From Symbiobacterium thermophilum IAM 14863 (GTDB lineage Bacteria > Bacillota > Sulfobacillia > Symbiobacteriales > Symbiobacteriaceae), in the NCBI RefSeq assembly GCF_000009905.1, contig NC_006177.1:62001-126000 (forward strand): a stretch of 64,000 bases of DNA. The letters are read 5' to 3'. The notes beneath the pieces were generated by a model. The model had not been told where the DNA came from. It saw only the letters and a list, made by a program, of their open reading frames with translations, and searched no databases. The translations under genes and the position numbers were made by a program. Below are positions 1-64,000 of the stretch, in pieces. Positions within the stretch are counted from its first letter, which is position 1, and each line of letters begins with the position of its first letter.

Positions 1-89
1 AAAAGTGAGCCACCTGACAGCCCTACAGGGCTGTTTTTGCTTCCATTGCGGTTTCCAGTTGGCGGGTTGCCAGTTTATACCTGCGGGGC

Positions 90-553
90 TTACGGTGTTT
101 CCGGGTGGTGCTTCAAAGCTTCCTGCCGTCGAAGGGTCTCACGGAACCGGTACGACTCCCCATTCATCTCGATGATGTGGGCCTTGTGAGTCACACGGTC
201 TGCCAACGCTGCTGTCATCTTCTGGTCCCCGAACACCTGCGGCCATTCCGAGAATTCCAGGTTCGTCGTGATGATCAGGCTGCCCCGCTCGTACCGTGCG
301 GCGACAAAGCGGAAGAGCAGTTCACTGGCCGGGCGGCTGAGGGACACATAGCCAAGCTCGTCCAGCACGACGAGGTCGAACCGTAGCCACTGCTTTTCGA
401 GGCGGCTGAGGCGGTGCTCGTTCTGCGCCTCCTGCAGTTCGGCAACGAACTGGCCCACGCGCCAGAAGCGAACGCGGTAGCCCTGTCGGCACGCTGCGAT
501 GCCGAGTGCTGTAGCTAGGTAAGTCTTACCTGTCCCGCTGTTTCCAACAAGGA
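90..553 (-). pseudogene. IstB-like transposition helper ATPase, C-terminal remnant
   Basis: This is the C-terminal ~150 residues of an IS21-family IstB helper ATPase, which normally assists the IstA transposase. A Walker A motif (GNSGTGKT) lies just inside the truncated end and a Walker B-like LVVLDELGY follows. The usual N-terminal ~90-100 residues are absent: the frame runs into the terminal sequence of another IS21-type element at 553/554, and the apparent start codon at 602 belongs to that element. It is clearly different in sequence from the IstB at 4431-5186, so it comes from another IS21 subgroup. No istA partner is in the window; it would lie before the element interrupted here. Not functional as it stands. 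Confidence 0.85.
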
Positions 554-1007
554 TGCGTATTCCGGACGGATTCGACCACTCATTCCGGTCGAATCCGTCC
601 ACTTATTACGGATGAAATCGACCACCGTTTGCGGGGATAGTCGACCGCCCATTCCGGCCCAAATCGACCGGCTCGAATCCTAGAGCGAAGCGGCATGGTC
701 GACCATTACAGGGTTTTGCCGGCTCCTCCCGAATTGTGGATAACATCTCCTCACGAGAGGACGTGGGCAAGCCTTGGCAAATCGGAGGTTGTCGATGCGC
801 AAGATCAGAGAGATCCTTCGCTTGAAGTGGGAGGTCGGGCTCTCCGCCCGGTAGATTGCCCGGAGCCTCTCGATCTCGCACAGCACCGTGCTGGACATGC
901 TTCGGCGGTTTGAATGCTCCGGCCTTTCCTGGCCGCTGCCGAACATCGACGACGCAGAACTTGAGGCCAAGCTTTACCCAGGAAACCCCCAAGGGCCAGT
1001 AGAGCGG
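554..1007 (+). mobile_element. Truncated IS21-type element (copy 1, left end only)
   Basis: Positions 554-979 are colinear and almost identical to 2668-3093, the left end of the complete IS21-type element in this window. Only a few substitutions are seen, for example near 752 and at the stop at 852-854. After 979 the match continues to about 1007 with a net 7-nt indel, then stops. The element begins with TGCGTATTCCGG and interrupts the istB remnant on its left. It contains only the terminal transposase-binding region and the first ~65 codons of istA. The right part has been lost. Confidence 0.85.
795..979 (+). pseudogene. istA fragment (N-terminus only, amber stop)
   Basis: The start ATG at 795 follows a GGAGG Shine-Dalgarno. 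The reading frame matches the N-terminal helix-turn-helix of the istA at 2909. Codon 20 is TAG (852-854) where the second copy has CAG, so the fragment is both truncated and interrupted. It is a decayed duplicate. Confidence 0.8.
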
Positions 1008-1170
1008 GCGACGTCCCAGCCGCCGTGGAATTTCGTGGCGGCCTTTTTCTGATGCTACCGTAATTGTGGTGGAGCACTACCGCCAGCGCTGGAAATAAGG
1101 AGGCATCCGGTAGGACTCGGCGAAGTTCAGAGCGACCGGCAAGTCAATCTGAAACGCGGAGGCCTATCGG

Positions 1171-1330
1171 ATGCAAGTCCAGCATACCAGTTCGTGGCTC
1201 GAGTTGCCAGACCTGTGTGTTCTTCAAGTGGCTACTGTCTCTGATGGCACCTTGGTCGTAGTGGTTGAAGGCGTTGCGACAGGGGCCAGGTGCCCTAAGT
1301 GCTGCTCCTGGACAAACCGTGTGCACCAGC
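1171..1330 (+). pseudogene. ISL3-type transposase N-terminal fragment (tentative)
   Basis: The frame starting at ATG 1171, preceded by GGAGG, encodes a short stretch ending in a CPKCCSW zinc-finger half and an RVH motif. This resembles the N-terminal zinc-ribbon region of ISL3-family transposases. It is cut after about 53 codons exactly where the terminal repeat of the large transposon begins (1331). No downstream remainder was recognised beyond the transposon's other end at 7529, so the rest was lost or the match is coincidental. 1008-1170 holds nothing I recognise. Confidence 0.4.
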
Positions 1331-1354
1331 TGTTGTCGCCCGGATTATTTGTCA
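1331..1354 (+). repeat. Left terminal inverted repeat of the transposon
   Basis: It begins TGTTGTCGCCCGG and continues with a TATTTG block. It matches the reverse complement of 7506-7529 at 19 of 24 positions, including both the TGTTGT start and the TATTTG block. Further GACA-containing motifs follow near 1383 and 1440. Confidence 0.75.
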
Positions 1355-1533
1355 ACATGTGCTGAGCATCGTGCGCTTGTGTAGGACAGAGAATATTGAA
1401 GATAGAATTATCAGGAGAGGGGCTGTCCTCTCCGTTTTTGTACGACAGGGGACAAATATGAGAGCCTGCCCAGGCCTGTGACTTGGCGGTCCACCTGGGC
1501 AGGCTCTCCCCACAGGGCGGAGTGCACCTGTGT

Positions 1534-2148
1534 ATGTGTATCTTACTTCCCCTGGGTCAGAACGTCCAGACCTATCTTCGCAAATATGGCACTTGCGGGC
1601 CGGACCTGCCCCTGCACTGCCCAGGTTGCGGTGGTCGAATGCGGCGGCATGGGCGGTACTGGCGCTGGGTCTTTACTGCGCACCAGAAGGCGTACATCCC
1701 GATCTACCGCTGGTGGTGTCCAGGGTGCCGTAAGACGTGCGCCATCTTGCCTGACTTTCTGAAACCGTACGCCCGATTCATCACGCTGGTGCGAGAAGCC
1801 GTGGTTCGCGGGCGGGTGCGGCGGGGGCTGCCCTGGAGCACCCTGGCCCGGCGACTGAGCAGCCCGACGGTCAGCTGGCTCTCGGAGAAGACGCTGAGAC
1901 GCTGGCTTGTCAGGGCGAGAGCGCTGGCCGGAGAGTGGAGCCAGTACCTTGCCGAACGGGTTCTGCGCTTCTGGCCGGACACAGACCTCGATGCCCTCAC
2001 CCCCCGGCGGGAAGGTCCGGACGCCGCGCTCCACTTCCTGCTGGATGTGGGGGACTGGTACCGCCGTCAGATGGGGCGGCGGCCGGAGGAACACGGCGGA
2101 GTGTTTGCTGCGCTGAACCGGCTGGGTGAAGGCACGGCTTCCCTCTAG
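1534..2148 (+). CDS. Zinc-ribbon transposon protein (DUF6431-like)
   Basis: About 204 residues. Near the N-terminus are CPGCGG and WWCPGC, two CxxC pairs about 30 residues apart forming a zinc ribbon, followed by a LPDFLKPYARF stretch and a basic C-terminal half rich in Arg and Trp. This pattern fits the DUF6431 proteins encoded beside IS481/ExeA-type transposition genes, as I remember that family. I start it at ATG 1534, where the family-like sequence begins; upstream TTG 1483 or GTG 1522 are possible. It is first in the transposon, 80 bases before the transposase. The role is unknown. A DNA- or target-binding function comparable in position to TniQ/TnsD is inference only. Confidence 0.7.
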   Translation: MCILLPLGQNVQTYLRKYGTCGPDLPLHCPGCGGRMRRHGRYWRWVFTAHQKAYIPIYRWWCPGCRKTCAILPDFLKPYARFITLVREAVVRGRVRRGLPWSTLARRLSSPTVSWLSEKTLRRWLVRARALAGEWSQYLAERVLRFWPDTDLDALTPRREGPDAALHFLLDVGDWYRRQMGRRPEEHGGVFAALNRLGEGTASL

Positions 2149-2228
2149 CACACCACAGAGTCTGTCCGTCGCCTTCCCGCAGGCTGGCGTGCCACAATAG
2201 CGCCAACCTGGCAAGGGAGGGACTCACC

Positions 2229-2667
2229 ATGGACGAACAGCAGCGCGACGAGATTGCCGCTTTTCGGTGGCAGCTCATCGCACCGGTTGTGGCGGAGGAT
2301 GTGACCCGGCTCGAACGGCGGCGGATTCTGCAGCAAATCGCCCGCCAGCACCACCAGATTCCGCACAGCGACAAGACCCGGGTCAGCGTTCGCACCTTGG
2401 AGCGTTGGATCGCCGCCTACCGGCAGGCCGGCTTCGACGGGCTGAAACCCAAGGTGCGGGACGACGCCCGCAAGGGCCGTGTCATCACACCGGAGATTCT
2501 GGAGCACGCCATCGCTGCCAGGCGGGAAGTGCCGGAGCGCAGCGTGCAGCAGATCATTGACACCCTGGAGAAGGCCGGCGTAGTTCCGCCGGGGCTGCTC
2601 CGGCGATCCACCCTGTCGCAGCATCTGGTGCGGGCGGGCTACAGCCGCAAGGCTATGCTCAGCCGCA
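2229..2667 (+). pseudogene. DDE transposase (Mu/TnsB type), 5' part, split by IS21
   Basis: ATG 2229 follows a strong GGGAGGGA. These 146 codons hold the N-terminal DNA-binding region, including a helix-turn-helix ending in VRTLERW. At 2667 an IS21-type element is inserted; the frame then runs about 20 codons into the IS end and stops at 2729. Removing 2668-5334 (element plus one target duplication) rejoins the frame exactly with 5335-6284, giving a 462-residue protein. The break is therefore due to this insertion alone. Confidence 0.9.
2662..2667 (+). repeat. Target-site duplication, left copy (GCCGCA)
   Basis: GCCGCA directly precedes the IS21-type element and is repeated at 5329-5334 directly after it. 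A 6-bp duplication is within the IS21-family range. Confidence 0.9.
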
Positions 2668-2908
2668 TGCGTATTCCGGACGGATTCGACCACTCATTCC
2701 GGTCGAATCCGTCCACTTATTACGGATGAAATCGACCACCGTTTGCGGGGATAGTCGACCGCCCATTCCGGCCCAAATCGACCGGCTCGAATCCTAGAGC
2801 GAAGCGGCATGGTCGACCATTACAGGGTTTTGCCGGCTCCTCCCGAATTGTGGATAACATCTCCACACGAGAGGACGTGGGCAAGCCTTGGCAAATCGGA
2901 GGTTGTCG

Positions 2909-4427
2909 ATGCGCAAGATCAGAGAGATCCTTCGCTTGAAGTGGGAGGTCGGGCTCTCCGCCCGGCAGATTGCCCGGAGCCTCTCGATCTCGCACAGCAC
3001 CGTGCTGGACATGCTTCGGCGGTTTGAATGCTCCGGCCTTTCCTGGCCGCTGCCGAACATCGACGACGCAGAACTTGAGGCCAAGCTTTACCCCCCCAAG
3101 GGCTAGTAGAGCGGCCCTTGCCAGACATGGCCTACATCCACCGGGAACTGGCCCGAAAAGGGGTTACCCTGCAGCTCCTGTGGTGGGAATATAGCAGAAT
3201 CATCCAGATGGGCTGCAGTACAGCCAGTTCTGCCAGCGATACCGGCAGTGGCGTTCCAAGCTCGATGTCGTTCTCCGGCAACCGCATCGGGCAGGTGAGC
3301 AGATGCAGGTGGATTTCGCCGGCGATACCGTGCCCATTCATGACCGCGAGACGGGAGAGGTTTGGCAGGCTCCGATCTTTGTTGCCGTTCTGCCGGCCAG
3401 CAATTACACCTTTGCCAAGGCCTATCCGGCTCAGGACCTGCGTTCCTGGATCAAAGCCCACTGCGACGCCCTGGAGTTCTTCGGTGGCGTTCCAGAGATC
3501 ATCGTGCCGGACAATCCGAAGGCCGGCGTCACCCGCGCTTGCCGCTACGAACCGGATCTCAACCCGGCTTATCAGGAAATGGCGGCCCATTACGGCGCTG
3601 CGGTCATTCCGGCAAGACCCCGCAGCCCCAGGGATAAGGCGAAAGTCGAAAACGCGGTCCTGGTGGTGGAGCGCTGGATTCTTGCCGCCCTGCGGAACCA
3701 CACCTTTTTCAGTCTTCACGACGCGAACCGGGCAATTCGAGAGGCCGTGGCCAGACTCAACGACCGACCGTTCCAAAAACTCGAAGGAACGCGCCGGAGC
3801 CTGTACGAAACGCTGGACAAGCCGGCGTTGCGCCCTTTACCGCCGCAGCGTTATGAGTTTGCTGAGTGGCGGAAAGCCAAGGTCAATCTCGACTACCATG
3901 TCGAGGTCGACCGCAACTACTACAGTGTCCCGTACCCGTTGGTTGGGGAGACGGTGGATATCCGCCTCACGGACGGCCTGGTGGAAATCTTGCACCGGGG
4001 AAAACGAGTAGCCTGCCATCCACGGGCGACCGGCCGTGGACGGTCCGTCACCCAGATTCAGCACATGCCAGCCTCCCACCGCCGGCATCGGGAATGGACC
4101 CCGTCCAAGTTGCGGCGTTGGGCGGAATCGGTCGGACCCCACACGGCGCAGTTGGTGGTGACGATCCTGGAGGAGAAGCCGCATCCGGAGCAGGGCTTCC
4201 GGTCGTGCCTTGGCATCATCCACCTGGCCAGGAAGTATGGCTCCGACCGTCTCGAAGCGGCCGCCGCTCGGGCATGTGCGGCCCGGACGTTCAGCTACAG
4301 CAGTGTGAAGTCCATCCTGGCCCATAACCTCGATCAAGCGCCGCTGCCTGGCCCGCCGGACAACCAAGCCACTCCGGTGCATCCCAATCTGCGGGGCCCC
4401 GACTATTACGCAGGGGGAGGGCCGTAA
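2909..4427 (+). pseudogene. istA: IstA transposase, frameshifted
   Basis: ATG 2909 has GGAGG eight bases upstream. The protein pieces lie in three frames. An N-terminal helix-turn-helix piece ends at a TAG at 3104-3106. A short second piece follows from about 3118 (DMAYIHRELARKGV, then LLWWEY). From about 3215 the long third frame carries the integrase core and runs to 4427. In that frame MQVDFAGDTV supplies the first catalytic Asp, PDNPKAGV the second and RDKAKVEN the Glu. So two frameshifts and a stop inactivate an IS21-type transposase of roughly 500 residues. The stop lies 3 bases before istB. Confidence 0.9.
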
Positions 4428-4430
4428 CGA

Positions 4431-5186
4431 ATGCCCTTGCAGACGACGATTGAAAGGCTTCGGGAAATGCGGCTTCGCGGCATGGCTGACGCCCTGGTGC
4501 GCCAACAGCAGCAACCTGAACTCCAGTCCCTGTCGTTCGAGGAACGTCTGGAACTCCTCGTGGATCAGGAATGGCTCGACCGGCAAAACCGGCGCCTGGC
4601 TCGGCTTCTCAAAGAGGTGAAATTCCGCGTGGCCGCATGCATGGAAGATGTTGACTACCAGCATCCGCGCGGCCTGGACCGAACCGTCATGCGGAGCCTC
4701 GCCGCATGCTAGTGGGTCGAGTACGGCCAGCACATCCTGATTGTTGGACCCACCGGTGTGGGGAAAACGTTTCTCGCGTGCGCTCTGGGCAACGCCGCCT
4801 GCCGGCACGGCTACACCGTTCGCTACTACCGGGTGCCGCGACTCCTTGCCGAGCTGGCTACCGCGCGGGTTGACGGCTCCCTTCGCCGCATCCTCAACAC
4901 CCTGTCCCGGACGGATGTGTTAATTCTGGACGACTGGAATCTCGCTCCCATCTCTGTGGCGGAATCCCGAGACCTTCTCGAAGTCATCGATGATCGTACA
5001 CAGGCACGGTCGACAGTGATTGCCTCGCAGTTGCCGATCGAAACGTGGCACAGTGTGATCGGCGACGCTACCGTAGCCGATGCGATCCTGGACCGCCTGG
5101 TACATGGTGCGCACAAACTGAACCTGAAGGGGGAATCCATGCGGAAGATAGCGAACCTCCAGACATCCGAGTTAACCATGGGCTAG
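4431..5186 (+). pseudogene. istB: IstB helper ATPase, amber-interrupted
   Basis: The frame is intact from ATG 4431 to 5186 except for one in-frame TAG at 4710-4712, just before WVEYGQH. Walker A is GPTGVGKT and Walker B-like is VLILDDW. The N-terminal helical region starts PLQTTIERLREMRL. Without the stop it would be 251 residues, normal for IstB. Loading of IstA at the target, the family's role, would be lost. Confidence 0.92.
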
Positions 5187-5328
5187 CGCTGCCCAGCCAT
5201 CGCCACTTCGCTCCATCCCCTCAGTGCCACCGCGCTGGCCGGATGAAATCGGAAACGGCGGTCGACTTGGATCAGAACCGGTGGTCGGCTTGAACCGGAA
5301 TCACTGGTCGATTTGACCGGAATACGCA

Positions 5329-5334
5329 GCCGCA
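5329..5334 (+). repeat. Target-site duplication, right copy (GCCGCA)
   Basis: Second copy of the hexamer at 2662-2667, immediately after the right end of the IS21-type element. Confidence 0.9.
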
Positions 5335-6284
5335 AGCGCAGGGCGACCTTCCGGCGCTTTGAAGCGGCCCACCGCAACGACTGCTGGCAGGGCGACGTGT
5401 GTCATCTCCTGAACCTGCCGCATCCGGACAGGCCCGGCAAGACCCGCAAGGTCTACCTCATCGCCTTCATCGACGACTACAGCCGCATCGTCTACGGGCA
5501 GATGTACTGGGAGGAGAAACTGCCCCGCCTGGAGGACTGCCTGAAACGCACCATCCTGCGCTACGGTCTCCCCCGGCGTATCTACGTGGACAACGGGGCG
5601 ATCTATTCCGCCCGGCACCTGGCGCGCATCTGCGGCCGGCTGGGCATCCGCCTCACCCATTCCCGGCCGTATCGGCCGCAAGGGCGAGGGAAGATCGAGC
5701 GTTTCTTCCTTACCGTACAGAAGAGCTTTCTGCCGGAGGCACAGCAACTCATCGCCGCCGGCCAGCTTGCGACCCTGGAGCAGCTCAACGAGCTGTTCTG
5801 GGCCTGGCTGGAGGTGGCGTACCACAACCGGGTGCACGGCGTGACCAAGCAGACGCCGCGGCAGCGGTTTGAGGGCGACACGGAGCCGCTGCGGCGAATT
5901 GACCCCAGTGCACTCCGTGAGGTCTTCCTCTGGGAGGAGGAGCGCGTGGTGGACCAGACGGGCTGCTTTTCGCTCTACCGCAACCAATACGAGGTCGACC
6001 CGGCCCTGGCCCGCCGGAAGGTCACGCTTCGCTACGACCCGTACGACCTCAGCCAGATCCAGGTCTGGCACGAGGGGAAGCGCTTTGCCGACGCGGTCCC
6101 GCTAAAGCTGCACCGTACCCGGCACCGGTCCGTATCCCCCGCACCCGAACCAGCTACAGCAGCACCGAAGACCGGCCTGAACTTCCTCACGCTGGCCAAG
6201 AAGCAGCATGACACCGAACGGCGGAGGCGGCTGGGTGAGACCGCTTACACCCGGCTGACGCAGCCGAAGGGGGGCCAGAACTGA
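5335..6284 (+). pseudogene. DDE transposase (Mu/TnsB type), 3' part
   Basis: This continues the frame broken at 2667. It contains an rve-type catalytic core: Asp in CWQGDVCH, Asp in YVDNGAIY, and Glu in GKIERFF about 35 residues after the second Asp. A Mu-transposase-like C-terminal beta domain follows (SLYRNQYEVD). The GTG of the ATPase gene directly follows its TGA, indicating translational coupling. An internal ATG/TTG start could in principle make a truncated protein lacking the DNA-binding region, which should not be active alone. Confidence 0.9.
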
Positions 6285-7121
6285 GTGCTGGCCGAGTTCT
6301 TTGGCTTTCGCGTCCTGCCCTTCAGCAAGGAGATCCCGACCACCGACCTGTTTCCGTGTGCACAGCACCAGGAGCTGCTGGCCAGGCTCCAGTACTGCGT
6401 GCGCCACCGGGCGTTCGGCCTCATCACCGGTGAGGTGGGATCCGGCAAGACCACTGCGATCCGTACCCTGTACGACCTGCTGGATCGCAGCCGGAATCCG
6501 TTTGTCTACATTGCCGACTCCAAGCTCACGCCCACGGCCTTTTACCGCGACGTGCTCACCCAGCTCGGTGTCGCCGCACCCTACCACTTCCTGAGCCGAG
6601 AGGCCCGCCGGCTGTTTGAGCAGACCATCCTGGACGGCTACCGGCTGCACGGGCTGCAGCCCGTCATCGTCTTGGACGAGGCCCATCTGCTGCCGCACGC
6701 CATGCTGCAGGAAGTGCGGTTCCTGCTCAACTTCCACCTGGATTCGGCCTGTCCCATGACCTTTCTGCTGGTGGGCCAGTCCGAACTGCGCGGCATGCTC
6801 CGCCTGCGCACCTTCGAAGCCATCGCCCACCGCGTTCAGGTGCGGTACCATCTGGGGCCGCTGAGCGAGGAAGAAAGCGTCGCGTACATCCGGCACCATC
6901 TGCGCCGGACGGGTGTCGACCACGACATCTTCTCGGAACAGGCGCTGCAGAAGATCGCCGCCGAGTCCCGCGGGCTTCCCCGGGTCATTAACACACTCTG
7001 CACCAACTGCCTGCTGGACGCCTGCTCCCGTGAACAGCGCTTTGTGGACGAGGCCAATGTCGACCGGGTTCTCTTTGAGCTGCAGGATCTGCAGACCGCC
7101 AAGGGCAGCAGCCCGTGGTAA
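6285..7121 (+). CDS. AAA+ ATPase, TnsC/TniB/ExeA type
   Basis: 278 residues, GTG start immediately after the transposase stop. It opens with EFFGFRVLPFSKEIP, a common opening of ExeA/TniB-like ATPases. Walker A is GEVGSGKTT and Walker B is VIVLDEAHLL; a sensor-like LLVGQSEL follows, and the C-terminal lid ends in RGLPRVINTL. In Tn7/Tn5053-type elements this partner activates the transposase and selects target DNA; the same role is inferred here. The gene looks intact although its transposase is broken. Confidence 0.85.
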   Translation: MLAEFFGFRVLPFSKEIPTTDLFPCAQHQELLARLQYCVRHRAFGLITGEVGSGKTTAIRTLYDLLDRSRNPFVYIADSKLTPTAFYRDVLTQLGVAAPYHFLSREARRLFEQTILDGYRLHGLQPVIVLDEAHLLPHAMLQEVRFLLNFHLDSACPMTFLLVGQSELRGMLRLRTFEAIAHRVQVRYHLGPLSEEESVAYIRHHLRRTGVDHDIFSEQALQKIAAESRGLPRVINTLCTNCLLDACSREQRFVDEANVDRVLFELQDLQTAKGSSPW

Positions 7122-7135
7122 TGGAGGGATGACTC

Positions 7136-7411
7136 GTGCTGGCCTCACTGCGAGCGACCGTGCTGCCTCAGTTTACGGTTGAGGTCTACTTCGATTGTGA
7201 GCCGGACTGCCGGACGCACCCACGTTACGTACTCGTGCTCCGGGATGGAACGGCTGGTGCCGTCGAGTTGGAGTTCGCCAGCGCCCGAGATCTTCGTGCA
7301 TTTCTCGCCAGGAGCCGCCAGGCACTCACGGAGTGCCGGAGGACGGCACGGATTCACCGCAGCCCAAGCAAACGGGTCGCATCCGGAACTGTACAAGCTA
7401 CACTGTTCTAA
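7136..7411 (+). CDS. Small transposon-encoded protein, unknown
   Basis: 91 residues from GTG 7136, preceded by GGAGGGA. It has no membrane segment and no motif I recognise: a mixed beta-like N-terminal part with two Cys, an alternating FASARDLRAFLARSR segment and a basic C-terminus. It lies 14 bases after the ATPase gene in the same direction and inside the transposon's terminal repeats, so it is probably cargo or an accessory transposition gene. It could also be a non-coding frame; the Shine-Dalgarno and spacing favour coding. Confidence 0.5.
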   Translation: MLASLRATVLPQFTVEVYFDCEPDCRTHPRYVLVLRDGTAGAVELEFASARDLRAFLARSRQALTECRRTARIHRSPSKRVASGTVQATLF

Positions 7412-7419
7412 GCTCAGCA

Positions 7420-7445
7420 GGGGCGGCCGGCTGGCCGGCCGCCCC
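7420..7445 (+). terminator. GC-rich hairpin after the transposon operon
   Basis: A perfect 12-bp inverted repeat (GGGGCGGCCGGC and its complement) with a 2-base centre lies nine bases after the last transposon gene. No T-run follows, so it is a structural end or weak terminator rather than a canonical one. Confidence 0.5.
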
Positions 7446-7450
7446 CGATC

Positions 7451-7496
7451 CTGGCGACAAACCAACGCGTCAGTTGACGAACGACACTGTCGCCAG
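7451..7496. repeat. Inverted CTGGCGACA / TGTCGCCAG motifs at transposon right end
   Basis: A 9-bp motif at 7451-7459 is repeated in perfect inversion at 7488-7496. It shares the TGTCGCC core with the left terminal repeat (TTGTCGCC at 1333). This is likely a transposase-binding array. Confidence 0.5.
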
Positions 7497-7505
7497 TCAA
7501 GTCAC

Positions 7506-7529
7506 TGCCAAATAGCGCGGGCAACAACA
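7506..7529 (-). repeat. Right terminal inverted repeat of the transposon
   Basis: Its reverse complement begins TGTTGTTGCCCG and contains TATTTG, matching the left end at 1331-1354 at 19 of 24 positions. The last bases are CA. Confidence 0.75.
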
Positions 7530-7867
7530 CCTCCACATGGTGGTTTAAGAGGGGCAAATCCCACCATGTATCATTGGTTCAGACTGATGCTTTTTCAATG
7601 GGTTTCCATTGTACGGAGTGCGGGTTATTCACGCGAAACTTGAGCTAGTGGAGGATTTTACAACCGGCCGTAACAGTGGAACTGGGCACTGCGTTGGCAC
7701 GCAGCCACTGGCGAAGGGCATTGCAGTGTTGGAGTTATGGCGTACCGTCTCGGATATGGACAATCCGCCCCCATACATCCGCCCGATTTTCTCCCAGCCG
7801 AGTCCGGGGATAACACTGCCGTCAACGTCCACTTGGCCTAGTGGGTGGTGCATAATCCGAAACAGGT
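7530..7867. other. Intergenic region with inverted repeat beside transposon end
   Basis: No convincing gene. A 9-bp perfect inverted repeat (ACATGGTGG at 7535-7543, CCACCATGT at 7561-7569) starts six bases outside the transposon's right end. The rest is less G+C-rich than the chromosome average by eye and contains only short, unsupported reading frames. It may be the remnant of older insertions. Confidence 0.6.
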
Positions 7868-7898
7868 GAGGACCCTGGGGAATCTCCCCAGGGTCCTC
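7868..7898 (-). terminator. Terminator of the downstream SLH gene
   Basis: A 14-bp perfect stem (GAGGACCCTGGGGA and complement) with a 3-base loop lies just beyond the stop of the minus-strand S-layer gene. The T-tract is weak. Confidence 0.75.
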
Positions 7899-7910
7899 TC
7901 GGTGCTATCG

Positions 7911-10900
7911 TTACCAAGCCATGAGCAGATCCGGCAGATCAGGGGCGAACCGGCCATCGGAGGTGAACCAGTTCCCATACGACTTCAAGACGACGTTACG
8001 GGAGTAGGTATACCGTCCCTGGCTGTTCACCGTTTCCAGCCTATCTGCCACCGTATCCTTCAGCTTGAAGTGAATGGCGTTCGCCGTCACTTCAAACGAC
8101 TCCACGTCCGACGACAGATCGACAATCACATCGGGGTTGGAGCTGTCCTTGGTAGCTACCGTGACCACCATTAGTGCGTTCAGGTGGACGGCACCGTCCT
8201 GGAAGCCCGACCCATGCAGCGTAATGGTGTCCGTCTGCGGGTTGTAGGAGACCGCTCGTACGGTTACGTGGGCACGAATCGGCACCGCCATCACCGGCAG
8301 GCTGTTGTCACCTGAGCTGACGAGCCATCCCGCTTCGCCCGAGAGGCTGCTCGCCCCCGATGCTGCAATCGCAGCCATCGTATCCTTGCTGATGGTAAAG
8401 CTCGCCTGCGTAGAGCTGGTGGGCCGCACCCAATCCGAGGACGTCCCCAGTGCCACAGCTCCGATCATCAGACGATGCGGATAGATGGTTGCCCCACTGA
8501 ATCCGCTACCGTAAAGGTAGACCCGACCGGAACCGTCGGCGTTCTTCTCGATGGCTGCGTACTCCAGGTAGGGAGTGGGCGACACGTAGTTGTCGCTCAG
8601 ATTCTCCTCGTCTGCGGCTACCTGGCCGGAAGCATCTCGTACATACCAGCCAGGCTCAGTACCCAAGAGCACCTTGCCGTAGAAGTCATCTGCCGTGAAA
8701 CCGAGCCCAGACAGGTCGCAAGTGAACGACCCGTTGGAAACGGTGCAGCTAGCACCGCCGAGATACCGCCGATACCTGGGCGAGGCCGACTGGTTTTCCA
8801 AGTACAGGAGCGTGGGATCCAGGTAGCCGCTGCTCTGGACGCCGGATGCGGTAACCGTGAGCTTCAACCCGTCATTTGCAGAGGCGCTCCAGCGCACCCG
8901 GGAGATGTTCACCTTCAACGGGGTCTCCACAATGACACGCTCACTGGAGTCCCAAGGATAGAGGTCAGACTTGGCGCTGTCACCGTAGCCGTTGTTGACT
9001 ACAACGTAGTACCGGTCAGAGCTGGGGAGGGCCTTCCGCGGGACCAGCACATGCGGGTTGGAGGTCGCATCCTTGATCTCGCCGGCGTAGATCGGCGTGG
9101 AACTGCCGCTCCGGAAGACCTTCGCATATCCACCTGGCACGTTGGTTAGGTTGAGTTCGAGCACCAGGTAATCGTCGGAAGGCTGCACCCGGTCACTAAC
9201 CTTGTTCTTATCCCCGTAGGTGCGGACGATCTCAGGTTGGCCGGGGGCGCTGTTGACAGCCGTAATCTCAATCGTGTCAGAAGTTGCGTTGCCGAACGTG
9301 GCCTCCCAGACATCGGTACCGGTCTTGCCCGTGCCGTAGACAGTGAACTCTGCGACGCCGTTCACGATCCTGGCGGTGGCAATGTGGTCCGGGCTACCAG
9401 CAACACGGGTGGCACCCGCACCACCGGTCTGACGAGTCAACGTCACAGTGCCGCCGTCGATGGGCATGAGACCGTCTGTGTCATCATAGATCCGCGCCTT
9501 GATCTTGATGCTGGACGAGGCCGAAGCCCGGAGAACGCCCTTTTCCATGTCGGTTACATTCGCCGACGGCACTTCAGCGGTCAAGCGCAGTCGGGCGTCC
9601 GTGAGGCTGCCGACGTAAGTCGCGGTTGTCTGACCCGTCAGGCCGACGCCAGACGAAGCCGAGCCGACCTCACCGTTGTCTGCGATCGCGTCGGTAGTGG
9701 CCCGAACCCCGACCACCTTGACGTTCACCGTACCGCTCTTGCCGTATCCCAGCGTCAGGAACGCGGTGCCGTTACGCGTACGGGCTACCACCCCACCGGT
9801 CGCATCCGCCACGGGGACAAAGCCCGTGTTGCCGAGGTAGAGCGTCACACCCTCCGGCAGGCCGTCAACGATCTTGTCGTTGTTGGATGTTGTAACCTCA
9901 ACTTGGAAGGCGTAGCTGCCGTCAGGCACAAGGTTGCCCTGGGCGTCGACCACGGCGACCCGCAGCTCGATCAGCGCTCCAGGATACCGGGTTGCGTAAG
10001 CGCCACCCACCTCAAACTTGGCCGGCCGCCCCACCTGGACCTCCTGGAACCGCAGGGAGACCGGGATCACGCTGTAGGGCTGGCCGCTGGTCACGATGCC
10101 CCGCACCGTCACCGTCTCGGCCTTGACGCCCGGCGTTACGGTCGCCTCGGCGGAACGAGCGCCGGAAGCGATGGTGACCGTCCGGGTCACGGTGGCGTCG
10201 TCAGAGGTGGTGTCCAACTCGATCACGATGGCCGAGCCGGAGTTGTTGGTCACCGGGTTGCCGGCCTCGTTCTGCAGCTCCACCCGCAGCCGGACCGGCG
10301 TCGTGCCGTCAGCCTTGTACGGCCCCTCCGTGGTGGGCACCAGCACGATGCGGGTGCTGCTGGCGAAGTTCACGTCGAGGGCGTCGCTGTTCAGCCCGAT
10401 GGCCGAGGCCGTCACCGTGTAGGAGCCGACCTCGTCAGCCTTCACCTCGAAGGTCGCCACGCCGCCCACGGTCTGCGCCACCGAGTTGACGATGGTCAGG
10501 CCCGAATCCCGGGTGGAGAGGATGACGTTGCGGCCGCCGTCGTACGCCACCAGGTTGCCCTCGGCGTCGACGACCTCAACCTCGATCTTGCCGGTCCGGC
10601 CCGCCGTGAAGGCCCCCGCCTGCACCGGCCGGATCCGCAGGCCCGCAGCCTCCGCCGCCTGGCCCAGGACCGCCACCTGATAGGTCTGCGTCACGCTGCC
10701 GCTGGCCAGGGTGATCGTGGCCATGCCCGCCTTCGTGCCGGCGGTGAACTTGCCGGTGGCGACGTCAAAGGTGCCCATGTTCCCGCTCACCGTGGCGGTC
10801 AGCAGGCTGTTGGGCATCGTGCGGCCCTGGGCGTCCTTCGCCACCACGTTCAGGGTGATGGACTCGCCCGCGTTCACCTGCGTCGGGCCGCTGATGGAGA

Positions 10901-11777
10901 TCGAGGCGACCTCTCCGCCCTGGGTGACGGTGATGGTTTGCCGGGCCACGTTGCCGGCCAGGTCGTAGGCCTCCACCGTGATGGCGTTGGGACCGGGCTG
11001 GAGCGGCACCACGGCGCTGAACTGGCCGTTCTGGAACACCGCCTGCACGCCGTTCACCAGCACCGCCTTGGCGCCGGTCGCCGTGCCGGAGATGGTGACC
11101 GACTCCGCCACGGTGGCCTCCGGAATCGAGCCCGACAGCGTCAGCACCGGCGGCTGGTCGTCAAAGTGCTTCTGCGCCAGGGTCTTGCCGTCGGCCAGGG
11201 GAAGGGTGGTCATCGCCCGGGCCAGCGACTCAAAGATGACCCCGCGCACCGCCGGCAGGTTGGCCAGGGCCTCGGCGCCCACCGAGGGGGCCAGGCCGAG
11301 CTCCGCGGCGGTCCGCATGATGGTCACCGGATCCCACGGGCCCAGGGGTTCGCGGCCGACCATTCGGAGCAGGATGGTGTAGACCTCGGCATACGAGATG
11401 TTGGCATTCGGGTCGAAGTTGTTTGCGTCGCGGCCCCGCAGCAGCCCCATCCGGGCGCCCAGCTCGATGTAGCCGGCCCCCCAGTGGCCCCGGGAGTCCG
11501 CGAACCGGACCGCGCTGGCCAGGAGTGGCGCCAGCTCCGCCTGGCCGTTGGCGGCCACGGCGATCTTCGCGAGCTCGGCGCGGGTGATGTTGGCGTCCGC
11601 GTTGATCCGCCCGTACTCGTCACCCTGGACGATTCCGTACAGCTTCAGGAACTCGATGGCCTCGTCCTGTGACGAGGGTCCCGCCGGTGTCGCGGCGAGC
11701 GCCGGCGCCAGGGTCGAGATCAGGAGGCACAGGCACACCAACGTGGCCAGCCATGATCTCTTGAGCACTCTTGACAT
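7911..11777 (-). CDS. Large SLH-domain surface protein with Ig-like repeats (paralog 1)
   Basis: 1288 residues from ATG 11777, chosen because GAGGAGG sits at the right distance upstream; a TTG nine bases earlier is too close to it. The signal peptide is basic, then hydrophobic, ending APALA. Next come S-layer homology motifs (about residues 35-190; LKLYGIVQG, ITRAELAKIAV, FADSRGHWG), which normally bind cell-wall polysaccharide. An Ig-like domain (VTISGTATGA) follows, then a long series of invasin/Big-like beta domains (ISISGPTQVNAGESI) to the C-terminus. It is probably a secreted S-layer or surface-scaffold protein. It is homologous along its length to the gene directly upstream. The half nearest its C-terminus (7911 to about 10000) is visibly less G+C-rich than the N-terminal half. 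Confidence 0.88.
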   Translation of the reverse strand: MSRVLKRSWLATLVCLCLLISTLAPALAATPAGPSSQDEAIEFLKLYGIVQGDEYGRINADANITRAELAKIAVAANGQAELAPLLASAVRFADSRGHWGAGYIELGARMGLLRGRDANNFDPNANISYAEVYTILLRMVGREPLGPWDPVTIMRTAAELGLAPSVGAEALANLPAVRGVIFESLARAMTTLPLADGKTLAQKHFDDQPPVLTLSGSIPEATVAESVTISGTATGAKAVLVNGVQAVFQNGQFSAVVPLQPGPNAITVEAYDLAGNVARQTITVTQGGEVASISISGPTQVNAGESITLNVVAKDAQGRTMPNSLLTATVSGNMGTFDVATGKFTAGTKAGMATITLASGSVTQTYQVAVLGQAAEAAGLRIRPVQAGAFTAGRTGKIEVEVVDAEGNLVAYDGGRNVILSTRDSGLTIVNSVAQTVGGVATFEVKADEVGSYTVTASAIGLNSDALDVNFASSTRIVLVPTTEGPYKADGTTPVRLRVELQNEAGNPVTNNSGSAIVIELDTTSDDATVTRTVTIASGARSAEATVTPGVKAETVTVRGIVTSGQPYSVIPVSLRFQEVQVGRPAKFEVGGAYATRYPGALIELRVAVVDAQGNLVPDGSYAFQVEVTTSNNDKIVDGLPEGVTLYLGNTGFVPVADATGGVVARTRNGTAFLTLGYGKSGTVNVKVVGVRATTDAIADNGEVGSASSGVGLTGQTTATYVGSLTDARLRLTAEVPSANVTDMEKGVLRASASSSIKIKARIYDDTDGLMPIDGGTVTLTRQTGGAGATRVAGSPDHIATARIVNGVAEFTVYGTGKTGTDVWEATFGNATSDTIEITAVNSAPGQPEIVRTYGDKNKVSDRVQPSDDYLVLELNLTNVPGGYAKVFRSGSSTPIYAGEIKDATSNPHVLVPRKALPSSDRYYVVVNNGYGDSAKSDLYPWDSSERVIVETPLKVNISRVRWSASANDGLKLTVTASGVQSSGYLDPTLLYLENQSASPRYRRYLGGASCTVSNGSFTCDLSGLGFTADDFYGKVLLGTEPGWYVRDASGQVAADEENLSDNYVSPTPYLEYAAIEKNADGSGRVYLYGSGFSGATIYPHRLMIGAVALGTSSDWVRPTSSTQASFTISKDTMAAIAASGASSLSGEAGWLVSSGDNSLPVMAVPIRAHVTVRAVSYNPQTDTITLHGSGFQDGAVHLNALMVVTVATKDSSNPDVIVDLSSDVESFEVTANAIHFKLKDTVADRLETVNSQGRYTYSRNVVLKSYGNWFTSDGRFAPDLPDLLMAW

Positions 11778-11837
11778 CGTCGGCAATTCCTCCTCTGGCA
11801 GTATTGAAAGCGAAGGAAGCGCAACCGGAAGCCGATG

Positions 11838-11941
11838 TCCGGCCGGGTGGAGCCTTCAGCCATTCCGCCCACCAAAGAGATTCCACAGGTCCCCGAAAAT
11901 CCCTGTAATGCGCGGCCTGACTTGGGCTCCACCCGGTCCGG
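11838..11941. repeat. MITE-like element, 94 bp with 12-bp TIRs and 5-bp duplication
   Basis: 11843-11854 (CCGGGTGGAGCC) is perfectly inverted at 11925-11936. Both sides are flanked by the same direct pentamer TCCGG (11838-11842 and 11937-11941). That is the structure of a small non-autonomous insertion. It lies between the two tandem S-layer genes and would be transcribed in the leader of the downstream one, where it could fold with a 12-bp stem. It could instead be a leader hairpin with a chance pentamer. Confidence 0.5.
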
Positions 11942-11956
11942 GAAAATGTGGCAAGG

Positions 11957-14900
11957 CTACTTGTTCGGCACCGCGAACTGCACCGAGAAGTCGGGCAGTC
12001 GCACCACCGGTCGGCCCGCGGCGTCGACGAGCCAGCCGTCCAGGGTGTTCATGTAGACCACCCGGCCGTTGAACCGGTTCACGAACTCCGCCGCATCCTC
12101 CGCGGAGAACTGGACCGTGATGACCCCGGTCGTGTCGCCGACCGCCGTGGGCGAGGTCTTCGGCGACCAGCCGCCGTCCTGGGTGTTCAGGACGAACCGG
12201 AGCCTGCCGGGGTCGAGCACCGCGCCGGCCAGGTTGCTGCCGGTGAGCCGCAGGATGCCGGTCGTCCGGTCGTACTCCGCACGGGTCACCGTCGCCCGGC
12301 TGTAGACCGGGGCCATGGTGCCCGTGATGGCGCCGACCCGGTTGGCGCTGCTGCCTGAGCCGGTGTACAGCCATCCGGCGTCCGCCGCGATATAGAGCCG
12401 GGAGCCGCTCAGCTTGGACAGCTGCGACACCGTCGCATTGGAGAGGTTCACGACGATCTGCTCGTCGGTGGGCGTCACCGCGGTCTTGTCCTGGCTGGTC
12501 AGCTTCACGGTTTCCGCCTGGTCGGTGATGCCGATCGCCGTCAGGTTCAACGTGCCCTGGCGGAAGCCCTCGCCGTAGAGATACAGCCGCTTGCCGTCCA
12601 GGTCCAGCGCCGCCTCGGCGATGGTCGCCATCGGCTTCACCGGCACCTTCGTCGCGGGCTGGGCGAACTGCGTGCGCTCCTTGTTCACGAACCAGCCCAT
12701 GTCGGCCTCCACGTAGACGTCGGAGCCATGGAACCGGTCCGGCGTCAGTTCGTCCTTCTGGTCGTTCAGCAGGATGACCACGGAGGAGGAGGTGACCGAG
12801 CTCACCGTTACCACGGACGGATCGAGCCGCAGCACTTCCTTGCCGTCCACGATGCGGATCTTGCTGGGATCCACCGTGCCCGTGCTGGTCAGCCGGCTCG
12901 TGGAGAGCGTCAGCCGCCCGGTGAGCGCGTCGTAGGTGGCGCTGTTCAGCCTGTAATCCGAGTTGTAGTCGACGACGGTGGCCATGGTGTAGTCATCCAG
13001 GGCCAGAGACCGCGGGCTGTCGCCGGCCGCGTTGTTGACCACCACTTCGTAGTAGTAGGTGCCGACCTTCAGGGCGCTGCGCGGGATGCGAATGGTGGGC
13101 ACCCCGTTGGCCAGGTCGATGGCCTCGCTGGTGAAGAACGGCCGGGACTCGCCCTTCCGGTAGACCTTGGCGATCACGTAGTTCGTCGGCTGGTTGCCGT
13201 ACAGCGCATCCTGCCGGGCCAGCGTGATCTCCATGAAGTCGGCGTCCGGCCCCACGTAGCCGCCCACCGGCGACAGGCCGCCCTGCTTCACGCCGTGGAT
13301 GGCGATCACCTCAGGGGCGGGCGGCGCCGTGCGGTTCACGGCGATCGTGAGGGGCTGGCTCTTCATACTGCCGACCGTGACCACGTACTGGTCCCAGCCC
13401 TCCTCCGAGGTGGCGTACACCGTGAACTCGGCCACCCCGTCCTGGGTCATGCGCCGGTTCACCCCGGCGATCCGGGTGACGCCGGTGCCGTTGGGCAGCC
13501 GCTCCAGCGTGGCGTACTCCCGGAAGTTGGGGATCGGGTTGTTGTACGCGTCCACGACCTTGGCCCGGACCGTCAGCGCCTTGGCGGACTTCACCGCACC
13601 GCCGGGCTGGTCCTTGCCCAGGTCGGAGTCCACCGTCAGGATGACCTTGGCGGGGGTGCCGGAGAACGAAACCTCCCGCGAGGGGGCGTAGAAGTTCAGC
13701 GACGAGGCTGCCGCCCCGAAGTCGGTGCCGTTGAACGCCTCATAGGTGGCGCCCACGGGCACCGGCGTGATCTTCACCGTGCCGCTGCGCTCGTACACCA
13801 GCGTCAGCCTGGCGACGCCCTTCTCGGTCCGGCCGATCACCGACATCGGGTTCTTGTTGGGATCGGAGGCCGAGCGGCCGTCGCTCACCGGCGTATACCC
13901 GGAGCCGGGGAAGGTGAGCGTCACGCCTTCGGGGATGCCGTCGATCAGCCGGTCGTTGTTGCTGGTGCTCAGCTTCAGCTGGAAGGCGTAGGAGCCCGTT
14001 GTGACGAGTCGGTTGGAGGCGTCACGCACCTCCACCGTGACCGTGACGGCTTCGCCCGGCTTGGGGTTGGTCTTGCTGAAGGTGACCTCGAACCGGGAGC
14101 CGGTCATGCCCTGATCCACGGGCAGCGACAGGGTCTGCACGGAGTACTTGTGGTCTGAGATGACCTCGCCGCGGATCGTCGCGGTGCCGGGCATCTCCCC
14201 GGCGACGAAGACCGCGTCGCTGCCGCTGGAGTTGGAGCGGCCCCGCGGGATGACCACGAGATCGTTGGTGAAGTACCCGTCGGTGCCCGAGGCCGTCAGC
14301 AGCACCAGGATGTCCCGGTCAGACTGGTTGGTGATGGACCGGCCGTTCTCGTCCACCAGCGCCGCCCGGATGGTGGCCTTGGAGGAGCCGTCGGGCTTCA
14401 GCTGCTTCGGGTTCGGGGTGAGGACGATGCGGGTGGACTCCAGGAACTGCACGTCGACCTCGGCCGACTTCAGCCCCGGGCTCGACACTGTCAGAGTGGC
14501 GGTGCCGGTGCGGGAGGCCTTGATGGTGAACGTGGCGACGCCCTTCTCGGTCTGCACGGTGCTGTCGGACACCGTGAGCCCGCTCATGCCGGACGTCCGC
14601 AGGGTAACGGTGCGGAAGTAGTCGTCGGTGACCACCTTGCCGCCCTCGTCCAGCACCCGCACGGTGACCGTGGTCTCCTTGCCGACGGCCGGGGCGTGGC
14701 CCTTGTTGATCTCCAGGATCTCGAGCGCGGCCGCCTTCTCCGACGGACCGTAGACCTGGAAGCTGTATGTGCCGCGGGCGTTGCCCGACCGCAGGGTGAG
14801 CGTGCCGCGCCCCATCTGGTCCGAGGTCTTCAGGGTCATCGTCCGGGTGTCGAAGGTGGCCAGATCGCCGGTGACCGTCGCCTCCAGGTCCTCCAGGGGA

Positions 14901-15850
14901 ACGGTGTTGCCCCGGCTGTCCGTGGCCGTCACCTCCAGCCGCACGCTGCTGTTGGCGGGCACGATGCTCGGCCCGCTGATGGTGATGCGGCTGGCCACGC
15001 CCTTGCGCTCGATGGTGAGCGTCCGGACGGCGGTGTTGCCCGCCCGGTCCGTCGCCTCCACCGTCACGTTATTCACGCCCAGATCCAGCGAGACGGCATG
15101 CGAGAAGGTCCCCGTTCTGGGATCGAAGGTGGCCTGCTGACCGGCCACCGTCACGCTGCGGGCGCCGATCGCCTTGCCCGTGACGGTGACCCGCGCCTCC
15201 GTGGTGGGCGTCTGGACCGGATCAACGGTGAGGGAGGGCGGAACCTGGTCGATGTGCTTGCGCAGCAGGTTCGGCGCGTCCCGCAGGGGCACGTTGACCA
15301 GGGTGGAGGCCAGTGCCCAGAAGACCGGACCGCGCGTGGCGTACTCACGGGCCCCCACCCCCGAAGGGGCGATGCCCAGGGACCGGGCCCTGGCCAGGAT
15401 GTCGTCGGGGTCCCACGTGCCCGTGGGTTCCTGCTCCACCATGCGGAGCAGAACGGTCAGGACCTCGGCGTAGGTGATGCGGTCCGTGGGCCGGAACAGG
15501 CCGGAAGGATCGCCCTTCATCAGCCCGAGCTTGTACGCCATGGCGATGTCGCCTGCGCTCCAGCGGCCCTGGGCGTCGGGGAACGGCACCGTGGCCGCCA
15601 GCATCTTCGCCAGGTCGGACATGCCGTAGGAGCGGACGAAGAGCGCGGCGGCCTGCTCGCGGGTCAGCGAATCCTCCAGCCCGAGGCTGCCGTCCGGGTT
15701 GCCCAGCACGATGCCGTACTCCTGGAGCAGCTCCACCGCCTCGGCGTCGCTCAGCGGCTCGGCTGCCGCCGCCGGCCGCGTCGGGAGGAGAGCGAGGAGC
15801 ATGCAGAGCAGCAGGACAAGTGCGGCAGACGTGCGGAGTCGTTGAAACAT
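11957..15850 (-). CDS. Large SLH-domain surface protein with Ig-like repeats (paralog 2)
   Basis: 1297 residues from ATG 15850, which has AAAGGAGGTC about 11 bases upstream; the longer frame to 15892 lacks a site. The signal peptide ends RPAAAAE. SLH motifs (LLQEYGIVLG, LTREQAAALF, FPDAQGRWS, ITYAEVLTVLLRMV) occupy about residues 30-190. An Ig-like domain (VTVTGKAIGARSVTV) and successive Big/invasin-like domains follow (ITISGPSIVPANSSV). Both paralogs share SYAF or TYAF followed by STSNND/TTSNND and PEGVTL, showing tandem duplication. It is probably the main or upstream member of an S-layer pair. G+C is uniformly high, unlike paralog 1. Confidence 0.88.
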   Translation of the reverse strand: MFQRLRTSAALVLLLCMLLALLPTRPAAAAEPLSDAEAVELLQEYGIVLGNPDGSLGLEDSLTREQAAALFVRSYGMSDLAKMLAATVPFPDAQGRWSAGDIAMAYKLGLMKGDPSGLFRPTDRITYAEVLTVLLRMVEQEPTGTWDPDDILARARSLGIAPSGVGAREYATRGPVFWALASTLVNVPLRDAPNLLRKHIDQVPPSLTVDPVQTPTTEARVTVTGKAIGARSVTVAGQQATFDPRTGTFSHAVSLDLGVNNVTVEATDRAGNTAVRTLTIERKGVASRITISGPSIVPANSSVRLEVTATDSRGNTVPLEDLEATVTGDLATFDTRTMTLKTSDQMGRGTLTLRSGNARGTYSFQVYGPSEKAAALEILEINKGHAPAVGKETTVTVRVLDEGGKVVTDDYFRTVTLRTSGMSGLTVSDSTVQTEKGVATFTIKASRTGTATLTVSSPGLKSAEVDVQFLESTRIVLTPNPKQLKPDGSSKATIRAALVDENGRSITNQSDRDILVLLTASGTDGYFTNDLVVIPRGRSNSSGSDAVFVAGEMPGTATIRGEVISDHKYSVQTLSLPVDQGMTGSRFEVTFSKTNPKPGEAVTVTVEVRDASNRLVTTGSYAFQLKLSTSNNDRLIDGIPEGVTLTFPGSGYTPVSDGRSASDPNKNPMSVIGRTEKGVARLTLVYERSGTVKITPVPVGATYEAFNGTDFGAAASSLNFYAPSREVSFSGTPAKVILTVDSDLGKDQPGGAVKSAKALTVRAKVVDAYNNPIPNFREYATLERLPNGTGVTRIAGVNRRMTQDGVAEFTVYATSEEGWDQYVVTVGSMKSQPLTIAVNRTAPPAPEVIAIHGVKQGGLSPVGGYVGPDADFMEITLARQDALYGNQPTNYVIAKVYRKGESRPFFTSEAIDLANGVPTIRIPRSALKVGTYYYEVVVNNAAGDSPRSLALDDYTMATVVDYNSDYRLNSATYDALTGRLTLSTSRLTSTGTVDPSKIRIVDGKEVLRLDPSVVTVSSVTSSSVVILLNDQKDELTPDRFHGSDVYVEADMGWFVNKERTQFAQPATKVPVKPMATIAEAALDLDGKRLYLYGEGFRQGTLNLTAIGITDQAETVKLTSQDKTAVTPTDEQIVVNLSNATVSQLSKLSGSRLYIAADAGWLYTGSGSSANRVGAITGTMAPVYSRATVTRAEYDRTTGILRLTGSNLAGAVLDPGRLRFVLNTQDGGWSPKTSPTAVGDTTGVITVQFSAEDAAEFVNRFNGRVVYMNTLDGWLVDAAGRPVVRLPDFSVQFAVPNK

Positions 15851-15860
15851 GAAAGTTGGT

Positions 15861-15932
15861 GACCTCCTTTCAGCCCGCCCGCTGCGAGCCAACTAATTAG
15901 ACGGTTCAGGAGCCCCTGATGGTTGCATCAGG
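15861..15932 (-). promoter_or_regulatory. Shine-Dalgarno and leader hairpin of paralog 2
   Basis: AAAGGAGGTC at 15870-15861 (minus strand) fixes the start of the S-layer gene. Upstream, CCTGATG/CATCAGG (15915-15921, 15926-15932) forms a 7-bp hairpin with a GTTG loop in the untranslated leader. It may be an mRNA-stability element or operator. Confidence 0.5.
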
Positions 15933-15961
15933 AAGCGCTGGACGCCTGCATTTTTCCTGGT

Positions 15962-16010
15962 TTGTATACATCCAAAGGCGCCGGGTATGGTATGCTCAGT
16001 ATATAGCATA
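15962..16010 (+). promoter_or_regulatory. Candidate promoter and palindrome upstream of 16119
   Basis: TTGTAT (15962-15967), an 18-base spacer and TATGGT (15986-15991) make a plausible sigma-A promoter. It overlaps the palindrome TATGCT (15991-15996)/AGCATA (16005-16010), a possible operator. The region is the divergent intergenic space shared with the S-layer gene. Confidence 0.35.
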
Positions 16011-16118
16011 ACTCTAGATAGTTTACTCTTCATCCATTTCTAGAGATAATGGGCATGTCCTGTAGACATCGCAGGTTTTGGACAGCCCGTCCTCTGCATC
16101 GAAGGGGGTTGACACCTC

Positions 16119-16649
16119 GTGCGCCGTTCGCTCCGAAAGATCGACTCGCAGGAGGTCCAGCAGTACGCCCAATCGGAGCCGTTGTTCACGGTAACGTCGC
16201 TGGACGAGGCCCGGCAGCGCCTGGTCGACATGGGGCAGGACCCGGCCCGCTACTGCTTCTACACCTGGATGCGCCAGGGCGTGCGGTACTACCGCGTCTG
16301 GGAGGACCAGCGGCTCAAGGAGGGCATCGTGAAGCCCGCTCCTTTCGGCCAGGAGGCCGCCCGCCTGAAGCGGGCCGACGCCGAGAAGCTCTACACCGTC
16401 GCCAAGCGCTTCGCCGGCGACCGGGTGGAGTTCGCGCAGCGGGACGGCGTCCTGTGGGTCATCGACGGCGAGACGGGCAAGGCGAAAGTTGGCATCAGCG
16501 TGCCCGTGGTGGGAGGAGGATTGATTTTCTACCAGGGCGAATGGAATGAGCACCAGGCCGCCCATTTCGTCAACGCTCTTCTCGTCCGTGGACAGCGACC
16601 GGATGCCGCGTTCGTCGAAGCCGAGGCCCTGGCGGGCGTGCCGAGTTGA
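16119..16649 (+). CDS. Conserved-looking protein of unknown function
   Basis: 176 residues from GTG 16119, preceded by AAGGGGGT. No signal peptide or membrane segment. It is hydrophilic with alternating helical and strand-like stretches, Tyr-rich around YCFYTWMRQGVRYYRVW, and a glycine-rich VPVVGGG turn late in the chain. It ends 17 bases before the CtpA-type protease start and is read in the same direction, so the two may be cotranscribed. No family recognised. Confidence 0.65.
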   Translation: MRRSLRKIDSQEVQQYAQSEPLFTVTSLDEARQRLVDMGQDPARYCFYTWMRQGVRYYRVWEDQRLKEGIVKPAPFGQEAARLKRADAEKLYTVAKRFAGDRVEFAQRDGVLWVIDGETGKAKVGISVPVVGGGLIFYQGEWNEHQAAHFVNALLVRGQRPDAAFVEAEALAGVPS

Positions 16650-16666
16650 TCCGCGAGGAGGTCTTT

Positions 16667-18064
16667 GTGGTGGCGCGGCTGTGGCGCAGTTTCGCGGCGT
16701 CCCTCCTGGCGCTCTTCCTGACGGCGGCCCTGTGGACCGGGCCGGCGTATGCGGCGTCTGATCCGGCCCACTGGGGCGACGCCAGCGCAGAGCTGTGGAT
16801 GGTCTACCATGTGGTCCAGAGGTACCATGTCAACGGCGCCGACCTGGACGCCTTCCTGGAAGGGGCCGTCAGGGGCGGGCTCGACGCGCTGGGCGATCCC
16901 TACACCGAGTACCTCGGCCCGCAGGACTATCAGAGCTTCTTGGACAGCGTTGACGGCAACCTGACCGGCATCGGCGTCTACCTGGAGAAGGTGGGCGATT
17001 ACATCACGATCGTCCGGCCGATTCGCAGCAGCCCCGCCGAGGCGGCCGGCCTCCGGGCGGGCGACCGCATCGTGGCCGCTGACGGCGTCAGCCTGGTCGG
17101 CGAGTCCATCGAGAAGACCCAGCAGCTGGTGCGCGGCGAGCCCGGGACGAAGGTCGTGCTCACCATCGAGCGGCCCGACGAGGGGCGGCGCTTTGACGTC
17201 ACCATCACCCGGGCCTTCATCCACGTGCCCCAGGTGGACTACCGGATGCTGGAGGACGGCATCGGCTACCTGGAACTCTCGGGATTCGGTCAGCAGGCTG
17301 CGGAGGAGTTCTTCGCCGCGGTCGCCGAGCTGAAGGAGGCCGGAGCCACCCGCCTGGTCCTGGACCTGCGGTACAACAGCGGCGGCTGGGTGGCGTCGGC
17401 GCTGGAGATCGCCGAGGCGTATGTGCCGGCGGGCGAGCCCATTATGTTCGAGATCACCCGGGACGAGCGGCGGGTCTACCGGAGCGAGGGCAGCCCCCTC
17501 GGCCTGCCGACCGCCGTGCTGGTGAGTGAGTACACCGCCTCGGCGGCGGAGATCCTCGCCGGCGCGGTTCAGGACTACGGAACCGGCGTGCTGATCGGCA
17601 CGCAGACGTTCGGCAAGGGAACCGTGCAGGAGCTGGTGGACCTGCCCGGCGGCGGCGCCGTCAAGGTGACCACGGCCGAGTACCTGACCGGCCGGCAGCG
17701 CCGGGTGCACCAGGTGGGCCTGACCCCGGACCTGGTCGTGGAGCCGTATCAGCCGCCCGTGCACCTGCAGACGCCCCTGGTCGCGGACCGGGTCATGACC
17801 ACCGGCCACGTGGGGCTGGACGTGCTGGGGCTGCAGGAGCGGCTGGCGCTGCTGGGCTACCGCACCGACCGGGACGGGTACTTCAAGGGCCAGACCACCC
17901 TGGCGGTGCTGCAGTTCGCCCGGGACCACGGGCTGAATGAGGTGCCGATGGTCGACAAGGCGTTCGTGGAGGCGCTCAACGCGGCGGTCGCGGCGAAGCT
18001 GGCGGCCGCTGAGTGGCCGGACACCCAGCTGGAGGCGGCCATCCGGTACCTGAAGGAAAAGTAG
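16667..18064 (+). CDS. CtpA-type S41 processing protease with PDZ and peptidoglycan-binding domains
   Basis: About 465 residues from GTG 16667 (or the adjacent GTG 16670), with GAGGAGG just upstream; the longer TTG frame would include the site. The signal peptide ends AYAAS. A PDZ domain (GIGVYLEKVG to ADGVSLVG) is followed by the S41 catalytic core with Ser292 (EYTASAAE) and Lys317 (FGKGTVQ). That 25-residue spacing is the CtpA dyad. A C-terminal peptidoglycan-binding domain (LQERLALLGYR) tethers it to the wall. Family role: regulated processing of exported proteins. Neighbouring SLH proteins and the subtilase suggest envelope turnover or sporulation signalling. Confidence 0.9.
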   Translation: MVARLWRSFAASLLALFLTAALWTGPAYAASDPAHWGDASAELWMVYHVVQRYHVNGADLDAFLEGAVRGGLDALGDPYTEYLGPQDYQSFLDSVDGNLTGIGVYLEKVGDYITIVRPIRSSPAEAAGLRAGDRIVAADGVSLVGESIEKTQQLVRGEPGTKVVLTIERPDEGRRFDVTITRAFIHVPQVDYRMLEDGIGYLELSGFGQQAAEEFFAAVAELKEAGATRLVLDLRYNSGGWVASALEIAEAYVPAGEPIMFEITRDERRVYRSEGSPLGLPTAVLVSEYTASAAEILAGAVQDYGTGVLIGTQTFGKGTVQELVDLPGGGAVKVTTAEYLTGRQRRVHQVGLTPDLVVEPYQPPVHLQTPLVADRVMTTGHVGLDVLGLQERLALLGYRTDRDGYFKGQTTLAVLQFARDHGLNEVPMVDKAFVEALNAAVAAKLAAAEWPDTQLEAAIRYLKEK

Positions 18065-18084
18065 ATCAGATCGAGGGCGGTGAG

Positions 18085-18120
18085 GCGCAGCGGATCGGGA
18101 AGCAGCCGGGTCCGCTGCGC
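18085..18120 (+). terminator. Terminator after the S41 protease gene
   Basis: GCGCAGCGGA (18085-18094) and TCCGCTGCGC (18111-18120) form a 10-bp stem. It is followed by a T-rich stretch (CCTTTTCT) about eight bases later. Confidence 0.6.
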
Positions 18121-18219
18121 TGAAACCTTTTCTGCCCCTCCCTGTGTCCAAATTTAGGAGAGCAACCTTTCACTGCCTCAGACACATGCAGGGCGTAGAG
18201 CCTTCGATTCGGGGAGTGG

Positions 18220-19497
18220 ATGATGCGCTCACCTGTATGCCGTGTCGGTCTGATCGCCTTGTTGATCCTGCTGATCCCGGGCGCGGCGCTGGCGTACCTG
18301 TCCGACGTGGCCGGCCACTGGTCCGCGGTGTGGCTGAGCGCGCTGGAGGCCAGGGGGATCATCGCCGGCGACCGGGCGGGCCGCTTCTACCCCGATGACC
18401 CGCTTACCCGGGCGGAGCTGGCCCGCATCGCGGTCACCGGCCTGGGCTACGGCACCGAAGCCCTTGCGCTGCAGGGCGTGCCCAGCCGCTTCACCGACGT
18501 GGCGCCGGACGACCCGCTGGCGGGCTACGTCGAGCTGCTGTGGGAGCTCGGCCTCACGGAGGGTTACCCGGACGGCCGGTTCCGCCCGGAGGCGCCCCTG
18601 ACCCGGGTGGAGTTGGCCGCCATGCTGGTGCGGGCGGCCGGGCTGGAGCAGCGGGCGGCGGTCCTCCGCTCGGCACGCCTGTCCTACCGCGACGCCGGCG
18701 AGATTCCCGCCTGGGCCGTCGGCGCCGTGGCCGCGGCGGCGGAGGCCGGCCTGATGAGCGGCGACGGCGACGGCTACTACCGCCCGTGGGCCCTCGTCAC
18801 CCGGGCAGAGGGAGCTGCCGCGGTGGCCAAGTGGCTGGACCAGTACGGGCTGCTCTTCGACCTGGAGGGCACGCTGGTCGCATTTGATCCGCGCGAAGGC
18901 GAGGGAACGGTGCGCACGCCCATGGGCGAGGAGCACTCGATCAGCCTGGCGGTGGACGCCGCCATCCTGCGCGGGGGCGAGCGCGTCCTTCCGCCCGCTC
19001 TGCAGGTGGCCGATCAGGTGTCGCTCATCCTCAACGACGCGGGGCAGGTCCGCTTTGTCGAGGCGTGGTACGCGGACCTGCTGGCTGAAGGGCTGGAGCC
19101 GGCCGGCGGAAACGGGGTCTGGGCGACCCTGGGGACGGGGCAGCGCCGCCGGCTGTGGGTGCAGCCCGGCGCCCTGGTGTTCGTCAACGGCCGGCCGGCG
19201 ACGCTGGCGGAGGCGCTGGGGCAGGGGCCCACGTACATGGCGCTGGACGTCAAGACCGAGGAAGTCCGCTATCTGGACGCCGTCCGGACCCCCTTCGGCG
19301 GCCGGGTGGCGGTGGTCGAGGATGACCGCATCTGGCTGGAGGACGGCGACGGCTTCCTGCGGTACGACCTGGCCTCGGACGCGATCCTGGTGGACGCGGG
19401 CCGACGGGTGGAGTTCTACGAGATCGCCGAGGGCGACCAGGTCGCCTTCGCGCTGGATGGTGACGGCAGAATCACCTACCTGGAGATCGTGAGGTGA
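18220..19497 (+). CDS. SLH-domain exported protein
   Basis: 425 residues. A signal peptide (VGLIALLILLIPGAALA) is followed by three SLH motifs over about residues 25-210 (DVAGHWSAVWLSALEARGI, then TDVAPDDPLAGYVELLWELG, then AGEIPAWAVGAVAAAAEAG). Each has a TRAE/TRVE element, the usual wall-anchoring signature. The remaining ~210 residues are beta-rich with no recognised domain. The start is one of two adjacent ATG codons after GGGGAGTGG. It ends four bases before the subtilase, so the two are probably cotranscribed and act together at the wall. Confidence 0.85.
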   Translation: MMRSPVCRVGLIALLILLIPGAALAYLSDVAGHWSAVWLSALEARGIIAGDRAGRFYPDDPLTRAELARIAVTGLGYGTEALALQGVPSRFTDVAPDDPLAGYVELLWELGLTEGYPDGRFRPEAPLTRVELAAMLVRAAGLEQRAAVLRSARLSYRDAGEIPAWAVGAVAAAAEAGLMSGDGDGYYRPWALVTRAEGAAAVAKWLDQYGLLFDLEGTLVAFDPREGEGTVRTPMGEEHSISLAVDAAILRGGERVLPPALQVADQVSLILNDAGQVRFVEAWYADLLAEGLEPAGGNGVWATLGTGQRRRLWVQPGALVFVNGRPATLAEALGQGPTYMALDVKTEEVRYLDAVRTPFGGRVAVVEDDRIWLEDGDGFLRYDLASDAILVDAGRRVEFYEIAEGDQVAFALDGDGRITYLEIVR

Positions 19498-19501
19498 GCC
19501 G

Positions 19502-22500
19502 ATGCAGCGACCGGTGAAATGGGCGGCGCGGCTCGCCCTGCTCGTCCTCGTGGCCGGACTGGTCACGGACTTCTTCCCGGCCGACCGGACGGTCACCGGG
19601 GCAGATGAGCCTGCGGCGGGAGGGTCGGTCTCAGGGAGCTACACCCCGAGGGCCCCTGCCGCCGCCACGGAGGCGGCGGCGGAGCCCGTGCCGGCCGAAC
19701 TGGCCCCGGTGGACACGGACATGGGTTCCGACGGGGATCCGGCCGTGGAGGCGGCCGGCGATCCGGTGGAGACGCCCAAGCCGGTCCTGCCCGTCCCGGA
19801 GCGCGCCGCAACGGTGGAAGACCCCGCGGGCAAGATGGCGCTCAACCTGAACGCGGTCGGCATCCCCGCCTTCCGCGCCGCACACGGGGTGAGTGGCGCC
19901 GGCGTCACCATCGCCGTGATCGACTCCGGGATCGACCCCGGACACCCTGACCTGCAGACGACGCCCGACGGCCGGCGGAAGGTGGTCGACTGGAAGGACT
20001 TCACCGCCGAGGGACGGGTGGTGACCGACCAGGTGGTGCCCTGGGGCCCGACCTTCACGGCGCGGGACGGTCGCACCTTCATCCTGCCTGAGGCGCAGTC
20101 CGCCGGCGGCCGGGCCCGCTTCGGGTACTGGGACGAGTCGAAGGTGCCGGGGCGGATCAACCGGGATCTGGACCGGAACGGCTTCCAGACCGATCGCTTC
20201 GGCGTGTTGCTGCTGGACCCCGCGGTTCCGGGCGAGTACACGCAGGTCTACGTCGACACGGACAACGACGGCGACTTCCGGGACGAGGTGGCGATGACGG
20301 TCTTCCGCGAGGGCGGCGCGATGGCCCGGCTGGGGCGTTTCCGCAGCGGGGCGGTCGCCGAGCGGCAGCTGGCGTTCGTCGTCGCGGACCTGGACGCGGC
20401 GGGCGGCTGGGTGCAGTTCGGCTTTGACAGCCTCGGGCACGGGACGCAGGTGGCCGGCGTCGCCGCGGCCTACCGCCCGGATGGCGTGGTGGGTGCGGCC
20501 CCCGGCGCCCAGCTCATGGCGCTGAAGGTCATCACCTCGCAGGACCAGGGCACGTGGTTCGCGGTGAAGGAGGCCATCGAGTACGCCGCCCGGCACGGGG
20601 CGCAGGTGATCAACGTCAGCCTGGGAGGTCTGGCGGTCTCGGCCGCGGGCGACACGCAGGCGTCGGAATGGCTCTCCCGGGTGGCCCAGACCTACGGCGT
20701 GCTGATCCTGCTGGCCGCCGACAACGCCGGGCCGGGCCTGTCCAGCGGCACCACCATCGGCCGGGCCAACGAACTGATGACCATCGGCGCGTACTACTCC
20801 CCCGGGATGTGGGCGCGCGACTACGGCTACCAGGTCACCGGAGAGACGGTGTGGTGGCGTTCGGGGATGGGCCCGCGCTCCGACGGCGCCTACATCCCCA
20901 GCCTGGTCGCGCCCGGCGGCAGCCCGGCGCCTTCCCCGGCCTGGCTCCACGCCGAGGGGTACACCACGGCGGTGGGCACGTCGGTGGCCGTGCCGCACGT
21001 AGCCGGCGCCGCGGCGCTGCTCCTGGAGGCGGCCCGCCGCGACGGCCTCCCCCAGGACGGCCTCAGCCTGAAGCGCGCCCTGGAGTCCGGGGCGCGCAGC
21101 CTGCCGGGCCTGCAGTCCTACGAGCAGGGCAGCGGCCTGCTGGACGTCGAAGCGGCCTACGCGGCGCTGGAGCGGCTGCAGCCCATACCGGCGCTGACCG
21201 CCCAGATGGCCGGCGGCGGCGAGGGACTGCTCGCCCGCTCCTACCAGCCGGGGAGCGACGCCTTCCTGCTGACCAACCCCACCGACCAGGTCGTGCAGGT
21301 CGAGATCGCCAGCACGGACTCCTGGGTGACGCCGCGGCTGCGCGCCGCCGTCATCCCGCCGGGGCAGACCCGCCGGGTGGACCTGGCGATTGACCCGCCC
21401 ATGAGCCCGGGGGTGCACAGCGCCTACATCGTGATCAAGGCCCCGGGCCAGGAGATCCCGAGCCTGCGGGTTCCCGTGACCTACGTGCAGCCGGTGGTGA
21501 GCGCCGGCGACACCAGCTACATGCACTCGCAGCGGATCGCGGCGGCCCGGTATCACCGCTATTTCATTGAAGTGGAGCCCGGCACGGCCGAGCTCTCGGT
21601 GACCGCCCGGGTGGCCACCGGGCCCGGGGGGCGTCCCCAGGGCGCCGTGCAGATGCAGGTGTTCCGGCCCGACGGCCACATGGTCCACCGGTCCGAGGAG
21701 ATCGGCTACCAGGGGCGGGGGCTCACGGCGCTCTTCCAGACCAGCGATCCGCTCGAGGGCGTCTGGGAGGTCGTGGTGGTCGCCCTGCCCCGGGAGGGGA
21801 TGGCCGACGAGCCGGCCGAGTACGTCCTGCAGGTGCAGTCCGGGCCGGTGGTCGCCCCGGCGCCGCTGGCGTTCGCGCTGGTCCCGGGCGACCAGGCGGC
21901 GGTGAGCGTCTCGCTGAAGAACCCCGGGCGGGCCTTCACCGGCAGGGCGGTGGCCTACGGGCTCACGGAGCAGGACCTGAGCGTGCCGTGGAAGGTGGTC
22001 CGTCAGACCGGCCGGATCGATGAGTTCACCCTCCCCTCCAACGTGGCCCGGCTGAGGCTGGAGATCGCCAACGTCATGCCCGCACAGGGCGGCGAGCACC
22101 TCTGGCTCTACCGGTACGAACGGGACAGGGGCTGGCAGCCGTACTGGGTGGCCCACAGCAGCGGCGGCGGGATGGTGATCGAGCTGGAACGGGTTCCCGC
22201 CGGTTACTACCGGGTGTTTGTGCAGTACGACGGTTCGGTGCCCTCCGATCTCCGGTACCAGTACCGCCGCCTCGTGGCGGTGGAGGCGTACGGCATCGGC
22301 GCACAGGATGACGGCGCCCGGCGGGAGCGGGGAGCGTCCTGGGAGGTTCCGCTGACGTTCTACACGCCCGTCAAGGCCGGCCGCTATTACGGCTGCGTGA
22401 TCCTGCTGGACGAGGAGACAGGCGCATCGCTGGCGTGGCTGCCCGTGGAGGTCTCGGTAGGCGAGTCCGAGCTGTCCGTGACGGCCCGGGCGTCCCGCCT

Positions 22501-22810
22501 GCTGGTGGACCGGCCGGGCACCGTGGTGCTGGAACTGAAGGACGCCGCCACCGGCGCCCCGGTCGACGGAGTGATCACGGTGGACGGGCGCCGCTACCGG
22601 AGCCGGCAGGGAACGGTGACGGTGACGGTGAAGCCTTCATCGGCGGTGCATGCGCTGCGCGTGGAGGCCGATCTGCCGGGGTACCGACCCTTCTCCCGGG
22701 AGATCCGCCTGCCGGTACACCAGGTCTGGCTCGGTCCTCCCGTCGTCGGCGGTGCCCGGGCGGAAGAACATGCGGAGTGGCGCAGCCGCGCGGAGTGGCT
22801 GCTGCGCTGA
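19502..22810 (+). CDS. Large secreted subtilase (S8), pyrolysin/TPPII-like layout
   Basis: 1102 residues. An N-terminal hydrophobic export segment ([11 protein letters not shown]) leads into a low-complexity Ala/Glu/Pro propeptide-like region. The catalytic triad is Asp141 (VIDSGID), His313 (LGHGTQVAG) and Ser494 (GTSVAVPHV), with oxyanion Asn in AADNAGPG. The Asp-His distance is ~170 residues instead of the usual 30-40. Such an insertion is typical of pyrolysin and tripeptidyl-peptidase II relatives. A ~600-residue C-terminal extension is beta-rich, containing Fn3/PPC-like stretches. It is probably a cell-surface or extracellular peptidase supplying peptides. It starts four bases after the SLH gene. 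Confidence 0.9.
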
Positions 22811-22829
22811 TGCCAGGGAGGTATCGGGC

Positions 22830-23261
22830 ATGGAAGCGACCCTGCGTGTGCGGATGTCGTCCAAGGATGCGCACTACGGCGGCAACCTGGTGGATGGGGC
22901 CCGGGTGCTGGGCCTGTTCGGCGACGTGGCGACCGAGCTGCTGATCCGGCACGACGGCGACGAGGGGCTGTTCGTGGCCTACGACTCCGTGACCTTCAAG
23001 GCACCGGTATACGCCGGCGACTTCCTGGAGGTGCGGGGGCGCATCACCCGGGTGGGGAACACCTCCCGCGGGATGGCGTTCGAGGCCTATAAGGTGATCG
23101 CCGCGGACCCCACGCCGGAGCAGCCGTCGCGGGCCCGGGTGCTCGAGGAACCGATCCTGGTGGCGACCGCCACGGGTACCTGTGTCGTGCCCAAGCCGTT
23201 CCAGCGGGGGCCGGGGGCCGGCGCCGGGGCGGCCCCGACGGGCGACGGCGGGAGGGGGTAG
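22830..23261 (+). CDS. kal: 3-aminobutyryl-CoA ammonia-lyase-like hotdog protein
   Basis: 143 residues from ATG 22830, which has GGGAGG upstream; longer frames overlap the subtilase. The [27 protein letters not shown] segment in its early part and [12 protein letters not shown] match the hotdog-fold Kal enzyme of lysine fermentation, which removes ammonia from 3-aminobutyryl-CoA to crotonyl-CoA. It ends five bases before the Kce-like gene; the pairing supports the assignment. None of the other lysine-fermentation genes (kamA, kamDE, kdd) are in the window. A related beta-amino-acyl-CoA lyase is possible. Confidence 0.75.
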
Positions 23262-23265
23262 CGCC

Positions 23266-24099
23266 GTGGAGAAGCTCATCATCACGGTGGCGCTCAACGG
23301 CGCCGAGGTGACCCGCGAGCAGAACCCGCACATCCCCTTCACCCCCGAGGAGATCGCCGAGGATGCGGCCCGCTGCCGTGCGGCCGGCGCCGCGATGGTG
23401 CACGTCCACGGCCGGCTGCCCGACGGCACCCCGACCCAGGATGCCGCGGTCTACAAGGAGATCCTCGAGGCCATCCGCGCCCGCACGGACGTGATCGTGC
23501 AGGTCTCCACCGGCGGGGCCGTGGGCATGACCGCCGAGGAGCGGCTGGCGCCGGTGACGCTGCGGCCCGAGATGGCGAGTCTCACCACCGGCACGGTGAA
23601 CTTCGGCAGCGACGTGTTCTTCAACCCGCCCGACCTCATCGAGACCTTTGCCCGCACCATGCGCCAGTACGGCGTGGTGCCCGAGATCGAAGCCTTCGAC
23701 GTGGGCCACATCGACAACGCCCTGGCCCTGGTGAAGAAGGGGATTCTGGATCTGCCCCTGCACTTCGACTTCGTGATGGGCGTGCCCGGCGGGATCGCCG
23801 GGACCATCCGGAATCTGCTGCACATGGCCGAGTCACTGCCCCCGGGCTGCACCTGGTCGGTGGCCGGCATCGGCCGGGCGCAGCTGCCCCTGGCCACTGC
23901 CGCCATCCTCCTGGGCGGCCACGTGCGGGTGGGGTTGGAGGACAACATCTACTACGCGCGCGGCGTGAAGGCCACCAACCTCATGCTGGTGGAGCGCATC
24001 GTGCGGCTGGCCAACGAACTCGGCCGGGAAGTGGCCACACCGGACGAGGCGAGAAGGATATTGGGCATAAACCGAGAAGGTGATAGAGATAAATCTTAG
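23266..24099 (+). CDS. kce: 3-keto-5-aminohexanoate cleavage-type enzyme (BKACE family)
   Basis: 277 residues from GTG 23266, preceded by GGGAGGGGG. It is a TIM-barrel enzyme of the beta-keto acid cleavage family. The metal-binding His pair sits in MVHVHGR, and TGTVNFG, EAFDVGH and VRVGLEDNIYY are conserved barrel elements. The Kce reaction condenses a beta-keto acid with acetyl-CoA, giving acetoacetate and a new CoA ester (3-aminobutyryl-CoA for Kce). Substrate varies widely in this family, so only the adjacent Kal-like gene supports the lysine route. Cytoplasmic. Confidence 0.8.
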   Translation: MEKLIITVALNGAEVTREQNPHIPFTPEEIAEDAARCRAAGAAMVHVHGRLPDGTPTQDAAVYKEILEAIRARTDVIVQVSTGGAVGMTAEERLAPVTLRPEMASLTTGTVNFGSDVFFNPPDLIETFARTMRQYGVVPEIEAFDVGHIDNALALVKKGILDLPLHFDFVMGVPGGIAGTIRNLLHMAESLPPGCTWSVAGIGRAQLPLATAAILLGGHVRVGLEDNIYYARGVKATNLMLVERIVRLANELGREVATPDEARRILGINREGDRDKS

Positions 24100-24144
24100 C
24101 CCGCGATAAGGACTTAGTCGTGGCACCGGCAGGGGGTGGCAACC

Positions 24145-24783
24145 GTGCTGATCGCGACGAGCGTGACCGTAGCGCTGCGGTGCCCACGGTGCGGGCGGCT
24201 GGAGCTGAGCGAGCTGTCGCGGTTCGCCCTGGGCCGCGCCGGTTCGCAGCGCGTCGAGTGCGAGTGCGGCCACCACCTGCTCACCGTAGGTGTGCGTCCG
24301 GGACAGGTGTGGATGCAGGTGCCCTGCTTCCTGTGTGAGGGTACCCACTTCCGTTATTACTCGCCCGGGCAGTTCTGGCAGCCCGGCCTGAAGCAGATTG
24401 CCTGCGCCGAGACCGACCTGCAACTGGGGGTCCTGGGCGACGAGGGGGCCGTGGTGGAGTACGTGCGCCCGGGGCTCAGCGACCTGGAGCGGTTCATGGA
24501 AGACGACGCCTTCGACGGCTTCTTCGACGACCCGGTGGTCATGTACCAGGTGATGAACCAGGTGCAGGAGCTGGGCGCGCAGGGGCTCCTGCGATGCCGC
24601 TGCGGCAGCCGGGACGTCGGCGTGGACCTGTTCCCCGACCGGCTGGAGCTGTACTGCGTCGCCTGCGGGCGGCAGCGGACGGTGCCGGCGGCCACGGAGC
24701 AGGATCTGGACGCCCTGATGCGGGTCGCGTACCTCGAGATCGGCGGCGATGCGTCTTCCCGGTGCCGCGGGCACAAGAAGTGA
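24145..24783 (+). CDS. Zinc-ribbon protein of unknown function
   Basis: About 212 residues from GTG 24145; a GTG nine bases earlier is too close to the GGGG site. Five Cys-pair motifs occur: CPRC and CECG near residues 16 and 38, CFLC near 58, CRCG near 150 and CVAC near 170. They would form two or three zinc ribbons around an acidic central region (MEDDAFDGFFDD). No catalytic motif is visible. It sits just upstream of fsa and ends at a good terminator, so it is transcribed separately. Possibly a nucleic-acid-binding or regulatory protein; function not assigned. Confidence 0.7.
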   Translation: MLIATSVTVALRCPRCGRLELSELSRFALGRAGSQRVECECGHHLLTVGVRPGQVWMQVPCFLCEGTHFRYYSPGQFWQPGLKQIACAETDLQLGVLGDEGAVVEYVRPGLSDLERFMEDDAFDGFFDDPVVMYQVMNQVQELGAQGLLRCRCGSRDVGVDLFPDRLELYCVACGRQRTVPAATEQDLDALMRVAYLEIGGDASSRCRGHKK

Positions 24784-24810
24784 GCCGGAGGGCATCGGGT
24801 GCGGGGAACC

Positions 24811-24834
24811 GGGCCGGGGGATCCCGGCCCTTTT
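24811..24834 (+). terminator. Rho-independent terminator before fsa
   Basis: GGGCCGGG and CCCGGCCC form an 8-bp G+C stem (24811-24818, 24823-24830) with a 4-base loop, followed by TTTT. Confidence 0.85.
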
Positions 24835-24898
24835 CGCGTTGCGGCGGCTGTGGTAATCTGGGCTCGTAGCCATAGGCATCCAGAGAGGAGCGAGTCAC

Positions 24899-25549
24899 GT
24901 GAAGCTGTTCATCGATACCGCAAACGTGGACGACATCCGCGAAGTGGCCTCCTGGGGCGTGCTGAGCGGGGTCACCACCAACCCCTCCCTCGTGGCCAAA
25001 GAGGGGCGGGACTTCATGCAGGTGCTGCGGGAGATCCTGGAGATCGTCGACGGGCCCATCAGCGCCGAGGTGATCAGCCTGCAGGCTGACGACATGGTGG
25101 AGGAGGCGCGGCAGTATTACGAGCTGCACAAGAACATCGTGATCAAGCTGCCGATGACCGCCGAGGGGCTGAAGGCCTGTGCCCGGCTGAGCGCCAAGGG
25201 CGTGCGCTGCAACATGACCCTGATCTTCAGCCCGAACCAGGCGCTGCTCTGCGCCCGGGCCGGCGCGGCCTTCGTGTCGCCCTTCGTGGGCCGGCTGGAC
25301 GACATCTCCACCGACGGCATCCAGCTGATCCGCGACACGGCCGAAATCTTCGACCTGCACGGGATCGACACGGAGATCATCGCCGCCTCGATCCGCACCC
25401 CCGGCCAGGTGGTGGAGGCGGCGAAGGCGGGGGCGCACATCGCCACGATTCCCCCGAAGGTCTTCCACCAGATGCTGAAGCACCCGCTCACCGACAGCGG
25501 CATCGAGCGCTTCCTGAAGGACTGGGAGGCCGCGAAGGGCCGGGTGTAG
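24899..25549 (+). CDS. fsa: Transaldolase-like fructose-6-phosphate aldolase
   Basis: 216 residues, GTG start after GAGAGGAGCG. It is a short-type transaldolase barrel: [12 protein letters not shown] at the N-terminus, TTNPSL, the Schiff-base Lys in IVIKLPMT, and CNMTLIFS. Enzymes of this length interconvert fructose-6-phosphate with dihydroxyacetone and glyceraldehyde-3-phosphate, or act as transaldolase; sequence alone does not separate the two. It is followed by glpX, and this order (fsa-glpX, later rpmE) is usual in Firmicutes. Cytoplasmic sugar-phosphate metabolism. Confidence 0.92.
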
Positions 25550-25690
25550 CGGGGCCGGCGGGGCCGCTGTCGGCCGCGGGGCCGGAGCGGCGGTTCAGAG
25601 ATTGCGGGTCCCCCTGAGGCAGATGCGCGGGGGTCGACTGTGCGCGGTTTGGGACAGATCGCTGCTGCCCAAGCGGAGGAGGGTGCGCAG

Positions 25691-26662
25691 GTGGAACGGG
25701 AGTTGGCGTTGGAGCTCGTGCGGATTACGGAGGCGGCCGCCCTGGCCAGCGCGCGCTGGATGGGCCGCGGCGACAAGGAGCTGGCTGACCAGCTGGCGGT
25801 GGATGCGATGCGGGCCGGGTTCGACCGGGTGGCCATCGACGGCGTGGTGGTGATCGGCGAGGGCGAGATGGACGAGGCGCCGATGCTCTACATCGGGGAG
25901 CAGGTGGGCGCCGGCGGCATTCCCGTCGACGTCGCGGTCGATCCGGTCGAGGGGACGAACCTGGTGGCCAAGGGCTTGAACGGCGCCATCGCCGTGGTGG
26001 CCGTGGCGCCCCGGGGGCACCTGCTGCACGCGCCGGACATGTATATGGAGAAGATCGCAGTGGGACCCCGGGCCAAGGGGTGCATCGACATCACCGCGCC
26101 CATCACCGCTAACCTGAAGTGGGTTGCGCAGGCCAAGGGCAAGGATATCAGCGACCTGACGGTGGTCATCCTGGACCGGGAGCGGCACCGCTCACTCATC
26201 CAGGAGTGCCGGGACGCCGGGGCGCGCATCAAGCTGATCTCCGACGGCGACGTCGCGCCCGCCGTCGCGGCGGCCATCGACGAGACGGGCGTCGACATCC
26301 TGATGGGCATCGGCGGCGCGCCCGAGGGCGTCCTCGCGGCGGCGGCCCTGAAGTGCCTGGGCGGCGACATGCAGGCCCGGCTGAAGCCGCAGAACGAGCA
26401 GGAGTACGCCCGCTGCAAGGCCATGGGCCTGAGCGACCCGGAGCAGGTGCTCACGCTGGACGACCTGGTGAAGAGCGAGGACGTCTACTTCTCCGCCACC
26501 GGGATCACCGACGGCGACCTGCTGCGCGGCGTGCGCTACTCCGGCCGGAACGTGGCGACGACCCACTCCATTGCCCTGCGGGGCACCACCGGCACCGTCC
26601 GGTTCATCGAGGCCACGCACATGCTCGACCGCAAGCCGCACTGGTACCGGCTGAAGGTGTAG
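25691..26662 (+). CDS. glpX: Class II fructose-1,6-bisphosphatase
   Basis: 323 residues from GTG 25691 with GGAGGAGG about 10 bases upstream; the longer frame from 25640 adds an atypical tail. Metal- and phosphate-binding motifs are [18 protein letters not shown] and MGIGGAPEG, and the chain ends near [10 protein letters not shown] and TVRFIEA, all GlpX signatures. It hydrolyses fructose-1,6-bisphosphate in gluconeogenesis. Directly downstream of fsa. Confidence 0.93.
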
Positions 26663-26728
26663 ACCGAGGGGCATGATCCCCCGGCGCCCTGAATAGACTT
26701 GTCCCGTAGTGGACGGGGGTGAGCCGGG

Positions 26729-27487
26729 GTGCAGCGCAGGGGCAACTGGCAGCGCATCGACTGGAAGAAGCCGCACAGCGCGGCCGGCCGTGGCGCCGCA
26801 GGCGGCGTGAGCCGCCGGGTGCCGGGGGTTGCCGGGTTGCCTCCGGTGGTCGTGGGACTGCTCATCATGGGTCTGGTGCTCGGCGCCGGCTACCTGGGCT
26901 GGCGCCGGGCCGTCACGCCCGCCGCGCCCGCGGGGGATCTTCCGCCCGCGCGCGGCGGGTTTCTTGTCGCACCGCCCGCCGGACCGGCCGCGTTCTTTGC
27001 CGGGGTGGACGAGCCGGGTGAGCCCGGGGACCGGGCCGCGCGCATGGCCCGCTGGCGGCAGGCGGCCGAGGCGGTGGTGGCCGCCCGGGGCGGGGCGGGG
27101 ACGGACCTCACCGGGGCTTTCGCCTGGCCCGTGACGGCGCCCATCAGTTCCCCCTTCGGCCCCCGGTGGGGGCGTCACCACAACGGCATCGACCTGGCCG
27201 CGGACCACGGGGAGCCCATCCGGGCCAGCCGGGCCGGCGAGGTCCTGCTCGCGGGCGAGGTGGAGGGATACGGCCTCACCGTGGTCATCGGGCACGACGA
27301 CGGTACCCGTACCCTGTACGCCCACGCCTCGGCGCTCCTGGTGGAGGCCGGGGAGTGGGTGGAACAGGGGCAGCCCATTGCACGGGTCGGCTCCACCGGC
27401 AACTCCACCGGTCCGCACCTGCACTTCGAGATCATCGTCGGTGACCGGCCGGTCGACCCGCTGGACTATCTCCCTCCCCGGGAGTAG
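26729..27487 (+). CDS. Membrane-anchored M23 (LytM-type) peptidase
   Basis: 252 residues, GTG start. A basic N-terminus is followed by one membrane segment (PPVVVGLLIMGLVLGAGYLGW), a Pro/Ala-rich linker, and an M23 domain over about residues 130-250. The zinc-binding residues are all present: HHNGID (H-x3-D) and GPHLHFE (HxH). It is therefore likely an active peptidoglycan endopeptidase facing outward, unlike the degenerate M23 at 59778. It is followed by a cluster of DnaA-box-like sites. Confidence 0.88.
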   Translation: MQRRGNWQRIDWKKPHSAAGRGAAGGVSRRVPGVAGLPPVVVGLLIMGLVLGAGYLGWRRAVTPAAPAGDLPPARGGFLVAPPAGPAAFFAGVDEPGEPGDRAARMARWRQAAEAVVAARGGAGTDLTGAFAWPVTAPISSPFGPRWGRHHNGIDLAADHGEPIRASRAGEVLLAGEVEGYGLTVVIGHDDGTRTLYAHASALLVEAGEWVEQGQPIARVGSTGNSTGPHLHFEIIVGDRPVDPLDYLPPRE

Positions 27488-27490
27488 CGA

Positions 27491-27541
27491 CTATCCACGC
27501 ACATTTCCACATTCGAAGCGAACTTATCCACAATATCCACA
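27491..27541 (+). promoter_or_regulatory. Cluster of four same-orientation DnaA-box-like 9-mers
   Basis: CTATCCACG (27491-27499), ATTTCCACA (27503-27511), TTATCCACA (27524-27532, a perfect consensus box) and ATATCCACA (27533-27541) lie within 51 bases, all on the same strand. The consensus is TTATNCACA. An A+T-rich stretch with TTGACA follows at 27550. No replication gene is adjacent, so this looks like a non-origin DnaA-binding cluster. Confidence 0.6.
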
Positions 27542-27675
27542 CACCCCTGTTGACAAATTTTCGTACAAAATGGGACTCCCATACCGAGGCAGAACGGCAC
27601 CGCCAACTTGAACGAAACTATGGGGTCGTCGGTAGGACCCCTGCCCTGGAATTTTGGACTGACGAACGATGTCGA

Positions 27676-27709
27676 AAGGGGACCGCCTGCGTTCGGCAGG
27701 GGTCCCCTT
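27676..27709 (-). terminator. Bidirectional hairpin terminator
   Basis: AAGGGGACC and CCTGC pair with GCAGG and GGTCCCCTT around one bulged G and a 5-base loop. It lies between the plus-strand M23 gene and the minus-strand acylase gene and could serve both. Confidence 0.75.
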
Positions 27710-27734
27710 CTCCATGGCCTGTCCCGGGAGCGGC

Positions 27735-30203
27735 CTAGCCGCCGGCCCCCGCCTGATCAGGCAGAAGCCGCAGGGCGCGGCCGGTCCGGTAACCGTGGAA
27801 GTTGCGGGTGATCAGCTCGCCCCGGCTGTGCATCGCCGACTGGTCGTCGTAGTGGGGGCTGAGGAAGTGGCCGGACTGGCCCGGCGTCACGATGGAACGG
27901 CTGTTGCCCGTCGGGTCGGCCAGGTCGACCACCTGGCGCCAGGGCGCAAAGGTGCGCACCATGCCGTCGCCGCCGAAGGACATGGCGCCGACGGTGACGC
28001 CGCTGCCGCCGATGGGATACGACGTGGGGTTGAGCAGCCAGCCCAGCGGCGTGGCCGCCGCGCCCACGGGATGCGGCGGCTGGAGCCGGTGGTACCTTCC
28101 CCACGACCAGCGGCCGGGGTCCGACCCCTGCAGGGCGACGGCCCGGTCCACCGCGGCCTGCAGCGAGTCCGCCGCCAGTTTGTCCAGACCGCCCGCGGCC
28201 TCGATCCAGCCGTTGGGCCGGCCCTCGGCCGCCGCCAGCAGGGCCATGTCGGTCACGTTGCCCTTGTCGGCCATGCGCCTGTACAGCTCTTCGCCCATCA
28301 GCGGTTCGTAGAGCATCCGGGTCAGCTCGCTCCACCAGAGGTGGAAGATCAGCGGCTGGGGCTGGTCCGCGCTGTCCACCATGTCCCAGGACTTCAGGAG
28401 CTCGACCGCGGTGGCCGCCGTCCCGGTCACCCCGGCCCGCTCCACCGCCGGCAGCAGTACCGGCAGCAGGGTGCGGGCGTGCAGGTTGGCGTAGTCGACC
28501 TGCATCGCCTGCATGTCGTCCGCCGTGAGGTCGCCCAGCTTCGCCTCGATCATCTCGGCGATGCGCATGGCCCGGTAGGGCTGCGACCACGAGTAGGTCA
28601 GGAAGTAGGGATAGGCGTCGTCGATGACCTTGTTGTTGGCGGTGACGATGTAGCCCTCAGGCGGGTTCACGGCCTCCGGCATCTGGTCGAAGGGGATGAA
28701 GCCGACCCACTCGTACTCGTCGGTCCACCCCGGCACCGGAAGCAACCCGTCGCCGCTGCGCCGGATCGGCACCAGGCCGCCGGTGCGGTAGGCGATGGTG
28801 CCATCCACGTCGGCGTAGACGAAGTTCTGGGTGGGCACGTGGAAGGAGCGCAGGGCTTCCCGGAACTCCTCCCAGTTCCGCGCCTTGGGGAAGAGCAGCA
28901 CCGCCTCCAGCTCCGGGGTGGCCATGTGGGCGGTCCACTTCAGCGCCAGGGCTTCCTCCGGCCGGTTGTCGGGATCGCCGACGACCTCCGAGATGATCGG
29001 CCCGTGCCGGGTGATCACCACCTCAAAGGGAACGGGGTCCTGTCCCTTCACCCCGATCAACTCCCGGTGGACGAGAGCGTCCTCCCAACGGCCCATGTAC
29101 TCGAACTGGTACGGGTTGTCGGGGTTGCGCCGCTCGATGTACAGGTCCTGCACGTCGGGATTGGTGTTGGTCACGCCCCAGGCGATGCGCTCGTTCTGTC
29201 CGATGACGATGCCCGGCGCGCCGGGGAACATCACGCCGTAGGCGTTGATCATCCCCGGGACCACCAGGTGCTGCTCGTACCAGATGGACGGGGTGCGGGC
29301 GCCCAGATGCGGGTCGTTGGCCAGGAGCGGCTTGCCGGTGCGGGTCCCGGAGCCGGCGACGACCCAGTTGTTGGAGCCCCGCCCCTCGTCGGGCACGCGC
29401 AGCAGGGCCAGCAGGCCGGTGAGGTCAAGGCTGGAGCCGGGCGGCCGGGCCCCGGCGACGGCAGAAGCGCCGGGTCTGGGCTCCTCTGCCCCTTCGCCGC
29501 CGCGGTAGCGGATCATGGTGATGCCGTCCTCGGGGTATACGGGCATCAGCTGGTCGGCCAGTTCCGGCCCCACCTGGTTGCGCAGCTGCAGCCGGTAGAC
29601 CTCGGCCTCGAAGTTCCCGCCCAGGTCGTAGGCCATGATCTTGCCGATCAGCGCCGAGTCCACGGGGCTCCAGGGCTCGGGTTCGTAACCGAGGAGGAGG
29701 AATTCCACCGGCAGCCGGTTCTGGGCCTTCGCCTCCGCGATGAAGGCGTTGACGCCGGCGGCGTAGGCCTCCAGCAACTCCCGGGCCCAGGGGCCGTACG
29801 ACTGGACGGAAGCCTCCGCGGCCCGGCGCAGGTTCAGGGCCCGGAAGAACTTGTCCGTCTCCAGCTGGCTGGGCCAGATGACCTCGGCCAGCCGGCCGGC
29901 GGCTGCCCGGCGGGTCAGGTCCATCTGGAACAGGCGGTCCTGGGCCACCACGTACCCCTGGGCCATGTAGAGATCGTGCTCGTTCTGGGCTTCGATGTGC
30001 GGGACGCCCCACTCGTCCCGGTACACCGTGACCGGCGCCCGGAGGCCCGGCAGGACCAGCTCCCCGCTCGCCCGCGGCAGGCTGCGCCGGGCGACGGCGT
30101 AGCCGCCCGCCACCGCCAGCAGCAGAAGGACGACGAGGGTCAGGGCGGTGTAGCCGATCCAGCGGGTCACCCTCCGCGTGCGCCGCTGCACTACGACTGA
30201 CAT
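27735..30203 (-). CDS. Penicillin-acylase-family amidohydrolase (active-site intact)
   Basis: 822 residues. It has an N-terminal membrane segment (YTALTLVVLLLLAVAGGYAV), then an alpha-chain-like region (VYRDEWGVPHIEAQNEHDLYMAQGY region), then the autoprocessing site and nucleophile Ser277 in EGRGSNNWVV. Downstream, LLANDPHLG and GQNERIAWGVTN are conserved beta-chain motifs. Family members self-cleave to expose the N-terminal Ser and hydrolyse amides such as penicillins or acyl-homoserine lactones; the natural substrate is unknown. ATG 30203 has GGGGGATG just upstream, inside a hairpin. It is one of two tandem acylase genes on this strand. Confidence 0.9.
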   Translation of the reverse strand: MSVVVQRRTRRVTRWIGYTALTLVVLLLLAVAGGYAVARRSLPRASGELVLPGLRAPVTVYRDEWGVPHIEAQNEHDLYMAQGYVVAQDRLFQMDLTRRAAAGRLAEVIWPSQLETDKFFRALNLRRAAEASVQSYGPWARELLEAYAAGVNAFIAEAKAQNRLPVEFLLLGYEPEPWSPVDSALIGKIMAYDLGGNFEAEVYRLQLRNQVGPELADQLMPVYPEDGITMIRYRGGEGAEEPRPGASAVAGARPPGSSLDLTGLLALLRVPDEGRGSNNWVVAGSGTRTGKPLLANDPHLGARTPSIWYEQHLVVPGMINAYGVMFPGAPGIVIGQNERIAWGVTNTNPDVQDLYIERRNPDNPYQFEYMGRWEDALVHRELIGVKGQDPVPFEVVITRHGPIISEVVGDPDNRPEEALALKWTAHMATPELEAVLLFPKARNWEEFREALRSFHVPTQNFVYADVDGTIAYRTGGLVPIRRSGDGLLPVPGWTDEYEWVGFIPFDQMPEAVNPPEGYIVTANNKVIDDAYPYFLTYSWSQPYRAMRIAEMIEAKLGDLTADDMQAMQVDYANLHARTLLPVLLPAVERAGVTGTAATAVELLKSWDMVDSADQPQPLIFHLWWSELTRMLYEPLMGEELYRRMADKGNVTDMALLAAAEGRPNGWIEAAGGLDKLAADSLQAAVDRAVALQGSDPGRWSWGRYHRLQPPHPVGAAATPLGWLLNPTSYPIGGSGVTVGAMSFGGDGMVRTFAPWRQVVDLADPTGNSRSIVTPGQSGHFLSPHYDDQSAMHSRGELITRNFHGYRTGRALRLLPDQAGAGG

Positions 30204-30207
30204 GGAT

Positions 30208-30236
30208 CATCCCCCACGTGAAGATGGTGGGGGATG
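30208..30236 (-). promoter_or_regulatory. Hairpin enclosing the acylase Shine-Dalgarno
   Basis: CATCCCCCAC and GTGGGGGATG form a perfect 10-bp stem with a 9-base loop. On the minus strand the 3' arm GTGGGGGATG is the ribosome binding site of the gene starting at 30203. The stem could limit translation, or act as a weak terminator for the upstream acylase gene. Confidence 0.5.
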
Positions 30237-30279
30237 TATTCGCCGCGCTATTTCGATATACCTGTCAAGAGGGTGCGGG

Positions 30280-32502
30280 CTAAGGCACGAGCCGCAGGAC
30301 GTCCTCCCCGGTCGGGCGGGGCGGGAGCAGATCGCCGCGGAGCCACGGCAGGAGCTGCGCGGCGAACGACGGGTCGAGGGGGTGGCCCCCTGTGCCCGGG
30401 GCCAGGACGGCGACGGGCTCGCCGGGCCGGGCCAGGTCCACCAGCCGGCAGTAGGTGGTGGCGGTGGTGACGGTGCCGGACATCGTCGGATCCAGGCCGC
30501 TGCGGTGGAGCGTCGCAGGGCCGCCGCCCAGCGGGTGCGGACCCAGGTCCGCGAGCGGGCCGAGGGCGGGCAAGGCCTCCGCGAGACTGTGCCGGAAGCG
30601 CACCCGGTGTTCCCGACCCCACGCCCAGCGCTCCGGGCTCCGCCCCTGACGGGCCGCAAGGTAGGCCACGGCACGCCGGAACGCCGACAGGGCCAGGCGA
30701 GGAAGGCCGAACTCGCCTTCCAGCGGCAGCCAAGGGCTCTCCTCGCCGCGCAGGGCCCGCAGGATCAACTGCTCCGCCGCGCCCTGGCCGGACGGCGTCA
30801 TGATGAACTGGTTGAAAAGGGTGAGCCCCAGGCGGGGCCGGAAGATCGCTTCCACCAGGTCGAAGTACCAGCGCTCCCACAGGCATGCGCCGGCGGATCC
30901 CGCCGGCTCCTCGTGGCTCCAGTCGGAGAGCAGGAGCAGGGCCCGCTTCTCCAACTCCGTGAGCGATTCCGGCCGGGCGCCCTGACGGAGCCCTTCCTGG
31001 AGAGTCTGAAGCAGCGGCTGGAGCAGGTTCCGGGCTTGCATGTTCACGGTATCGCCGGGCAGCCGGGCCAGGAACGGCAGCGTCCAGCCCGTCCGGGACG
31101 CGGCCACCTCCCGGATCCGCGCCGCCGCGTCCGCCGGGCGGCCGCCCAGGGCGATGCCGTCCTCGGGGTTGACCTCCTCCCGCAGCTCCGGGCCGGTCTC
31201 AAGCCGGGCCACCGTGCCGTCCACACCGGCGTAGATCACGGTGAGCCCGGGGACGGCCCATTCCCGGACGGCGTCGCGAAACTCCTCGTACGACCGGGCC
31301 AGGTTGATCCCCAGGAGCGCCGCCACCTCCTGCCCCGGCTGAAGGACCGGGGAGCGGAGGGCCGCCGCGCCGCTCTCGTCCATGGCCACGACGGGGCCGG
31401 AGTGGCCGATCAGGACCGTGTGGGCCACCGGCTCGGCCCGGCCTCGCACGCGGATCGCGGTCAACTGGCTCCGGACCCCTTCGGACGGCTCGGGCACCAA
31501 CCGGGCCGTGCCGCCTTCCGACGGGGCCAGCGCCCAGGCGAAGTGGCGGGACTGTCCCACCAGGAGCCCGGGCAGCCCGGCCAGGGCGATCCCTTCCAGC
31601 CGGGCTCCGCCCGGCCCGTGCAGGGTGAGCGGGTGAAGCGGCGACGGGGCGCGCGGGGCCGTCTCCAGGCTGCACCCGGCGATGGGGAGGCCGGATTCCG
31701 TGCGCGTGCCGGCCAGCGCCCAGGCCGTCCCGCCCGAGACCGTCTGCGGCGCCCACATCGCCAGCCGGCACAGGCCGCCGAGGTCGGGGAGCTGTTGCGG
31801 GTCAGGCGGGGATGCGTCGGAAGGTCCGGGCGCATACAGGGCCGCGGCCATCTCCGGGCCGGCGACCTGCGCCACCCGGGCCCGGACCACGACGTCGGCC
31901 ACGGGCGGCGCCAGCTCAAAGGCCAGCAGCTTGGCCACGGCCAGCGAGTCGACGGCGCGCCAGGGCTCCGGCCGGAGGCGCGCCAGGGCGAACTCCGGCG
32001 GCAGCTTTCCCGCGCGGATGAAGGCGTTGACGCCGTCGGCATACGCCTCCAGGCAGGCCCGCACCTCGTCCGGGCAGTCGGCCAGGGCCCGTTCGGCCAG
32101 CCGGTACAGGCCCAATGCGCGCATGAAGCGATCCCGCTCCAGGCAGGACTCCCCGCAGAGTTCCGCCAGCCGCCCTGCCGCCGTGCGGCGGGCGACCTCC
32201 ATCTGCCACAGCCGTTCCTGGGCCGCGACGAATCCCTGCGCCTGGAAGAGATCGTGCCAGTTTTCGGCGGCGATGTGCGGCGCGCCGCCTTCATCGCGGC
32301 GGACGGCCGCCGGCGCCCGCAGGCCGTCCATGCGGACGGTTCCCCGCCCCTGCGGGCGGCTCAGCTGCAGGCCGGCTAAGGCGGCGGCCGCGGCGAGGCC
32401 CGTGAGCAGGGCCAGAGCGTGCAGGACCGGCGCACCGGTGGCCAGCGCGGCGAGCAGGAGCACGACGAAGATCGCGCCGGCCAGGCCAAAGAGGCGAAGC
32501 AC
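30280..32502 (-). CDS. Divergent penicillin-acylase paralog, catalytic Ser replaced
   Basis: 740 residues, GTG start with GGAGGTG upstream. Two N-terminal hydrophobic segments precede a full-length acylase fold (RRDEGGAPHIAAENWHDL, AQGFVAAQERLWQMEV). At the nucleophile position, where the neighbour has GSNNW, it reads GGTAW (Gly258-Thr259). The NDPH motif is degraded to CSLET. Later GQSRHFAWAL is partly kept. Autoprocessing by Ser is therefore impossible; either Thr259 substitutes or this is a non-catalytic relative. It lies upstream of the intact paralog in the same direction. Confidence 0.85.
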   Translation of the reverse strand: MLRLFGLAGAIFVVLLLAALATGAPVLHALALLTGLAAAAALAGLQLSRPQGRGTVRMDGLRAPAAVRRDEGGAPHIAAENWHDLFQAQGFVAAQERLWQMEVARRTAAGRLAELCGESCLERDRFMRALGLYRLAERALADCPDEVRACLEAYADGVNAFIRAGKLPPEFALARLRPEPWRAVDSLAVAKLLAFELAPPVADVVVRARVAQVAGPEMAAALYAPGPSDASPPDPQQLPDLGGLCRLAMWAPQTVSGGTAWALAGTRTESGLPIAGCSLETAPRAPSPLHPLTLHGPGGARLEGIALAGLPGLLVGQSRHFAWALAPSEGGTARLVPEPSEGVRSQLTAIRVRGRAEPVAHTVLIGHSGPVVAMDESGAAALRSPVLQPGQEVAALLGINLARSYEEFRDAVREWAVPGLTVIYAGVDGTVARLETGPELREEVNPEDGIALGGRPADAAARIREVAASRTGWTLPFLARLPGDTVNMQARNLLQPLLQTLQEGLRQGARPESLTELEKRALLLLSDWSHEEPAGSAGACLWERWYFDLVEAIFRPRLGLTLFNQFIMTPSGQGAAEQLILRALRGEESPWLPLEGEFGLPRLALSAFRRAVAYLAARQGRSPERWAWGREHRVRFRHSLAEALPALGPLADLGPHPLGGGPATLHRSGLDPTMSGTVTTATTYCRLVDLARPGEPVAVLAPGTGGHPLDPSFAAQLLPWLRGDLLPPRPTGEDVLRLVP

Positions 32503-32575
32503 AGGTTCACCTCCGCACCTTCGGAATGCTCCACAAGTGTTTGATGATACGTGGCGAATCTCCTGCCCGAAGTCG

Positions 32576-32605
32576 TTGCAACCGACAATTCGCGCGTGCT
32601 ATAAT
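32576..32605 (+). promoter_or_regulatory. Sigma-A promoter of rpmE
   Basis: TTGCAA (32576-32581), 18-base spacer, perfect TATAAT (32600-32605). It lies 115 bases before rpmE and is divergent from the acylase gene. Confidence 0.75.
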
Positions 32606-32719
32606 GCGTTGGTACGACTCCGTCTTCGTAGACCGGCGCCCTGAAAGCAGCTGCAACTGCTCCACCGGGCGCACCGGTAACGGCGCCGGGTTCGAAGCTA
32701 GGGAAAGGGAGTTTTGCTG

Positions 32720-32923
32720 ATGAAGGCTGGCATCCATCCGAAGACCCAGAAGACCACCATCACCTGCGGTTGCGGGGCGACCTACGAGGTCCTCTCGACC
32801 AAGGAGAACATCCGCGTGGAGATCTGCGCGAACTGCCATCCGTTCTACACGGGTTCCCGCGGGGCCACGCGCGTGGAGGCCGGTTCCCGGATCGACCGGT
32901 TCCGCAAGAAGTACGGTCGGTAG
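32720..32923 (+). CDS. rpmE: 50S ribosomal protein L31, zinc-binding form
   Basis: 67 residues, ATG after AAAGGGAG. It has the L31 signature CHPFYTG and all four cysteines of the zinc form (Cys16, Cys18, Cys36, Cys39). It is a component of the large subunit and bridges subunits. It has its own promoter and terminator, and heads a run of translation genes (prfA, prmC). Confidence 0.97.
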
Positions 32924-32943
32924 CGCCCGCGACATCCCGAGAG

Positions 32944-32972
32944 AAGCAGAGCCGTCGCGCTCTGCTTTCTTC
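32944..32972 (+). terminator. Terminator of rpmE
   Basis: AAGCAGAGC (32944-32952) and GCTCTGCTT (32959-32967) form a 9-bp stem with a 6-base loop followed by TCTTC. Confidence 0.8.
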
Positions 32973-33010
32973 ATCCGGGGTGGCAGATGAGCGAGAGGGG
33001 AGGGGCCGGG

Positions 33011-33883
33011 GTGAGCGTTCAGCGGGGAGTCTTTGGCGGCCAGGCCGTCATCGAGGGGGTCATGATGCGGGGACCCCAATGGATGGCCATCGCCGTGCGG
33101 CGGCCCGACGGCGAGATCGCCGTGCACAGGGAAGAGGTGCGGTCGCTGATGCAGCGGTACCCGGTACTGCGCCTCCCCATCCTGCGCGGGATGGTGGCCA
33201 TGGTCGAGGCCCTGACCCTGGGCATCAGCGCCCTCATGTTCTCGGCCAACCAGTCAATGCCCGAAGACGAGCAGTTGAGCAGGGGCGAGATGACCGTGAC
33301 GACGGTGGTGGGCTTCGCCTTCGCCATCGCCCTGTTCGTCGTCGCGCCCACCCTGCTCACCAACTACGTCAAGGCCCTGTCCGTGACGCCCATGGTCACC
33401 CACGTGGTGGAGGGCGCTCTCCGGCTGGGGCTCTTCATCGGCTACCTGGTGGCCATCTCGCTGATGAAGGACATCCAGCGGGTCTTCCAGTACCACGGCG
33501 CCGAGCACAAGGTGATCAACGCCTACGAGGCCGGCGACGAACTCACGGTGGAGAACGTCCGGCGCCACTCCCGGGAGCACAAGCGCTGCGGCACGAGCTT
33601 CCTGCTGTACGTCGTGGTCATCTCTATCCTGATTTTCTCCCTTATTAATGTAGAAAGTGTCTGGTTGCGGGTCGTCGCCCGGATCGGGATGCTGCCCCTG
33701 GTGGCCGGCGTGGCCTACGAGTGGATCCGCATCGCCGGACGCCACGACAACGCGCTGGTCAACGCCCTGAGCCGTCCGGGGATGTGGCTCCAGGGCCTGA
33801 CCACCCGCGAACCGGACGACAGCCAGATCGAGGTGGCCATCGCCTCCTTTGAGACCGCCCGGGGCCACGGCCTGCCGGGTTAG
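33011..33883 (+). CDS. YqhQ-like DUF1385 membrane protein
   Basis: 290 residues from GTG 33011 (GGGGAGGGG upstream; homologs begin close to the GGQAVIEGVMMRG motif). ATG 32987 is the alternative. It has several hydrophobic helices (TTVVGFAFAIALFVVAP, SFLLYVVVISILIFSLI) and the conserved VFQYHGAEHKVINAYE stretch and HKRCGTSF, hallmarks of DUF1385. The function of the family is not settled. The position between rpmE and prfA is typical of clostridia. Confidence 0.9.
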   Translation: MSVQRGVFGGQAVIEGVMMRGPQWMAIAVRRPDGEIAVHREEVRSLMQRYPVLRLPILRGMVAMVEALTLGISALMFSANQSMPEDEQLSRGEMTVTTVVGFAFAIALFVVAPTLLTNYVKALSVTPMVTHVVEGALRLGLFIGYLVAISLMKDIQRVFQYHGAEHKVINAYEAGDELTVENVRRHSREHKRCGTSFLLYVVVISILIFSLINVESVWLRVVARIGMLPLVAGVAYEWIRIAGRHDNALVNALSRPGMWLQGLTTREPDDSQIEVAIASFETARGHGLPG

Positions 33884-33897
33884 CTGCGCGTCAGTCG

Positions 33898-33932
33898 GGG
33901 CACGGGTCCGCCCGCGCCCTTTTTCCGTGCCC
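33898..33932 (+). terminator. Hairpin after the DUF1385 gene
   Basis: GGGCACGG (33898-33905) pairs with CCGTGCCC (33925-33932). The loop ends in a T-run rather than the stem being followed by one, so it is probably a partial terminator or processing site ahead of prfA. Confidence 0.4.
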
Positions 33933-33961
33933 AGAATCCGCTCTGGTGAGGTGAAGTCAAC

Positions 33962-35044
33962 GTGGACGCCCGCATGAAGCAGAAGCTGGAAGGCGTCGTT
34001 CAGCGGTACGAGGACCTGACCTACAAGCTGGGCGATCCCTCCGTGATCAACAACCCGACCGAGTACCGGCAGGTCGCCCGTGAGCACAACCGGCTGGGCC
34101 CGATCGTGGAGAAGTTCCGGGCCTACCAGAAGACCGAGCGGGAGCTGGACGACGTGCTGGAGATGCTGGAGGGCCCGCTGGACCCGGAGGAGCGCGCCCT
34201 CTTCAACCAGGAGCTCCGGGACCTGAAGGAGAAGCTGCAGACCCTCTCGGACGAGCTGCGCATCCTGCTGCTCCCGCGCGATCCCAACGACGACAAGAAC
34301 GTGATCATGGAGATCCGCGCGGGCGCCGGCGGCGACGAGGCGTCGCTGTTCGCGGCGGAGTTGTTCCGGATGTACACCCGCCTGGCCGAGCGCCACAAGT
34401 GGAAGACCGAGGTGCTGTCCATCAGCGAGAACGAGGCGGGCGGCATCAAGGAGGTGCTCTTCCAGATCAACGCCGAGGGCGCCTACTCCCGGCTGAAGTA
34501 CGAGGGCGGCGTGCACCGGGTGCAGCGGGTGCCGGTCACCGAGTCGCAGGGGCGCATCCACACCTCCACCGTGACCGTCGCCGTCATGCCCGAGATGGAG
34601 GAAGTGGACATCGAGATCAAGCCGGAGGATCTGAAGATCGAGGTGCAGCGGGCGGGCGGCGCCGGCGGCCAGCACGTGAACAAGACCGAATCGGCGGTGC
34701 GCATGACGCACCTGCCCACCGGCATCGTGGTCTACTGCGCCGACGAAAGATCCCAGATGCAGAACCGGGAGAAGGCCCTCCGGGTGCTGCGCGCCCGGGT
34801 CGCCGACTACTACGCCCAGCAGGCCAAGAGCGAGGAGGAGCAGCTGCGCCGGGCCCAGGTGGGCACCGGCGAGCGGTCGGAGAAGATCCGCACCTACAAC
34901 TTCCCCCAGGACCGCGTGACCGACCACCGCATCGGCCTCACGGTGCACAACATCGCGGCGGTCATGGACGGGGAAATCGACCACATCATCGACGCCCTGG
35001 CGCAGCACGAGCAGGCGGCGCTCCTCGCCCGCGAGGAGGCGTGA
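33962..35044 (+). CDS. prfA: Peptide chain release factor 1
   Basis: 360 residues, the normal RF1 length, GTG start after GGTGAGGTG. It contains the universal GGQ motif in GAGGQHVNKTESAVR, whose Gln is methylated by PrmC, encoded next. It recognises UAA/UAG at the ribosome. prmC begins six bases after its stop. Confidence 0.97.
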   Translation: MDARMKQKLEGVVQRYEDLTYKLGDPSVINNPTEYRQVAREHNRLGPIVEKFRAYQKTERELDDVLEMLEGPLDPEERALFNQELRDLKEKLQTLSDELRILLLPRDPNDDKNVIMEIRAGAGGDEASLFAAELFRMYTRLAERHKWKTEVLSISENEAGGIKEVLFQINAEGAYSRLKYEGGVHRVQRVPVTESQGRIHTSTVTVAVMPEMEEVDIEIKPEDLKIEVQRAGGAGGQHVNKTESAVRMTHLPTGIVVYCADERSQMQNREKALRVLRARVADYYAQQAKSEEEQLRRAQVGTGERSEKIRTYNFPQDRVTDHRIGLTVHNIAAVMDGEIDHIIDALAQHEQAALLAREEA

Positions 35045-35050
35045 CCGGCC

Positions 35051-35968
35051 GTGGCCGCCCCCAGGGAAGCGGCGCCTGACCGGGCGCCGGACGGCCCGCA
35101 GACGGTCGGGGAGGCGCTGGCCCAGGCTCGGGCGCAGCTTGCCGCGGCCGGGGTGGCCGACGCGGAGCGGGAGGCGGCCTGGCTGCTGGCCCACGTGCTC
35201 GGCTGCCGCGCCGGCGCGCTGGTCGCCCGGCGGTCGGAGCCTCTGGCCCCGGAGGCGTCCGACGAATACGCCGCGCTCGTGGCCCGGCGGGCCGCCCGGG
35301 AGCCCCTGCAGTACATCCTCGGCACCGAGGAGTTCATGGGGCTGACGTTCCGGGTGACGCCGGCAGTGCTGATCCCCCGCCTGGACACGGCGGCGCTGGT
35401 GGAGCAGGCCGTCGCCCGGCTGACGGGCGGGGCTGCGGAGGCGCGCGGCGTGCTCCGGGTAGCCGACATCGGCACAGGCAGCGGCGCGATCGCCGTCGCA
35501 GTGGCCCACCTGCTGCCGCACGCGCAGGTGGTCGCGGTGGACCTGAGCCCCGAGGCGCTCGCCGTCGCGGCGGAGAACGCCCGCTTGAACGGGGTCGCGG
35601 ACCGGGTGCGCTTCCGGCAGGGCGACCTGCTCGCGCCGCTGGCGGAGGAGGGCGGCCGGTTCGCGGCGATCCTGTCCAACCCTCCGTACATCCGGGAGGA
35701 CGAAATCGCCGGGCTCATGCCCGAGGTGCGCGACTGGGAACCGCGCCTGGCGCTGGTCGCAGGCGACGACGGCCTCGCGTTCTACCGCCGGCTGGCGCGG
35801 GAGGCGCCGGCCTTCCTGGAACCCGGAGGGTTCCTGGGGGTCGAGGTGGGCATCGGCCAGGCGCCAGCAGTGGCTGCGCTGTTCCGGGAGGCGGGGCTGA
35901 AGGACGTGGCGGTCTGCCGGGATACGGCCGGCGTCGACCGGGCGGTGTTGGGAAGCGTCGCACCGTAG
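35051..35968 (+). CDS. prmC: Release factor glutamine methyltransferase
   Basis: 305 residues, GTG start. It has an N-terminal helical domain that recognises the release factor, and a SAM-binding fold with VADIGTGSGAIAV and the catalytic NPPY motif (LSNPPYIRE). It methylates the GGQ glutamine of RF1/RF2. The coupling with prfA is the normal bacterial arrangement. Confidence 0.95.
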   Translation: MAAPREAAPDRAPDGPQTVGEALAQARAQLAAAGVADAEREAAWLLAHVLGCRAGALVARRSEPLAPEASDEYAALVARRAAREPLQYILGTEEFMGLTFRVTPAVLIPRLDTAALVEQAVARLTGGAAEARGVLRVADIGTGSGAIAVAVAHLLPHAQVVAVDLSPEALAVAAENARLNGVADRVRFRQGDLLAPLAEEGGRFAAILSNPPYIREDEIAGLMPEVRDWEPRLALVAGDDGLAFYRRLAREAPAFLEPGGFLGVEVGIGQAPAVAALFREAGLKDVAVCRDTAGVDRAVLGSVAP

Positions 35969-36126
35969 GTGCGGCGCTTGTTCGTACGCGTCCACACTTT
36001 CCCATGTGGATCGGCCAGGTTGACTCCGCATGCTATCTTCGGGTCCGCGTGTATAGATAGCGGGCAGGAAATGGGGACGGCTGTCCCGAAAACTTACGGG
36101 ATGCCGCGGGACTGAGGAAGGGGTGG

Positions 36127-37194
36127 GTGAACGTGGAGCGCCTGGTGCAGGGTACGCGGGTCCTGGAGGTGGACCCCGCCGATCCGGAGCCGGAGGTGGT
36201 CGCGCAGGCGGCGGCGATCCTGCGCGCCGGAGATGTGGTGGCGTTCCCCACGGAGACCGTCTACGGCCTGGGGGCCAATGCCCTCAGCAGCGAGGCCGTG
36301 GCGCGCATCTTCGCGGCCAAGGGCCGCCCGTCCGACAACCCGCTGATCGTGCACATCGCCGATACGGCGCAGCTGGAGGGGCTGGTGGAGTCGGTACCGC
36401 CGACGGCTGAGCGGCTCATGGAACGCTGCTGGCCCGGACCGCTCACGCTGGTCATGCGCAAGGGGCCCGCCGTTCCGCCGGAGGTGACCGCCGGGCTGGA
36501 CACGGTGGGCATCCGCATGCCGGACCACCCTGTGGCCCTGGCTCTGATCCGCGCCGCCGGCGTTCCCATCGCCGCGCCCAGCGCCAACGCATCCGGCCGG
36601 CCGAGCCCGACCACGGCCGAGCACGTCCTGGAAGACCTGGCCGGGTCCATCCCCGCCGTGCTGGACGGCGGAGAGACCGGCGTGGGCGTGGAGTCCACGG
36701 TGCTGGACATGACGACCGACCCTCCGATGATCCTCAGGCCCGGCGGACTGCCCCGGGAGGAGCTGGAGGCGGCCATTGGCCCGGTGGTGCTGGCCCCGGG
36801 CGTGGAAGGCGGAACGGTGGAACGCCCGCGCTCGCCGGGGATGAAGTACCGTCACTACGCGCCCCAGGCGCCGCTGATCCTGGTGGAGGGCCCGGTGCTG
36901 GAGATGCAGGAGAAGATCCGCGACCTGGCCATGGAGTATGCGGAGGAGGGGAAGCGGGTCGGCATCCTCTGCAGCGCCGAAAGCCGCGGCGTCTACGTGG
37001 CGCCGGTGATCCTCGAGTACGGGGCCAGGGGGGATCTGGCGGGCATCGCCAGCGACCTGTTCGGAACGCTCCGGGCCTTCGACCGGCACCAGGTCGACGT
37101 GATCCTCGCCGAAGGGGTGCCGGAGGAGGGGCTGGGGCTTGCCATCATGAACCGCCTGCGCCGGGCCGCGGGCGGCCGGGTGATCAGGCTATGA
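36127..37194 (+). CDS. ywlC: Threonylcarbamoyl-AMP synthase, Sua5/YwlC type
   Basis: 355 residues, GTG start after GAAGGGGTGG. The YrdC fold begins with VVAFPTETVYGLGA and AKGRPSDNPLIVHI, with SANASGRPSPT forming the substrate pocket. An extra ~130-residue Sua5 domain follows after the linker KYRHYAPQAPL. It makes threonylcarbamoyl-AMP for tRNA t6A37 modification. It overlaps the next gene by four bases (ATGA). The 158-base gap before it holds two weak inverted DnaA-box-like 9-mers (35988-35996, 36005-36013) and no clear gene. Confidence 0.95.
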   Translation: MNVERLVQGTRVLEVDPADPEPEVVAQAAAILRAGDVVAFPTETVYGLGANALSSEAVARIFAAKGRPSDNPLIVHIADTAQLEGLVESVPPTAERLMERCWPGPLTLVMRKGPAVPPEVTAGLDTVGIRMPDHPVALALIRAAGVPIAAPSANASGRPSPTTAEHVLEDLAGSIPAVLDGGETGVGVESTVLDMTTDPPMILRPGGLPREELEAAIGPVVLAPGVEGGTVERPRSPGMKYRHYAPQAPLILVEGPVLEMQEKIRDLAMEYAEEGKRVGILCSAESRGVYVAPVILEYGARGDLAGIASDLFGTLRAFDRHQVDVILAEGVPEEGLGLAIMNRLRRAAGGRVIRL

Positions 37195-37661
37195 GGGTTG
37201 AGAGGGTCCTGCTGGTCTGCTCCGGCAACACCTGCCGGAGTCCGATGGCGGCGGCTCTGCTGCGCGCGTTGTGGCGGCGGGCCGATCCCGGGTGGGACCT
37301 GCAGGTGGATTCGGCGGGCATCGGCGCCTTTCCCGGGCTGCCGGCGGCGCCGAACGCCGTGGCGGCCATGAAGGCGCGGGGCATTGACCTCAGCGGCCAT
37401 CGGTCGCAGGCGGTGACCGACCTGGAAGGGTATGACCTGGTGCTGGGCATGACGCGCGCTCACCGCGACGCTCTGCGGACCCGGTTTCCGGCGCTGGCCG
37501 GCCGGATCTTCACCCTGGCCGAGTACGCCGGGGTCGGGGGGGACCTTTCGGATCCCTTTGGCGGACCGCTGCAGGCCTACGAAGAGACCGCGAAGGCCCT
37601 GGAGGAACAACTGCAGGCCGTGGTGGAGCGAATTCGCCGGGAAGGAAGTGCAGCGCAGTGA
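37191..37661 (+). CDS. ywlE: Low-molecular-weight protein phosphatase, YwlE-like
   Basis: 156 residues. The P-loop CSGNTCRSPM follows a short N-terminal strand, and the general-acid Asp is in SDPFGG. A Thr within the P-loop (CSGNTCRS, where tyrosine-specific enzymes usually have Ile or Leu) is characteristic of arginine phosphatases such as YwlE. So protein-arginine dephosphorylation is likelier than tyrosine. The context ywlC-ywlE-rpiB-ywlG is as in Bacillus. ATGA overlap with both neighbours indicates one operon. Confidence 0.9.
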   Translation: MRVERVLLVCSGNTCRSPMAAALLRALWRRADPGWDLQVDSAGIGAFPGLPAAPNAVAAMKARGIDLSGHRSQAVTDLEGYDLVLGMTRAHRDALRTRFPALAGRIFTLAEYAGVGGDLSDPFGGPLQAYEETAKALEEQLQAVVERIRREGSAAQ

Positions 37662-38098
37662 AAGTGGCCGTGGCAAGCGATCATGGTGGCATTGATCTGA
37701 AGGCGACGGTGATCTCGGTCCTGAAGTCGCTGGGCTGCGAGGTGGCCGACCTGGGCACCCACGACCGGAGCTCGTGCGACTACCCGGATTATGCGCAGAA
37801 GGTGGCGGAGGGCGTCGCGGCCGGCGAGTACCAGCGCGGCGTCCTGATCTGTGGCACTGGCATCGGCATGTCCATCGCCGCCAACAAGGTAGCCGGCGTG
37901 CGGGCGGCCCTGTGCAACGAGATCTACTCGGCCCGGATGGCCCGTGCCCACAACGATGCCAACGTGCTCTGCCTGGGCGCACGGGTGGTCGGCTCAGGGG
38001 TGGCGGAGGAGATCGTCCGGGCGTTCTTCACCACGGAGCATGAAGGCGGGCGCCACGCCCGTCGGGTGGAGAAGATCCGCCTGCTGGAGCAGGGGTAG
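37658..38098 (+). CDS. rpiB: Ribose-5-phosphate isomerase B
   Basis: 146 residues, GTG start overlapping the phosphatase stop by four bases. SDHGGIDLK at the N-terminus, [10 protein letters not shown], and the catalytic-site [14 protein letters not shown] are RpiB signatures. It interconverts ribose-5- and ribulose-5-phosphate in the pentose pathway. Confidence 0.95.
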
Positions 38099-38109
38099 GA
38101 GGGGTCGCC

Positions 38110-38727
38110 ATGCCGGAGGAGCGGCTGTCGCCACCGGATGCGGGGCCGGCGGACGGGAATCCGCCGGTGCCCGACGAACAGTTCTTGGAGAGGGTGCGGG
38201 CGGAGGCCCGGGCCGCGGTCGGGGAACTCCTGGAGGCCGCCGGCCTGTCCCCGGGCCAGGTGCTGGTGGTGGGCTGCTCCACCAGCGAGGTGATCGGGCG
38301 CCGCATCGGCACCGCCGGGAGCGAAGCGGTGGCCGGGGCGATCCTGGAGCCGCTGCTGGAAGCGACGCAGGCCGCCGGCGTCCACCTGGCCGTGCAGTGC
38401 TGCGAGCACCTGAACCGCGCCCTGGTGGTGGAGCGGGCTGCGGCGGAGCGGTACGACTGGGAGCGGGTGACCGTGGTGCCGGTGCCCCGCGCGGGCGGCG
38501 CCCTCGCGGCCCGGGCCATGCGCCGGCTGCCGGACGCGGTGGTGGTGGAGGAGATCAAGGCCGATGCGGGCCTGGACATCGGACTGACCCTGATCGGCAT
38601 GCACCTGCGCCGCGTGGCGGTTCCGGTGAGGCTGAAGACGGCCGCCATCGGGCACGCCCGGGTCGTCGCCGCCCGGACGCGGCCGAAGCTGATCGGCGGG
38701 GCCCGTGCGGTCTACGAAATGCAATAG
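38110..38727 (+). CDS. ywlG: YwlG-family conserved protein (TIGR01440)
   Basis: 205 residues. The N-terminal 25 residues are an extra Pro/Asp-rich stretch. The core has [14 protein letters not shown] and [13 protein letters not shown], characteristic of this Firmicute family. An UPP-like or phosphate-related role has been guessed elsewhere, but the function is not known. Its place between rpiB and upp is conserved. Confidence 0.88.
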
Positions 38728-38741
38728 GGGGAGCGAGCGCG

Positions 38742-39371
38742 ATGTCAAGGGTCGTCGTCATTGACCATCCGCTGATTCAGCACAAGCTCAGCATCATCCG
38801 GGACAAGGACACGGGCCCCAAGGAGTTCCGGGAGCTGGTGAACGAGATCGCGATGCTGATGGCCTATGAGGTCACCCGTGACCTTCCGACGGAGGAGGTC
38901 GAGGTGGACACGCCGATCGCCCGGGCCCGGTGCCGCCGGCTCGCCGGCGAGAAGCTTGGGCTGATCCCGATCCTGCGGGCCGGGCTGGGCATGGTGCAGG
39001 GCATCCTGAGCCTCTACCCCACCGCCCGCGTCGGCCACATCGGCCTCTACCGCGACCCCGACACGCTGAAGCCCGTCGAATACTACTGCAAGCTGCCGAC
39101 GGACCTGGGCGAGCGGGAGCTCCTGGTGCTGGATCCCATGCTGGCCACCGGCGGCTCGGTGGTCGCCTCGCTGGACCTGATCAAGCGGCAGGGCGGCCGC
39201 AGGATCAAGCTGCTGTGCCTGATCGCCGCCCCCGAGGGCGTGCAGGCCGTTCAGGAGGCCCACCCCGACGTGGACATCTACCTGGCGGCGCTGGATGAGA
39301 TGCTGAACGAACACGCCTACATCGTCCCCGGCCTGGGCGACGCGGGCGATCGGCTCTTCGGCACGAAGTAG
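38742..39371 (+). CDS. upp: Uracil phosphoribosyltransferase
   Basis: 209 residues from ATG 38742, preceded by GGGGGAGCGAG; a longer in-frame extension is only a shadow of upstream genes. [13 protein letters not shown] at the start, ILRAGLGM, and the PRPP-binding [10 protein letters not shown] are diagnostic. It converts uracil and PRPP to UMP in pyrimidine salvage. Confidence 0.97.
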
Positions 39372-39398
39372 AGCGGGAGCGAGACGCGGGGGGATTCC

Positions 39399-39833
39399 AT
39401 GGCACGGCCCAGCTGGGACGAGTATTTTATGGAACTCGCGCAGGTGGTTGCCAAGCGGTCGACGTGCAACCGCCGCAAGGTTGGAACCGTCTTAGTGAGG
39501 GACAAGCGTATTCTGACCACCGGCTACAACGGGTCGCCGTCGGGGCTGCCGCACTGCACCGACGTGGGCTGCCTGGTCGTGGACGGCCACTGCGTGCGGG
39601 CGATCCACGCGGAGCAGAACGCCATCATCCAGGCGGCCTTGCATGGCATCACCCTGAAGGGTGCGACCTGCTATGTCACCAGCAGCCCGTGCGTGCACTG
39701 CGCCAAGATGCTGATCGCGGCGGGGATCGAGCGCATCGTGTACATGGACGAGTACACGGAGCAGATCGGCCTCGAGATGGCCCGTCAGGCGGGCGTCGTC
39801 ATGGAGCGGTTCACGCCTTCCAGCCATTCCTGA
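39399..39833 (+). CDS. Deoxycytidylate deaminase (ComEB-like)
   Basis: 144 residues. Zinc-dependent deaminase motifs are IHAEQNAI (catalytic Glu) and SSPCVHCAKM (two Cys). An additional zinc site (CTDVGC) and CNRRKVG are typical of dCMP deaminases. It supplies dUMP for thymidylate. Probably cotranscribed with upp. Confidence 0.93.
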   Translation: MARPSWDEYFMELAQVVAKRSTCNRRKVGTVLVRDKRILTTGYNGSPSGLPHCTDVGCLVVDGHCVRAIHAEQNAIIQAALHGITLKGATCYVTSSPCVHCAKMLIAAGIERIVYMDEYTEQIGLEMARQAGVVMERFTPSSHS

Positions 39834-39835
39834 GC

Positions 39836-39864
39836 TTTACAAGCCCGGGATACGCGCTTAGAAT
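39836..39864 (+). promoter_or_regulatory. Sigma-A promoter of the TagO/WecA-type gene
   Basis: TTTACA (39836-39841), 17-base spacer, TAGAAT (39859-39864). In the leader, GGGTCC (39897-39902) pairs with GGACCC (39911-39916), a short hairpin ahead of the ribosome site GTAGGGAG. Confidence 0.65.
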
Positions 39865-39937
39865 AACGAAAGCCGGAATCCGGCATTATGTCGCGTGGGT
39901 CCGTGCCGAAGGACCCTGTGTAGGGAGATGAGTCCAC

Positions 39938-41014
39938 ATGCTGCAGCAGGCTGGCCTTACGTTCGCGGCGGCGCTGGTGGCGTCGCTGCTGCTCACGCCG
40001 CTGGCGCGCAGACTCGCCCTGCGCACGGGTACGGTGGCCCCGGTGGTCAAGCGCAGCGTCCACACGGAACCGAAGCCCTTCCTGGGCGGGCTGGCGATGT
40101 ACCTTGCGTTCGCGCTGGCGATGATCCTGGCGGGCGGCCTGCGGGATCCGCAGATCGTGGGCATCCTGGTGTGCGGCGGCCTGCTGGTGCTGCTGGGTAT
40201 CCGGGACGACCGGTCGCCGATGCGGCCGCGGACGAAGTTCCTGGGCCAGGTGGCCGTTGCAGCCTTGATGGTCTACGTGCCGTACTGGCAGTTGCAGGTG
40301 AACGCCATCTACAGCCCGCTGGGCGACCGCTGGGTCTCCTTTGGGCCGCTGGCGGGACCGCTGACCATCCTCTGGATCGTGTCGTTCATCAACGTGATGA
40401 ACTTCATCGACGGCCTCGACGGCCTGGCGGCGGGCATCTCCACCATCGCCGCGCTGACGTTGCTGGTGGTGTCGCTCCAGCAGGGCATGCCGTCGGCGAT
40501 CCTGCTCTCGGCGGCGCTGGCCGGTTCCGCGGTGGGTTTCCTGCGCTACAACTTTAACCCCGCGAAGATCTTCATGGGCGACGCCGGCTCCATGTTCCTG
40601 GGCTTCACGCTGGCGGCCATCTCGGTCGACGGCGTCATGAAGAGCGCCCTGGCGGTCTCGGTGCTGGTGCCGGTGCTGGCGCTGGCCGTGCCCATCTTCG
40701 ACACGGCCTTTGCGATCATCCGGCGGGTGGCCGCCGGGCTGCCGATCGGGCAGGCGGATAAGGACCACCTGCACCACCGGCTGCTCCGCCTCGGGCTGTC
40801 CCACCGCAAGACCGTGCTGGTCATGTGGGCGGTCTCGGCGGCCCTGGGACTCTCCGCCGTGGCCCTGACCGAGGTGAACTTCGCCGAGGCGATGGTCATC
40901 GTCGCCGTCGTACTTACCATCGTGGTGGTGGCAGCCCGCCGGCTGGGGCTGCTGGAGGTCACCGAGACCCGGCACAGCATCCGGGCCGCTGATTCCGGGG
41001 AAGATCGAACATAG
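39938..41014 (+). CDS. tagO: Undecaprenyl-phosphate glycosyl-1-phosphate transferase (TagO/WecA type)
   Basis: 358 residues, about 10-11 membrane helices. Catalytic Asp-containing loops are NFIDGLDGLAAG and KIFMGDAGSMFLG, and the His-rich cytoplasmic motif is DHLHHRL. It transfers GlcNAc-1-phosphate or a related sugar from UDP-sugar to undecaprenyl phosphate, the first step of teichoic acid or other wall-polymer synthesis. The following UDP-GlcNAc epimerase fits that pathway. The sugar specificity is inferred. Confidence 0.9.
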   Translation: MLQQAGLTFAAALVASLLLTPLARRLALRTGTVAPVVKRSVHTEPKPFLGGLAMYLAFALAMILAGGLRDPQIVGILVCGGLLVLLGIRDDRSPMRPRTKFLGQVAVAALMVYVPYWQLQVNAIYSPLGDRWVSFGPLAGPLTILWIVSFINVMNFIDGLDGLAAGISTIAALTLLVVSLQQGMPSAILLSAALAGSAVGFLRYNFNPAKIFMGDAGSMFLGFTLAAISVDGVMKSALAVSVLVPVLALAVPIFDTAFAIIRRVAAGLPIGQADKDHLHHRLLRLGLSHRKTVLVMWAVSAALGLSAVALTEVNFAEAMVIVAVVLTIVVVAARRLGLLEVTETRHSIRAADSGEDRT

Positions 41015-41015
41015 G

Positions 41016-41049
41016 AAAAGGGGTAAGAGGGCAACCTCTTACCCCTTTT
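41016..41049 (+). terminator. Strong terminator after the TagO/WecA-type gene
   Basis: A 15-bp perfect stem (AAAAGGGGTAAGAGG and complement) closed by a GCAA tetraloop, ending in TTTT. Confidence 0.92.
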
Positions 41050-41110
41050 CAGGGATATTACGTCGCCGCCGGCCCGCCGCGCGGCCGGGGGCGAGCAGGG
41101 AGGCAGCGTT

Positions 41111-42274
41111 GTGACACAGCGCCGAAAGGTGATGGCGATCTTCGGTTCCCGCCCGGAGGGCATCAAGATGGCGCCGGTGGTGCAGGCCCTGCGCCGGCAC
41201 CCGGACTGGTTTGAGACGATCGTGGTCTCCACGGGCCAGCACCGGGAGCAACTGGACCAGGTCTTCGCAGCCTTCGGGCTGGCGGCCGACCACGACCTGG
41301 CCATCATGCAGCCCCGGCAGACGCTGACGGACATCATGGTGCGCGCCCTCTCCGGCCTGGACGAGCTGCTGGCCCGGGAGCGTCCGGATCTGGTGCTGGT
41401 GCACGGCGACACGAGCACCACCGCGGCCGGGGCGCTGGCGGCCTTCTACCACAAGATCCCCCTGGGCCACGTGGAGGCGGGGCTGCGCACCTTCAACAAG
41501 TACAACCCCTATCCGGAGGAGATCAACCGGCGCATCGCCGGCATCATCGCGGACATCCAGTTTGCGCCGACGCCCCGGGCGCGGGAGCATCTGATCGCGG
41601 AGCACATCGACCCCGGCACCATCTTCGTCACGGGGCAGACCGGCGTCGACGCTGCCCTCACCGTGCTGGCTCAGCCGCACACTTTTACCGTGCCGGCCCT
41701 GCGGCAGGTGGACTTCAGCCGCCACCGGGTGGTGCTGATGACGGCCCACCGCCGGGAGAACATCGGGGAGCCCATGCGGAACATGTTCCGGGCGGTCCGC
41801 GACCTGGTGGACCGGTTCCCCGACGTCCTCCTGATCTACGCGGTGCACCTGAATCCGGCGGTGCGGGAGATCGCCTGGCCCATCCTGGACGGCCACCCCC
41901 GGATCCTGCTGCTGGATCCGCTGCCGTACCCGGATATGATTCACCTCGCTGCCAGATCCTATATGGCGATGACGGACTCGGGCGGGATCCAGGAGGAGAC
42001 CCCCTCCATGGGTGTGCCCCACATCCTGATGCGGGAGACGACCGAGCGGCCGGAAGCGCTGGAGGCCGGGGTGATCCTGCTCTCGGGCACCAGCTACGAG
42101 GGGGTGTACGCCGCCGGGGAGCGGCTGCTCACCGATCAGGCGCTGTACCAGCAGATGGCCCGGGCGCGGAACCCCTTCGGCGACGGGCAGGCGAGCCGGC
42201 GGATCGCCGAGTATCTGGGCTGGTACTTCGGCTTCACGGCCGACAGGCCCGAAGAGTTCACCCCAGGTCGCTGA
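41111..42274 (+). CDS. wecB: UDP-N-acetylglucosamine 2-epimerase (non-hydrolysing)
   Basis: 387 residues, GTG start after GGGAGGCAG. GSRPEGIKMAPV at the N-terminus, VHGDTST, NPYPEEINRR, TAHRRENIG and DSGGIQEE are the conserved UDP- and substrate-binding motifs. It makes UDP-ManNAc, used for wall-polymer linkage units or for SLH-binding pyruvylated polysaccharides. That fits the abundance of SLH proteins nearby, an inference. Confidence 0.95.
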   Translation: MTQRRKVMAIFGSRPEGIKMAPVVQALRRHPDWFETIVVSTGQHREQLDQVFAAFGLAADHDLAIMQPRQTLTDIMVRALSGLDELLARERPDLVLVHGDTSTTAAGALAAFYHKIPLGHVEAGLRTFNKYNPYPEEINRRIAGIIADIQFAPTPRAREHLIAEHIDPGTIFVTGQTGVDAALTVLAQPHTFTVPALRQVDFSRHRVVLMTAHRRENIGEPMRNMFRAVRDLVDRFPDVLLIYAVHLNPAVREIAWPILDGHPRILLLDPLPYPDMIHLAARSYMAMTDSGGIQEETPSMGVPHILMRETTERPEALEAGVILLSGTSYEGVYAAGERLLTDQALYQQMARARNPFGDGQASRRIAEYLGWYFGFTADRPEEFTPGR

Positions 42275-42360
42275 AAGGGCTGCACTTCCATGCTTGGGCG
42301 TTATCGGCTGGTTAACAACATGGAATGGCTCACATGACAGTACCCCACCGGTTTTTGTTC

Positions 42361-42389
42361 TTGTCTTTTACAAGTCGTCTCAGTATAAT
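42361..42389 (+). promoter_or_regulatory. Sigma-A promoter of the atp operon
   Basis: TTGTCT (42361-42366), exactly 17 bases, TATAAT (42384-42389). It lies 50 bases before the first atp gene, with GGAGGAGGT in front of the start at 42440. Confidence 0.8.
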
Positions 42390-42439
42390 CGGCCTTAGGG
42401 ATTTTTGCGGATTCCGGCGGCGGAGGAGGTAGTGCCAAA

Positions 42440-42709
42440 GTGCATCGCCGATCCCCCCGGCGTTCGCCCTACCTGTTTGCGGCGATAGACTTTGGCTACA
42501 CGCTGCTGGCGTCTCTGGGGCTCTTCGGGGGACTCGGGTGGTGGCTCGACGGAAAGCTCCGCACCGCACCCCTGTTCCTGATCGCCGGCATTCTCCTGGG
42601 GCTGGCGGTGGCCTTCAACGGGCTGCTGCGCCGGCTGAACGCCATCGACCGGGCGGTGAAGGCGGCGAAGAAGGAGGAAACGCAAAAGACGAGGGATGGA
42701 CAGCCCTGA
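42440..42709 (+). CDS. atpZ: AtpZ-like small membrane protein
   Basis: 89 residues, GTG start with GGAGGAGG upstream. Two membrane segments (YTLLASLGLFGGLGWWLDG; LFLIAGILLGLAVAFNGLLR) and a basic C-terminal tail match the AtpZ/AtpI superfamily hairpin proteins at the head of atp operons. These are linked to c-ring assembly or divalent-cation supply. It is the first gene of the operon. Confidence 0.85.
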   Translation: MHRRSPRRSPYLFAAIDFGYTLLASLGLFGGLGWWLDGKLRTAPLFLIAGILLGLAVAFNGLLRRLNAIDRAVKAAKKEETQKTRDGQP

Positions 42710-42732
42710 CCCCGGCAAGGGGGAGGGTGGCC

Positions 42733-43023
42733 ATGGCAGCAAAGATCGTCGCTGGAATCCTGTTCGGATGCGCCTGGGGCTGGGTTTGCAACCTGGTGCT
42801 CTTTCGACAGATGGCCAATAACCGGGCGGCCGGCTTCGACTCATTGCGCGGTATTGGCGTCGTTTTTTTTGTGCGGTACCTGCTGGATGCCGCTGCGCTG
42901 GTCCTGTTCTACCTGATCGTGCGCAGCGGATACGCGCTGATGGCGGCGGCGCTGTCCATCACAGTCGCCGTGAAAGCCTCTCTTCTTTACGTCTACGCCC
43001 GGAAGGGGGGGAAATTCGAGTGA
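42733..43023 (+). CDS. atpI: ATP synthase subunit I-like protein
   Basis: 96 residues from ATG 42733 with GGGAGGG upstream. Three to four hydrophobic segments ([61 protein letters not shown]) and basic loops fit AtpI. Its role in the family is assisting assembly of the c-ring. It overlaps atpB by four bases (GTGA). Confidence 0.8.
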
Positions 43024-43793
43024 CGACGTTCCTCTTCAGCCTCGCCGAAGCGAGCGGCGGCAAGGAGTTTCACATTCACCAACCCTTCCCGGTGCTCTTG
43101 CAAGGCACCTACTTCGAGATCAACAACATGATCATCACACAGTGGCTCATTGTGGCCGGCCTGCTGGCCCTGGCGTTCGTCATCAACCGGGCCGTGCTGA
43201 GCGGCCGCCCGAGCAAGCTGCGCGGCTCGCTGGAGCTCCTGATCGACTTCCTGGAGGGCTGGTTCGCCTCCTTCATCGGGAGCCGTCAGTACGCCCGCCA
43301 GTACATGCCGCTGCTGTGTACGCTCTTCCTGTTCATCATCGTGTCCAACTACCTGGGCGTGGTGCCCACGGTCGGCTACGGGCTCTTTGCCCCGACGGGC
43401 CGGTGGGGAACCACCCTGGGCCTCGGCATCGTGGTGGCCATCGCCGTACAGGTGATCGCCATCCGCACGCTGGGGGCGGGGGGATGGCTCAAGCACATCC
43501 TGCACCTGGGGCCCCTCTCGCTGCTCGAAGAGATCGTCCATCCATTCTCGCTCTCTCTCCGTCTCTTCGGCAACATCTTCGGCGAGGAGACGCTGCTGGC
43601 GGTGATCATCTTCCTCGCCCCGATGATCGCGCCGATTCCCATCATGGTGCTGAGCCTGGTGTTCGGCGCGCTGCAGGCCGTGGTGTTCACCACCCTGACG
43701 GCCATCTACATCGGCGCCGTCCTGGAGCATCACCAGGCGCACGCGCATCACCCCGAGGGGGAGGCCGAGCACGAGCCTGCCCCGGCCCACTAG
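43020..43793 (+). CDS. atpB: F-type ATP synthase subunit a
   Basis: 257 residues, GTG start. Membrane helices include [20 protein letters not shown] and, near the C-terminus, the essential Arg in [17 protein letters not shown]. This forms the proton half-channels beside the c-ring. The C-terminal tail is His- and Glu-rich ([16 protein letters not shown]), which is unusual. Confidence 0.96.
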
Positions 43794-43937
43794 GGCGCTT
43801 GATGAAGGTATCAGCTTTCCTCCCCCTCTAGGGAAGGCGGTCCCTTCCTTTACTCCTGGGAGGATTGACTAAAAGGGGCCTTGCGCCCGAAGTTTCGCGA
43901 TCTGACTCTCGCGATCGAGAAGGAGGGAACCCGCACG

Positions 43938-44171
43938 ATGACCGAAACCGCATGGATCGCTCTGGCTGCTGCCCTCAGCATCTCGGTTGCCGCCATCGGC
44001 GCTACCGTGGCGCAGGGCAAGGCGACGACCGCTGCGATGGATGCCATCTGGCGCCAGCCTGAGGCCGCCAACGACGTCCGTGGCGCGCTCATCGTTTCGC
44101 TCGCGCTGATGGAGGCCATTGCCATTTACGGCCTGCTCATCGGTCTGTTGATCATCTTCATGCTCGGCTAA
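43938..44171 (+). CDS. atpE: F-type ATP synthase subunit c
   Basis: 77 residues from ATG 43938 with AAGGAGGG upstream; a longer frame back to 43881 has no hydrophobic start. The two-helix hairpin has loop RQPEA and ion-binding Glu59 in SLALMEAIAIYG. Gln26 on helix 1 is at the position used in Na+-rings. The residue after Glu is Ala, not Ser/Thr, and the motif resembles chloroplast and cyanobacterial H+-rings. So H+ coupling is likely, an inference. Confidence 0.95.
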   Translation: MTETAWIALAAALSISVAAIGATVAQGKATTAAMDAIWRQPEAANDVRGALIVSLALMEAIAIYGLLIGLLIIFMLG

Positions 44172-44197
44172 ACTCCACAGATCGCCTAGGCTCGAAG

Positions 44198-44234
44198 GGG
44201 GGCGACCCGGGGCTAGTCACCTCCGGTCGCCCCC
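44198..44234 (+). promoter_or_regulatory. Intercistronic hairpin between atpE and atpF
   Basis: GGGGGCGACC (44198-44207) pairs perfectly with GGTCGCCCCC (44225-44234) around a 17-base loop, 26 bases after atpE. With no T-run it is likely an mRNA-stability or partial-termination element, helping the excess of subunit c over the other subunits. Confidence 0.6.
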
Positions 44235-44258
44235 TACTAGAGAGGGGGGGAACTCTTT

Positions 44259-44779
44259 TTGGATCTTACTTTGTTTACGCTCGCGGCCGACGTGCAGATC
44301 TTCCCGCAGACCAACGAGCTGATCTGGACGATTATCAACTTCGCCGTTCTCCTGTGGGGAATGCACAGGTTCCTTTATAAGCCCCTCCTGGGCGCCATTC
44401 AGGCCCGCGAGGACGAGATCAACGCCAACCTGAAGAAGGCCGCCGAGGACCGGGCGGAAGCCGAGCGGCTGCGCCGGGAGTTCGAGGCGCAGATCGCCAA
44501 CGCGCAGCGGGAAGCGCAGGAGATCATCAACAAGGCCGTGAAGAACGCGACGGCCGTGAAGGAGCAGATCGAGGCCGAGGCCCGGGCCAGGGCCGCGGAG
44601 ATACTGGAACAGGCGACCCAGACCATCGAGCGGGAGAAGGCGAAGGCCGTGGCCGAGTTGCGGCGTGAGGTGGCCGACCTGGCCGTGGCGGTGGCCGGCA
44701 AGGTCATCGAGAAGAGCCTGGATGACGCCGAGCACCGCCGGCTCGCGGACAGCTTCGTGACCGAGGTGACGAAGCACTG

Positions 44780-44780
<1 letters not shown>
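44259..44780 (+). CDS. atpF: F-type ATP synthase subunit b
   Basis: 173 residues, TTG start with GAGAGGGGGGG upstream. One N-terminal membrane helix (LIWTIINFAVLLWGMHRFL) is followed by a long charged coiled coil (KKAAEDRAEAERLRREFE) that forms the peripheral stalk. Its stop overlaps the atpH start. Confidence 0.95.
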
Positions 44781-46869
<2,089 letters not shown>

Positions 46870-46884
46870 GGGTGGTGACCGGCT

Positions 46885-47751
46885 GTGGCTGAGAACAAGA
46901 AGGCCGTACAGCGGCGCATCCGGGCCGTCAAGTCGACGCAGCAGATCACCAAGGCCATGAAGATGGTCGACGCGGCCAAGCTGCGCCGGGCGCAGGAAAA
47001 GGTCCAGAACGCCCGCCCGTACTCCCGGGAGCTGGCCAAGACCCTGGGCCGCCTGATCCAGGCGGGGGCCGGCATCGACCACCCCCTGCTGCACCGCCGC
47101 ACCGAAGGCACGCCGACCGTGGCCTACGTGCTCCTCACCGCCGACCGTGGCCTCGCCGGCGCGTTCAACATCAACGTGATCCGCAAGGCGCACCAGGCGC
47201 TGCAGAAGGAGAGCCGGCCGACGAAGCTCATCACCATCGGGCGGAAGGGGCGCGACTACTTCGTCAAGCGCAAGATCCAGCCCGTGCTGGAGTTCGTCAA
47301 CCTGGGCGACAACATCACCTTCGCCCTCGCCCGCTCCGTCTTGTCGAAGATCGTCGATCTCTACCTCTCGGGCGAGGTCGACGAGGTGCGGGTGATCTAC
47401 ACCGAGTTCGTCAACGCCGTGACGCAGCGGCCCAAGGAGATGCAGCTGCTCCCGATCCAGCCGGCCCAGGCGGACGGCGCGCACACGCACGTGGAGTACA
47501 TCTACGAGCCTTCGCCTGAGCGAGTGCTGGACACGCTGGTGCCCCGGTACGCCGAGACGATGTTCTACCAGCTGATGCTGGAGTCCAAGGCGTCTGAGCA
47601 CGGCGCCCGCATGACCGCCATGGGCAACGCCACGGACAACGCGGAAGAGATGATCGCCAAGCTGACGCTGGCGTACAACCGGGCCCGCCAGGCCGCCATC
47701 ACGCGCGAGATCTCCGAGATCGTGGGCGGCGCCAACGCCCTTCAGGGCTGA
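46885..47751 (+). CDS. atpG: F-type ATP synthase subunit gamma
   Basis: 288 residues, GTG start. The N-terminal coiled coil (RRIRAVKSTQQITKAMKMV) and C-terminal helix (LTLAYNRARQAAITREISEI) form the rotor shaft, with TADRGLAGAFN in between. Length is normal. Confidence 0.97.
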   Translation: MAENKKAVQRRIRAVKSTQQITKAMKMVDAAKLRRAQEKVQNARPYSRELAKTLGRLIQAGAGIDHPLLHRRTEGTPTVAYVLLTADRGLAGAFNINVIRKAHQALQKESRPTKLITIGRKGRDYFVKRKIQPVLEFVNLGDNITFALARSVLSKIVDLYLSGEVDEVRVIYTEFVNAVTQRPKEMQLLPIQPAQADGAHTHVEYIYEPSPERVLDTLVPRYAETMFYQLMLESKASEHGARMTAMGNATDNAEEMIAKLTLAYNRARQAAITREISEIVGGANALQG

Positions 47752-49203
<1,452 letters not shown>

Positions 49204-49204
49204 C

Positions 49205-49624
49205 ATGGCCGACATGTCGCTGACCATCATCACCCCGGAGCGGACGGTGCTGCGGGACGCCCCCGCCGACGCCGTCGTCGTCCCGGTGGTGGACGGCTCG
49301 ATGGGCATCCTGAAGAACCACGCCCCCATGGTCGCCAACCTGCGCATCGGCGTCCTGCGGTACAAGCAGGACGGCGTGTACAAGCGGGTGGCTGTGACCG
49401 GCGGGTTCGTGGAGGTCTCGGAGAACCGCATCACCGTCCTGGCTGACGCCGCCGAGCTGGCGGAGTCCATCGACGTGATGCGCGCCATGGAGGCGAAGCG
49501 GCGCGCCGAGGCCCGGCTGCGTGACCGGAAGGCCAACATCGACCGGACGCGCGCCGAGGCGGCGCTGCGCCGTGCCATGGTCCGCCTCCGGGCCGCCGGC
49601 GCCCTGGACCACGATAAGGACTAA
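49205..49624 (+). CDS. atpC: F-type ATP synthase subunit epsilon
   Basis: 139 residues, starting one base after atpD. An N-terminal beta-sandwich (LTIITPERTVLRDAPADAV; GSMGILKNHAPMVANL) and two C-terminal helices (EAKRRAEARLRDRKAN) are complete, so an inhibitory C-terminal arm is possible. Confidence 0.95.
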   Translation: MADMSLTIITPERTVLRDAPADAVVVPVVDGSMGILKNHAPMVANLRIGVLRYKQDGVYKRVAVTGGFVEVSENRITVLADAAELAESIDVMRAMEAKRRAEARLRDRKANIDRTRAEAALRRAMVRLRAAGALDHDKD

Positions 49625-49629
49625 ATCGA

Positions 49630-49657
49630 GACCCCGGCCTGGAAACAGGCCGGGGTC
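49630..49657 (+). terminator. Terminator of the atp operon
   Basis: A 12-bp perfect stem (GACCCCGGCCTG and complement) with a GAAA tetraloop, then CCTTTCT. It could also terminate the converging lut transcript. Confidence 0.9.
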
Positions 49658-49719
49658 CCTTTCTCTGTCGCTTACGGCCATGGGCTGCGCCACTCTTCCG
49701 TCCGGCCGGGCGCTTTGCC

Positions 49720-50454
49720 CTACAGCAAGATCACGTGGAGATCGCCGGGGCCGTGGATGCCGATGGTCAGGTCGTTCTCGATGTCGGAGCTGCGGCTGGG
49801 GCCCGACTTGAAGATGACCTGCGACGGCATGGGGGCCCGCGCCAGCCGCCGGAAGAGCCGGGCGGCGTCGAAGACGATCTGCTCCTTGCGCAGCACGGCG
49901 ATCAGGACGGGTGGCAGCAGGCTCACCGTCCGGCCGCGGGTCGGGCCGCTGTGCAGCACGATGGTGCCGGTCTCGGCGATGGCTGCGTCGCAGGCGACGA
50001 CGCCGGCGAAGGCCCGTTCCACGCGCGAAGCGAAGGCCCGGCCGTCGTCGCCGGCGCGGAACCTGATCACCGGCCAGCCGGCCTCCTCCAGGGCCGCGTC
50101 GATCCCGAACCCGTCCAGCAGGGGGTCGTCCCAGCGCGCAACCGGCGGTCCGGGCCGGGACGGGTCACTCGCCCCAGGGCCGGGGCCGGACCCCCGAGCC
50201 GCCTCATCAGCTGCATCCTGAGCTGCCTGGAGGATGCGCACGACGGTCGGGGCCACCTCGGAAGCGTCGTTCACCCGGTGCACGACGCCGCTGATCTTCT
50301 CCAGCTCCAGCTGGAACCGGTCCGCCAGGGCGGCGGCCTCCGTGGGGCCGACGGCCGGCAGGGGCTGGGACGGCCGGAAGCGGGGCGGGGCTTCTCCGGG
50401 GGTGCGGCCGAGCCTGGCGGCCACGAGGACCAGGAAGTCCTGCTCAGTGGTCAT
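49720..50454 (-). CDS. lutC: Lactate utilisation protein LutC
   Basis: 244 residues. It is a LutC/YkgG-fold protein: AGVVACDAAIAETGTIVL and the C-terminal SDIENDLTIGIHGP are conserved. The middle holds a long Gly/Pro/Ser linker not typical of the family. With LutA and LutB it forms the iron-sulfur L-lactate oxidising complex. Its ATG directly adjoins the lutB stop. Confidence 0.9.
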   Translation of the reverse strand: MTTEQDFLVLVAARLGRTPGEAPPRFRPSQPLPAVGPTEAAALADRFQLELEKISGVVHRVNDASEVAPTVVRILQAAQDAADEAARGSGPGPGASDPSRPGPPVARWDDPLLDGFGIDAALEEAGWPVIRFRAGDDGRAFASRVERAFAGVVACDAAIAETGTIVLHSGPTRGRTVSLLPPVLIAVLRKEQIVFDAARLFRRLARAPMPSQVIFKSGPSRSSDIENDLTIGIHGPGDLHVILL

Positions 50455-51915
50455 CTACTTGGCACCTTCCTCTCGCTCGAGCTCGGCCCAGCGCCGGTGG
50501 AAGGGCTTGCGGGCCGGGGAGGGCAGCGTGCGGCTGAACGTCCAGCCGGCGGCGATGGAGGGCAGGCGGTCCAGGTACGCGCTTCCGTCGGGCCGTCGGC
50601 GCGCAAACGGTCTTGTGGCCAGGTGCGCCCCCCGGGCCACCAGCCGGTAGACCCCCGGCCGGGTCCAGGCGAAGTGGACCGCCTTCAGGGCCGTGCGCAT
50701 GAGCGGGTGTTCGCGCCCCCGCGCCACCGCCTCGCCCCGCAGGTGGATGATGTGCTTGTGCAGCTGGATCCCCAGCGGGCAGTTCTCGGTGCAGGCGCCG
50801 CACAGGCTGCAGTACTGCAGCAGTTCGTCCCACGGGTCCAGCCCCTGCAGGAGCGGCGTGAGCACCGTCCCGATGGGCCCGGGGTAGACGGAACCGTAGG
50901 CGTGGCCGCCCAGCTGCCGGTACACCGGGCAGGCGTTCAGGCAGGCGCCGCACCGGATGCAGGCGAGCACCTCCCGGTACCGGGTGGCCAGGATCTCCGA
51001 CCGGCCGTTGTCCAGGAAGATGACGTGCAGCTCTTCCGGCCCGTCCGGCTCCCCGGGGCGGCGGGGCCCGGTGATCAGGTTGAAGTAGGTGGTCATCTTC
51101 TGGCCGGTGGCGCTGCGGGGCAGGAGGGCCATCAGGACGGCCAGGTCCTCCAGGTTGGGCACCAGCTTCTCGATGCCCACCAGGGTGATCTGGCACGGGG
51201 GCACGGAGGTGGTGAGCCTGCCGTTGCCCTCGTTGGTCACGAGGCAGATCGTGCCCGTCTCGGCCACCACGAAGTTGGCGCCGGTGACCCCCACGTCCGC
51301 GGTCATGAACTTGTGCCGGAGCGTCTCCCGGGCGAAGCCCGCCAGCGTCCGGGTGTCGGTGGCCAGCTCCCGGCCGGCGACGGCGCCGAAGAGGTCCGCG
51401 ATCTGGCGGCGGGTCTTGTGGATGGCCGGAATCACGATGTGCGCCGGGGTCTCCCGGGCCAGCTGGATGATGTACTCGCCCAGGTCGGACTCCACGATCT
51501 CCAGCCCCTCCGCCTCCAGGGCGTGGTTCAGCCGGATCTCCTCGGTGACCATGGACTTGGACTTGATCAGCTTCCGGGCGCCGCGCCTGTGGCAGATCTC
51601 CAGGACGATCTGATTGGCCTCGGCAGCGTCCCGGGCCCAGTGGACCACGCCGCCGCTCTTGCGGATCTGATCCGCCGCCTGCTTCAGGTAACCGTCCAGG
51701 AAGGCCAGGGTGTGCCCCTTGATCTCCTGCGCCCGGGCGCGCAGCTCCGCGAAGGTGCCGATGGCCTCACCCCGGGCCGCGAGGGCCTCCAGGTCGGCCA
51801 TGGCGGCCTTCCGCTTCAGGTAGAGGTTCTCCGACGTGTATCGGACCGCCCCGCGCAGGTGGTCGTCCGCGAGGGCCCTGGCGACGCGCTGGCGCAAGAC
51901 CGCCTTACCGGCCAT
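50455..51915 (-). CDS. lutB: Lactate utilisation iron-sulfur protein LutB
   Basis: 486 residues. An N-terminal LutB/LUD domain (KSKSMVTEEI, HIVIPAIHKTRRQIADLF region, VAETGTICLVTNEGNGR) is followed by two ferredoxin-like clusters: CIRCGACLNACPVY and CSLCGACTENCPLG. Its start overlaps the lutA end by 11 bases. Electron transfer core of lactate oxidation to pyruvate. Confidence 0.93.
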   Translation of the reverse strand: MAGKAVLRQRVARALADDHLRGAVRYTSENLYLKRKAAMADLEALAARGEAIGTFAELRARAQEIKGHTLAFLDGYLKQAADQIRKSGGVVHWARDAAEANQIVLEICHRRGARKLIKSKSMVTEEIRLNHALEAEGLEIVESDLGEYIIQLARETPAHIVIPAIHKTRRQIADLFGAVAGRELATDTRTLAGFARETLRHKFMTADVGVTGANFVVAETGTICLVTNEGNGRLTTSVPPCQITLVGIEKLVPNLEDLAVLMALLPRSATGQKMTTYFNLITGPRRPGEPDGPEELHVIFLDNGRSEILATRYREVLACIRCGACLNACPVYRQLGGHAYGSVYPGPIGTVLTPLLQGLDPWDELLQYCSLCGACTENCPLGIQLHKHIIHLRGEAVARGREHPLMRTALKAVHFAWTRPGVYRLVARGAHLATRPFARRRPDGSAYLDRLPSIAAGWTFSRTLPSPARKPFHRRWAELEREEGAK

Positions 51916-52642
51916 TCTGCTGAACCCCCTCCCACAGAAGCTGGGCGATGTGCAGGGTCCGGATGGGCAGGCCGCGCCTTTCGATGCGGCCGCCCTGGTG
52001 CATCAGGCACCCCAGGTCGGAGCTGACGATCAGGTCCGCGCCGGTGGCCAGGACGGCATCCAGCTTGTCGTCGGCCATGGCGGTGGAGATCTCCGGCTCC
52101 TTGACGGAGAAGGCGCCGCCGAAGCCGCAGCAGAGGTCGGGCCGGGGAATCTCCACCAGCTCCAGGTCCCGCACGCACCGCAGCATCTCCACGGGCTCCT
52201 CCTGCACCCTCAGCTCCCGCTGCATGTGGCAGTTGTTGTGGAAGACCGCTCTGCCGGGAAACCGGGCGCCGACGTCCCTGACCCCCAGGACCTTCACCAT
52301 GAACTCGGTGAACTCGTAGGTGCGCCGGCCGATCGCGAGGGCCTCCTGTTGCTCGCGGGAGCCATCGGGGAACATCTCCGGGTAGAAGTAGCGCACGTGG
52401 CCGGCACAGGAGCCCGAGGGCTGGACGATGTACTCGCTGCGGGCAAAGGTCTTCATGTACAGCCGGGCGAAGTCGCGGGCGTCGTCCAGGTGACCCGTGT
52501 TCCAGGAGGGCTGGCCGCAGCAGGTCTGGCCGGCCGGGAAGTCGACCTCGACCCCGTGGCGCCTGAGCAGCCGGTAGACCGCCTCACCCACCTCAGGGGC
52601 GAAGTGGTCCGCGAGGCACGTGATGAAGAGCGAGACTCTCAT
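51905..52642 (-). CDS. lutA: Lactate utilisation iron-sulfur protein LutA
   Basis: 245 residues from ATG 52642 with GGGAGGTG upstream. Two CCG-domain cysteine motifs (TCCGQPSWNTG; DLCCGFGGAFSVK) bind an iron-sulfur cluster, as in heterodisulfide-reductase-like subunits. It begins 14 bases after lutP. Confidence 0.93.
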   Translation of the reverse strand: MRVSLFITCLADHFAPEVGEAVYRLLRRHGVEVDFPAGQTCCGQPSWNTGHLDDARDFARLYMKTFARSEYIVQPSGSCAGHVRYFYPEMFPDGSREQQEALAIGRRTYEFTEFMVKVLGVRDVGARFPGRAVFHNNCHMQRELRVQEEPVEMLRCVRDLELVEIPRPDLCCGFGGAFSVKEPEISTAMADDKLDAVLATGADLIVSSDLGCLMHQGGRIERRGLPIRTLHIAQLLWEGVQQNGR

Positions 52643-52656
52643 CGGGGCACCTCCCA

Positions 52657-54393
52657 TCAGTGGATGAGGCCGGGCGCGAGGTAGGCCAGGGCCATCACGA
52701 TCAGCCCGCTGATGACGGCCATCGCCAGGCTGTAACCGGCCACGGCCCGCAGGATCGAGCCGACGGCGCCGGCGGCCTCCTGCCGGTCCTCATAGGTCGC
52801 GGCGGTGGCGACCACGATCGACTGTGCGCTGAGCAGCTTCCCGGTGCAGCCGCCCACGCTGTTGGCGGAGACGATGAGGTACTCGTCCAGGCCCAACTGG
52901 CGGGCCGTGATCTGTTGCAGGCTGCCGAACATGGCATTGGCTGACGTGTCGGAGCCGGTGATGAACACGCCGATCCACCCCAGCAGCGGGGCGAAGAAGG
53001 GATAGAGCCATCCGGTGCGGGTGAAGGCCAGGCCGAGGATGCCGTCGGCACCCGTGTAGCGGGTGAGGTAACTGAATCCCAGGACCATGGCTACGGTGGT
53101 CAGCGGGCCCCGCATGCGTTGGGCGGTGCGCACCACGGTCTCCTTCCACTGCGCCGGCGTCGTGCCCAGGCAGAGGCCCGCCACCAGCGCCGCCAGGAAG
53201 ATGGCGGTGCCCGGGGACGAGAGCCAGTTGAGCGTGTAGACGGCCGGCTCGGCCGTCGGCTCTGCGACCACCGGAGGCATCCGGTAGACCGCCTGGTCGA
53301 GGAAGGGCACGGACCACCTGAGCACGGTGGGGATCCCTGCCACCGGCCGCTCCAGCGCAGCCTTGACCGCAGGCTGGCCCCAGAGGAAGACGAAGAGCGT
53401 GAGCAGCACCCACGGCAGCCAGGCCCGGACCACCGCGGCCCGCGTCCGGCCTGACGACCCGGCGCCCCCCGCCATCGGGGCCAGGCGGCGGGCAGGCGCA
53501 GAAGCCGCGATGGGATCGCCGTCGTACGGGGCGGCGGGCCTCCAGACCGTCAGGAGCGCCAGCAGCGCCACCAGCGTGACCAGGCCGCCCAGGATGCCGA
53601 CCAGGCCCGGGCCCAGGTAGGCTGCGGTCAGGTACTCGCCGAGGGTGAAGGTCACGCCCGAGACCAGCAGGGCCGGCCAGACCTCCAGCACCTTGCGGAA
53701 GGGTTTGCGGTCCATCTTCACCATGACGGTGATGACCAGGAAGGGCGTGACCAGGCAGAACGGAGCGAGCTGCAGGGCCGACAGGGCGCCGAGCCGGTTG
53801 GGGTCCAGGTTCGTCACCGCGCCCAGGGTGAGGACTGGGGTGCCAATGGCGCCGAAGGCGACCGGGACGGAGTTGGCCAGCAGGTTGAGCACGGCGGCCT
53901 GGAAGGGCCGGAAGCCGAGCCCGACCATCATCGCACCGGCGATGGCCACGGGGATCCCGAAGCCGGCGGCGCCCTCCAGGAAGGAGCCCAGGGCAAAGGC
54001 GATGATCAGCACCTGGATGCGCCGGTCGGCCGAGACGGCAACGATGCTCTCCCTCACCACGTCGAACTGCCCGGTGACGACGGTGAGCGTGTACAGGAAC
54101 ATGGCGGCGACCAGCACCCAGCCGATGGGAAACAGACCGGAAAGGGCCCCGTACACCAAGGACGCCCCGGCCGCGGGGAAGGGCATGCCCAGGACGAGGA
54201 CCGCCATGGCCAGCGAGACCAGCGAGGCGATGAAGGCGGCCCTGGGCGCCCCGATGCCCCGCTGTCGCCGGCCTTCCCGGTCGTGCCACGGGTGCGCGGC
54301 CAGGAGGTAGATCAGGAGCAGCAGGGGCAGCGCGGCGAGCAGCGTGGAGAGAAGCGGGCTGCCCAGAGGATCGTAGGTCTGCAGGAACGACAT
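52657..54393 (-). CDS. lutP: L-lactate permease
   Basis: 578 residues from ATG 54393 (GGGGAGGG upstream; the long N-terminal extension to 54591 is not hydrophobic and would cross the operator). Twelve or more membrane segments; PVAFGAIGTPVLTLG, GAAGFGIPVAIAG and GWIGVFITGSDTSANAMFG are LctP-family motifs. It takes up lactate (or glycolate) with protons. First gene of the lutPABC unit. Confidence 0.94.
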   Translation of the reverse strand: MSFLQTYDPLGSPLLSTLLAALPLLLLIYLLAAHPWHDREGRRQRGIGAPRAAFIASLVSLAMAVLVLGMPFPAAGASLVYGALSGLFPIGWVLVAAMFLYTLTVVTGQFDVVRESIVAVSADRRIQVLIIAFALGSFLEGAAGFGIPVAIAGAMMVGLGFRPFQAAVLNLLANSVPVAFGAIGTPVLTLGAVTNLDPNRLGALSALQLAPFCLVTPFLVITVMVKMDRKPFRKVLEVWPALLVSGVTFTLGEYLTAAYLGPGLVGILGGLVTLVALLALLTVWRPAAPYDGDPIAASAPARRLAPMAGGAGSSGRTRAAVVRAWLPWVLLTLFVFLWGQPAVKAALERPVAGIPTVLRWSVPFLDQAVYRMPPVVAEPTAEPAVYTLNWLSSPGTAIFLAALVAGLCLGTTPAQWKETVVRTAQRMRGPLTTVAMVLGFSYLTRYTGADGILGLAFTRTGWLYPFFAPLLGWIGVFITGSDTSANAMFGSLQQITARQLGLDEYLIVSANSVGGCTGKLLSAQSIVVATAATYEDRQEAAGAVGSILRAVAGYSLAMAVISGLIVMALAYLAPGLIH

Positions 54394-54447
54394 GGAACGG
54401 ACCCTCCCCATGGGACGGGTGGTGTGACCAGCCTGACCCCGTGAGTC

Positions 54448-54474
54448 TGGTCTGATGGCATGATGGTCAGACCA
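54448..54474. promoter_or_regulatory. Candidate LutR operator
   Basis: TGGTCAGACCA (54464-54474) is a perfect 11-base palindrome of the TGGTCnGACCA type used by FadR-subfamily GntR regulators. A half-site TGGTCTGA lies at 54448-54455. It sits between lutR and lutP, 55-70 bases before the lutP start, where a repressor would act. Confidence 0.65.
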
Positions 54475-54587
54475 ATCGTTCACAGGAGGGATTCGCACCC
54501 TGGGCCCTGTTCCCCTGCCGGCGTGGGCAGAACGACGCGCAACCCCCGCGCGCCCGGTGTACGACCGAGGCGGCGGGGGGCGTACGT

Positions 54588-55295
54588 TCACCCGTACAGG
54601 TGCTCCTGCACCCGCGTGATGTGCTTCAGCATGCGCTCCCGTGCCGCCGCGGCATCCTGGTTGCGGATGGCCTCCAGGATCTCCAGGTGATCCTGGAGCA
54701 GCGTGCGGCCCATGCCGGGGATGCGCAGGAGTTGCTCGCGGTAGAGGCCGAGGGCCTCCTTCATGGTGTCGCTCAGGGAGCGCATGGTCTGCAGGAGCAG
54801 CGAGTTGCCGCTGGCGCTGGCGACGGCGTCGTGAAAGCGCCAGTCGGCCTCGGCTCCCAGCCGGCCCTCCTGCAGGTCTCTCTCCATGTCGCCCAGGGCC
54901 TCCTCCATGGCCGCCAGGTCCTCGGCCTCCCGGCGCACGGCGGCCAGGGCGGCGCTTTCGGCTTCCAGGGCTGCCCGCAGCTCCAGAAGCTCGCGCCCGA
55001 CGGCCTCGCTCTGCTCGATGGTGAGCACCAGCGCCAGGGGCGAGATGAACCGCTCGTCCGGCGGCTGGGTGACGAAGGTACCCTCGCCGACGCGGGCCTC
55101 CACCAGGCCCAGCATGCGCAGGGCCGAGAGCGCCTCGCGCACGGCCGACCGGCTGACGCCGAACTCCTCGGCGAGCTGCCGCTCCGGCGGCAGCCGGTCC
55201 CCCGGGCGAAGCGTGCCCTCCTGCACCATGCGGGTGATCTGGTCCACGATCTGCTGGTAGATGCGCTGGCTGCTGACCCGCTCAAACCGTCCCAT
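54588..55295 (-). CDS. lutR: GntR/FadR-family regulator of the lut operon
   Basis: 235 residues. The N-terminal winged helix (GDRLPPERQLAEEFGVSRSAVREALSALRM region) and C-terminal FCD domain (ADWRFHDAVASASGN; LQDHLEILEAIRNQD) with His ligands place it in the FadR/LldR/LutR group. Such proteins repress lactate genes until lactate binds. It overlaps the end of the upstream VWA gene by 14 bases, so it is read with that gene. Confidence 0.9.
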   Translation of the reverse strand: MGRFERVSSQRIYQQIVDQITRMVQEGTLRPGDRLPPERQLAEEFGVSRSAVREALSALRMLGLVEARVGEGTFVTQPPDERFISPLALVLTIEQSEAVGRELLELRAALEAESAALAAVRREAEDLAAMEEALGDMERDLQEGRLGAEADWRFHDAVASASGNSLLLQTMRSLSDTMKEALGLYREQLLRIPGMGRTLLQDHLEILEAIRNQDAAAARERMLKHITRVQEHLYG

Positions 55296-56568
55296 GTCCG
55301 TTCCTCCGTTCCTCTTCCCCGCTGCTGATTAGCAGGTTCTCGACCATGTCAATGAGATCCTGCACCGTGCGGATCAGGTAGAGCCGGTCGGCATAGCGGG
55401 CGAGGGTGCCGTACCAGTGGGGCGAGCCCATGAGCCAGACCGGCACCTCGTTGGGGCCGTAGTAGAAGGTACCGAGCCTGCGCTGCCACTCGCGCGCGGG
55501 GCCGCGGCGGACCCCGGAGAACTCCGCCGATGGCGTCAGGAAGATCACCTGGCGGGCGCGGCGGCGCAGCTCGGCCATGTTGACCCGGATCTTCTCCTGC
55601 TCGTCCGGCGTGATGGCCACCTTGCCGTCGGTGGCGATGAACACGTAGGTCTGGTCGTCCACCGCAGCGTGCTGGGCGATCTCCGCCAGCGCGGTGCCGA
55701 AGCGGGTGCCCGCGTTCCAGGACCGGGCCCCCTGCATCAGCCGCTGCGCCTTCTCCTCGAAGGTGCCCGGGCCGTTGAGGTAAGGCGTGGCGTACGTGGC
55801 GTTCTCGCTGAACACATAGCTTTCCACCACGAACCGGAAGTTGAGCTTGTGGAAGAAGAAGAGCACGACGCTCACGTAGCGGGCCATGGAGTGGGACACG
55901 TCGCCGATGACGAGAATGCGCGACGGCTTCTGCGGCTGGGGGACAGGCACCACCTTGACCGGCCACCGGAACTCCAGCACGGCGCCGCCGTACCGGGGCA
56001 GGTTGTGCCGCAGCGTCCGGCCCACGTCCAGCCGGGCCCGGCGGGGCCGCTCCCGGAAGGTGTCCCTGTGGGCGAGCCACTTGCGCGCGAGCCGGTCCAT
56101 CAACTCCTCCAGCTCGCGGATGTGCTCGGGGGCGAGCTTCCGGATGGGCGAGTGGAGCAGGTCGACGTAGGCGAAGCGGCGGTTGGCCGCTTCCGCCCCC
56201 CGCAGGGCGTCATCGGCCGGTGAGGGCGCAAGGCCCCGCCACAGCGAGGCGCGCGCAGCAACGGGCTCGACCGGATCCGCCGCGGCCGGTCCGGCCCAGA
56301 GCAGCGACGTCATCCGGTCCCCTGCCTGAACCTCGGCCAGCGAGGCCGGGGCCTCCGGACGGTGGTCGGCGGCTTCGGCGAACGCCACATACAGGTTGTT
56401 GGGATCGCGGCCCGCGAGGAAGAGGCGCGTCACCTGGGCCGCGGCGACAAGGCGCGGCCGCCGGAGACGAAACAGGCGGCCGGCGCGCATCATGAGCCGG
56501 CGGATGAGCCGGCCGATGCTGCACACGGCCGCGTAGATCAGGCGGATCGGCCAAAGCCGTCGTACCAC
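55282..56568 (-). CDS. VWA-domain protein (CoxE-like)
   Basis: 428 residues from GTG 56568 with GGAGGCG upstream; it overlaps the MoxR gene by 31 bases, and the longer frame lies wholly in that gene. The N-terminus is basic. A von Willebrand A domain starts near residue 220 with the metal site DVSHSMARY (DxSxS), followed by GTRFGTALAEIAQ and FIATDGKV. MoxR-VWA pairs typically act as chaperones in metal-centre or complex maturation. The target here is unknown; the adjacent Fe-S lactate complex is a guess. Confidence 0.85.
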   Translation of the reverse strand: MVRRLWPIRLIYAAVCSIGRLIRRLMMRAGRLFRLRRPRLVAAAQVTRLFLAGRDPNNLYVAFAEAADHRPEAPASLAEVQAGDRMTSLLWAGPAAADPVEPVAARASLWRGLAPSPADDALRGAEAANRRFAYVDLLHSPIRKLAPEHIRELEELMDRLARKWLAHRDTFRERPRRARLDVGRTLRHNLPRYGGAVLEFRWPVKVVPVPQPQKPSRILVIGDVSHSMARYVSVVLFFFHKLNFRFVVESYVFSENATYATPYLNGPGTFEEKAQRLMQGARSWNAGTRFGTALAEIAQHAAVDDQTYVFIATDGKVAITPDEQEKIRVNMAELRRRARQVIFLTPSAEFSGVRRGPAREWQRRLGTFYYGPNEVPVWLMGSPHWYGTLARYADRLYLIRTVQDLIDMVENLLISSGEEERRNGHGTV

Positions 56569-57593
56569 TGCCGGAGCGCCTCCTTGACGATGGCCTCGTC
56601 CTCCGGGTACTTGGCGAGGAAGCCGATGGTCACCTCCACGGACTCGGGGGTAATGCGCCCGTCGCCCACATCCACCAGGGCGCGGGCCCACTCGATGGCC
56701 TCCGCGATCGCGGGCTTCTTCTCCATGTTCAGCTGCCGCAACTGCACGACGATGCGGGCCACCCGGGCGGCGAAGTCCGCCGGCACCCCCACCGACCGCT
56801 GGATGATCCGGGCGAGGGTCGCCTCGGACGGGAACTGCAGATCCAGCCAGACCGTGCGGCGCATGAACGCGGTGTCGAGCCGCTTGTACTCGTTGGAGGT
56901 GAGGAAGATGTAGAGGGGCGCCCGGGCCTTCAGCACCCGGGACTGGCCGGGATGGTCCAGATTGTGGACCACCAGCTCCTGCTTGTCGAGGTAGCGCAGG
57001 AAGAAGTTGGTCGTGTGCTCGTTGAGCTTGTCGACCTCGTCCACCCGCACCACGGTGGGTCGCTCCGCCAGCACGCTCTCCAGCAGCGGGGTGCGGTTCA
57101 GGTACTCCAGCGTGTACAGGTTGGGCGGCTCACCGCTGCCGCTGCGCTGGTAAGCCTGGGCGTCGACGATCTGCTTGAAGCCGTTCCACGAGATGCCGAT
57201 CTCCTCGGCCTCCAGGTGGCTGTGGCATTCCATGTCGACCAGGGGGTAGCCGAAGGCGCGGGCGAAGGCCTCGGCCAGCTGCGACTTGCCGATGCCCGGC
57301 TCCCCCCGCAGCCCCACCGGCTTGCCCTGCCGCAGGTAGGACCAGAGCTTCTTGGCGCTCAGGGAATCCAGGAAGTAGCCTTCGTTCTGCAGCGCCTGCT
57401 GCAACTCGGCCGCCGTGTACGGAAACACGCGGCTCGCCTCCTCTCCCAGCCGCTGCTTCGCCGCGGCCAGCGCTTCCAGGTTGGCCGCCTCGCGCTGCCA
57501 CAGCCTCCACCAGACGGGGCCCCAGCGCGTCACGGCCACTGCGGCAGCCAGCCCGGCCACCGCGGCGGAGCCGACCGTTACGGGATGCACCAC
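56538..57593 (-). CDS. MoxR-type AAA+ ATPase
   Basis: About 351 residues from GTG 57593 (start uncertain). An N-terminal hydrophobic segment (VTVGSAAVAGLAAAVAV) suggests membrane anchoring, unusual for MoxR. The AAA+ core has Walker A GEPGIGKSQ, Walker B VVRVDEVDKLN, sensor IFLTSNE and FMRRTVWLDL. It is the partner of the VWA protein that overlaps it. Confidence 0.85.
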   Translation of the reverse strand: MVHPVTVGSAAVAGLAAAVAVTRWGPVWWRLWQREAANLEALAAAKQRLGEEASRVFPYTAAELQQALQNEGYFLDSLSAKKLWSYLRQGKPVGLRGEPGIGKSQLAEAFARAFGYPLVDMECHSHLEAEEIGISWNGFKQIVDAQAYQRSGSGEPPNLYTLEYLNRTPLLESVLAERPTVVRVDEVDKLNEHTTNFFLRYLDKQELVVHNLDHPGQSRVLKARAPLYIFLTSNEYKRLDTAFMRRTVWLDLQFPSEATLARIIQRSVGVPADFAARVARIVVQLRQLNMEKKPAIAEAIEWARALVDVGDGRITPESVEVTIGFLAKYPEDEAIVKEALRQWYDGFGRSA

Positions 57594-57784
57594 CGGCGAC
57601 CACCACCCTGATGACTGACCGTTACAAAGTTGTGGCAAAAACGGCGAAGGGGCACGATCGGCCCACAGCAAGGAGATATTTGGAGCGATAATTCGGGGGA
57701 ATCTCTCGGATTCCTGCTAAGCATACGAAGCGAGATTATTTTGCTATCGGAAGGGGCAAAAATCGGCTAGGAGGTGTTGCGGCC

Positions 57785-58546
57785 ATGCGCCCACGTAATG
57801 CCCACCCGCGTCCCGTCCGCCGGGCCGGTCCGCGGCTTGCGCCGGAGCAGACGCTGACGCGGCAGCAGGTGTCGCTCCCGCTCCTCTTGTCCCTGGCTCT
57901 GGCCCTTGCCCTGGTCGCGGCGCCCCTGTGGGCCTTCCCGGGGCTGCGGCCGGCGGCGGAGCGGCCGCGGCGCGAGTCGGCTACACCCCTGCCCGGGCCC
58001 GCGCTGGAGATGCTCAACCGCGCGTGGGAGGCGGCCGGGGACCGGCTGGAGCAGGCGCTGCTCTTCCTGCAGGAGCCGGTGGAGGACCCGCAGGTGGCCG
58101 AGCGGCTCGCGGCGGGCCTGGGCTGGGGCGCAGACGCCCCGACCGGCGAGGAGCGGTCGCTGCGGCTGGTGGACGGCATCGGCGGGCCGTACGTCGAGGT
58201 CACCTGGCGGCTGCGCGGCGAGGCGGCGGCGCGTTGGGACGAGCGCTACCGCGAGCTCCGTCAGGTCCTCGCCGCCGAGGGGCTGTGGCCCCAGGTGCAG
58301 GTGGAGCTCTCCGGCCGGGCCGCGGGCGGCCAGCCGCTCGCGCTGGCGGGTGCGGCCCTGGACGCGCTGGGGGCCCGGCAACGGGAGCCCTGGAGCGACG
58401 GCCGGGCGGCCTCGGTGGCCGGTTACACGCCGCTCCTGCCGCCGGGGCCGTACGCGGTGAACGTGCAGGCGGCCGTGCGCCGGGACGGGGACGGGGACGG
58501 CAACCGGCTGTGGATCGGCTGGCCGACGGTGAGGAGCGACTACTGA
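57785..58546 (+). CDS. ywmB: YwmB-like exported protein
   Basis: 253 residues, ATG after AGGAGGTG. A basic N-terminus and one hydrophobic segment (LPLLLSLALALALVAAPLWAF) give an export signal. The rest is a mixed alpha/beta domain with YVEVTWRLRG and RWDERYRELRQVL. The similarity to B. subtilis YwmB (TATA-box-binding-protein-like fold) is modest. The place just before spoIID, after the atp region, supports it. Function unknown. The 190-base gap upstream holds no gene. Confidence 0.6.
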   Translation: MRPRNAHPRPVRRAGPRLAPEQTLTRQQVSLPLLLSLALALALVAAPLWAFPGLRPAAERPRRESATPLPGPALEMLNRAWEAAGDRLEQALLFLQEPVEDPQVAERLAAGLGWGADAPTGEERSLRLVDGIGGPYVEVTWRLRGEAAARWDERYRELRQVLAAEGLWPQVQVELSGRAAGGQPLALAGAALDALGARQREPWSDGRAASVAGYTPLLPPGPYAVNVQAAVRRDGDGDGNRLWIGWPTVRSDY

Positions 58547-58648
58547 AGGGACCTGCGGCCGACCGGTCGCCTTATGTAATACCAGGGACAGGTCCCCCAT
58601 AGAGATAGGGGTGACATCACCCCTTCGCAGGGGCATGGAGGACAAGTC

Positions 58649-59734
58649 ATGCTGCGTCTGCTGCTCGCCGCCGTGCTGATGACGGCGGCACTGACCCTGG
58701 CGCTGCCGGCGGGGATCGGCGCGGGCGTCCGGATGCCGCAGCCGCCCGACCCGCTGCCGGTCCCGGTCCTGGTCCCGTGGGCGCCGGAACCGGAGGCCCC
58801 CGTGGACGAACCCGCTGGAGCGGATTCCCTGGATGTGAAGGTGTATTTCCCTGACCGGGACGCCATCGTCGTCATGCCCCTGGGCGAGTACCTCAAAGGG
58901 GTCGTGGCCGCCGAGATGCCCGCCGATTTCGAGATGGAGGCGCTGAAGGCGCAGTTCGTCGTCGCCCGGACTTATACCGTGCGCCGCATGCCCCAGTTCG
59001 GCGGGCAGGGGGGGTGCCCTCTGAACCCGGAAGCCGATGTCTGCGCGGATTACCGCACCAGCCAGGCCTACATGAGCCGGGAGGAGCTGGAGGCCAAGTA
59101 CGGCCCCCTGGCGGCGGCCAGCTTCTGGCGCAGGCTCAGCCAGGCGCAGGCCGAGACCGAGGGCGAGGTCCTCACCTATCAGGGGGAGCTGATCGACGCG
59201 CTGTACCATGCGGTATCCGGCCGGATGACCGAGAGCTCGGGCGACTACTTCGCCACCGATCTGCCCTACCTGATGCCGGTGGACGACACCTGGGGCGCCG
59301 CTGCCCCCCGCCTGGTGGATGAGCGGCGCTTCAGCCCCGAGGCCTTCGTCCGGGCCCTGGGCCTGGGCAGCGAGGAGCCGCTGCTGGCGGTGCAGGCCGC
59401 CGCCCGGGTTGGCCAGCCGCCGGTGCAGGTGACGGCCCGCACCGCCGGCGGGAGGGTGAAGACGGTGGCGATCGGCGGCATGACCCTGACCGGCCGGCAG
59501 GTGCGGGAGCGGCTGGGCCTGCGCTCCACGGACTTCCGGGTCTACTGGCAGGACGGGGAGATCGTGGTGGAGACCTTCGGCGATGGGCACGGCGTCGGCA
59601 TGAGCCAGTACGGCGCGCAGGGCATGGCCCGCGCCGGCAAAACGTACCGGGAGATTCTCACCCACTACTATACGGGTGTCGAGCTGAGCCGATTATTCGA
59701 AATTAACGGAGAAAATTGGGTCCCTTCGGTCTGA
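58649..59734 (+). CDS. spoIID: Stage II sporulation protein D
   Basis: 361 residues, ATG after GGAGG. It has a membrane anchor/signal (LLLAAVLMTAALTLAL), a Pro-rich linker and the SpoIID domain. The catalytic Glu is in VVAAEMPADFEMEALKAQ, followed by VARTYT and later GHGVGMSQYGAQGMA. It is the lytic transglycosylase used in engulfment. The leader has an 8-bp hairpin (AGGGGTGA/TCACCCCT) about 20 bases before the gene. Confidence 0.95.
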   Translation: MLRLLLAAVLMTAALTLALPAGIGAGVRMPQPPDPLPVPVLVPWAPEPEAPVDEPAGADSLDVKVYFPDRDAIVVMPLGEYLKGVVAAEMPADFEMEALKAQFVVARTYTVRRMPQFGGQGGCPLNPEADVCADYRTSQAYMSREELEAKYGPLAAASFWRRLSQAQAETEGEVLTYQGELIDALYHAVSGRMTESSGDYFATDLPYLMPVDDTWGAAAPRLVDERRFSPEAFVRALGLGSEEPLLAVQAAARVGQPPVQVTARTAGGRVKTVAIGGMTLTGRQVRERLGLRSTDFRVYWQDGEIVVETFGDGHGVGMSQYGAQGMARAGKTYREILTHYYTGVELSRLFEINGENWVPSV

Positions 59735-59777
59735 AGCGGCGCAGAAGTGGGCAGGCTAAGTCACGAGGTGATCTGTG

Positions 59778-60515
59778 ATGAAGCCTGTGCGTGGCTGGCC
59801 TGCCCTGTGGCGGGGCGACCTGCCCCCCGAGCGCCGGATGGCCCTGGCGGCCGCCGCGGTCCTGTTCCTCCTGATCGGCGGCATGGCCTGGTATCAGATG
59901 CGGCCGGCGCCTGACGCCTGGCCGGCCCCGGACGCCGTCGGCTCCGCCGATCCCGCCGGTTTCCCTGAGGTCACAGATTCCGTGGACGCCGCGGCCGCAG
60001 GTTCCCGCTCCGGATCGGCGCTGAGGGCCGGGACGGGAGCTGCTTCCGCCGCCGGTGATCCCCGGCTGACCGCGGGCGCAGGGGAAGCCGTGGCCGACGA
60101 ACCCGCCGAGGAGGCGGTGGCCTTCTCCTGGCCCCTCAGCGGCCGGCCCCGGGTGGTGATGGCCTTCGGCGCGGTGGACGGCAGCCTGGGTGACTACCGG
60201 CTGAGCGACGGGGTAGCGCTGGAGGCGACGCCCGGGCAACCGGTGACGGCTGCGGCCGCCGGCACGGTGGCGCTGGTGGAGGAGCACCCGGTGGACGGGA
60301 TCACGGTGGTGCTGGACCACGGCGGCGGCAAGCGGAGCCGCTACGCCGGCCTGGCGGAGGCCGCGGTGACCGAGGGCCAGGCCGTGGCCTCCGGGGAGCG
60401 CCTCGGGCGGATCGGATTGCCCTCGCCCCTGCGCAGTGACCTGGGGCCGCACCTGCTGTTCGGCCTGATGGTCGATGAGGAGCCGGTGGACCCTCTGCCG
60501 TATCTGGAGGAATAG
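59778..60515 (+). CDS. spoIIQ: SpoIIQ-like protein with degenerate M23 domain
   Basis: 245 residues from ATG 59778 with GAGGTG upstream. One membrane helix (MALAAAAVLFLLIGGMAWY), a low-complexity linker, and an M23 domain (WPLSGRPRVVMAFGAV; GTVALVEEHPVDG). The zinc site is lost: Ser143 and Ala147 replace the H-x3-D pair, and HLL (His225) replaces HxH. It is probably a non-enzymatic scaffold, like the B. subtilis SpoIIQ that pairs with SpoIIIAH. The position between spoIID and spoIIID is that of spoIIQ. Confidence 0.85.
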   Translation: MKPVRGWPALWRGDLPPERRMALAAAAVLFLLIGGMAWYQMRPAPDAWPAPDAVGSADPAGFPEVTDSVDAAAAGSRSGSALRAGTGAASAAGDPRLTAGAGEAVADEPAEEAVAFSWPLSGRPRVVMAFGAVDGSLGDYRLSDGVALEATPGQPVTAAAAGTVALVEEHPVDGITVVLDHGGGKRSRYAGLAEAAVTEGQAVASGERLGRIGLPSPLRSDLGPHLLFGLMVDEEPVDPLPYLEE

Positions 60516-60600
60516 CCCGATATCCGCACGCGCCCCCCGCAGGGAACCGTGAGCGGGGGCTGGGTGCGCGCATTTCCAGCGTCCCCCAGCCCCCGGTTCG

Positions 60601-60629
60601 TCATGTTTGCCCCCTTGCGCCAATAGACT
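60601..60629 (+). promoter_or_regulatory. Candidate sigma-E promoter of spoIIID
   Basis: TCATGTT (60601-60607), 13-base spacer, CAATAGACT (60621-60629), loosely matching the sigma-E -35 and CATACAAT -10. It is 34 bases before spoIIID, which in Bacillus is sigma-E dependent. Only a weak match. Confidence 0.35.
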
Positions 60630-60662
60630 CTACCAACCATCCAGGGCGAAGGGGGCCCAACG

Positions 60663-60911
60663 GTGAAGGATCACATCTGGAAGCGCGTGCTGGAGATAGG
60701 CAACCACATCTGCCGAACCAAGGACACCGTGCGGGAAACCGCCTCCGTGTTCGGCGTCTCCAAGAGCACCGTCCACAAGGACGTGACCGAACGCCTGCCC
60801 CGCATCAACCCCGAGCTGGCCGCCAAGGTCAAGCGTGTCCTGGATCAGAACAAGGCGGAGCGCCACATTCGCGGGGGTGCGGCGACGCGTCAAAAGTACC
60901 TGGAACGCTAG
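60663..60911 (+). CDS. spoIIID: Sporulation transcription factor SpoIIID
   Basis: 82 residues, GTG start. The helix-turn-helix TVRETASVFGVSKSTVHKD and DVTERLPRINPELAAKV are near-invariant in this family. It is the mother-cell regulator acting after sigma-E. Followed by mbl as in other spore formers. Confidence 0.96.
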   Translation: MKDHIWKRVLEIGNHICRTKDTVRETASVFGVSKSTVHKDVTERLPRINPELAAKVKRVLDQNKAERHIRGGAATRQKYLER

Positions 60912-61001
60912 CAGCCGAGCAGAGGAGTTTGTCCCCTGGCGTCGAAGCTGGAAGAAAGGCAAGATGAACTTTCCAGCCTTTGAACAGGGGGCAAACAGAG
61001 C

Positions 61002-62024
61002 GTGTTTGGTTGGGCAACGGATGTGGGCGTTGATCTGGGCACGGCGACGGTGCTGGTCTACGTCAAGGGGAAGGGGGTCGTGCTGTGCGAGCCCTCCGTG
61101 GTCGCCATGCACCGCGACACCAGGCAGGTCCTGGCCATCGGTGAGGAGGCCCGCCGCATGCTGGGCCGGACGCCGGGCAACATCGTTGCGATCCGCCCCC
61201 TGCGCGAAGGGGTTATTGCCGATTATGACGTCACCGAGGCGATGCTGAAAGCGTTTCTGAGGCGGGTGTCTGGGCCCCGCCTTTTGGCGCGCCCGCGGAT
61301 GGTGATCTGCATTCCCGCAAACGTGACGACCGTGGAGAAGCGGGCGGTGATGGAGGCGGCCATTGAGGCCGGCGCACGGACGGTGACCATGGTGGAGGAG
61401 CCGCTGGCGGCAGCCCTGGGCGCCGGCCTGGACATCACCCAGCCCGCCGGCCACATGGTGATCGACATCGGCGGCGGCACCACCGACGTGGCCGTGCTGT
61501 CGCTGGGCGGCGTGGTGCTGTCGGAGTCGATCCGCATCGGCGGCGACAAGTTCGACGAGGCCATCGTCCGGTACATGAAGATGAAGTACAACCTGCTCAT
61601 CGGCGAGCGGACGGCGGAGGAGGTCAAGATCACGGTCGGCAGCGCCGGCTGCGACAGCCGCAACGAGTCCATAGAGGTGCGGGGCCGCGACCTGATGTCG
61701 GGGCTGCCCAAGACCGTGACGATCACCTCGGCGGAGGTGCGCGAGGCCGTGAGCGAGCTGGTGACCTCCCTGTGCGACACCATCAAGGCGGTGCTGGAGG
61801 CCACCCCGCCCGAGCTCTCCGCCGACATCCAGGAGCGGGGAATCGTCATGACCGGCGGCGGGGCGATGTTGCACGGCCTGGATCAGGTCATCGCCCAGGA
61901 GACGGGTGTACCGGCGTACCTGGCCGACGACCCCGTCTCGTGCGTGGCCAGGGGCACGGGGCGGGTGCTGGAGGAGTTCGAGGTCGAGGACAACCACCTG
62001 GTGGTGCTCCGGAAGCTCATGTAG
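61002..62024 (+). CDS. mbl: MreB-like actin homolog Mbl
   Basis: 340 residues, GTG start. Actin-fold motifs are VGVDLGTATVLVY (phosphate 1), IDIGGGTTDVAVL (phosphate 2) and MTGGGAMLHGL (adenosine). An amphipathic N-terminal FGW and the position after spoIIID identify it as Mbl. It forms membrane-bound filaments guiding lateral wall synthesis. Confidence 0.94.
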   Translation: MFGWATDVGVDLGTATVLVYVKGKGVVLCEPSVVAMHRDTRQVLAIGEEARRMLGRTPGNIVAIRPLREGVIADYDVTEAMLKAFLRRVSGPRLLARPRMVICIPANVTTVEKRAVMEAAIEAGARTVTMVEEPLAAALGAGLDITQPAGHMVIDIGGGTTDVAVLSLGGVVLSESIRIGGDKFDEAIVRYMKMKYNLLIGERTAEEVKITVGSAGCDSRNESIEVRGRDLMSGLPKTVTITSAEVREAVSELVTSLCDTIKAVLEATPPELSADIQERGIVMTGGGAMLHGLDQVIAQETGVPAYLADDPVSCVARGTGRVLEEFEVEDNHLVVLRKLM

Positions 62025-62040
62025 GGTCCGAAGCGAACAG

Positions 62041-62065
62041 GGGCCGCGGCGAAGTGCCGCGGCCC
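62041..62065 (+). terminator. Terminator of mbl
   Basis: GGGCCGCGGC (62041-62050) and GCCGCGGCCC (62056-62065) form a 10-bp stem with a 5-base loop, followed by a TTAG then TGTTT stretch. Confidence 0.8.
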
Positions 62066-62130
62066 TTAGATGTTTCTGTGCAAGGATTCTCGCATCTCGA
62101 TACCGAACAGATCCGGCGGAGGTAGGCGGG

Positions 62131-62355
62131 ATGGCGACTTACACCCTGAACGTGTACGGCGAGATGTGCCCGGCCCCCCTCCTGAAGGCCGAGGCGAAGC
62201 TGCGCAGCATGCAGCCGGGGGACCTGCTGATCATGGAGTCGGATCACTCGTGCACGGTCCGGCTGCTCAGAGAGCACCTGCGCAAGCTGCCCTGCCGCTT
62301 CCGGGTGGAGGAGGTGGCCGACGGCATCTGGCAGTTCCGCATCGAGCGGCTGTGA
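62131..62355 (+). CDS. TusA-family sulfur-carrier-like protein
   Basis: 74 residues from ATG 62131 with GGAGGTAGG upstream. The CPAPLLK motif (CPxP) carries the sulfur-binding Cys near the N-terminus (MCPAPL), and a second Cys occurs at HSCTV. It is the size of TusA/YeeD, without the DsrE domain of YedF. Together with the YeeE-type permease it suggests thiosulfate uptake or sulfur relay. It converges with lysR, ending four bases from that gene's stop. Confidence 0.85.
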   Translation: MATYTLNVYGEMCPAPLLKAEAKLRSMQPGDLLIMESDHSCTVRLLREHLRKLPCRFRVEEVADGIWQFRIERL

Positions 62356-62359
62356 CCGC

Positions 62360-63271
62360 TCAGCAGAAGCCGCGCTCGGCGGGGGAGCGCAGCGTGCGCA
62401 GGAGCGCCCTCTCCATGGCGCCCTTCATGCCCTGTTTCGGCACGATCAGCGTCCAGCGGCTGGTGAAGGCGATGTCCGTCAGCGGCGCGATGCGCAGGTG
62501 GCCCATACGGGCCTCCGCCCGCACGCACCAGCGGCTGACCAGGGCGACGCCGTGGCCCGAGGCGACGGAGGTCTTGATGGCATCCACGCCGGTCAGCTCC
62601 AGGGCGATGTTGAGGTCGCGCAGGTCGCGGCCGGCGGCCTGCCAGCCCTCCTCGACGGCCATCCGGGTGCCGGAGCCCGGCTCCCGGATGATCAGCGGCA
62701 GACGGGTGAGGTCGTCGGCGGTGTAAGCCTCCTTCCCGGCGAGCGGCCCGGTGGGAGGCGTGATGAGCACCAGCTCCTCCTCGCTGATGACGCTCACCTG
62801 CCAGTCATCGGGCAGAGCGGTGACGAGGGGACCCTCGACCAGGGCCAGGTCCACCAGTCCGTCCTCCAGCCGCTGGATGACATCGCACCGCTTGCCGATC
62901 TGCAGTTGGATGCGGGCGTCGGGGTACTTCTGCTGGAACAGATAGACCGTGCAGGGAAGGGCGTAGCCTCCGATGGCCGAGGTGGCGCCGATCACGACCT
63001 GCTTCGGCTCGGCGGCCCGCAGGCTGGCCATCTCCGCCTGCAGGGACCGCTCCAGTTGCAGGATGCGCTGTGCATAGCGTACCAGGGTCTCCCCGGCGGG
63101 GGTGAGCTCGACCCCACGGTTGGTCCGGCGGAACAGCTGCAGCCCGTACTGCTCCTCCAGGGCGCGCAGCCGCTGGCTGACGGCCGGCTGGGAGAGGTGC
63201 AGCTCGGCCGCCGCCCGCGACATCGAGCCATGCTTGGCAACGGCACAGAAAATATCCAGCTCGTTGGTCAT
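62360..63271 (-). CDS. LysR-family transcriptional regulator
   Basis: 303 residues. An N-terminal helix-turn-helix (GSMSRAAAELHLSQPAVSQRLRAL region) and an LysR effector domain (VVIGATSAIGGYALP; LALVEGPLV) are complete. It starts 38 bases from the divergent YeeE-type gene, the usual LysR arrangement with its target. It likely senses a sulfur or selenium compound, an inference from neighbours. Confidence 0.9.
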   Translation of the reverse strand: MTNELDIFCAVAKHGSMSRAAAELHLSQPAVSQRLRALEEQYGLQLFRRTNRGVELTPAGETLVRYAQRILQLERSLQAEMASLRAAEPKQVVIGATSAIGGYALPCTVYLFQQKYPDARIQLQIGKRCDVIQRLEDGLVDLALVEGPLVTALPDDWQVSVISEEELVLITPPTGPLAGKEAYTADDLTRLPLIIREPGSGTRMAVEEGWQAAGRDLRDLNIALELTGVDAIKTSVASGHGVALVSRWCVRAEARMGHLRIAPLTDIAFTSRWTLIVPKQGMKGAMERALLRTLRSPAERGFC

Positions 63272-63309
63272 GGAGTATCCCCTCCTACGGGCCTGCGGGA
63301 GGTTGCCGA

Positions 63310-64000
63310 ATGACGACGCAGCATATCCTCGGCTGGCTGCTCATCGCCGGGGTCCTGTCCGGCTTCGTGTTTCAGCGCTCGCGGCTCTGCTTCGTGAGCG
63401 CGCTGCGGGACTTGTTCCTCTTCCGGGCGCTGCGCATGACGCGGGCCATGTTGCTGCTCTTCCTGCTGACGGTGACCGGCGGAGCCACCCTCCAGGCGGT
63501 ACGCGGGGTCTTGGTGGAGGGCTTTCCCGGGCCGACGCCCGCCGGCGCCCTGGCGGGCGGGGCGATCTTCGCCGTGGGGATGGTCCTGGCGGGGAGCTGC
63601 ATCGCGGGTGCCTTCTGGCGGCTCGGTGAGGGGCAGTTGTCGCAGCTCGCCGTCCTGGCGGGGGTGCTGGCGGGCACCTGGCTGTACGTGAACCTGCCGT
63701 TTCTGACGACCGTGACGGTCCAGGAGACCTTCAACGCCTGGATCGCCGTGGGCCTGCTGCTCCTCGGGCTGATGGCCGTGGCGGCCTGGGAACGGCGCCA
63801 GCCCCGCGTCGGAGAGGAGCTCCCCGGTGCGCGCCGGCTCAGCTGGGTACGGGCGCCGTGGGCGCCGGAGCTGGGGGCGGTGGTTATGGCCGTGCTTCTG
63901 GTGACCTTCATGGCCCTCACCGGAACGGGCTGGGGGGTGAGCCGGGCTTTCCTGCTCACCGACCTTTCCGCCGCGGCCTACGCCGGGGGCCTTCTGATCG
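63310..64000 (+). CDS. YeeE/YedE-family permease, cut by window end
   Basis: ATG 63310 follows GGGAGGTTG; 230 codons are visible and the frame is open at 64000. Hydrophobic helices alternate with short loops, including the conserved Cys of RSRLCFVSALRD and AGSCIAGAFWRLGEGQ, typical of YeeE/YedE transporters. Such proteins take up thiosulfate (TsuA with a TusA-like partner) or are linked to selenium. The nearby CPxP protein favours the first. The C-terminal half lies outside. Confidence 0.85.
   Translation, partial: MTTQHILGWLLIAGVLSGFVFQRSRLCFVSALRDLFLFRALRMTRAMLLLFLLTVTGGATLQAVRGVLVEGFPGPTPAGALAGGAIFAVGMVLAGSCIAGAFWRLGEGQLSQLAVLAGVLAGTWLYVNLPFLTTVTVQETFNAWIAVGLLLLGLMAVAAWERRQPRVGEELPGARRLSWVRAPWAPELGAVVMAVLLVTFMALTGTGWGVSRAFLLTDLSAAAYAGGLLI

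Follow-up and report, generated by a model that had tools for sequence, protein, structure and literature searches.

The window, the whole stretch of 64,000 nucleotides that was analysed (C1:62001-126000 of the single-contig, 3,566,135-bp chromosome of Symbiobacterium thermophilum), carries a cluster of DnaA boxes at C1:89491-89541, between the 3' ends of convergent genes for an M23 peptidase and a penicillin amidase (Table 1). All four plus-strand 9-mers that the sequence-only reading had placed within 51 bases were present, one of them a perfect TTATCCACA, and the surroundings, which it had described as G+C-rich, have a G+C content of 68.2% across the window. That reading contained neither the fifth, inverted box nor the conservation of the site. 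Folding of the downstream hairpin against shuffles gave -31 kcal/mol and a z of -3.9, and a strict terminator scan did not report it.

Table 1. Features at the cluster and sites compared with it (positions are those of the window unless a locus is named)
Feature	Position	Strand	Remarks
M23 peptidase gene	26729-27487	+	ends just before the cluster
DnaA box 1, CTATCCACG	27491-27499	+	box scan; same register in family genomes
DnaA box 2, ATTTCCACA	27503-27511	+	box scan; starts 12 bp after box 1
DnaA box 3, TTATCCACA, perfect	27524-27532	+	starts 21 bp after box 2
DnaA box 4, ATATCCACA	27533-27541	+	abuts box 3 (9 bp start to start)
Inverted DnaA-box-like 9-mer, TTGTCAACA	27548-27556	-	6-bp gap after box 4, facing the pair
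A+T-rich tail	27557-27571	no strand	conserved in the family
G+C-rich hairpin	27678-27707	+	terminator-like, without a clear T run
Penicillin amidase gene	27735-30203	-	convergent; 3' end lies past the cluster
Repeat copies with exact TTATCCACA	735-743, 2849-2857 (two of five); L001, L002, L004, L006, L007
E. coli K-12 DARS1 boxes	L129:608, 622, 634	+, -, -	bioD-uvrB gap
E. coli K-12 DARS2 boxes	L119:636, 650, 662	+, -, -

A Sua5/YwlC-like gene lies 8.6 kb past the cluster (window 36127-37194). In B. subtilis a strong DnaA site is described upstream of ywlC, and the neighbourhood may be a shared one. The motif TGTCGAA occurs at 27670-27676, some 120 bp past the cluster and next to the hairpin, and is present in four of the five family genomes by alignment. 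It is the Spo0A-box consensus according to the accessible text of PMC5295017, and we leave it as a lead, because it adjoins the hairpin and was found by alignment only.

The sequence-only reading had allowed for similar clusters being frequent by chance, and this did not turn out to be the case. Of 60 dinucleotide-shuffled versions of the window, not one contained even three same-strand boxes (at most two mismatches to TTATCCACA) within 51 bp. The strict pair TWTCCACAN{0,25}TWTCCAC had three matches genome-wide, one at oriC and two overlapping ones at the cluster, and its reversed-pattern control had none in the whole genome. Exact TTATCCACA occurs eight times genome-wide, five of these being inside near-identical copies of one repeat. 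When looser boxes were allowed in a scan covering 314 kb of the 3,566-kb genome, three other places qualified, namely oriC, the region upstream of dnaA, and a site at C1:~141.8 kb.

The Bac_DnaA_C domain has a single match in the genome, at C1:1099-1302 (dnaA), and the dnaA-dnaN gap contains boxes TTATCCACG, TTTTCCACA and ATATCCACA from C1:1467. GC skew was positive in all 11 sampled stretches between 1 bp and 1.61 Mb and negative in all nine from 1.9 Mb to the end; the switch at dnaA places oriC there. Within the window, 14 of 16 4-kb blocks were positive, the two negative blocks being at 4-12 kb. From the coordinates of dnaA and of the window, the cluster is about 88 kb from the dnaA-dnaN gap with no replication gene adjacent, in line with the earlier statement that it lies away from such genes. 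The genome of G007, a member of another family of the order, is also assembled in one contig; its site (C1:2927670-2927708) and its dnaA (3022025-3023401) are about 94-96 kb apart, on the opposite side of dnaA relative to the S. thermophilum cluster. Distance from the origin thus seems to be better kept than the chromosome arm (n=2).

We found the element in all eight genomes of the order sample, which consists of five genomes of the family and three (G005, G006, and G007) of another family. Conservation in relatives, proposed earlier as a check, was therefore borne out. In the family the element is syntenic and its spacing is unchanged: the cluster follows the M23 gene in all five genomes, glpX lies upstream in four (none is on the G003 contig), and the amidase lies downstream in four (the G001 contig ends first). 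The pattern TTTCCMCAN{11,13}TTAYCCMCANTAYCCACA has precisely one match per family genome, in all five, and none in 149 other genomes of the class (reversed control, 0/154); since it was drawn from the five family sequences, what is informative is that no genome has a further copy and that the rest of the class has none. A search of genome contigs with the M23 protein made no new order member visible: the best locus, of 7,671 bp, is as long as the G002 contig, and the other 10 of the 11 loci were more distant M23 matches.

In the other family, boxes 3 and 4 and the inverted box of G007 directly follow the M23 gene, and G005 combines five forward boxes with the inverted one, behind a Na+/H+ antiporter gene that is itself located after M23. 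The G005 element precedes a hairpin and then an L31-like gene; the G006 element, on another contig, is 92% identical to that of G005. Two adjacent penicillin amidase genes (window 27735-32502) separate the S. thermophilum cluster from the L31-like gene, and because this gene comes directly after the cluster in G005, it looks as if one family had gained the amidases by insertion or the other had lost them. The element is kept by selection at the same place in the order genomes, the case of G006 being judged by sequence.

An ungapped alignment anchored on box 4 shows box 3, box 4, and the inverted box at matching positions in all eight genomes. Positions -51 and -39 from box 4 hold boxes in both families, with the exception of G007, where boxes 1-2 are absent; G001 at -51 and G002 at -39 have sequences outside the box criterion used. 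The inverted box has one or two mismatches in every order genome. Its form in G001, TTATCAACA, is also the invariant box of a second conserved cluster, which supports the inverted box as a real variant.

Mean identity between families was 0.82 for boxes 3-4 (the anchor) and 0.76 for the inverted box, with 0.86 and 0.84, respectively, between family genera. The inverted box did not serve as an anchor, so its conservation is no product of the alignment. The box 1-2 segment (0.38 between families and 0.81 between family genera) and the A+T-rich tail (0.40 and 0.77) are conserved within the family. The 6-bp gap before the inverted box gave 0.38 and 0.48, the gap between boxes 2 and 3 gave 0.26 and 0.29, and the outer flanks gave 0.25 and 0.31 between families, with 0.25 as the composition-based expectation, and 0.28 and 0.29 between family genera. 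In the family, the box 2-3 gap has kept its length and not its sequence. The sequences are few and related, so these values are descriptive; boxes conserved while flanks and inter-box gap are at chance level constitute a footprint of selection.

The second cluster (L012:15722-15782, C1:~141,722-141,782) lies between the divergent genes fliW and hpf and has been retained by each of the five family genomes, its boxes being spaced by 12 and 9 bp; the G004 contig that carries it has hpf at a distance of about 4 kb. The hpf loci of G005, G006, and G007 showed no such cluster. The second cluster may have a promoter role. G007 has another three-box cluster (L068:5660-5690, C1:~1,123,660 of that genome), far from dnaA and followed by a hairpin-like repeat.

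Judged by its sequence, the site is a real, conserved extra-oriC cluster with a fixed three-box core, which is a known kind of element; several DnaA boxes lie close together outside oriC, as in the clusters of B. subtilis. The rarity of the cluster and its conservation across the order give strong support to the sequence-only reading of a DnaA-binding cluster away from the origin. Of the three roles which that reading had listed, titration and control of the nucleotide state of DnaA are both candidates; transcriptional control lost ground, as discussed below. The site probably helps to time replication and is not a chance motif, because the box spacing is precise and is kept in every related genome examined; binding itself is predicted. 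The explanation that we favour, and consider fairly probable, is a conserved non-coding DnaA-binding element of the order, which would capture DnaA outside oriC, much as the B. subtilis clusters and E. coli datA do, and be duplicated soon after initiation. We infer DnaA binding, cooperativity, and a negative effect on initiation from established DnaA biology.

DnaA would assemble head-to-tail on boxes 1-4, that is, on an oriC-type pair (1-2) and an abutting pair (3-4), and would meet the inverted box. Since the element is about 88 kb from oriC, it should be duplicated soon after initiation, within the first few per cent of a replication round. The extra copy would divert DnaA, probably in its ATP form, from the new origins; the lowered DnaA there would help to prevent premature re-initiation. 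In B. subtilis, removal of six extra-oriC clusters led to early initiation, and removal of single clusters had a weak effect, according to the available part of PMC5295017. Some points weigh against this explanation. Head-to-tail titration needs sites only and leaves the inverted box unexplained, the spacing fixed across the order suggests a defined complex beyond the needs of plain titration, and a five-box site could have room for only a few DnaA molecules. The weak effect of single-cluster removal in B. subtilis counts against it as well, as do the lack of boxes 1-2 in G007 and their low identity between the families.

The inverted box is central to a rather doubtful alternative, in which the site would act like a DARS: ADP-DnaA dimers would meet head-to-head on box 4 and the inverted box, ADP would leave and ATP enter, which would make the element an order-wide Bacillota site of DnaA nucleotide exchange or assembly with DARS-core-like geometry. 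Two head-to-tail boxes face the inverted box across a 6-bp gap in all eight order genomes, which is the DARS orientation (facing boxes I and II, with III behind II) in mirror image. The DARS1 and DARS2 cores of K-12, which we took as the published cores from their arrangement and not by matching coordinates to papers, have two facing boxes separated by 5 bp and a third one placed 12 bp farther back, and this spacing differs from that of the cluster, whose third box is at 9 bp. Opposed boxes are described as a key feature of DARS in the accessible part of PMC8682772, and boxes I and II so placed are said to allow head-to-head contact that releases ADP (PMC8682772 and PMC5742627, as excerpted). 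The inverted box of the cluster, however, carries mismatches in every order genome; passages of PMC13220808 report DARS1, DARS2, and datA as absent from B. subtilis; and the B. subtilis site 3' of gcp is described, in excerpted text, as preferring ATP-DnaA. A pattern that admits the facing triple matched in 29 of 398 Bacillota genomes (reversed control, 0/398), at 30 loci for 31 places; one locus is the window, 18 have no dnaA, dnaN, or rpmH in reach, and 11 of the 30 are within 1.5 kb of one of these genes. The geometry thus occurs outside origins but also in origins, and by itself is no proof of reactivation. A role like that of datA, with stimulated hydrolysis of DnaA-ATP, is unlikely: same-direction boxes and proximity to the origin agree with the description of datA in the available text of PMC5742627, but the inverted box is present (four forward boxes plus the conserved inverted one), and the IHF-binding site expected between boxes was not found, the best match in the cluster region having three mismatches against none in the datA control.

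DnaA is a known transcription factor, and a TTGACA follows the boxes in S. thermophilum, which would suit DnaA-controlled transcription of a flanking gene or a small RNA gene. We regard this as decidedly unlikely, because the cluster lies between gene 3' ends, a scan between 27300 and 27900 gave no promoter-like match, and a strong hairpin follows. The TTGACA is not kept in the family alignment, and the sequence between element and hairpin is poorly conserved. In G005 the next gene is co-directional, but a hairpin stands in between. As for an RNA element, Rfam had no match at the gathering threshold in the window, and the folding of the element is not stronger than that of shuffled sequences (z -0.06). 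That the site is a second origin of replication, or was one formerly, is highly improbable. Boxes followed by an A+T-rich stretch would fit an origin, and boxes 1-2 have a pair form in common with oriC: NTCCACSSN3TTTCCACA, a pattern written to fit both places, matches oriC in the five genomes whose origin was read, apart from a single position in G003. With minor deviations it also fits the cluster of all five family genomes, and it had no further match in ten loci scanned. The cluster repeats this origin-type module, yet it is not an origin: the skew switches at dnaA and not near 89 kb, and no replication gene adjoins. Equally hard to credit is a chance cluster without function. In favour of chance, boxes counted singly at one mismatch show no enrichment in the window (11 found against 7.7 expected), so that the clustering is the point; clustering, register, and order-wide conservation contradict chance.

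Four of the 18 non-origin triples are at one position, 3' of tsaD (gcp), at site 1501-1532 of L138, L139, L140, and L141, with Pfam identification of the locus on L138 only. They belong to four genomes of one other Bacillota family and recall the gcp cluster of B. subtilis; the positions of extra-oriC clusters may thus be long-lived.

To our knowledge, little is known of chromosomal sites that control DnaA outside E. coli. In the literature searched, we found no description of a DnaA-recharging or -discharging locus in Bacillota, and no report of the element in that on Symbiobacterium DnaA, Firmicutes DARS, and extra-oriC clusters, most subscription papers being outside its scope. Whether B. 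subtilis has regulators that balance ADP-DnaA and ATP-DnaA is called unknown in the accessible part of a 2026 review (PMC13220808). If the DARS-like reading were true, the site would serve as a chromosomal switch in Bacillota, one for recharging or discharging DnaA, and would be duplicated right after initiation. On any reading, a compact element of fixed register amid drifted flanks offers a ready test fragment from another Bacillota order and shows which box spacings selection kept, and natural variants exist with five forward boxes (G005 and G006) and with two (G007).

The extra-oriC DnaA-box clusters of B. subtilis, reportedly treated by Okumura et al. 2012, are like the S. thermophilum site in lying outside oriC in a Bacillota chromosome. 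There are six of them, against one strict and one looser cluster found in S. thermophilum, and their gene context differs; the comparison is one of descriptions, not of sequence layouts. One B. subtilis cluster is, like the S. thermophilum site, flanked by the 3' ends of two genes (gcp/ydiF), and a strong DnaA site is placed 3' of gcp, both according to the available text of PMC4447404. The datA locus of E. coli is described in part of PMC5742627 as having essential boxes in the same direction and an IHF site, and its effect is said to require nearness to oriC. Like datA, the S. thermophilum site is non-coding, near oriC, and has several boxes in one direction; unlike datA, it has no IHF-like site and has a conserved inverted box. 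With the DARS1 and DARS2 cores, it shares, as a mirror image, two closely spaced facing boxes, one of which has a third box at its back, and it differs from them in its further upstream boxes and its position near oriC. The Streptomyces DnaA-box cluster, in another phylum and likened by description rather than layout, is also extra-oriC and is reported, in the excerpts of PMC5742627, to repress untimely initiation.
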